From Myxococcales bacterium (GTDB taxonomy: Bacteria; Myxococcota_A; Polyangia; Polyangiales; Polyangiaceae): a stretch of DNA of 34,930 nt. The position numbers and the translations under genes are program-made. The stretch's first letter is position 1, and every line of letters begins with the position of its first letter. The notes under the pieces were generated by a model. The model ran no database searches. It saw only the letters and a program-made list of their open reading frames with translations, and was not told where the DNA came from. Below, one piece after another: positions 1 through 34,930 of this stretch. Location: the NCBI GenBank assembly GCA_023248815.1, contig JAHFDV010000010.1, positions 1 through 34,930 of the forward strand, given 5' to 3'.

Positions 1-356
1 TAGATGCCAAAAAACGAGGCGAGCTCTTCGTTTTGCGCCTGCGCGCCGCCGTGAAGCATCACTTCGAAAAGCGCGAGGGCGAGGGCGCCACCTGCAAGCT
101 CGACGAGCGGATAGCGCGGAGAGATCGGAACGCCGCAGCACCCAGCTTTTCCGCGAAGAAAAACGTACGAAAGAACCGGCACGTTTTGCCAAGGACGCAC
201 GCGCGCTCCGCACCCAGGACAATGCGACGGGGGCGACACGACGCTCATCCCGAGCGGCACGCGATAGATGACGACGTTGAGAAAGCTTCCCCAAAGAAGC
301 CCGAAAATCGTCAGAAAGACGCGAAGCAGCCCGAGGGGAAGGTCACTGAGAAGCAT
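1..356 (-). CDS. Prepilin peptidase / type IV leader peptidase, N-terminal part (runs off the left edge)
   Basis: My own reverse-strand translation: [104 protein letters not shown]... [12 protein letters not shown] and CPxCG...PxNVPVLSY match the N-terminus of prepilin peptidases. No stop before the edge, so it is missing from the ORF track. The start may lie upstream at a TTG. Confidence 0.85.
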
Positions 357-448
357 TCGGGTCCAAGGTGGATCGTAGGTCGAAGAGCCCGTGGGCGGCA
401 AAATCTTCCGCGCTCGCTCGCGGAACGTCGTTGTATTAGGAAGAAGCC

Positions 449-2380
449 ATGTGCGGAATCGCAGGCGTAGTTTCAGCCGCCAGGGTGAATTCCGAGGCCG
501 TGCGGCGGATGAATCAAATTCAGGCGCACCGCGGCCCCGACGGCGAAGGGCTCTTTTTGAGCGACGACGGGCGCGTGTGTCTCGGACACCGCCGCCTCTC
601 GATTCTGGATTTGAGCCAAGAAGGCGCGCAGCCCATGCGCGATCCGAGGACCGAAGTCGTTCTCACGTTCAACGGCGAGATCTACAACTTCATCGAGATC
701 CGTGAACGCCTCCGTGGGCTCGGCCATTCCTTTCATTCGTCGAGCGATACCGAAGTGCTCTTGCGCGCGTATCTCGAATGGGGCGAAGACTGCCTGTCCG
801 AGCTGAACGGCATGTTCGCCTTCGCCCTTTGGGACCCGCGCTCTTCTACGCTGTTTTGCGCGCGCGACCGCTTCGGTGAGAAGCCGTTTCAATACGTCCT
901 CACGCCGCGTCTGTTTGCATTTGCCTCCGAAGTGAAGGCGCTCGCACTCCTGGAAGAGACGGATCTCGGGATTCACGACGGCGTTCTTCGCAACTACGCA
1001 CTCCACGACTCGACCTGGCTCGACTCTTCCGAAGCAACGCTGCTCCGTGGAGTAAGGCAGCTTCTTCCGGCGCATGCGATGAGCGTGAAGATTGACGAGC
1101 GCGGCGTCACGGTGCTGCGTCTTTGGAACTATTGGGCGTTCGATTGGCGCGTCCGAGGTGAATACGGAACGCGTTCGCTGTCGTCCGCGGCCGACGAGCT
1201 CCTGCACTTGCTTCGTGAATCGATCCGTCTCCGCCTTCGTAGCGACGTGCGCGTCGGATCGTGTCTCAGCGGGGGGCTCGATTCGTCGACGATCGTCGGG
1301 CTCATGCGCGAGCTCGAGCCCGGCGCAGAGCTGCGAACCTTTACGGGGCGCTTTCCCGGAGAAGCACGCGATGAAGGTCACTACGCAAACATGGTCGTCG
1401 AGCGCTGCGGCACCGTGCACCGCGAGGTCGCGCCGACGCCCCAGAGCTTCTTGGAAGACGTCGAGTCCCTCTATCGCCACGCAGATTTTCCCGTTGGCGG
1501 GATGAGCCAGTACGCGCAGTACTGCGTGTTTCGGCTGGCCAAACAAAACGAGACGGTCGTTCTTCTCGACGGACAAGGCTCCGACGAGCAGCTCGCGGGT
1601 TATGGCAATGCGATCTCACTCAGCTTCGTTCGCGATCTCTTTCGCGCGCGGAAGTTTCTCGCATTCGATCACGAGCGCCGGGCTGCGCTCGGCGAATCGC
1701 CGCACCTTTTTTCGGCGAAGCGCATGCTCGTCAACGAGACGCCCCTTCGCGCGACCTTGCCGTTTCTTCGCAAGGTGACGCGCCGCTCGACGCTCACTCG
1801 CGCGAGCCTTTTCGAAAAACATTGGCTCGATGATTCCAAGTTCTGGGAAGTGCCCGACTCGCTGCGCGGGGACGACACCGAATCGTTCTCGAGCACGCTC
1901 TATCGGCTTTCCTTCCGCACGATGCTGTCGTCTCTCCTCAGGTTCGGTGATCGGCTCAGCATGGCTCACTCTCGTGAAGTCCGGCTGCCGTTCTGCGATC
2001 ATCGCATCGCCGAGTTCACATTCGGCTTGCCGGCGGATCTTTTGGTCGGCGAAGGGCAAGTGAAGCGCGTTCTTCGCGCGGCGATTCCGAGCGTCGTTCC
2101 GAGCGAAATCGTGACACGGCCCAAGCAGGGATTCATTCCTCCGCAAGAAAAGTGGCTCACGGGCCCTCTCGCAGAATGGGTTCGAGACCTCGTCAACAAC
2201 CCCTCCGAAGAGCTCGCTTCACGCTTGGACTTACGCGTGCTCCAAAGCATCGCCAACGGCGACGAAGCCAAACGCACACGCGAGATTGGCTGGATCTGGG
2301 ACACCGCCAATATTCTCGCGTGGGGCCGCTATTCGCATGCGTCGATGCGCAGTCGCGAGCGCATCTCGGCGCTCGCATGA
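449..2380 (+). CDS. asnB: Asparagine synthase (glutamine-hydrolysing)
   Basis: N-terminal MCGIAGVV (catalytic Cys2), [25 protein letters not shown] synthetase PP-loop, full length 643 aa. Confidence 0.93.
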
Positions 2381-3378
2381 ATCGGCCGCGACCCTTCACG
2401 AACGTTCTCGTGACGGGAAGCGCCGGCTTCATCGGCTCTCACTTCGTCGACCACCTGCTCAAGACGGACGCGGCCGTCACCGTCGTCTCGCTCGATGCGC
2501 TCACGTATGCGGGGCGACGCGAACACCTTCCGCCTGAAGGAACGCCGCGACATAGTTTCATTCACGGAGACATCCGCGATCAAGAGCTCGTCACTCGCAC
2601 GATCGCGGAGAACGCGATCGATCTTGTCGTGAACTTCGCAGCCGAGACCCACGTCGACCGATCGATCTTGGGGCCGGCAGCTTTCGTGGAGACCAACGTT
2701 CGTGGGACATTCGCGCTTCTCGAAGCAGTGCGCGAAGCCTCGAAAACAGGACCCATTCGATTTCACCAGGTTTCGACCGACGAGGTTTATGGAAGCCTCG
2801 GTGCAGCCGATGCTCCCTGGGATGAAGACGCGCCGTTCAGGCCGCGCTCTCCTTATTCTGCTTCGAAGGCAGCAGGCGATCTCCTCGTTCATGCGTACGT
2901 GAATACGTTCGGTGTGTTCGCGACGCGTTCGCACTCTTCGAACAACTTCGGTTCGAGGCAGCACGAAGAGAAGTTCATTCCGACGATGTTTCGCGCATTT
3001 CTCGGAGGCAACCGCGCGCCGCTCTACGGCGATGGCTCGAACATTCGCGACTGGATTCACGTCGAAGATCACTGCGAAGCAATCGATCGCATCGTGCGCG
3101 GCGCGCCAGCGGGCTCCGTCTACAACGTCGGAGGGAGCTGCGAGATCACGAACCTCGATCTCGCAAAACGCATCGCTCGTGTCGTCGATCGCGTGAACCC
3201 TGCAAATGCTCCGCACGAGCGCCTCATCGAATTCGTTGCCGATCGACCTGGTCATGATTTTCGTTATGCGCTCGATTGCCGAAGGATCGCGCACGATCTC
3301 GCCTTCGTTCCGAAGCGCTCGATCGAGCAAGGACTCGAAGAACTGCAGGCAGTCGCCCTCGATCGAGTGGCCCGTTAG
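2377..3378 (+). CDS. rfbB: dTDP-glucose 4,6-dehydratase (extended SDR)
   Basis: VLVTGSAGFIGSHFVDHLL, NFAAETHVDRSI, STDEVYGSL, PYSASKAAGD, NNFGSRQHEEKFIP, RDWIHVEDHCEAI. ATG overlaps the asnB stop (ATGA at 2377-2380). Confidence 0.92.
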   Translation: MNRPRPFTNVLVTGSAGFIGSHFVDHLLKTDAAVTVVSLDALTYAGRREHLPPEGTPRHSFIHGDIRDQELVTRTIAENAIDLVVNFAAETHVDRSILGPAAFVETNVRGTFALLEAVREASKTGPIRFHQVSTDEVYGSLGAADAPWDEDAPFRPRSPYSASKAAGDLLVHAYVNTFGVFATRSHSSNNFGSRQHEEKFIPTMFRAFLGGNRAPLYGDGSNIRDWIHVEDHCEAIDRIVRGAPAGSVYNVGGSCEITNLDLAKRIARVVDRVNPANAPHERLIEFVADRPGHDFRYALDCRRIAHDLAFVPKRSIEQGLEELQAVALDRVAR

Positions 3379-3592
3379 TCCACAATTCGCGGGTCATCGT
3401 GAGCACTCGTCGCGATCGCCCTCGAACATCGTTTGCGAATCGACGCCTCGACGACTTCTCGACTCGACGTTCACTCGCTTCGTTCGCCACAAAGTTGCGC
3501 CGCAAACCACAACGTGTAGTGACGATGCGCGTCACTCGAATCACGCGAGACAAAGTAGCCGCGCGCAGATCGCTTCCGCTATCCTCATCGGT

Positions 3593-5299
3593 ATGTCGAC
3601 GGACAAGCCCCAGGGAAAAGAAAACGCAGGCGCAGGCTCGAGAGCACCGACAGATAGGAAAGTCGTCGGACGTGTCGAGCGCACGGCGGGCGGGCAGAAC
3701 ATCAAAGAGATCGTCCCAATGGCGGGAACCGTGAACGCCGACGACGACGCGCAAACGATGGCGCACACGACAGGGGCGGGAGCCGGCCCCACGTCTACGA
3801 ATCTCCAGCCGATGATCAACACGAGCGCGAACGCGCGCGACAAGACGTCTGCAGGTAGCGAAGCCGGAAATCACACGATGATGGTGCTTCCGTCGATGCA
3901 GACCTCTGCAAATTCGCGCTCCGGGCGCGATCGCACCTCGGTGGGACGCCGCTATATCAGCGTCGAAGCCGTCGTTCGTATGCCCGATGGCAAGCGCTAC
4001 TCGTTCCGCACACGCAAAGTTTCCTCGCGCGCACTCTTCTTGAGCGCCGCCACTTCGATGTTGCCAATCTCGCGTGGCACCGATGTCGATGTCGAATTGC
4101 GTGGCGACAAGCGCACTGTCTCGTTCAAGGCGCGTGTTGCGCACGTCGTCAAAGAAGACGTTCACGGTCTCGGCGAAGCTGGCTTCGGATTTCAGATCAT
4201 TTCGATTTCGCGTGAGCAACAAGCCGAGCTCGAGCAGCTCATCGCCGAGACGCCCTCGCGCGCGGATATCGAGCTCGTAGAAAAGAAGAAGCGCAACAAG
4301 CAGCTCGGATTGGGCGGCGCCGTGCTCGCGGCCGTCGCCCTTCTTGGATTCGCCGCTTACCAGATGCGACCGATTCCGAAGATGCATGTCGAGACGTCGA
4401 GAGCGAAGGTCGCGCCGTTCGAAGAGACGCTGCAATCGATGCCGGGCGAAATCGTTCCTCATCGCTCGTTCATCGTGAAGTCGACGCTGAGCCGACCGCT
4501 CATCGTCGAAGTCCTCGTGAAGCGTGGAGCGACGGTGAAGGCTGGTGACCCGCTCGCGCAGTCTTTCCAGGTTCATGTCGCGATGAAAGACATCTCCTCG
4601 AAGATCGACGCAGCGACGCAAGAGCTCGAAGAGCTGAAGACCAAAGAGGGAAGCGCGGCGCAGCAGGCAGCGCTCACCGGAAAGATCGCTTCGCTCAAAG
4701 ACGATCTGACGCGAAAAACGCAGGAGGCGACGAAGATTCAAGTCGTCGCTCCGTTCAACGGCATCATCTCGGATCTCTCGGTGCAAACCGGCGAAGAGCT
4801 CGTGCCGAACGCGACGCTCGCCGAGCTCGTAGACACGGAAGAGCTCCGCGCGAGCGTTCCGTTCTCGGAAGCCGACGCCGCGAAGATCAAACGCGGAATG
4901 AAAGTGCACGTCGTGACGCCCGCGCGCGATCTCGATGGAACGATCGAAGAGCTGGGCGCCGTCGTTCGTACCTACGGAAAAGGAAAAGCCGTGCTCGTCG
5001 AAGCCGTGCTCGAGAAGGCCGAAGACGTTCGCCCGGGATCGACGGCGCGCGTCGACGTCATCTTGAACGAGCGCAAAGCGCTCGGCGTGCCCGAGGACGC
5101 GGCGGTGGGGACGGGCAACACGCGCAAGGTGTGGGTCGTCAATTCGAAGAATCGCCTCGAGGCGCACTCCGTAGAAATCGGAAACGTCTCACGCGGCGTG
5201 TTCGAAGTGTTCTCGGGACTCAACGACGGAGCGATCGTCGTCCGCCATCCGTCGTCGGATCTCGTTTCCGGCGGCGAAGTGTTTCCGCCGGCGGAATGA
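3593..5299 (+). CDS. Hybrid protein: disordered N-terminus, PilZ-like domain, TM segment, HlyD/RND-type membrane-fusion periplasmic region
   Basis: RRYISVEAVVRMPDGKRYSFRTRKVSSRALFLSA... resembles a degenerate PilZ domain; LGGAVLAAVALLGFAAYQM is a TM helix; lipoyl/barrel-like halves (RPLIVEVLVKRGATVKAGDPLAQ ... VVAPFNGIISDLSVQTGEELVPNATLAELVD) flank a coiled coil. ATG 3593 chosen over the ORF-track start at 3206, which overlaps rfbB. Confidence 0.75.
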   Translation: MSTDKPQGKENAGAGSRAPTDRKVVGRVERTAGGQNIKEIVPMAGTVNADDDAQTMAHTTGAGAGPTSTNLQPMINTSANARDKTSAGSEAGNHTMMVLPSMQTSANSRSGRDRTSVGRRYISVEAVVRMPDGKRYSFRTRKVSSRALFLSAATSMLPISRGTDVDVELRGDKRTVSFKARVAHVVKEDVHGLGEAGFGFQIISISREQQAELEQLIAETPSRADIELVEKKKRNKQLGLGGAVLAAVALLGFAAYQMRPIPKMHVETSRAKVAPFEETLQSMPGEIVPHRSFIVKSTLSRPLIVEVLVKRGATVKAGDPLAQSFQVHVAMKDISSKIDAATQELEELKTKEGSAAQQAALTGKIASLKDDLTRKTQEATKIQVVAPFNGIISDLSVQTGEELVPNATLAELVDTEELRASVPFSEADAAKIKRGMKVHVVTPARDLDGTIEELGAVVRTYGKGKAVLVEAVLEKAEDVRPGSTARVDVILNERKALGVPEDAAVGTGNTRKVWVVNSKNRLEAHSVEIGNVSRGVFEVFSGLNDGAIVVRHPSSDLVSGGEVFPPAE

Positions 5300-5365
5300 G
5301 AGCCGCGCCCTTCTGAGAGCCCCCGAAAAGGGACTGCTGAGAGAAGACGGCTGAAGAGGAGCCGC

Positions 5366-7057
5366 TCAGAAGGTGATGGGATCGATGGGGCGGCCAGGCG
5401 GCTTCGTCTTTCCGCCACCACCTCCACCGCCGCCGCCACCACCACCGCCACCGCCACTGTTGGGCGGGCGGTAGCTGCTGTCGCGCTCGAGAGAGACGTC
5501 GATGACGACGTCCGTACCGAATGTCACCTCACGCGTGCGGTCGCGATACCCCGGCGCCGTGATTCGAACGATGTGCGTCGTTGGGCTGCGTGGCACGGTC
5601 GAAATGTACGGGTTCGAGAGCTGGCTGCCGTTGTCGATGCTGAAGTGCGCTTCGGAAGGAAAGGCTTTCAGAACGATGTCGACGTTGCCCGAAAGCTCCG
5701 ACGCGTTGGCGCTGCTGGCGGTGCCGTCGCCGCCTGTCGTCGCCGTCGCATCGGCGGTGTTCTTCTTGTAGAAAACGACGCCGAGGAACGCCACGGCGAG
5801 CGCGCCGAAGATCCACGGAACGAGATTGAACGTGTTTCCTTGAGAGCGCCTTCGCCCCATTCGTCCCGTGACCGTCCCCACGATCGTTTCCGAACCGATG
5901 GGAGGCGCGTCGTCGGGAGCGAGCGAACGTGAACCGCGCGAGTGCTGGAGCGAGTCTTCCGAGGACGTGATGCGTGGACGCGAGAACGAATCGGAGCTGT
6001 TGGTCGCCGCAGGGAGGTTGCCCGAGGTGGGGCCGATGTTGGCGAGCGAGTTCGACCCGGAGGTTTCTTCGGTCGCGATGCGCTTCAGCTGCATCTCGAT
6101 GATCTGCTTCACCTCGACGCGCTTGTCGGCGAAGAGTGCGCTGACGGCTTCACCGAGCTCGCGCGTCGTCGTGAGGAGACTCGATGTTCGGAGAAACGCT
6201 TCGAGCTCGTTTTGAAAGACGACGGCCGACGAATAGCGATCGTCACGCTTCGGAGCGAGCGCCTTTGCACAGATGCGATCGAGCTCTTCGGGGACGTCGG
6301 CCTTCAACTTTTTCGGATGGCGTTCGTAGTCGCCGGAGAGGAGACGTTGCACGATCTCGACGTCTGAAAAGCCCTTCCAAAGCCGCTCTTCCGTGATGAT
6401 CTCGTAGAGCATGACGCCGACGGCAAAGACGTCTGCGCGGCGATCGATGTCTTTCGCGCCCATGACCTGCTCGGGCGCCATGTACGTGATCTTGCCTTTG
6501 ATGACGCCTTCGCGCGTTTCGGCGGATCGTCCCATCGCCTTCGCGATGCCGAAGTCGACCACTTTGACTTGTCCGTTGTACGTGACGAAGACGTTCTGCG
6601 GTGAGATGTCGCGGTGAACGACATTGAGCGGCGAGCCGTCGAAGTCGTTGAGCTCGTGCGCGCTATGGAGGCCGGAGAGCACGTCGACGATGATCGACAT
6701 TCCCATCCCGAGCGTGAGCGGACGCTTCTTCGCTTTCGAGCGATTGATGAGACGATGAAGCGGCTGGCCGTCGAGGTACTCCATCGCGATGAAGTAACGA
6801 CCTTCTTGCTCGCCGATCTCGTACGTCTGAACGACGTTCGGATGGTTCAAGCGAACGGCGAGACGTCCTTCGTCGAGAAGCATCGAGATGAAGTCTTCTT
6901 CGTCGGCGAGATTCTGCCGAAGGCGCTTGATGACCAAGAGCTTGTTGAAGTTCGAGTTCTCGAGCGAGCCGCCGTAGGCCGCGAGAAAAACGTCGGCCAT
7001 GCCCCCGTGGCCGAGCTCTGCGATCAATCTGTATTTACCGAACCGAGATGTGCTCAT
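5366..7057 (-). CDS. Serine/threonine protein kinase with TM segment and C-terminal PEGA-like domain plus poly-Gly tail
   Basis: GKYRLIAELGHGGMADVFLA, VVHRDISPQNVFV, VDFGIAKA, TYMAPEQVMG; TM NLVPWIFGALAVAFLGVVFY; PEGA-like VDIVLKAFPSEAHFSIDNGSQLSNPY...; SGGGGGGGGGGGGGGG tail. Confidence 0.92.
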   Translation of the reverse strand: MSTSRFGKYRLIAELGHGGMADVFLAAYGGSLENSNFNKLLVIKRLRQNLADEEDFISMLLDEGRLAVRLNHPNVVQTYEIGEQEGRYFIAMEYLDGQPLHRLINRSKAKKRPLTLGMGMSIIVDVLSGLHSAHELNDFDGSPLNVVHRDISPQNVFVTYNGQVKVVDFGIAKAMGRSAETREGVIKGKITYMAPEQVMGAKDIDRRADVFAVGVMLYEIITEERLWKGFSDVEIVQRLLSGDYERHPKKLKADVPEELDRICAKALAPKRDDRYSSAVVFQNELEAFLRTSSLLTTTRELGEAVSALFADKRVEVKQIIEMQLKRIATEETSGSNSLANIGPTSGNLPAATNSSDSFSRPRITSSEDSLQHSRGSRSLAPDDAPPIGSETIVGTVTGRMGRRRSQGNTFNLVPWIFGALAVAFLGVVFYKKNTADATATTGGDGTASSANASELSGNVDIVLKAFPSEAHFSIDNGSQLSNPYISTVPRSPTTHIVRITAPGYRDRTREVTFGTDVVIDVSLERDSSYRPPNSGGGGGGGGGGGGGGGKTKPPGRPIDPITF

Positions 7058-7190
7058 CGACGAACCTTGCCTGGCCTCAATCGTACAACAATTGTCCTAA
7101 TGGTTGCGACGCCGTGGCACCACGGTGGGATCTCTCGGGAGCCCACTTCGATGCGCGCTTGTGGTGAGATGTCGGTTCGAACATCGAATC

Positions 7191-7220
7191 TTGACAGGTC
7201 GGCCGGGCGACGGTACCTAT
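7191..7220 (+). promoter_or_regulatory. Probable sigma70-type promoter of tRNA-Val
   Basis: TTGACA (7191-7196), 17-nt spacer, TACCTA(T) (7214-7220); predicted start about 10 nt upstream of the tRNA 5' end. Confidence 0.55.
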
Positions 7221-7237
7221 GGCCCCCTTCCACTTAC

Positions 7238-7309
<72 letters not shown>

Positions 7310-7330
7310 CAGAGAACCCTCTGTAAAACA

Positions 7331-7369
7331 AGCCGGTTGAGGTTGCCCCCTCAGCCGGCTTTTTCTTTT
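7331..7369 (+). terminator. Rho-independent-like terminator after tRNA-Val
   Basis: AGCCGGTTGAGG-TTGCC-CCCTCAGCCGGCT hairpin (one G.T pair) followed by a T-rich tract TTTTCTTTT. Confidence 0.8.
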
Positions 7370-7453
7370 CCGTCCGTGTCGAGGTCGGGGTCGCGATTCT
7401 CTTCTCGCCGAGCGTTGTCGAAGCCTCGGCCGTCGGTGAGGATGCTCGTCGCC

Positions 7454-8107
7454 ATGAAGCCAACTCTTCCTCGTCGTCTCGCTCTCGTTTTGGCGCACGC
7501 GACGGGCCTCGCTGCTTGCGGGGGGAGCGCGAATCGGGAGCCCCAAAGCTCGGGCAATGCCGATCCGCGCGCAAATACCGCGATTCTCGCGCCCGACTCG
7601 AACGAGACGCCGCGTGCCGACGCACCGAGGACCGTCTCGCGTGTACAGGCTGCGAACGACGCCCTGACGGCGATCGATGGTGAACGCGACGATACGCTTC
7701 GAGGACGATTCGCGGCCGTGGCGATCGGTGAAGCGGGTTTCGGCTTGCCACCCGGTCAGCTCGCTGGATTGAAAGCCATCGGTGGTGGCGACGTCGCCCC
7801 GAGTCGATGCTCGCGAATTCTTGCGGCGACGCTCCTCGAGACGGCGAAACCCCTGGTCGACAAGCGCTGCGGAGAGATGAACGCACTCTCCAAGAAGGTG
7901 ATGTCACTCCCGGCGGCAAAGCAGACGACAGAGCTCGTGCGACTCTGCAAAATCGAATCGATCGAAGCGAAGGATCTCTCGAAGCTGAACGCGATGTCCG
8001 TCCTCACTTCGGCGGTCGTGGAGGAAGAGCTCGCGGGCGACCCACAGTCGAGTCCCGCCGAGAAGAAGCTCGCGCGCTTCGTCGCGTTCGCTTGTCCCAT
8101 TCGATGA
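7454..8107 (+). CDS. Hypothetical lipoprotein
   Basis: MKPTLPRRLALVLAHATGLAACGG signal peptide with lipobox (LAAC); ATG 7442 is an alternative start. Confidence 0.65.
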   Translation: MKPTLPRRLALVLAHATGLAACGGSANREPQSSGNADPRANTAILAPDSNETPRADAPRTVSRVQAANDALTAIDGERDDTLRGRFAAVAIGEAGFGLPPGQLAGLKAIGGGDVAPSRCSRILAATLLETAKPLVDKRCGEMNALSKKVMSLPAAKQTTELVRLCKIESIEAKDLSKLNAMSVLTSAVVEEELAGDPQSSPAEKKLARFVAFACPIR

Positions 8108-8128
8108 AGGAAAACCGACAAGGCCCGC

Positions 8129-8647
8129 GTGTCGAGAGCGCACTGGAACGAAGACGAAACGTTTGCTCCGCGAAAACCGTCGTGGTGCAATCGTCCTCTC
8201 TTGAGCACGAAAGAAGAAATCGAACGCGCGTTGAAGGAGGCTACGGCCTCGCTCAAAGGCGACATCAAAGGCGCGACCGCAACACTCGAACGCGCATTCG
8301 CACTCGCGCAAAAGAGCGGCACTCCCGAAGATGCCGTCATCGTCGCCGAAGAGCTCGCACGCGTCCTCGCTAGACGAAAATTGGATGCGAAAGCGATCGT
8401 CTACGCGCGATTTGCGAGCACGGCCGCGGGCGATCGCAAAAATGGCTTCACGACCCTCGCGAAAACGTGCGAGCTCGCCGCTACACGTCGACATGCGACG
8501 AAGCCGCACGGCGCACGCGTTCTCTTCCGTGCAGCGAGCACCGCGTTCCAGCGTGCGGCGGCATTGACGAAAGATCCGGAAGACAAACGCTGGCTGCTCG
8601 AGCTCGCGAAAGACGCGGCGAAACAGACCCAACCACCGAAGGCCTGA
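8129..8647 (+). CDS. Hypothetical helical (TPR-like) protein
   Basis: GTG start; Ala/Lys/Glu-rich helical repeats (EEIERALKEATASLKGDIKGATATLERAFALAQKSG); co-oriented with the upstream lipoprotein. Confidence 0.5.
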   Translation: MSRAHWNEDETFAPRKPSWCNRPLLSTKEEIERALKEATASLKGDIKGATATLERAFALAQKSGTPEDAVIVAEELARVLARRKLDAKAIVYARFASTAAGDRKNGFTTLAKTCELAATRRHATKPHGARVLFRAASTAFQRAAALTKDPEDKRWLLELAKDAAKQTQPPKA

Positions 8648-8676
8648 GTCAGCTCACCGCTGAAACTGCAAGCGCG

Positions 8677-8991
8677 TCACTTGCAGCGTTTCGCTTCTTT
8701 CGAGGTGCGAGAGCCGCCCTCTTTGCCGGTCGCCTTCGTCTCGGCTTTTCCTTCTTCCCAATTCTTCTTGGCGCCGTCGCTACCGTCTTCCACGAATCCA
8801 GCGCCGGCCTTTGCGACTTGCTTCACTCCGTCGGCGCCCGTCTCGACTCCGGTTCGTGCGCCTTCGACTCCGGTCCGCGCGCCAGTGGTGACGGCGCCTT
8901 CGACTCCCTCGCAAGGAGCATTTGCGGGCTTCGAGTTCGAGCAGGCGAAGAGAGCGAGTGCGAGAGCGACCGAGGAAAGAGTAGTGCGAAT
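8677..8991 (-). CDS. Small lipoprotein with short internal repeats
   Basis: MIRTTLSSVALALALFACSNSKP lipobox LFAC; repeats GARTGVEGARTGVETGADGV; ORF 8677-9015 begins 8 codons upstream, start at MIRTT preferred. Confidence 0.6.
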   Translation of the reverse strand: MRTTLSSVALALALFACSNSKPANAPCEGVEGAVTTGARTGVEGARTGVETGADGVKQVAKAGAGFVEDGSDGAKKNWEEGKAETKATGKEGGSRTSKEAKRCK

Positions 8992-9099
8992 CATCTTCAG
9001 ACTATGAGGGCTCACGTTTCCTCTGGCCAGACGTCGGACGCACGTTGATTTTGCGATCGTGAAGAATCGAAAGAGATCGTGGCAAAATGTCGCGCACGT

Positions 9100-9621
9100 T
9101 CACGGCGTCCTCGGCGGCGAAGCGGCAAGGACTTCACGGGCCCTCCCGAGATGCGCTCGAGTTAGACCTTCCTCGAAGGTCGTCAAAACGAGCCACGGCG
9201 CGAGATGCAGCATGTCGTCGCGGTCGTCGAAGATGACGAGGCCTTCGATCACGAGGTTGTCTTCGAGCGCTGCTGCGTCGAGCCAGCGCTGAATGTCTTC
9301 GCCGCGGCCGCGGTGGTGCGGGATAAACGGCGTGACATCGAGGACGTGCGTCGTGCGGAGACCTTTCTCGAAGAGCATGCCGCGCAGAGATGCAAGATCG
9401 TGAGTGAGGCGCCAGCTCGACGACACGACGATCGTCGCGCTCGTCTCGACGCAAAACTCTTCGACCAGTGCGACGGCGTCCCCGTCGAGATGATCGAGTC
9501 CACCCGTCGTCGTCGCGCTCCCGACGAGCCCTTGCCGACGAAACCACGGCTCCGAGTTGAGCACGCCGTCGATGTCGAGAAAGACGATCCGGTTTGGTTC
9601 CTGAGAGGTCCTCGTGGGCAT
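9100..9621 (-). CDS. HAD-superfamily protein of the HAD domain type seen in Swiss Army Knife RNA-repair proteins
   Basis: IVFLDIDGVLNSEPW (DxDGVL), TIVVSSSWR, VIFDDRDDM. Confidence 0.75.
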   Translation of the reverse strand: MPTRTSQEPNRIVFLDIDGVLNSEPWFRRQGLVGSATTTGGLDHLDGDAVALVEEFCVETSATIVVSSSWRLTHDLASLRGMLFEKGLRTTHVLDVTPFIPHHRGRGEDIQRWLDAAALEDNLVIEGLVIFDDRDDMLHLAPWLVLTTFEEGLTRAHLGRAREVLAASPPRTP

Positions 9622-9717
9622 CGCTCGCCAGCAGGATAAGCGGTTTCTCGAGCGTTCGCGCGGGCTCGGAGGATGCCGCGCGAGATTTCATTTGCGGGTG
9701 CTGCTACAACACGCCGC

Positions 9718-10512
9718 ATGGACCTAGGCCTCCGTGATCAGACCGTGCTCATTACTGGATCGACCGCCGGAATCGGCTTCGCTGCGGCGCGTGCATTCGC
9801 TGCAGAGAACGCGCGCGTCATTCTGAATGGGCGCAGTGAAGAACGCGTACGCGCCGCCATCGAGAAGCTCCAAAAAGAGGTGCCGGGAGCCAAGGTGCTC
9901 GGCGTTGCCGCGGACGTCTCGACGGCAGCGGGCGCCAAGCGTCTGACCGAGGCGCATCCCGACGTGGATGTCCTCGTGAACAACGCCGCGGTGTTTGCGC
10001 CCGTCGCATTCGAAGACATCACCGACGAAGAGTGGACGCGATTTTTCGAGACCAACGTGATGAGCGGCGTGCGTCTTTCGCGTCACTACTTTCCGCGAAT
10101 GCTGAAGAAGAACTACGGCCGCATCCTCTTCATCTCGAGCGAGTCCGCCGTGCAGATTCCAGTAGAGATGATTCACTACGGAACGACGAAAACCGCGCAG
10201 CTTGCGGTCGCGCGAGGCCTTGCGGAGCGGACGCGCGGAACCGGGGTCACCGTGAACAGCATCCTGCCTGGACCCACCGCCTCCGAGGGCGTCGGAGATT
10301 TCGTGCGGCAGCTCGCCGAGAGTCGCGGCATCACTTTCGAAGCCATGGAGCGCGAGTTCTTCGCGACCGCGCGTCCTTCCTCTCTCCTCGCCCGGTTCTC
10401 CACCGTCGAAGAAATCGCGAATATGATCGTTTACGTGGGAAGCCGCGCTGCAAGCGCGACGAACGGCGCCGCCCTTCGTGTCGATGGGGGAGTGGCGCGA
10501 AACATCCTCTGA
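9718..10512 (+). CDS. SDR family oxidoreductase
   Basis: QTVLITGSTAGIGFAAARAFA (TGxxxGIG), VLVNNAA, YGTTK active site, C-terminal NGAALRVDGGVARNIL. Confidence 0.9.
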   Translation: MDLGLRDQTVLITGSTAGIGFAAARAFAAENARVILNGRSEERVRAAIEKLQKEVPGAKVLGVAADVSTAAGAKRLTEAHPDVDVLVNNAAVFAPVAFEDITDEEWTRFFETNVMSGVRLSRHYFPRMLKKNYGRILFISSESAVQIPVEMIHYGTTKTAQLAVARGLAERTRGTGVTVNSILPGPTASEGVGDFVRQLAESRGITFEAMEREFFATARPSSLLARFSTVEEIANMIVYVGSRAASATNGAALRVDGGVARNIL

Positions 10513-10522
10513 GCGATGCGGT

Positions 10523-10760
10523 TCAGTCCGTGGTTCGCCCCTCGACACGCCTGATCATGTCGATGAGGGCACGGAGCTTCGGCTGTGACTGCGTGCGCGC
10601 CGGAAAATACAGATAGAGGCCCGGCCCCTCGGTGAGAAAGTTTTCGAGCACGCGCTCCAGCTTCTTCTTCGAGAGGTCGGCCGCGATCATTTGATCCGGA
10701 ACGTAAGCGAGCCCGGCGGAGAAGCCGACGGAAGGAGCGGTGGCCGCGCGCAAGCGGTCG
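10523..10760 (-). pseudogene. LysR-family transcriptional regulator, C-terminal remnant only
   Basis: DRLRAATAPSVGFSAGLAYVPDQMIAADLSKKKLERVLENFLTEGPGLYLYFPARTQSQPKLRALIDMIR matches the C-terminal end of the LysR substrate-binding domain; no helix-turn-helix or remainder upstream. Confidence 0.7.
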
Positions 10761-10953
10761 GGCTCGCTCGAGATGGCTCTCCTCGGTCTTGGCCTCTGGC
10801 TCGCGGTCGTGCTCTCGTCCCGCTTGCGTTTACTGGGCACGTTTTGGCGCTGAAAAAATTGATCTTCGGCGTGAATGCTGGGCCCGATGCGCCGCAGAAC
10901 GATGTCTCACGAACGCTCACCACGAACACCGACTCCGCCACCGAGGAAACCCC

Positions 10954-11385
10954 ATGAAAGAAAATCCAGCCGCCGTCGCCTATGCGATCAGCACGATCTT
11001 GCTCTGTATCAACTTGCTCTTCCTCTGGGCGTTCAGCGGCGCCACACGCGCCAAGACCAAGACGACGCTCAATGACGAAGACGGGAAGGCCTTTCACGCA
11101 GCTGTCGTCGCTCTCGATCCGCCCCCGGTTGCACGCGTTCTTCGCGCGCACCAAAACGCAATGGCTGCCTTCGTGCCATTCGCGGCTCTCGCGCTCGTGT
11201 ACGTGCTCTTCGGCGCAACTCCGCTACCGGCACGGGTCCTCTTCTTTGCCTTCGTCGCCGCGCGCTGGGCGCACTCGATCATGTATCTCCGCGGCCTTCA
11301 GCCGTGGCGAACCATCTGCTTCACTCTGGGCTTGCTGATCCAAGCTGCGATCATCGTCGCGATCATTTTGCGCTTGGCGGCCTGA
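10954..11385 (+). CDS. MAPEG-family membrane protein
   Basis: Four TM segments; VARVLRAHQNAMAAFVPFAALALVYVLFG...RVLFFAFVAARWAHSIMYLRGLQPWRTICFTLGLLIQ is MAPEG-like. Confidence 0.75.
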   Translation: MKENPAAVAYAISTILLCINLLFLWAFSGATRAKTKTTLNDEDGKAFHAAVVALDPPPVARVLRAHQNAMAAFVPFAALALVYVLFGATPLPARVLFFAFVAARWAHSIMYLRGLQPWRTICFTLGLLIQAAIIVAIILRLAA

Positions 11386-11439
11386 AGCGCTGCCGAAATC
11401 GAAAGCGCCACCATTCAGGCGAGTCCGTGGGCGGCCGAC

Positions 11440-12006
11440 TCAGCCGTAAACGCGCAAGAGAAAGAACACTGCGACGCCCGTCACCGAGACGTAGAGCCAG
11501 AGCGGTAGCGTGAAGCGCGAGATCTTCTTGTGGTTGGCGATACGGCCGGAGAGCGAGAGAAAGAAGCTCGAGAAGATGAGCGGCAAGACGATCGCCGAGA
11601 GAAGAATGTGCGAGACGAGAATGAAGAAGTAGATGGGGCGAATGATCCCCTGACCTTGGAAGAGCGTGTCGCCGTGGAGCGAGTGGTAGACGATGTAGCT
11701 CACTAGAAAGAGCGACGATGAGCCGAGCGCGCCTAGCATCAGCTTCGCGTGTCGCTCGAAGGAGCGGCGGCGAATGGCGACGTAGGCGAGGACGAGGAAC
11801 ACCGCGCTCGTCGCGTTGAGAAACGCGTTCACTGCCGGGAGAGTCGCTACCCAGGCCGCTTCCGTCGCGTGCGTCGAGCGTCCGTGCCCGTAGATGACGA
11901 CGACGAGAAGCGCGAGCGCGAGCACGCTAGCAATGCCGATCGCAATGCGCGCCGTCTTCGGCTGGACGCGCTTCAGCGCTTCGATCTGAACGGGGAGGGT
12001 GCTCAT
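11440..12006 (-). CDS. DUF420 family membrane protein
   Basis: VNAFLNATSAVFLVLAYVAIRRRSFERHAKLMLGALGSSSLFLVSYIVYHSLHG...YFFILVSHILLSAIVLPLIF...HKKISRFTLPLWLYVSVTGVAVFFLL; conserved His-rich TM pattern. Confidence 0.82.
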   Translation of the reverse strand: MSTLPVQIEALKRVQPKTARIAIGIASVLALALLVVVIYGHGRSTHATEAAWVATLPAVNAFLNATSAVFLVLAYVAIRRRSFERHAKLMLGALGSSSLFLVSYIVYHSLHGDTLFQGQGIIRPIYFFILVSHILLSAIVLPLIFSSFFLSLSGRIANHKKISRFTLPLWLYVSVTGVAVFFLLRVYG

Positions 12007-12083
12007 TTTCGGGATGTGTAGCACGGTCTCGCGAGGGTCGCATTTCTCGCGAATGGCCCATGCTCGAGCTCTAAGATGAGGCC

Positions 12084-12560
12084 ATGAAGACGGCCGACCT
12101 TTCGGATGCTCATGGAGATCTCGTACGCGTTCTCGAGCCGAAGCTGCTGTCATACGGGGCGGTTCGCGAATTCCAAGGTGCGGTAACGACCCTCCGAGTA
12201 CTCGAAGACAATGCCCTCGTCCGCGCGACGCTCGAGACGCGGGGAATGGGACGCATTCTCGTCGTCGATGGCGGGGGCTCTCTTCGCTCCGCGCTCGTCG
12301 GCGGAAACCTCGGCAAGCTCGCCGAGAAAAATGGATGGACGGCGATTGTCGTGTGGGGCGCCGTTCGCGATTCTGCCGAGCTCGCGACCTGTGAGATCGG
12401 GATTCTCGCACTCGCGACGATGCCAAAAAAGAGCGAGAAAAAAGGTCTCGGCGAAGAGGAGGTGACCATCACCATCGGGGGCGTGACCATCGAAACGGGG
12501 GACTGGCTCTACGCGGACGAAGACGGGACGCTCGTGGCGCCGCGCGAGCTCACGCTCTGA
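12084..12560 (+). CDS. rraA: RraA family protein (ribonuclease E activity regulator-like)
   Basis: [93 protein letters not shown]. Confidence 0.88.
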
Positions 12561-12620
12561 ACCTTGCCAATTCAGCTCGGCAGTCCGAGACACTCTACCC
12601 GAGCAAAACCGCGCGGACCT

Positions 12621-13616
12621 TCAGAACCCCGCATTCGGATGCGCGACGTACGGGCTCTCCAACGCCTTTACTTCGTCTTTCTCGAGCTTCACGGCCAGAG
12701 CTGCCACCGCGTCTTCGAGGTGATTCATCTTCGTCGCGCCGATGATGGGCGACGTGACGCCCTTTTTTTGAAGAAGCCACGCTAGCGCGATCTGCGCGTG
12801 GGGCAGGTTGCGTGCCTTTGCGATCTTGTCGAGCGCCTCTTGTACGCGTGCGTCCGCCTCTTCCATCGTCGCATAGAGGCGCTTGCCGAATCCGTCCGTC
12901 TCCATGCGTTTCGTTTTTGCCTCCGGAGCGCGCGCGAGCTTGCCGCGGGCGAGAGGACTCCAAGGAATCAGGCCCACGCCTTGATCGATGCAAAGGGGTG
13001 CCATCTCGCGCTCTTCTTCGCGATAGATGAGGTTCCAGTGATTCTGCATCGTGATGAACTTCGTCCAGCCGTTCTTCTCGGCAACGTGCTGCGCCTTTGC
13101 GAACTGCCACGCCCACATCGATGATGCACCGAGGTAACGCGCTTTGCCTGCGCGCACGACGTCGTGCAACGCTTCCATCGTCTCTTCGATCGGCGTGTCG
13201 TTGTCCCATCGGTGGATTTGATAGAGATCGATGTAGTCCGTCTGGAGACGCCTCAGGCTGGCGTCGACTTCGTGAAAGATCGCTTTACGCGAGAGGCCGC
13301 GACCATAGGGGCCGGGACGCATCGGGTTGTAGACTTTGGTCGCGAGGACGACGTCTTCGCGGCGGGCGTATTCCTTCAACGCGCGCCCGGTGATCTCTTC
13401 GCTGGCTCCGAACGAGTAGACGTTGGCCGTGTCGAAAAAATTGATTCCGAGCTCGATCGCCTTTTTGAAAAACGGAAGCGACTCTTTCTCGGGAAGCGCC
13501 CACTTCCACCCCAAGGGGCTGCCGGAAATGGTCGCGTTCGGATCGCCGTAGCTCATGCAGCCAAGGCAAATGCGAGATACGGAGAGACCCGAATTTCCGA
13601 GACGCTGATGCTGCAT
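12621..13616 (-). CDS. Aldo/keto reductase
   Basis: MQHQRLGNSGLSVSRICLGCMSYGDP, FFDTANVYSFGASEEITGRALKEYARREDVVLATKV, IDLYQIHRWD, IPWSPLARGKL, SPIIGATK. Internal start used; ORF 12621-14354 over-extends into the neighbouring gene. Confidence 0.92.
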   Translation of the reverse strand: MQHQRLGNSGLSVSRICLGCMSYGDPNATISGSPLGWKWALPEKESLPFFKKAIELGINFFDTANVYSFGASEEITGRALKEYARREDVVLATKVYNPMRPGPYGRGLSRKAIFHEVDASLRRLQTDYIDLYQIHRWDNDTPIEETMEALHDVVRAGKARYLGASSMWAWQFAKAQHVAEKNGWTKFITMQNHWNLIYREEEREMAPLCIDQGVGLIPWSPLARGKLARAPEAKTKRMETDGFGKRLYATMEEADARVQEALDKIAKARNLPHAQIALAWLLQKKGVTSPIIGATKMNHLEDAVAALAVKLEKDEVKALESPYVAHPNAGF

Positions 13617-13633
13617 GAAGGCTCCTTCCCGCG

Positions 13634-14785
13634 TTACGCGGCGTTCTTCTTTTTCGAGAGCTCTCGATCGTAGAGAGCAAAGAGCTCGTCGAAGTGCTCC
13701 GAGGTCGTGCGGACGTGAGCTCCGGTGTTTGGGCCCGAACGCGGCTTCTTCAAGCTCGCGAGAATCGCCTTTGCGATCGCGGGAGGACCGCCATAGGCCG
13801 GATACGCTTCCGAGTCTTCGCGCACGAAATCGAACGCGGCACCGGCGTCCGGGACGACGAGCGGGATGCCCGAGATGACGGCTTCGCCCAGAACGAATCC
13901 GAATGTCTCGGCAGCGCCGCCATGAACGAACACGTCCGCGCTCGCGAGAAGGTCTGCGTATTCGGGGCGCGGCAGAAATCCTGGGAACATGACCTGCGGG
14001 AGCTTCTTTGCTTGCTCTTCGAGCTTGGCGCGCTCGGGACCGTCGCCGAGGACGACGAGTGCCGTCGGGCGCTCGCGGTTGGCGAGATCGATCGCGTCGA
14101 TGATTTGATTGACGCGCTTCTCGACGGCGAGGCGACACGCGACGACGACGAGTGCGGCATTTTTCGTATCGCCGAATTTGCCGAGCATCTTCTTTCGCGT
14201 TTCGGGATTGGAACGCCCCGGTTTGAAGATGTCGCTGCGAATGCCGAACTTCACGCAATGAACGCGTGCGCATCCCGCTTCTTCGAGCGTGCGCGCAATC
14301 GCGGCGCTCGGGGCGACCGTGAGATCGAATCCACGCGAAAGCAATCGAGGCCACGTGTTGACGGCGCGCATCACCGAGTGCGTGACGGCCGCGCTTCCGA
14401 TCTTCTCGAGCACGGGCCGCACGTAAGTCGCGATCTGATCGGAGTGATAAACGAATGAGCGGAGGGGCGCGTCGGCGGAGCGCGCTACGAGCGCCGGTAG
14501 ATACGGGCTGCTCGCTTGCACGACATCGGGCGCGATGTCTCGCAACGCTTTCTTGATGCGGTCGACGCGGTAAAGCAGGTGATAGCTCGGGTCGTACGGC
14601 ATCGCGGGGCCGGCGAACCGAATGAGGCGCCCACCATTGAACGCTTCATCGACGTCTTTGGGACCAGGAGCAATGACCGTGATCTCGTGGCCGCGCTTGC
14701 TTCCCTCGCTCGCGAGCTCACCGAGATAGGAGCGAACTCCGCCACCGCGCTCCGAGAAGAATTCTGCGATATCGACGATCTTCAC
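13634..14785 (-). CDS. Glycosyltransferase family 4 protein
   Basis: MKIVDIAEFFSERGGGVRSYLGELASEGSKRGHEITVIAPG, VVACRLAVEKRVNQIIDAI, VVLGDGPERAKLEEQAKKLPQVMFPGFLPR, DVFVHGGAAETFGFVLGEAVISGIPLVVPDAG. Confidence 0.9.
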   Translation of the reverse strand: MKIVDIAEFFSERGGGVRSYLGELASEGSKRGHEITVIAPGPKDVDEAFNGGRLIRFAGPAMPYDPSYHLLYRVDRIKKALRDIAPDVVQASSPYLPALVARSADAPLRSFVYHSDQIATYVRPVLEKIGSAAVTHSVMRAVNTWPRLLSRGFDLTVAPSAAIARTLEEAGCARVHCVKFGIRSDIFKPGRSNPETRKKMLGKFGDTKNAALVVVACRLAVEKRVNQIIDAIDLANRERPTALVVLGDGPERAKLEEQAKKLPQVMFPGFLPRPEYADLLASADVFVHGGAAETFGFVLGEAVISGIPLVVPDAGAAFDFVREDSEAYPAYGGPPAIAKAILASLKKPRSGPNTGAHVRTTSEHFDELFALYDRELSKKKNAA

Positions 14786-14841
14786 GACGGCGCGACGCTA
14801 CCACGATTCCGGTGCCGCTTCCGAGGCCGCGAGAAGTGCGC

Positions 14842-15621
14842 CTAACAGTATTCCGTCTCCTCGAGAAAGTGCCGTGGCGCGTTCCCCGAAGCCTTCCGAA
14901 AGTCTCGAATGAAGTGCGATTGATCGCAGTAGCCGGCCTGGAGTGACAGCTCCGTGAGGCTTCGCGTCTCGCCGTAGGCCGCCACCGCCGTACGCAGGCG
15001 AACGATCGACGCGTACTGTTTGGGCGTCGCTCCGACCGTCTTTCGAAATCGCTTCTCGAGGGCATCTAGTCCAACGCGCGAATTCTCGGCCAGCGTGGCT
15101 ACGCGAATCGCCCCGGCACTTCTCTCGATCGCGGCAATCGCATCGAGAACGATGGAATCGACTGGCGGCGGAGACGGACGCAGGCTCGACACGAGAAATT
15201 CTTGAAATGCTTCCACGCGCTCCGCGTTCGACTTGGCCTCGCGAATCGTCTGCGACGTAGCCGTCACGAGCGCTTCCGAAAAGTGCGTCTCGAGCGGCAA
15301 CGTTTTTCCGAAGAGCTCATGGACGGGACACGTGAAGAACTGCGGAGCGAAGCCGGCGCGCGGCTTTGCGACGATGACGCCACCATCCGCCGAAGTATGC
15401 ATGTGTCGTGCGCTCGCACGCAGCCCCGTGATCGCGCGCGTCGGAAGTGCGAGCCACACGCCCTCCTCTAGAAGATGCCGCTCGCCGCGAAAGCTCATCG
15501 CAAGCGCAACCGTCGTGTCTGGCAACAGCGAGCGAATCATCTCGTTCTCGGTCTCGATGATTTCGATCGACCGGAGGAAGGGACGGAGGAGCTCGTTCGG
15601 GGCGAAAGACGTGAGCTTCAT
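14842..15621 (-). CDS. AraC family transcriptional regulator
   Basis: C-terminal AraC HTH: VGLDALEKRFRKTVGATPKQYASIVRLRTAVA...SLTELSLQAGYCDQSHFIRDFRKASGNAPRHFL; start placed at MKLTSFAPNELLRPF. Confidence 0.9.
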   Translation of the reverse strand: MKLTSFAPNELLRPFLRSIEIIETENEMIRSLLPDTTVALAMSFRGERHLLEEGVWLALPTRAITGLRASARHMHTSADGGVIVAKPRAGFAPQFFTCPVHELFGKTLPLETHFSEALVTATSQTIREAKSNAERVEAFQEFLVSSLRPSPPPVDSIVLDAIAAIERSAGAIRVATLAENSRVGLDALEKRFRKTVGATPKQYASIVRLRTAVAAYGETRSLTELSLQAGYCDQSHFIRDFRKASGNAPRHFLEETEYC

Positions 15622-15712
15622 CTTCCAAAGAATAGGGCGTCCGAAGAAACGTGCCACGCGCTTCGGCGACCAATGAATTCGTCCAATTGTTGCGACGCGT
15701 TCATCCCTAGAA

Positions 15713-16264
15713 ATGTCTGCCATGCGCTCACGAACGATCTTCACGCCCCTTCTTGCCGCGGCCCTTGCCGCCAACACCGTTGCCTGCTCGCCCCAAAGGA
15801 CTCCACCCATGAACGAATCATCGAAGTCTGAATCGACCGAGGCGTCGAACAAGAAGACCGTTCTTGCCCTCTACGAAGAAGCCATCAATGCCGCGAAGCC
15901 CGAGCGCTTCGCCGACTTCGTGTCGGAAGACTACGCCGGGCCGCAAGGAACCCGTGGTCCTCGAGGCTTTTCCGGCATCATCGACGAGCTCCGCGTCGCG
16001 TTTCCAGACGTCCACTATGCCGTCGAGGACGTCGTCGCAGAAGGAGACCGCGTCGTCCTACGTTGGACGTGGACGGGAACTCACCGCGCGAGCTTTCGCG
16101 CTTTCGCACCTACCGGAAAAAGGTTCTCGAACGGGGGGATCGTGATCTTCCGGTTGCGTGACGGAAAAATCATCGAGGGAACGACGATGACGGATCGTCT
16201 CGGATTCCTCGAACAGATTGGTGCGGTCGCGCCAGGACTCGTGGGCCAGCCCGCGAAGAGGTGA
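15713..16264 (+). CDS. Exported SnoaL-like / ester cyclase-type lipoprotein
   Basis: Signal with lipobox (AANTVAC); NKKTVLALYEEAINAAKPERFADFVSEDY, VVLRWTWTGTHRASFRAFAPTGKRFSNGGIVIFRLRDGKIIEGTTMTDRLGFLEQIG. Divergent from the AraC gene. Confidence 0.82.
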   Translation: MSAMRSRTIFTPLLAAALAANTVACSPQRTPPMNESSKSESTEASNKKTVLALYEEAINAAKPERFADFVSEDYAGPQGTRGPRGFSGIIDELRVAFPDVHYAVEDVVAEGDRVVLRWTWTGTHRASFRAFAPTGKRFSNGGIVIFRLRDGKIIEGTTMTDRLGFLEQIGAVAPGLVGQPAKR

Positions 16265-16361
16265 AGCGTCGACGAAAAAGTTCTGCGGTCTCTTGCTGAA
16301 CGCCGCCAAAGCGACCTCGCGTGTCTTGTCGGCGGGGAAGCTCGTCGCTAGCTTCGCGCGC

Positions 16362-17054
16362 ATGGCAAAAACAATCATCGTATTTGGGTTTGGTCCCGGC
16401 ATCTCTTCCGCTGTCGCGGAGAAGTTCGGAAGCGAAGGCTTCCAGGTCGCCATCGTCGCGCGCAACGTCGAAAAGCTCGCTGCGGCTGAAAAGGCGCTCG
16501 TCGCCAAGGGCATCAAAGCGAAGGCATTTTCCACCGATCTCGCCAACGACAAGTCCGTCGAGACCGTCGTGAAAAGCGTGCATGATGCACTCGGTCCCAT
16601 CACTGCGATTCATTGGAATGCCTACGGGGCAGGCGCCGGCGACATCCTCGCAACGGAGAAGAAGGAGCTCGATGGCCAACTCGACATCGCCGTTGGTAGT
16701 TTGATTGCTGCCGTGCGCTCGTCTCTTCCGGACCTCAAGTCGCAAAAGGGCGACTCCGCCGTTCTCGTCACCAACGGCGGCCTCGGAACCGCGCATCCTG
16801 CGGTCGATGCGATGGGCGTCGAGTGGAACGCGATGGGGCTCTCCGTCGCCAATGCCGCAAAAAACAAGCTCGTTGGCCTTCTCTCCGTGAAGCTCAAACC
16901 GGAGGGAGTTTACGTCGGCCAAGTCGTCGTCAAGGGCATCGTCAAAGGTACGGCCTTCGACAACGGCACCTCGCAGCTCGAAGCCTCGAGCATCGCGGGA
17001 AAGTTCTGGGATCTCTATTCGGCGAAGAAAGACGTCACGGTCGAGATCGGCTGA
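16362..17054 (+). CDS. SDR family oxidoreductase
   Basis: AKTIIVFGFGPGISSAVAEKFGSEGFQVAIVARNVEKLAAAEKALVAKGIKAKAFSTDLAN; Rossmann/SDR pattern. Confidence 0.8.
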   Translation: MAKTIIVFGFGPGISSAVAEKFGSEGFQVAIVARNVEKLAAAEKALVAKGIKAKAFSTDLANDKSVETVVKSVHDALGPITAIHWNAYGAGAGDILATEKKELDGQLDIAVGSLIAAVRSSLPDLKSQKGDSAVLVTNGGLGTAHPAVDAMGVEWNAMGLSVANAAKNKLVGLLSVKLKPEGVYVGQVVVKGIVKGTAFDNGTSQLEASSIAGKFWDLYSAKKDVTVEIG

Positions 17055-17343
17055 GGAACGGGCCGCTCGTCTCGGCCTCGATGCATGGCGGGGCCGGACG
17101 ACGGACGAACGCTTCCTGCTTGCGCGCCCGCGGCGATTCGACGCTAGAACGAGCCCGCGAGCGCACCGCCCGTCGGAGTCGCGCGGAGCGACGAAGATGC
17201 GCCGTAGGTGCGATCCGTGGGTTCGGTCGATGAAGAAGAGCGCAATCGAGTGGTCACCGCCGCCGCACCCGCGACGACGGCTCTCCCGTGCCTGTAAAAT
17301 GCCTTCTAGTTTGGCGGCCCTCATCGCGATATCTTTTTAGGAG

Positions 17344-18771
17344 ATGGTGCAGCCCGCTTCTGACGTACGCGCGGTCGGCAACTATCGCCTCTACGACCCC
17401 ATTGGGACGGGCGGTATGGGCAGCGTCTTTCTGGCGCGCCTATTTGCGCCGGGCGGTTTTCGCCGCATCGTCGCGATCAAGCGACTTCATCCGCATCTCA
17501 GCGAAGACGCAGACTTCGTGAGCGCCTTCTTGGACGAAGCGCGCCTCGCTTCGCGTATTCACCATCCCAACGTCGTGGCTCCGCTCGACGTCGTCTCCCA
17601 AGGCGGAGAAGTATTTCTCGTCCTCGAATATGTGCACGGCGTCTCGCTGACGAAGTTGCAACGCCTCGTCACCAAGCTCGGGGAATCCATTCCGCCTCAC
17701 ATCGCGGTGAGCCTCGTCGTCGACGTGCTCAACGGACTCCATGCGGCGCACGAAGCCAAAGACGACGAGGGAGAACCGCTCGGCCTCATTCATCGCGATG
17801 TGTCTCCGCAAAATGTTCTCGTCGGAAAGGATGGCTCTGCACGTCTCTTGGATTTCGGAGTTGCGAAAGCGGCAGGGCGTTCGCAATCGACGGCCGACGG
17901 AATCGTGAAAGGCAAGCGCGCGTACATGGCGCCCGAACACTTGCTCGGCCAGAGCTGCAAAGAAAGCGACCTCTATTCCGCGGGCGTCGTCCTTTGGGAG
18001 CTCCTCGCCGAGCGAAGGCTCTTCGTCGACGAAGAAACGCTTCAAGATCGGCTCTCGGGAGCGGTCCCACCGTGGCCCCAAGATGCTCGTCCGATCTCGC
18101 CGGAGCTTCATCAAGCGCTCTATCGCGCACTGTCACCGAATCCACAGACGCGATTCTCGTCCGCACGAGAGATGAGCGCCGCGCTCGAAAAGTGCAGCCT
18201 CGCGACGTCGCGTGAGATTGCCGAGTGGGTCGAGCACGTCGCCGAAGACGAGCTACGACTTCACGCGGCGCGCGTCGCTCGTGCCGAATCCCGCATCGAG
18301 CTCGAAGACTCTCCGAGCGGCGTGCGCGAGGTCGACCCCGCACTCATCTTCACCAATCATGCACCCGTCGCTTCGCTCGACCCTGCCTTGCCCGACAGCG
18401 GAATCTCGGTCGACCACGCCGCTCCGAAGAGCCATCGCGGACGCAATCTCGCGATCGCGTTCGTCGTCACGACCTTCGGCGCGCTCGCGCTCTTCGCAAT
18501 CTTCGGTACACGGCAGGCAGAGGTCGTGACGCTGAAAGACAATGAAGCCATCGCGCCGAGGCTCGAAGTGAGCGTGCGTGCTCCCGTCCTCGAGTCTTCC
18601 GTCGCGCCATCGACCGCGAGCGTCTCTCCACTTTCGTCTTCGAAGGTCCCTCTCGGCGTTCGCGGAAAGGGTCGCGGCATTCGACGCGGAAAGACGCGCG
18701 ATCCGAACTGCAAACCCTACGTGATCGACAACAGCGGGCGAATGCAGTTCAATGAGGCATGCCTAAAGTAA
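17344..18771 (+). CDS. Serine/threonine protein kinase (TM-anchored)
   Basis: GNYRLYDPIGTGGMGSVFLARLFAPGGFRRIVAIKRLHPHL, LIHRDVSPQNVLVGKDG, LLDFGVAKAAGRSQ, RAYMAPEHLLGQ; TM NLAIAFVVTTFGALALFAIFG. Confidence 0.92.
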   Translation: MVQPASDVRAVGNYRLYDPIGTGGMGSVFLARLFAPGGFRRIVAIKRLHPHLSEDADFVSAFLDEARLASRIHHPNVVAPLDVVSQGGEVFLVLEYVHGVSLTKLQRLVTKLGESIPPHIAVSLVVDVLNGLHAAHEAKDDEGEPLGLIHRDVSPQNVLVGKDGSARLLDFGVAKAAGRSQSTADGIVKGKRAYMAPEHLLGQSCKESDLYSAGVVLWELLAERRLFVDEETLQDRLSGAVPPWPQDARPISPELHQALYRALSPNPQTRFSSAREMSAALEKCSLATSREIAEWVEHVAEDELRLHAARVARAESRIELEDSPSGVREVDPALIFTNHAPVASLDPALPDSGISVDHAAPKSHRGRNLAIAFVVTTFGALALFAIFGTRQAEVVTLKDNEAIAPRLEVSVRAPVLESSVAPSTASVSPLSSSKVPLGVRGKGRGIRRGKTRDPNCKPYVIDNSGRMQFNEACLK

Positions 18772-19637
18772 CGTGGCGCGCTTCTCGGCTCTCGGCCGCG
18801 ATCGCCATGACCTGCTCGTTCTTCGTGTGGCCATCTGCCGCCGCAGACTCGACGCATTCGTGCGTCGAAGCCGCTCACGAAGGACAACGCCTGCGTGACG
18901 AAGGGAAGTTGGTCGGCGCGCGGGCGTCGTTCCTTCAATGCGCGGTGGCGGCGTGCCCAGACGTCGTCCGTACGACGTGTGAGCGTTGGAGCGGAGAAAT
19001 CGACGCGCGCCTCCCCACCGTCGTCATCGGTGCGCGCGATGGCCAAGGGATCGACCTCGTGGACGTGCGAACGACGATCGACGGCAAGCTCGCTTCGGAG
19101 CGCGTCGATGGTCGAGCCTTTGCAATTGATCCGGGCCCGCACGAGTTCGTGTTCGAATCCAAAGGGAAAAAGCCCATCAAACAGTTCGTCATCGCACGCG
19201 AAGGCGAAAAGGTGCGGGTCATTGCGGTCGAGCTCCAGCAAGCGAGCGAGTCCGAAAAGCCTTCCGGCGGCGAACCGCCTCGCGCGGGAGAAGAGGGACG
19301 TAGCGTTGCCCCCGTCATCGCGATGGGCGCACTCACTGCCGTTGGATTCGCAGGATTCGCGGTGTTTGGCGTCCTCGGACAAAAGCAGAAGAGCGATCTC
19401 GAGTCGACCTGCGCCGATAGCAAGACCTGCGCGTCCTCCGAAGTGAGCTCCGCGCGATCGAAACTGCTCGTCGCCGACATCTCCCTCGTCGTTGGGATTG
19501 GAAGTGCGATCGTCACCGGCATCTTGCTCGTGCCGCACCTCACGTCGTCGCCCAACGCCGCAAAAAAAAGCGCGTCGCATTTCGGCTTCGCGCCCCTTCA
19601 GGGCGGAGCGTTCGCGACCTACGAGTTGCGCTACTGA
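18759..19637 (+). CDS. Exported protein with C-terminal TM segments
   Basis: Signal peptide; Cys-containing helical N-terminal part (CVEAAHEGQRLRDEGKLVGARASFLQCAVAACPDVVRTTC), beta-rich middle, TM APVIAMGALTAVGFAGFAVFGVLG; overlaps the kinase gene by 13 nt. Confidence 0.8.
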   Translation: MPKVTWRASRLSAAIAMTCSFFVWPSAAADSTHSCVEAAHEGQRLRDEGKLVGARASFLQCAVAACPDVVRTTCERWSGEIDARLPTVVIGARDGQGIDLVDVRTTIDGKLASERVDGRAFAIDPGPHEFVFESKGKKPIKQFVIAREGEKVRVIAVELQQASESEKPSGGEPPRAGEEGRSVAPVIAMGALTAVGFAGFAVFGVLGQKQKSDLESTCADSKTCASSEVSSARSKLLVADISLVVGIGSAIVTGILLVPHLTSSPNAAKKSASHFGFAPLQGGAFATYELRY

Positions 19638-19714
19638 GCGGCGTGGCTAGCGAGATGTATTGCTAGCGAGATCGTGGGTAGCTTGCGCAACGCGTGAATT
19701 CGAGCGCGAGAGGG

Positions 19715-21037
19715 TTACTTGCGGCGAGGTCGCGGAAGCCCGAGCTTGTCCATCTTGTAGCCGAGGATGCGCCTCGTAATGCCGAGAGCGGTTGCCGCTG
19801 TCGCCTGATTGCCGCCCGCTTCGGCGAGTGCACGCACGATGCGATCGCGCTCGGATGCATCGGTCGCTTTGGAAAGAGAGGAGGATGACGGATCACCTGG
19901 CGGTGCCGCGAGCGACGAAGGAGGCATCGAGAGCGAAGAGGGCGGGGGAGCCGGAACGGGCGCCGCAAGAGGCGGATCGAACATCAAGTGCTCGGTGAGG
20001 ATGACGTCACCTTCGCAGACGTGGATCGCGCGATCGATGACGTTGCGAAGCTCGCGTATGTTTCCGGGGAACCGATAGGCCTCGAGGATTGCGCGCGCCG
20101 CCTCCGATAAGGTCGGCACCGCTTGGTGGAGGCGCGCCGATGTCGAGGCGAGAAACGCATTGGCCAAGCCGACGACTTCATCGCGGCGCTCGCGGAGAGG
20201 TGGAATGCGAATCGTGAAGCCATTGAGCCTAAAAAGAAGGTCTTCGCGGAACTTTCCCATGACGGCCAGTGCGCGCAGATCGCGGTGAGTCGCCGAGATG
20301 AAACGCACGTCGATGGGCTTCGGCTTGAGGGCGCCGACGCGCCGAACTTCGCGACTCTCGAGCACGCGGAGGAGCTTGGCTTGTGTCTCCTCTGGCATCT
20401 CTCCGAGCTCGTCGAGAAAGAGCGTGCCGCCATCGGCCGATTCGATGAGACCTGCCTTGGCCTGAATCGCTCCCGTGAAAGCGCCGCGCTCGTGACCGAA
20501 GAGCTCGCTCTCGATCAAGGACGCGCTGAGGCCCGCGCAGTTGATCCGAACGAGCGGACCTCCGCTCCGCGAGCGCGCATGGAGCTCTTCTGCCATCACT
20601 TCTTTTCCGACGCCTGTTTCGCCGAGCAAAATGATGCTCACGTTGGTTCCTGCGAACTTGTCGACGAGACGGCGGACGTCGACCATGGCGGGCGCGGACG
20701 GACCGGTCTTTGCGCGAAGCAGAAGACGAATGGCGCCTACTTCGAGAATGGCTCCGGTTGGAAAGGGAACGCGCCCGGTGACGGGGGTTCCGTCGAGCCG
20801 CGTGCCGTTGGCGCTCTGAAGGTCTTCGATCTCCACGTTCTGATCGCTGAAGTGGAGGCGCGCGTGAAGCCGCGAGACCGAAGCATGAGGCAGATTGATC
20901 GCGCAGGCGTTTCCGCGACCGATGTCCAGCGTGCTTCCCGAGAGCTCGAAACGAGTGACGTGAGATTCCCAGCAGGCGATGAGTTCGCGCGCGTGGGAGG
21001 GAGCGCTGAGCGCGGCCGTCGTTTCGTCGTGGTCCAT
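19715..21037 (-). CDS. FHA domain-containing sigma54-dependent transcriptional regulator
   Basis: FHA-like [27 protein letters not shown]...[15 protein letters not shown]+ [47 protein letters not shown]-terminal Fis-type [31 protein letters not shown]. Confidence 0.93.
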
Positions 21038-21195
21038 CGCGGGGCCTAAGCCCGAGTATCGTACGAGAATGTCACAGTCAACGCGACGATTCCTTCGCCG
21101 TCCGTCGCACGTGATCGTTCCACCTACACGGAGGCGCTCATGTCCATTCTTTTGGGCGATTAACGGTCGCGGCGCGGTTGTGGCACACTCTTTCA

Positions 21196-21606
21196 ATGCC
21201 CCAGGTCTTGATCGTGGATGACGATCCCAGCATCCGTGCGCTCCTTTCGAAGGCGCTCTCCAACATGGCGGAGATTCACACCGCCACAGGGTGGATGGAC
21301 GCGATGAAGGCGCTCTCGGTGAAACGCTACGACACGATCTTGCTCGACCTCCACATGCCGGGCGTCGGCGGTCTCGCACTCCTCGACATTCTCTCGAAGA
21401 AGCCGGGTCCCAATCGCGAGACGCCCGTCTTCGTGATCACGGCCGACACGACCGAGGGGGCGCGGGCTCAAGCGCTCGCACGCAACGCCACCTACTTTTT
21501 GACGAAGCCGCTTTCGATCATGACGCTTCGCAATCTCGTCGAAGGTGTGCTGAAAAAACACGCGTTCAAAGGTGACCCGCCCTCCACGGGCGGTTCGGGG
21601 CACTGA
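21196..21606 (+). CDS. Stand-alone response regulator receiver protein
   Basis: VLIVDDDPSIRALLSKAL, DTILLDLHMPGVGGLALLD, PVFVITADTT, TYFLTKPLSIMTL; no output domain. Confidence 0.9.
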   Translation: MPQVLIVDDDPSIRALLSKALSNMAEIHTATGWMDAMKALSVKRYDTILLDLHMPGVGGLALLDILSKKPGPNRETPVFVITADTTEGARAQALARNATYFLTKPLSIMTLRNLVEGVLKKHAFKGDPPSTGGSGH

Positions 21607-21663
21607 CGCGTTCGACCGGGATTGCGCCGCGCTCTCGGCGACAGCGCCCATTCGGAAGCGAGC

Positions 21664-22443
21664 TCATTCCCTCATCGCGAGGTACCGCGCCCGGCGCTCC
21701 GGCGTGAAGTGCTCGATCGCGTAACGAAGCATCGTGCGCGGCATCGAAGACGCGTGGGTGTCCAAAAACTTCTCCAGATCGACGCGGGCGACGCGCTTTC
21801 CGACCTCGCGCAGCATCCAGCCGACGGCCTTCTGGATGAGATCGTGGCGATCTTCCAAGAGGGCCTCGGCGATGCGCAGCGTTTCCGCCGACTCACCCTC
21901 TTTGATGAAGTGAAACGTCGCGAGGACGGCGATGCGGCGTTCCCAAAGCAAATCCGAACGCACGAAACGGTCGAGCCATTTTCGTCTCTCGCCCTTCGAC
22001 CACGATTGCAACGTCGGGCCCACGACATACTCGGCGGAACAATCGACGAGATCCCAATTGTTGATGAATCGCGCGTGCGCCGTGTAGCTCTCGAAGATCG
22101 CCTTGCGTGCTTCTTCATCCCCTCGGGCGTAGTCCCGCACCATCGACAAGAGTCCGAGCATGCGCGCCTCGTGGAGACGGTTCCGCACGAGCTTCTCGAT
22201 TTCGGAAAGAGGAAGCGTTGCGATCCTCACGAGGGACCGCACTTCGGGAACGGAGACGCCAAGGAAGACGTCGCCTTCGCCGTACTCGCCCTTGCCCGTC
22301 TTGAAGAAGCGCACGACTGCCTTGGCGCGCGTTGCGTCACCTTTCTGCTCGAGCCGCGCGAGGGCCGTCTTGGCGTCGAGTATTTCGCCGGCACTCTTGC
22401 GAGCGGATTTCGCGCCAGCGTGTCCAGTAGGGGAGGATTTCAT
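21664..22443 (-). CDS. DNA alkylation repair protein (AlkD-like)
   Basis: FFKTGKGEYGEGDVFLGVSVPEVR, NNWDLVDCSAEYVVGPTL, LWERRIAVLATFHFIKEG, DLIQKAVGWMLREVGKR, MLRYAIEHF. Confidence 0.92.
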   Translation of the reverse strand: MKSSPTGHAGAKSARKSAGEILDAKTALARLEQKGDATRAKAVVRFFKTGKGEYGEGDVFLGVSVPEVRSLVRIATLPLSEIEKLVRNRLHEARMLGLLSMVRDYARGDEEARKAIFESYTAHARFINNWDLVDCSAEYVVGPTLQSWSKGERRKWLDRFVRSDLLWERRIAVLATFHFIKEGESAETLRIAEALLEDRHDLIQKAVGWMLREVGKRVARVDLEKFLDTHASSMPRTMLRYAIEHFTPERRARYLAMRE

Positions 22444-22620
22444 GGGAGCTCGGGAGAAAGGGAGCCTCTGGTAGGCCGCAAAACGCGATTCCTGGAAGGT
22501 ATCCCACTGCAGCCCCGTTCGCGAGATGACGAGGATTTTTGGAGGCTGGAAAAACATTCTCGCGTCCTCCGAGAATTCTCGCGAATCGCGTGACCCTTCT
22601 TTCTGCGGCTTCCCTACGTA

Positions 22621-23238
22621 TTGGTTGTGGAATCGAAGCCTTTGTCTGCAGAGCCCATCCTGAGGCTCGAGGCGCTCGATCTCGCGAGGCGCGCCGCTTC
22701 CGGCGACACCGCAGCCACCGCGGAGCTACTTCGTTTGCTCGCGCCAGAAATGCGCCGCGTGGTTGTCGGCGTCATGGGGTCGCAGTCGCCCGACGTCGAC
22801 GATGCGCTCCAGCAATCCCTGATTGGGCTCATCCATGCACTCCCCGCGTTTCGCGGTGAATGCGCGCCTGCCGGCTATGCCTGCCGCATCGCCTTTCGTA
22901 CGGCCCTCGCCGTACGCACGAGCTCTCGTCGTCACACCGTGAATCGTCGCGACGCCGACGAAGCGCACGAGCTCGTCAGCAAAGATCGTCCCGATACCGA
23001 CCTCTTCGGACAGCGGCGCACGGAAATCGTCCGCACGCTGCTCGAAGAACTCCCCCGTGAACAAGCAGAAGCGTTGGCCATGCGCACGATGATGGGTTGG
23101 TCGCTCGAAGAAATCGCGAGCTCGTGCGAAGCACCGGTGAACACCGTTCGTAGCCGTTTGCGTCTCGCAAAAGACGCACTTCGGAAAAAGATCGAGAGCG
23201 ATCCCGCTCTCCTCGAACTCCTGGGGAATCCGTCGTGA
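22621..23238 (+). CDS. ECF-type RNA polymerase sigma factor
   Basis: Sigma2-like DVDDALQQSLIGLIHALPAFRG; sigma4-like LLEELPREQAEALAMRTMMGWSLEEIASSCEAPVNTVRSRLRLAKDALRKKI. Start TTG 22621 or GTG 22627. Confidence 0.87.
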   Translation: MVVESKPLSAEPILRLEALDLARRAASGDTAATAELLRLLAPEMRRVVVGVMGSQSPDVDDALQQSLIGLIHALPAFRGECAPAGYACRIAFRTALAVRTSSRRHTVNRRDADEAHELVSKDRPDTDLFGQRRTEIVRTLLEELPREQAEALAMRTMMGWSLEEIASSCEAPVNTVRSRLRLAKDALRKKIESDPALLELLGNPS

Positions 23239-24548
23239 AGGTTTTGGAATTTCATCTCGACGATCTCGTTGATCGTGAAATGTCGGGCACGCTCACGCCG
23301 AGTGAACGCATTCGCCTCGATGATCACCTCGTGCGCTGCACGAGCTGCCGTCTCGAGCAGATGGTGCGCGACGATTTCGACCGCGAGCTCGCGGACGAAG
23401 GTCCCATCAGCGTCAGCGAGATTGCGATCGGAGCAATGCGCGCCGCCGAGCTGCAAACGACCGGACTCGAGATGGCCGCACTCGGGATTCACGAGCACGC
23501 TCCCAAAGAGACGATAGTCGCCTCGAAGGTCGAAAGCTCGAACTCGCGGAATGCGATTCAGGAGCCGAAACACGAACACCATCAGCGCCCATCGGTGCAT
23601 GCCACCTCGACACGAAAAGCGCCGCGCCGCTTCGTGCTCTCGCTTGCCGCGGCGGCAGTGCTCGTCGGTGGTGTTGCCGTAGCTCGCAACGGATCGCCAC
23701 TTCGTGCATGGAATTACGTCGTCGACTCGGTGCGCGGTTCCAAGGAAGAAGTGCGAGAGCTCGCAAGCCAACGGACGACAGTGACCCGTGCGGCGTCTCG
23801 TGCTCTCGAAACGGCAGCCGTCGCGCAGGGAAGGCCGACTGCCTCGGTGAACGAGCCCGAGTCGCCGAGCGTCGATGCGCGTGAAGCGGAGCGCCGCGAG
23901 TTCGAAGAGCTACGTGCAATCGAAGCCGTGCGCGTCGAGCGTGAAGAATCGCTGGCCCACACGCGGCCCGTGCTTGCGAGCGCGAGCGGCGGCATCGCTG
24001 GCGGAGCAAACAGCGCGGGTTCGGCTCCGCGCACGAAGGACCTTTCGGCATCGAGCGTTGCCTACAGCACCACGAAGCCTCCGTTCGTCTCGAGCGGCGC
24101 TCCGACAGTGCCTTCGGCGACTCCAACGGCCGCGAGCTCGGGGACGAATTCCGCGATGGCCGACGCGCCACGAGAGACTTCGGCGCTTCTTTTCGACCGC
24201 GCAACGCATGCGCGCCGTTTCGGAAATCGATCGGAGGCCACGCGTCTCTATGGGGAGCTTCTGCGCAACTATCCGGCGAGCTCGGAGGCGCGCCTCTCCT
24301 TGGCCACGCTCGCACGTCTCAATCTCGACGCAGGTGACACGGCGAGCGCACTCGATGGCTTCACTCGCTATCTCGTCTCGGGCGATTCTTCGCTCCGCGA
24401 AGAGGCCATGGAAGGGCGCGCGGTAGCGCTCCGGAGACTCGGTCACTCCGCAGAAGAGCGAGACGCGTGGGACTTGCTGCTCCGCTCCTATCCCGATTCC
24501 GTTTATGCGCCGCTTGCGACTCAACGAATGCAAACGCTGAAGCCTTGA
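23235..24548 (+). CDS. Anti-sigma factor-like membrane protein with C-terminal TPR-like region
   Basis: zf-HC2-like RIRLDDHLVRCTSCRLEQ; TM RRFVLSLAAAAVLVGGVAVA; TPR-like ALLFDRATHARRFGNRSEATRLYGELLRNYP...; GTG start overlaps the sigma-factor stop (GTGA 23235-23238). Confidence 0.85.
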   Translation: MKVLEFHLDDLVDREMSGTLTPSERIRLDDHLVRCTSCRLEQMVRDDFDRELADEGPISVSEIAIGAMRAAELQTTGLEMAALGIHEHAPKETIVASKVESSNSRNAIQEPKHEHHQRPSVHATSTRKAPRRFVLSLAAAAVLVGGVAVARNGSPLRAWNYVVDSVRGSKEEVRELASQRTTVTRAASRALETAAVAQGRPTASVNEPESPSVDAREAERREFEELRAIEAVRVEREESLAHTRPVLASASGGIAGGANSAGSAPRTKDLSASSVAYSTTKPPFVSSGAPTVPSATPTAASSGTNSAMADAPRETSALLFDRATHARRFGNRSEATRLYGELLRNYPASSEARLSLATLARLNLDAGDTASALDGFTRYLVSGDSSLREEAMEGRAVALRRLGHSAEERDAWDLLLRSYPDSVYAPLATQRMQTLKP

Positions 24549-24561
24549 GTAAGGTTGAGCG

Positions 24562-25683
24562 GTGATGTCTCGACCGCGAGCCTTGCCGACATCCGCCCGC
24601 GCGGTGGTTTTTGGTATCGCACTGATGGGAATCGCATCTCCCCTCTCTTTCGCAATGCGAGCGGCGCACGCCCAAGAGCGGACGAGTACGCGTGAGGTCA
24701 TCGTCGACCGCGGCGACGTCACGGACCCAGAGCTCGAGCTCACCTTGCGCGAGCTCTTTCAGCGCAACCATCTGCTCTATGTCGACATCACGGGGACCGG
24801 ATCGGAGCGAAGAGGACTCGCGCGGGTGACCTTGCGAGTAACGGGTGACGGGATTTCCGTCATGGTCGTTCGGGACGAGAAAAATATCGCACGTGAAGTG
24901 AAGATGGCGCAGTCCACGGCGCTCACCCGCGAGATCGTCGCGCACGTCGTTCTCTCCGCCGTCGATCCCGCCGCGCTCGCCGCCGAATCGAAGCCGCCCG
25001 AGCCCGCCCCAGAAAAGCCCGAGGAGCCACCTGCCGTTCCCAAAGAAGCGCCCCCTGCGATCCCCGAACGCTCTGCCACGAAAGAAAGCGCCAGAAAAAG
25101 CGCTCTTTCCTTCGCGTTCGGTCTTCACGGTGGACCTGCGCTTCCTGCCGAGCGCGAGGCTGCCGTGAATTTTCTCGCGAGCGCGCGGCTCGTCTACGAA
25201 GGCTCACCGCGGGTCGCGATTGGTGTCGAGGGGGGCGGCGCGCTTCCGCAAGAGATCGATCGCGCAGGAACACATGGCACGTTCAACTCGCTTCCGCTCC
25301 GTGCACGCGTAGCGATCGAATTTCTGTCACGTGACGTCGTCCGCTTGGAGGTGGGCGCTTCTGCCGGCATCGAAGTGCAGCGCTTTCGTGCCGAGACATT
25401 CACCGAGGGCGCGACTGTAGTCTCGGGCGGGTCCACCCTTTCTAGCTCCTCGCGCGTCGAACCGTTGCTGGGCGGTTTTCTTGCGGCGCGATTCCGTCTT
25501 TCACGCGAGATTGATCTCGTGACGACGGGAGGTCTCGAAGTCGACCTCGCGACGCGTCGCTGGACTACTTCTCGTCCCGAAGCGACGATCGTCGAATCGT
25601 CGCGCGTGCGTCCCTATGGCCTCATCGGCATCGAATGGACTCTGCTCGGCGAAAAGTCGAGTTCGCTGGAGGCCATGAAATGA
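24562..25683 (+). CDS. Exported protein, probable outer-membrane beta-barrel C-terminus
   Basis: Signal peptide-like N-terminus; Pro-rich linker EPAPEKPEEPPAVPKEAPPAIPE; alternating beta-strand C-terminal region (FAFGLHGGPALPAE...). ATG 24565 is an alternative start. Confidence 0.65.
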   Translation: MMSRPRALPTSARAVVFGIALMGIASPLSFAMRAAHAQERTSTREVIVDRGDVTDPELELTLRELFQRNHLLYVDITGTGSERRGLARVTLRVTGDGISVMVVRDEKNIAREVKMAQSTALTREIVAHVVLSAVDPAALAAESKPPEPAPEKPEEPPAVPKEAPPAIPERSATKESARKSALSFAFGLHGGPALPAEREAAVNFLASARLVYEGSPRVAIGVEGGGALPQEIDRAGTHGTFNSLPLRARVAIEFLSRDVVRLEVGASAGIEVQRFRAETFTEGATVVSGGSTLSSSSRVEPLLGGFLAARFRLSREIDLVTTGGLEVDLATRRWTTSRPEATIVESSRVRPYGLIGIEWTLLGEKSSSLEAMK

Positions 25684-26264
25684 AGTACTTCGTGAGTCTG
25701 TTCCTCGTCGTCGCGACGCCACTCGTCGTCGCTTGCGAAGTCGAGGACATCGTCGTCGTCACACGAGATGCCGGCGTCGACACGGGAACGGGGGGTTGCC
25801 AGGAAGACTCCGACTGCCCTTCCGGCGAATTCTGCGACAAGCATGGGTGCGGCGCGACGAGCGGGACGTGCACGCCAGAATTGTCGACCTGCTCGCCCGC
25901 GCAAGATCCGGTCTGCGGGTGCGACGGCGTCACTTATTACAACGATTGCTTTCGCAAGCGAACCGAGCCGCATGTCCCTCTCAATCACCACGAAGAATGC
26001 GGACCGAGTGGAAGGCCTTGCGATGTAGCCGGCGAATGTGGGTCGCAAGCGTCCTGCGGCCTTCTCCTCGCCCCCAACTCGCACGCATGCGCCAAGGCGG
26101 TTGGTAGGTGTTGGGTACTGCCCACGACCTGCGACGAATCGGAAGGGGGCGATCGGTTCAGCGAGTGCGTTCCCGAGGGCATACCGGCGAAACCATGTGA
26201 ATCTTTGTGCCTGACGATCCAGAGCGAAAGGCCACATGTGCGCGAATTCAAGTGCCCGAAGTGA
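25680..26264 (+). CDS. Kazal-type domain lipoprotein
   Basis: MKYFVSLFLVVATPLVVACEVED lipobox; Cys-rich Kazal motif CSPAQDPVCGCDGVTYYNDCFRKR; ATG overlaps the upstream stop (ATGA 25680-25683). Confidence 0.8.
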   Translation: MKYFVSLFLVVATPLVVACEVEDIVVVTRDAGVDTGTGGCQEDSDCPSGEFCDKHGCGATSGTCTPELSTCSPAQDPVCGCDGVTYYNDCFRKRTEPHVPLNHHEECGPSGRPCDVAGECGSQASCGLLLAPNSHACAKAVGRCWVLPTTCDESEGGDRFSECVPEGIPAKPCESLCLTIQSERPHVREFKCPK

Positions 26265-26313
26265 ATTGCGAATGCTCGTGATCCTTTTCTGAAAGGGATC
26301 CCACGATCTGTTC

Positions 26314-26353
26314 GAGGGCTCTCTCGTCCCCCCCAGAGAGCCCTCATTTCTTT
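26314..26353 (+). terminator. Rho-independent-like terminator of the sigma-factor operon
   Basis: GAGGGCTCTCT-CGTCCCCCCC-AGAGAGCCCTC hairpin followed by ATTTCTTTCTT; 50 nt after the Kazal gene stop. Confidence 0.75.
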
Positions 26354-26777
26354 CTTCACGACTGGAGCCATCCCCCAACATGGCGCCTTTACGCATGGCG
26401 TCCCGGAGTACGCGGCGTTCGGCCAACCCGACACGACGAACGCGGTCGACAACGTCGTAGGCAACGAAGACCTCGAGACCATTCACACGCGAGACGAGTC
26501 GTCAGGGCGACGGCGCAATGCTCGCTTGGAAGCGCCTCGTCGTTTCCGTGTGATCCGCGAAGGTAGAGACGCTCCGGCCAGTGTCGCAATGTGTGTGCGT
26601 ACGCTAGCGGTTTCGAGCGTGGTGTGACGAAAGCGCGCGCTCGCCACACCGGGTACTCTGCACGGATCTAGACTTTTCGAGCACTTGCGAGAGTGCAAAT
26701 GTTGGCATCGGGGTTGCTCTTCAATTGTTGCAGGAAGAGAGCGGATCACTCGCTCCCATTCCCGGAAGAGGCCAAAG

Positions 26778-27065
26778 ATGAGTAACCCAACAGCCGGCAA
26801 GAAGCATGGTTCGACCGTTTCTCTAGGTTCACTCGCTCGCGTCACGCGCGAAGAAGCAACGAGATACGTTGCAGCGCATGGCGGTGAAGAGCTCGATGCA
26901 GCGATCGCACTCGCGGTCGATCGCAACCTGCTCGAGGGTACTTCTGGCGAACCAGATGACGCGGACGTCCACCAAGCGCTCTACCTGCTTCGTAAGGCAT
27001 TGGGCGAAGACGCCCCGAGCTTCGACACCATGCGTGTCGAACTGCGTCACCGTCGCGCCGCCTAG
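26778..27065 (+). CDS. Small hypothetical protein
   Basis: MSNPTAGKKHGSTVSLGSLARVTREEATRYVAAHGGEELDAAIALAVDRNLLEG...; internal ATG preferred over ORF start 26685. Confidence 0.5.
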   Translation: MSNPTAGKKHGSTVSLGSLARVTREEATRYVAAHGGEELDAAIALAVDRNLLEGTSGEPDDADVHQALYLLRKALGEDAPSFDTMRVELRHRRAA

Positions 27066-27160
27066 TCGCGCCGAATAGTCGTTCCGTACGGTCGATCGCG
27101 TACGACCCGATCCCCCTCCGAATTTGCCCAGCTCGAGACTTCGGGCTTAGGTTCGGAGGC

Positions 27161-27523
27161 ATGAAGATCGACGTTCACGCCGAAGGTCCGCTCACGAGTG
27201 CAAGGCAAAATCTCGCTACGCTTTTGGTGCGAGAAACGCTTCAGCCGGTCGAAGAAGACATTCGCTCGGTGTCCGTGCGAGTTCCTTCTCGGCAAGAACG
27301 AAGCGCGCGCCTCTCATTCGAAGTCGAGGTCGAGCTGTTCGATGGTCGAAAGTTCAACGGGCTGGCCGCGGACGACGTCATCGCGGACGGAATCGAACAT
27401 GCGCTCCACGCCGCACGTCGAGGCGCCTATCGGATGCTCGGTCGCCCGCTTCCAGAACGTATCTCCGTAAACGATCGCGTGACCGAAGACGTGTCGCATT
27501 TCGATCGTCGCAAGAGTGCCTGA
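27161..27523 (+). CDS. Small protein, possibly HPF/RaiA-like ribosome-associated fold
   Basis: MKIDVHAEG...VRVPSRQERSARLSFEVEVELFDGRKFNGLAADDVIADGIEHALHAARRGAYRMLG; beta-alpha-beta-beta-beta-alpha arrangement suggested by eye. Family assignment tentative. Confidence 0.55.
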   Translation: MKIDVHAEGPLTSARQNLATLLVRETLQPVEEDIRSVSVRVPSRQERSARLSFEVEVELFDGRKFNGLAADDVIADGIEHALHAARRGAYRMLGRPLPERISVNDRVTEDVSHFDRRKSA

Positions 27524-27540
27524 GCGCTAGAACGCTCTTC

Positions 27541-28044
27541 GTGGACGATAAAAAGGCACGCATCGCCGAGAAGAGGCGATTGATCGACGCCATTCGTGAA
27601 GCTCTCACGACCGAACGCGTCGAGAGCGCACGGCTCGCGAAAGATGCGGCCAACGCAGCGACGCACGAAGAAGCGCGCTCCGAGGGCGACAAGGACACGC
27701 GCGCGACCGAGGCCTCTTACATTGCGCGAGGCCAAGCAGAACGCGTCCACGTGATCGATCAAACGCTGCTGCAGCTCGGCGGTCTCGAGTGTCGCGCTTT
27801 TGGATCCGAAGATCGTATCGCCATCACTGCCGTCATCGATGTCGAGCAAGAGCCGAAGACTGCGCGCTACTTCCTTCTCCCCTCGGGCGGCGGGATGAAG
27901 CTCACGTTCGAAGGGGAACCCATCACGACGCTCGCCACGTCGAGTCCCCTCGGCAGAGCGCTCATCGGTCTAACGGAAGGCGAAGAAGCCGAGGTGCAAT
28001 CCCCGCAAGGTCTCAAGATTCACGCAATCTTGAAGGTGCGCTGA
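27541..28044 (+). CDS. GreA/GreB-family elongation factor-like protein
   Basis: Coiled-coil N-terminus (KKARIAEKRRLIDAIREALTTE...) and C-terminal YFLLPSGGGMKL...ITTLATSSPLGRALIGLTEGEEAEVQSPQGLKIHAILKV, matching the Gre C-terminal SPLGRALxGxxxGxxV pattern. Confidence 0.82.
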   Translation: MDDKKARIAEKRRLIDAIREALTTERVESARLAKDAANAATHEEARSEGDKDTRATEASYIARGQAERVHVIDQTLLQLGGLECRAFGSEDRIAITAVIDVEQEPKTARYFLLPSGGGMKLTFEGEPITTLATSSPLGRALIGLTEGEEAEVQSPQGLKIHAILKVR

Positions 28045-28060
28045 GCGCGGCCCGCCTCCT

Positions 28061-28387
28061 GCGTCCCGTTATGGGTTGAAAACGTCGCCGACCCGGCGAA
28101 CGAAGGTTCCCAAGAAAATATGCTTCTCTCGGGGACGGAGCTCTACCCGATGAGCCGGACCATCCGACCCCTCGCCCCCCACCGCGAACGATGTTCGCTC
28201 AAGACATAGAGGGGGTCGGCATGCGTCCCGTTATGGGTTGAAAACGTCCCCGGCCTGGCGAACGAAAGTTCGCCCAAGGACATATGAATCTCTTTGGGGA
28301 CAGGCTTTTGCCCATCGGGCGGGACCATCCGACCCTCGCCCCGTCGGGGGGTCGGCATGCGTCCCGTTATGGGTTGAAAACGTCCCC
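28061..28387. repeat. Short tandem repeat array: two full units (162 and 136 bp) plus a third partial copy
   Basis: GCGTCCCGTTATGGGTTGAAAACGTC starts at 28061, 28223 and 28359; the 41-nt GGGGGTCGGCATGCGTCCCGTTATGGGTTGAAAACGTCCCC is identical at 28211-28251 and 28347-28387. Bodies are alignable but diverged. Confidence 0.93.
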
Positions 28388-29254
28388 TGATTCCGTCGGC
28401 TTGGGCTTCGGCTTTGGCTTCTCCGTCGCAGGCTTCGGATCAGACGATGATGTCGAAGTGGCCGCGGGCTTCGGCTTTGGCTTCGGCGGATCGGCTTTGG
28501 GCGTGTCCGACTTCGGCGTGCCCGTGTCGTCGCCTTTCGGACGATCCATCTTTTTGGGGCGACGAGCATCGCGGCGATCGACGTCGCCCTTTACCGCGCG
28601 CTGGAGATCGAACACGAAGTCTTCGGCTTCGCGCGCGGAGAGCTGTGCGCGCTTGCCGAACGAACCGAGGATTTCGAGCGACGCACGGAGCTCGTTGCGG
28701 ACGTCCGTGGGAACGCGTCCGCCTTCTTTGGCGAAGTCTTCGCGGATATGCGGCTCGAGCTCGCTCCCCGAGTGCGCGAGCTCGTCGGCGTGCGTCGGCA
28801 CTTGTTTCAACGTTTTCGCGCGAAGGAGCTCCGAGTGCGCGCAGCGCTCGATTGCGCGGAAGAGCGTGCGAGCCGGCTCGGTCGCCTTGCCAGGGTAGGC
28901 GGCGACGAGGCTCACGTTTTCTCCGAGGACGTCGAGACGCGTCGCTCCCACTTCTTTGTGGTTGAGCATCTGCTCGTACGTCATCTGAATGAGCGTCACG
29001 TCCGCGGCGTCCGAAGGAACCTTCAACGCTTCACCGAGCGACTTGCACGAAGCGCGACGCTCGTCGTTCCACGTGCCGGCCGAGGTCTGGAGCTCGTGAA
29101 CCTGACGAAAGTAGGCGTCGTAGCGGGCGTTGCCCGTCTCGAATAGCTCGCCGTTCTTCACGTGCGCCTTACTCGAGAAAAGACTGCACCCCGAGAGGGC
29201 GAGGGAGGCGCCGAGAACCGTGGCGAGTAGGAACTGCCGTGAGAACGATGGCAT
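28367..29254 (-). CDS. Hypothetical lipoprotein with Pro/Lys-rich C-terminal tail
   Basis: MPSFSRQFLLATVLGASLALSGCSLF lipobox LSGC; tail KADPPKPKPKPAATSTSSSDPKPATEKPKPKPKPTESGDVFNP. ORF extends to 29269. Confidence 0.8.
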   Translation of the reverse strand: MPSFSRQFLLATVLGASLALSGCSLFSSKAHVKNGELFETGNARYDAYFRQVHELQTSAGTWNDERRASCKSLGEALKVPSDAADVTLIQMTYEQMLNHKEVGATRLDVLGENVSLVAAYPGKATEPARTLFRAIERCAHSELLRAKTLKQVPTHADELAHSGSELEPHIREDFAKEGGRVPTDVRNELRASLEILGSFGKRAQLSAREAEDFVFDLQRAVKGDVDRRDARRPKKMDRPKGDDTGTPKSDTPKADPPKPKPKPAATSTSSSDPKPATEKPKPKPKPTESGDVFNP

Positions 29255-29273
29255 CGAACGAAGGAGCATACCG

Positions 29274-31952
29274 CTAGTTGGTTCCGCAGGTCACGCCGGT
29301 GAGCACGACATCGAGAACTTTGCCGCTGCCCGAGAGGAACGCGACGACGCCACGACCGTTCGCGCCGACCGCAGCTTGCGGCTGGCCCGCGTTTTCATCC
29401 GCAGAAGAAAGCGTGAGCGGCTCTCCGAGCGCTGCGCCCGTCTCCGAGAGCGTGATCCCGCGGACGGCGTGCGATTGACCCTGCCCCTCGGTCCATGTGA
29501 GGAGGAACCGGCCATCGCCGAGCGAAGCCACGCTGGGTGACAAGTACGGGGCGCCAGGGCCTCCCGCGGGCGGCATGAACGTCGTTGTCGCCTCGCCAGA
29601 TGCGCTCGAGCGAAGGAGACGAAGATTCCATCCACTCTCGAGCTGCTCCGCCCAGACGAGAACGAGTGAGCCCTTGCTCACGGCAATCGACGGTGAACCG
29701 ACTTTGGACCCGATGGGCTCGCTCGACTTCAGTCCGCCGTCGAGCGAAGGAGCGCCATCGACGTTCTTTGCGCGTGCATAATACACTTTACCGCTACGGC
29801 GAAACGCGAGCGCCCATTCGTCGCCATTGGGCGCGACACGGAGCGCTTCGAGGGGAGCTTCGCCTTCGAGGGGAGCGAGGGGCGTGATGCCATCACTGCC
29901 CTTTTTTACGGCCACGAGCTGGCCGTCCTTCATCCCGAAGTCGGTGGTTCCGAACGTTGCCGTGCGATGTCCGGTGACACCGGCGATGTCGCCATCGAGA
30001 GCGGCTTTGACCCGGCCATTTTCCGCAACGAGCGGGATGACCCGACCGAACGGCGACGCCGAGCGCTTGCGATCGGGAGGAAGCTTGAGTGTAAGTCCAT
30101 CGAGAATGCGAACGGCTTGGCCCTCTTTTTCGGAAACGGCATAGCCGAGGCCGAAGTTGCCATTGCGTTCCGCGATTTCTACGCCCAAAGCTACGAGCGC
30201 GCGTGCGTTCGTCTTCGTCGGCTCCCCGGTAACCGTGCAGGGATTGGTCGCGCCCGGTGTCGACGGGGGAGGGACGTTGGCAGAGGCGACGGTAGCCGCA
30301 CTCGGCGCCGCGCTGACGACGGGCTTCGCGGTAGTGGTCGCGCTCTCGCGTGAAGCTTTCGTGTTCGATTCGTTGATGACCGTTCGATCGGAAGGCGTAC
30401 CGACGAGGCTGGCGATTCCCGCGATGCCGAGAACGCCGAGCAGGCCGATCGAGAGAGCGACGACGGGCACGACCGCGTCTGGGCGTTTTTCGCGAAGCGT
30501 GCGCAGCGGTGGAATCTTGTCGACGAAGGGATCGAGCCGATCGCGAAGCGACGGATTCTTCGGAATCGACGGCTCGGCGTCGACCGAAAAGACGCGCTTT
30601 GCGGGCGGCATCGTCGGATGATTTCGGCGCGCGCCGTCATCGCCGGACGCGGCACCGGCATCTTCACCACCGGGCGCGGTATCGACGTCGTCGAACTTGC
30701 CGCTCCCGCTCGACGTCGGAATAGCGTCCATTTTCACGGTATCGGACGCGTCGGTCTTCGTCGCTGGCATGCCGACCAACGTTCCCGTGCTGCCCTTCAA
30801 CGCGGGATCGCTCGCGATCGCAGGGACGGGAGAGCTCGAGCTCGAAGGAGTGGGATCAGAAATGAGCGAACCGCTCGACTCGGGCGAGAGCTTCACCGAA
30901 GAAGGGGTGGGCGACGCAATCAGCGAGCTGCGCTTCACGGGAACGGGTGGCGGAAGAGAACGCATCTTCACCGTCGCGACGGGTTGGCCTGCGACGGGAG
31001 GAATCGATCGCTTCGGTGGCACGGGCGGAGGCGTCGACGCGCGTCCGCCGGAGCGCCGCGGTTGCGGATCACTCTCGAGATCGTCGACCTCGAAGAGATC
31101 GCCCGCGCCGATACGTTCCTCTTCGGGACTCCCCATGCGAGCCGCTCCTTCACCCCAGGGCGGCGGCCGGGTGATCGCGTTTTTCTCGGCGACGGGGGAC
31201 GTGGCGGGAGCAGGAACGACGATCGGCGACGAGGGCGAGGTGCCATCTTTCGTGACGATCGGAAGAGGAGCGGGCGGCTGCCCACCTTCACCAAAGATGA
31301 GCGTCGAACGCACGCCTTTTTCGAGCGCTTCCGGCGGAACTTCGGGCAGCTTGAGCGTGGAAAGCGGTTTCCCCGTCACCGTCGCGGGGGGCATCGGCGG
31401 AACCGTGATGGGGCTTCCACCGGTGGCGGCCGAGGGCGGCGTCGGCGCGCGCGAAAGAGCCTCCATCGCGGTCGGAGGAGGAGGGGTCGGAGGCATCACG
31501 ATCGCGGTATCCGCATTCGAAGGAGGCGGCGCGGGTCCTGGAAGCGTGCGCTTCACTTCGGATTCCATCTGCGGCTCGCCCCTTCCTTGCTGGGCGTACG
31601 GACCGACGCGGAACTCGCGGTACGTGTTGTCGGAGGCGACGTATTTCGGCGGCGGAGGTGGCTCTTCGCCGGCCATGGGAGTCTCCGAGTTCTTTCCCTC
31701 GAACTCGTTCTGCGCCTCCAAAACGAACATGGGCGGAGGCGGAATGTTCGGGACGAGCCCATTGGCGGCAGCGAGCGCGCTCGAGGAGAGCTCGGGCACG
31801 TCGAACGCGCTCTGCCACTCTTTCCAGCCTTGCCGCCAGACAGGCGCGTTCGGCGGAATCGCGCCGTTGGCGAGACCCGCGCGAAGTTCGTCCTCGCGAA
31901 CGAGTCGTTGTTGACCGTTTGGGTCGGCCCACCGCCACTCGAGATCTCTCAC
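29274..31952 (-). CDS. Large GYF_2-like-domain protein with Pro-rich linker, TM segment and extracytoplasmic repeat region
   Basis: N-terminal DLEWRWADPNGQQRLVREDELRAGLANGAIPPNAPVWRQGWKEWQSA; long P/S/T-rich linker; TM VVPVVALSIGLLGVLGIAGIASLV; C-terminal beta-propeller-like repeats. GTG start. Confidence 0.8.
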   Translation of the reverse strand: MRDLEWRWADPNGQQRLVREDELRAGLANGAIPPNAPVWRQGWKEWQSAFDVPELSSSALAAANGLVPNIPPPPMFVLEAQNEFEGKNSETPMAGEEPPPPPKYVASDNTYREFRVGPYAQQGRGEPQMESEVKRTLPGPAPPPSNADTAIVMPPTPPPPTAMEALSRAPTPPSAATGGSPITVPPMPPATVTGKPLSTLKLPEVPPEALEKGVRSTLIFGEGGQPPAPLPIVTKDGTSPSSPIVVPAPATSPVAEKNAITRPPPWGEGAARMGSPEEERIGAGDLFEVDDLESDPQPRRSGGRASTPPPVPPKRSIPPVAGQPVATVKMRSLPPPVPVKRSSLIASPTPSSVKLSPESSGSLISDPTPSSSSSPVPAIASDPALKGSTGTLVGMPATKTDASDTVKMDAIPTSSGSGKFDDVDTAPGGEDAGAASGDDGARRNHPTMPPAKRVFSVDAEPSIPKNPSLRDRLDPFVDKIPPLRTLREKRPDAVVPVVALSIGLLGVLGIAGIASLVGTPSDRTVINESNTKASRESATTTAKPVVSAAPSAATVASANVPPPSTPGATNPCTVTGEPTKTNARALVALGVEIAERNGNFGLGYAVSEKEGQAVRILDGLTLKLPPDRKRSASPFGRVIPLVAENGRVKAALDGDIAGVTGHRTATFGTTDFGMKDGQLVAVKKGSDGITPLAPLEGEAPLEALRVAPNGDEWALAFRRSGKVYYARAKNVDGAPSLDGGLKSSEPIGSKVGSPSIAVSKGSLVLVWAEQLESGWNLRLLRSSASGEATTTFMPPAGGPGAPYLSPSVASLGDGRFLLTWTEGQGQSHAVRGITLSETGAALGEPLTLSSADENAGQPQAAVGANGRGVVAFLSGSGKVLDVVLTGVTCGTN

Positions 31953-31958
31953 CGGGCG

Positions 31959-32630
31959 TCATCTTACTCCACCGAGAAGGACGGGTGACATTGAATTTTT
32001 CCCGCTTCGCGCGAAGGCGAAGGAGCAAACTTCCTTCGCTCCAGCCGCTCGAAGCACGCGTTCTGCCTCCCTCAGGGTCGCATCGGTCGTTCGCACGTCG
32101 TCGAGGAGGAGAATCCGCCGCCCGCGCACTCTCGCTGCCTTTCTCACGGCGAATGACTCGTGCACGTTCAGGGTGCGCTCTTCGCGCCCCAGATTGGCTT
32201 GTGCCGGATCGTCGCGCGTGCGCCTGAGGAGGCGCTCCGCACGAATCGGATGATTGCGCGCGAGACGACTCGCGACGCGGGCCGCGAGGAGCGAAACGGT
32301 GTGATAGCCGCGTCGTCGGAGCTTTCTCGGATGCAGCGGGACCGACACGACGACGTCGAACCGCCCTCGTTCGAGCTCGAGGAAGGCGACGCTTGCAAAC
32401 ATCAATTCGGCGACGACGCGCGTGAGCTCGGCCTGCCCTCGATATTTCCACGCGCGCACGATGTCGGCGACGGGACCGCCGTAGAGAAACGCGGCGCCCT
32501 CTTCATCCATCTCGATCGCTCCTTCGCAACCTTCGCAAAGAAGAGCGAGCGGACGAATGTCCACACGGCAGGCGGGGCAGCGTGCCCCCGCGAAGAGCCA
32601 ACGAAGAAGAGCGCCGAGGGTCCCGAGCAT
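31959..32630 (-). CDS. ComF family protein (phosphoribosyltransferase-like)
   Basis: CPACRVDIRPLALLCEGC zinc-finger-like start, VVSVPLHPRKLRRRGYHTVSLLA, RILLLDDVRTTDATLREAERVLRAAGA PRPP-binding-like loop. Confidence 0.88.
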   Translation of the reverse strand: MLGTLGALLRWLFAGARCPACRVDIRPLALLCEGCEGAIEMDEEGAAFLYGGPVADIVRAWKYRGQAELTRVVAELMFASVAFLELERGRFDVVVSVPLHPRKLRRRGYHTVSLLAARVASRLARNHPIRAERLLRRTRDDPAQANLGREERTLNVHESFAVRKAARVRGRRILLLDDVRTTDATLREAERVLRAAGAKEVCSFAFARSGKNSMSPVLLGGVR

Positions 32631-32764
32631 GACCTTCGACGATGCGATCGCCGTGCCACTCACTCTACCTTTCGAGGCGCGGTGAATCAGCCCTTCCGAA
32701 GCGGCCAAACGTTGCGGAGGCTGGCCGTGGCCGCCGAATGCAAGGCCCAGAACGCTCGAGGGGG

Positions 32765-34930
32765 CTACAGCAAGCTGACGGGATCGACATCGACGATGAG
32801 TCGCGTCGTACGCGGAAGCTCGGATCGCAGGCCCTCGATGGCGCGAAGAATTCTATAAATCGGGGGCCGATCTTTGCCGCGCAAGAGCACGCGAAAACGG
32901 AAGCGATTGCGGAGGCGCGCGATGGGCGCAGGGGTCGGGCCGAGGATGCGCACGCCTTCGACTTTTGCATTCGTGGCCGTGCGCGCGACGAGCTCGGCCG
33001 ATGCTTTGCCGCGCGCTTCGTCGGGATCGTCGATGCGTACGAGCGCCAGGCGCGAAAACGGAGGAAAGCCGATCTCTCTTCGCGCCACGAGCTCTTCGCG
33101 CAAAAATCCGTTCACGTCGTGCGCTTTGGCGCGAACCAAGGCGATGTGTTCGGGATTGTACGTTTGAATGAGCACGCGTCCCGGGCGATCGCCGCGTCCC
33201 GCACGCCCTGCCACTTGCACGAGAAGCTGGAACGTTCGTTCGCTCGCGCGGAAGTCTGGGAGCGAAAGTGCTGCGTCTGCATTGATGACACCGACCAACG
33301 TGACGCGCGGAAGATCGTGCCCTTTCGTCACCATCTGCGTGCCGACGAGAATGTCGATGTCGCCGTTGCGCATGCGGTCGAGCACTTCGCCAATGCCTTT
33401 GCCGCTCGCGGTGTCTCGATCGAGCCGTGCGACGCGGGCTCCGGCAAAGGTCGTCGCGAGGAGCTCCTCCAGCTTTTCGGTCCCCTGACCCTCGAGCATC
33501 AGCTCGGTGCTCTCGCACTTTTTGCATTTTTGAACGAAGCGTCGCCGATGGTCGCAATAGTGGCAGCGGAGCTCACCGCCGTGAATCTTGTGAAAGGTCA
33601 GTGCGACGGCGCAGTTCGGGCAACTCTCGAGCTCACCGCAGCTCGCGCAAATCACGCTCGGCGCGAAGCCGCGCCGGTTGAGGAAGAGAATCGTCTGCTC
33701 TTTGCGTTCGAGTGTCTGCTCGATCGCGCGATGAAGCGGAATGCTGAGGCGCTTGTCGCCGCTCGGTCCTGCGCCCGTGCGTCGCAAATCGATGAGCTCG
33801 ACCGTCGGAAGCGTTTGCACGGTGGCGCGCTCGGGCAGGGCGATGAGCTCGGCGCGGCCAATCTGTGTGAGATACACGCTTTCGAGTGACGGCGTGGCGC
33901 TGCCCAAAATCGCGACGCCCTTTTCGCGATGAGCGCGGAAGATCGCCATGTCCCGCGCGTTGTAACGCACCCCCTCTTCTTGCTTGAAAGAAGGGTCATG
34001 CTCCTCGTCGACGATGACGAGCCCGAGCTTTCCGATGGGAGCAAAAAGCGCGCTGCGTGCACCGACGGCAACATCGAGCTCGCCACTCCGCAGCCTGCGC
34101 CACATCGTGAGGCGTTCTTTGGCCGTCAGCCCAGAGTGAAGAACGCCCACGTCGTCTCCGAAGCGCGCGCGAAATCGTGAAACGAGCTGCGGCGTGAGCG
34201 CGATCTCGGGCACGAGGACGATCGCGCCGACGCCTTTTTCACGCGCCAGCGTAATCGCGCGAAGATAGACCTCGGTCTTTCCGGAACCCGTGACGCCGTG
34301 CAAAAGAAGCGTCGTCGGCGCAGCTTTGTCGAGCGCGGATCGAACCGCTTCCACGGCGCGCGCCTGAGGCTCGGTGAGCTCGGGAGGGACATCGCGGGCG
34401 ATCTCGTCGGTGAAGACCTCGAAGGGCGCGTCGCGCTCGGCGATCGTGACGAGGCCCAGCGATTCGAGCTTCTTCACGACGGCGCGCGCATTTCCAAATG
34501 ACGTCTCGAGGTGAGAGACGGTCGTCTCACCATCACTGCGCAAGCGTTCGAGCACGAGCGACGCTTGCCCGCGAAGCTTCGATTCTTCGGGAGACGTGTT
34601 GGCCGTCGCCGTCACCCATTTTACGAGCCTCTCGCCGACCCCCAAGGGCTTGTCGAACAAAGTCGCTTCGCGCGTAAAGGCGGCAGCCTCACGTTCGACG
34701 GGAGGAAGAGCGAGCGCCAATGCTTCGCCGATGGGGGCAACATAGTAGCGAGAGAGCTCGATCAAAAAATCGAGCAAGTCTTCCGGCAACGTCGGCACCT
34801 GATCGACGACGTGCTCGATCGGCTTCACGGGGTAGGGCGGCGTGCCTTCGTAGACTTTGAGCGCGATCGAAAGAACGCTCTTGTTGCGCAGCTTCGCGAC
34901 GATTCGCATACCACGCGTGATCTCGATGCC
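32765..34930 (-). CDS. priA: Primosomal protein N' (replication restart helicase), 5' end off the right edge
   Basis: TTLLLHGVTGSGKTEVYLRAI, VDEEHDPSFKQEEGVRYNARDMA, zinc motif CASCGELESCPNCAVALTFHKIHGGELRCHYCDHRR..CKKCES, GTQMVTKGHDLPRVTLVGVINAD. Frame stays open to the window edge (GIEITRGMRIVAK). Confidence 0.95.
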   Translation of the reverse strand, partial: GIEITRGMRIVAKLRNKSVLSIALKVYEGTPPYPVKPIEHVVDQVPTLPEDLLDFLIELSRYYVAPIGEALALALPPVEREAAAFTREATLFDKPLGVGERLVKWVTATANTSPEESKLRGQASLVLERLRSDGETTVSHLETSFGNARAVVKKLESLGLVTIAERDAPFEVFTDEIARDVPPELTEPQARAVEAVRSALDKAAPTTLLLHGVTGSGKTEVYLRAITLAREKGVGAIVLVPEIALTPQLVSRFRARFGDDVGVLHSGLTAKERLTMWRRLRSGELDVAVGARSALFAPIGKLGLVIVDEEHDPSFKQEEGVRYNARDMAIFRAHREKGVAILGSATPSLESVYLTQIGRAELIALPERATVQTLPTVELIDLRRTGAGPSGDKRLSIPLHRAIEQTLERKEQTILFLNRRGFAPSVICASCGELESCPNCAVALTFHKIHGGELRCHYCDHRRRFVQKCKKCESTELMLEGQGTEKLEELLATTFAGARVARLDRDTASGKGIGEVLDRMRNGDIDILVGTQMVTKGHDLPRVTLVGVINADAALSLPDFRASERTFQLLVQVAGRAGRGDRPGRVLIQTYNPEHIALVRAKAHDVNGFLREELVARREIGFPPFSRLALVRIDDPDEARGKASAELVARTATNAKVEGVRILGPTPAPIARLRNRFRFRVLLRGKDRPPIYRILRAIEGLRSELPRTTRLIVDVDPVSLL

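Follow-up and report, generated by a model that had tools for sequence, protein, structure and literature searches.

Bacterial MITEs include those of the IS630 type, with duplication of TA within CTAG. REP, BIME and REPIN sequences, which go with RAYT transposases, are multicopy, non-autonomous palindromes located mostly downstream of genes or between convergent genes (PMC3733652), and attC sites are bounded by conserved R boxes (PMC2727003). Template switching in quasipalindromes lets one arm copy the other (PMC7202029, PMC8604942), and coding palindromes, in which long inverted repeats involve functional coding sequence, occur in the mitochondria of Nematomorpha (PMC6649704).

Here we describe a repeat in a 34,930-nucleotide stretch of DNA from a Myxococcales bacterium (the whole stretch is called the window), which belongs to a 6.2-Mb MAG of 764 contigs and 84% completeness (G000). 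With middling confidence, we read the repeat as a tandem pair of units from a family of mobile elements that is multicopy and non-autonomous and, in G000, anchored to gene ends.

Layout of the repeat in the window

The first-pass annotation had described a tandem repeat at 28061–28358 whose units, A and B, share a head and a tail and retain their hairpins, and our own reading of the sequence found all of these in place (Table 1). Its account of two head copies was sound but incomplete, as a third copy covers the last codons and stop of a minus-strand gene (protein end GDVFNP*, stop at 28367–28369). The identity of the head and 3' arm with the 3' end of this host gene had been overlooked, as had the fact that the element contains the gene end in inverted form and keeps a fixed polarity to genes. 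The unit bodies do differ, as had been reported, but not by mere drift: the middle of both units matches, imperfectly, the head read as its reverse complement (in unit B, GGGGACAGGCTTTTGCCCATCGGGCGGGACCATCCGACCC compared with GGGGACGTTTTCAACCCATAACGGGACGCATGCCGACCC, the reverse complement of head plus tail). On the plus strand, the order runs from a gene-end copy (T) through a small hairpin (H1), a linker, a 5' arm that is an inverted T and a long hairpin (H2) to a further T.

The extra hairpin reported for unit A was also present and is, more exactly, an H1-plus-linker-like segment within the apex of H2 (28180–28210), which suggests a nested insertion or a duplication of H1. A plain Rho-independent terminator is not supported, nor is the simple intrinsic form of the bidirectional terminator that had been offered as an alternative: there is no T-run structure at the element, and terminator-like patterns occur only within the neighbouring gene.

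Table 1 Features of the repeat and its neighbouring genes in the window
Feature	Position	Strand	Basis or remark
Convergent neighbour, 167 aa, putatively transcription-factor GreA/GreB-like (by eye)	27541–28044	+	ORF list
Outer (left) copy of gene-end repeat T	28060–28089	+	Directly left of unit A; 29/30 identical to 28358–28387
H1 hairpin, unit A (GGCGAAC-GAAG-GTTCCCA), imperfect	28095–28112	+	Sequence; model match 28090–28236, 34.2 bits
5' arm, unit A, imperfect inverted gene-end copy	28121–28163	+	Fold; arm/T scores
H2 hairpin, unit A, with H1-plus-linker-like insert in apex (GCGAACGATGTTCGCTCAAGACATAG)	28164–28219	+	Sequence, fold
Middle copy of T, the 3' arm of unit A	28222–28251	+	Identical to 28358–28387
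H1 hairpin, unit B (GGCGAAC-GAAA-GTTCGCC)	28257–28274	+	Model match 28252–28374; H1 covariation in family
A-rich linker, unit B (CAAGGACAT; family form AANCAACA)	28275–28283	+	Conserved columns
5' arm, unit B, imperfect inverted copy of host-gene end	28284–28328	+	Pairing rank, alignment
H2 hairpin, unit B, with family apex CCCTCGCCCCGTCGGGG	28329–28355	+	Conserved apex, covariation
Gene-proximal copy of T, the 3' arm of unit B	28358–28387	+	Holds stop and last codons of minus-strand gene
Host gene, predicted lipoprotein-like, 300 aa, ending ...TESGDVFNP; 3' end in T	28367–29269	−	ORF list

A family of folded units in the genome and its relatives

In a nucleotide search of G000, many contigs gave short matches, frequently at intervals of 110–190 nt, and the loci read around those matches shared a common anatomy with differing stem sequences. 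Each unit is about 115–190 nt long and is composed of H1, an A-rich linker, the 5' arm and H2 with its conserved apex, which is 75–88 nt away from H1 in 22 of 23 units and 101 nt away in the remaining one. Nucleotide search alone recovers mostly units with the GGCGAAC hairpin and gives noise in relatives. A covariance model (R1) was built from 18 units found by sequence similarity; its E-values are rough, and it gave 131 matches at E ≤ 1 in G000, an approximate count with 150 of 2,494 candidates scored. Both window units were matched, unit A as listed in Table 1 and unit B with 51 bits (E 4.2e-12, on the same rough scale). The loci that were read contained 71 arrays with 102 units altogether: 44 arrays have one unit, 23 have two and 4 have three.

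Covariation is strong across these units. In a MAFFT alignment of the 18 units, with H1 and H2 as the structure, 94 cells displayed two-sided changes versus 38.8 ± 4.9 after shuffling, and the covariation score was 0.437 versus 0.173 ± 0.019 after shuffling and at most 0.19 when the partner was slid by one base. Among 111 model-aligned matches, 90% of cells pair and covariation reached 0.598 (0.150 ± 0.007 shuffled, at most 0.09 slid), although this alignment was fitted to the structure and the MAFFT test is the cleaner of the two. The arms hold almost no shared sequence information yet covary strongly, and conservation of unpaired bases is limited to CCC before H1, the H1 loop, AANCAA in the linker, CANA in the 5' arm and the apex CCYTCGCCCCGTCGRGG. 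An early view of H1 as the sequence-conserved part was dropped as an artefact of BLAST bias, since H1 stems covary too. The first-pass suggestion of a palindromic dispersed element with retained pairing holds up: further copies exist in this genome and in those of relatives, and covariation is far above the shuffled and slid controls. A mere local tandem duplication with chance hairpins, which two similar tandem units between convergent genes might bring to mind, has next to no probability left: it is refuted by more than 100 structural relatives in the genome and more in other genera, and the 131 genome-wide model matches rule out the outcome of a local duplication that the annotation had allowed for.

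Of 69 H1 loops, 39 fit G-N-A-(C/G/T), ten are G-N-A triloops and ten fit G-N-N-A. Such loops are unusually stable as DNA, and the G-N-A-(C/G/T) class is not known as a stable RNA loop type; the H1 loops look more like stable DNA loops. In three loci, H1 or H1 with a short stretch is tandemly amplified beside a full unit (L044, G000:C145, with a repeat period of 39 nt; L060, G000:C674; L170, G000:C636), as if H1 were perhaps able to duplicate alone.

Comparison with Rfam 15 gave nothing above the gathering score in eight element loci, and the sole gathering-level match of the window was a tRNA gene (7238–7309), which lends no support to a known structured RNA as an explanation. The phage and plasmid collections contained no match to the element, and 22 single, scattered matches from an exact scan of GTDB contigs for the apex were read as chance. 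We found no description of such a family in the open-access literature searched.

Across 184 genomes of the same order, the distribution was patchy, with clear families in only a few genera of the same bacterial family. One genome (G040) carries a homogeneous dispersed repeat of ~143 bp (40 scored copies, 91–98% identity) with inverted ends CTAGTGC/GCACTAG and mostly CTA/TAG flanks. A second genome (G175) has 14 full or nearly full copies with 84–100% identity and ends CTAGTCCC/GGGACTAG; in a flank tally, nearly all of them have TAG as right flank and either CTA or CCA as left flank, whereas the left-flank part of that tally is unreliable for G040 because H1 is palindromic. In these relatives, the 3' arm is part of the element. 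We call the family mobile mainly because relatives carry this homogeneous dispersed form; in G000 copies, the arms are too diverged to reveal recent movement between loci, and no empty site was seen, which leaves insertion itself a proposal. A different repeat of ~30 bp was matched by the same query positions in about 15 contigs of another genome (G026), several times at contig ends, and represents an unrelated family.

We also searched for a mobilising enzyme. A Y1 transposase (PF01797) and a reverse transcriptase were both absent from the assembled 84% of G000; G040 has a Y1 HUH transposase and a reverse transcriptase, with no element beside those that were read. DDE_3 (IS630-type) genes are present in G000, with no element beside them. 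Tyrosine recombinases are present as well. At copies in G175 that retain only the left or the right end, no autonomous partner was recognised by ORF reading and a domain scan of one ORF pair in these incomplete genomes. Beside one left-end-only copy, a phage-integrase ORF (PF00589; L294 2652–3938, G175:C216) ends ~50 bp away, which we record as a lead only. Overall, we could link the element to no transposase, recombinase or autonomous parent in the incomplete genomes searched.

Fixed polarity to gene ends and copies of the gene end

Elements are placed with a fixed polarity to genes. With genes called as high-GC3 antisense ORFs of at least 80 codons, by ORF length and GC3 only, an antisense stop codon was located within 20 nt of the right end of the element in 52 of 68 arrays, as compared to 0–5 at nine shifted positions, and the left end gave 3 of 71. 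In these 52 arrays, part of the 3' arm coincides with the native end of the neighbouring antisense gene, stop codon included, and TGA, TAA and TAG are all used as stop codons. Three further arrays adjoin the 3' ends of tRNAs by eye (L052, L180 and L199). At one convergent gene pair (L175, G000:C259), both gene ends have an element of their own, and the two elements are oppositely oriented and back to back. Judged by alignment, the anchored gene ends are native: that of DNA polymerase I aligns through the last residue of E. coli Klenow, and alignments of a GlcD-like (glycolate-oxidase-like) protein and an enoyl-CoA hydratase reach within one residue of the end.

A folded single-stranded recombination site resembling attC, with a tyrosine recombinase reading the structure and gene ends serving as cassettes or targets, would account for this gene-end position as well as for tandem arrays, DNA-like loops and variable stems in which one arm has unpaired bases that are conserved, and tyrosine recombinases are at hand. 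We nevertheless consider such a site improbable, given that R boxes are absent and columns at the base of the long hairpin are nearly information-free, that no cassettes lie between units and that the hosts include several housekeeping genes.

The 5' arm copies the gene end imperfectly and in inverted form, with additional bases breaking up the copy, among them the conserved motif, as at the DnaA-like and enoyl-CoA hydratase ends; in L041, the arm and the gene end share 17 identical bases. Compared with the inverted right flank of its own locus, the arm scored in the top 5% of cross-locus scores in 52 of 68 cases and ranked first in 39. Based on coding bases alone, arms ranked first for the last ten codons of their own gene in 10 of 57 loci and in the top 5% in 14, as compared to none and two, respectively, for deeper codons. 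The unit B arm of the window was among those ranking first of the 57 for pairing with the last codons of its own gene, and arm pairing can extend about ten codons into coding sequence. Because several such protein ends are native, the arm follows the gene and not the reverse. Bulges are conserved within the otherwise copied arm, which argues that the fold itself is under selection and is hard to reconcile with simple copying.

In a sizeable minority of loci, the left and right flanks are related as direct copies: 25 of 68 reached the top 5% among cross-locus scores and 20 ranked first, and the inverted relation is weak (9 of 68, one first). In G000, the flanking direct copies span 20–50 nt, with no inverted ends. 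Some of the longest left copies contain part of the H2 apex and are therefore remnants of an earlier unit. At 540–575 of L057 (G000:C397), a remnant has seemingly lost H2, and part of its 5' arm is joined to the gene-end copy.

Within arrays, the H1-linker segment, arm, H2 stem and apex are kept between units (medians, 0.94–1.0), and it is the gene-end copy between them that drifts (0.68; Wilcoxon p = 2e-4). The arm of the distal unit is closer to the true gene end than to its own adjacent copy in 18 of 26 multi-unit arrays. In the other eight, including the window with nearly equal scores, units are closer to their own adjacent gene-end copy, which fits upkeep of a local hairpin without mobility. 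Both the 18 arrays and the contrast between kept parts and decaying copy would suit a guide-RNA array, TIGR- or CRISPR-like, with the 5' arm guiding to the gene end. That reading seems highly improbable: no Nop-domain (TIGR Tas) protein was found in 11 genomes (PF01798, 0/11), for which reason a TIGR array was rejected, Rfam gave no match, the arms match the adjoining host gene rather than foreign DNA, and the arm has mRNA sense when read 5' to 3' from H1. Because the arrays are mixed, we do not commit to a guide function.

The main rival to a mobile element is a pure RNA role at gene ends, which we regard as unlikely on balance. The element would act in cis as a very long hairpin at the mRNA end, with the stop codon in its stem, blocking 3'–5' exonucleases or convergent read-through, and its arms would co-evolve by selection for pairing. 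The fixed polarity with the long hairpin toward the gene end agrees with such a role, as do the strong covariation and the internal units of L184, L186 and L189, which still pair with their own diverged 3' arms. Less easily accommodated are the lack of a T-run, the reach of pairing into coding sequence and the presence of the element at only some 70–90 gene ends in a 6-Mb genome. A simple hairpin, moreover, has no need for a conserved H1, linker, CANA or apex, the H1 loops are mostly GNAB and not GNRA, and the same fold is a dispersed, homogeneous repeat in related genera.

A proposed mechanism and comparison with known systems

If the family is a mobile element of about 120–190 bp, its folded unit would consist of H1, an A-rich linker left single-stranded and a long hairpin with bulges, which in G000 would form when the 5' arm of the element pairs with the native 3' end of the adjoining gene. 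The element may be moved or copied by a recombinase or transposase that works on its folded single strand, and base pairing between arm and gene end may place or stabilise it there. The arm would be made from the gene end, or corrected against it, by template-switch synthesis; candidate causes of the match are selection for pairing, template-switch correction of quasipalindromes and guided placement. The direct gene-end repeats could then recombine or slip against one another and so produce tandem arrays. We tentatively propose, as a possibility short of our main reading, a class of mobile element whose recombination structure is in one half supplied by the gene end where it lands, with an internal arm templated on, or serving as a guide for, the last codons, so that each copy is matched to its site and the gene stays intact.

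Should the arm prove to be a guide or templated copy, we would be dealing with a DNA element able to adapt to its target with genes left intact, with a possible bearing on the unsolved origin of structure-recognised sites attached to gene ends, such as attC. Even as an RNA structure at gene ends, it would comprise more than 100 copies with locus-specific, coding-matched arms, undescribed in the open-access sources searched, and would have consequences for how gene ends are annotated in this bacterial family.

In the open-access literature, we know of no repeat family described as carrying an inverted, rough copy of the last bases of its host gene. Like REPs, the element is multicopy, palindromic, non-autonomous and placed at gene ends or between convergent genes. 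However, REPs are 20–40 bp long and sequence-conserved with a GTAG or CGTC tag, whereas the element spans 115–190 bp, has locus-specific gene-end copies as arms and CCC at the foot of H1, and lacks either tag; no Y1 (RAYT) transposase was found in G000, which is 84% complete. The copies in G040 and G175 resemble MITEs in being homogeneous and ~140 bp long with inverted ends and mostly CTA/TAG flanks, but the element has an elaborate conserved internal fold, and in G000 its right end is the end of a host gene and its flanking repeats are 20–50 nt. The palindromes of Nematomorpha are perfect repeats inside the genes of an animal organelle, and the abstract of that source describes no conserved element parts (PMC6649704). 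Template switching in quasipalindromes could explain why the arm tracks the gene end, but such correction leaves H1, the conserved bulges, the apex and the gene-end placement unexplained. From attC sites, the element differs in having no R'/R'' boxes (GTT/AAC), a long hairpin whose base lacks any conserved heptamer, an extra H1 and no cassettes, but it shares with them a structure that is kept with arms left free, unpaired bases on one arm and a position at stop codons.
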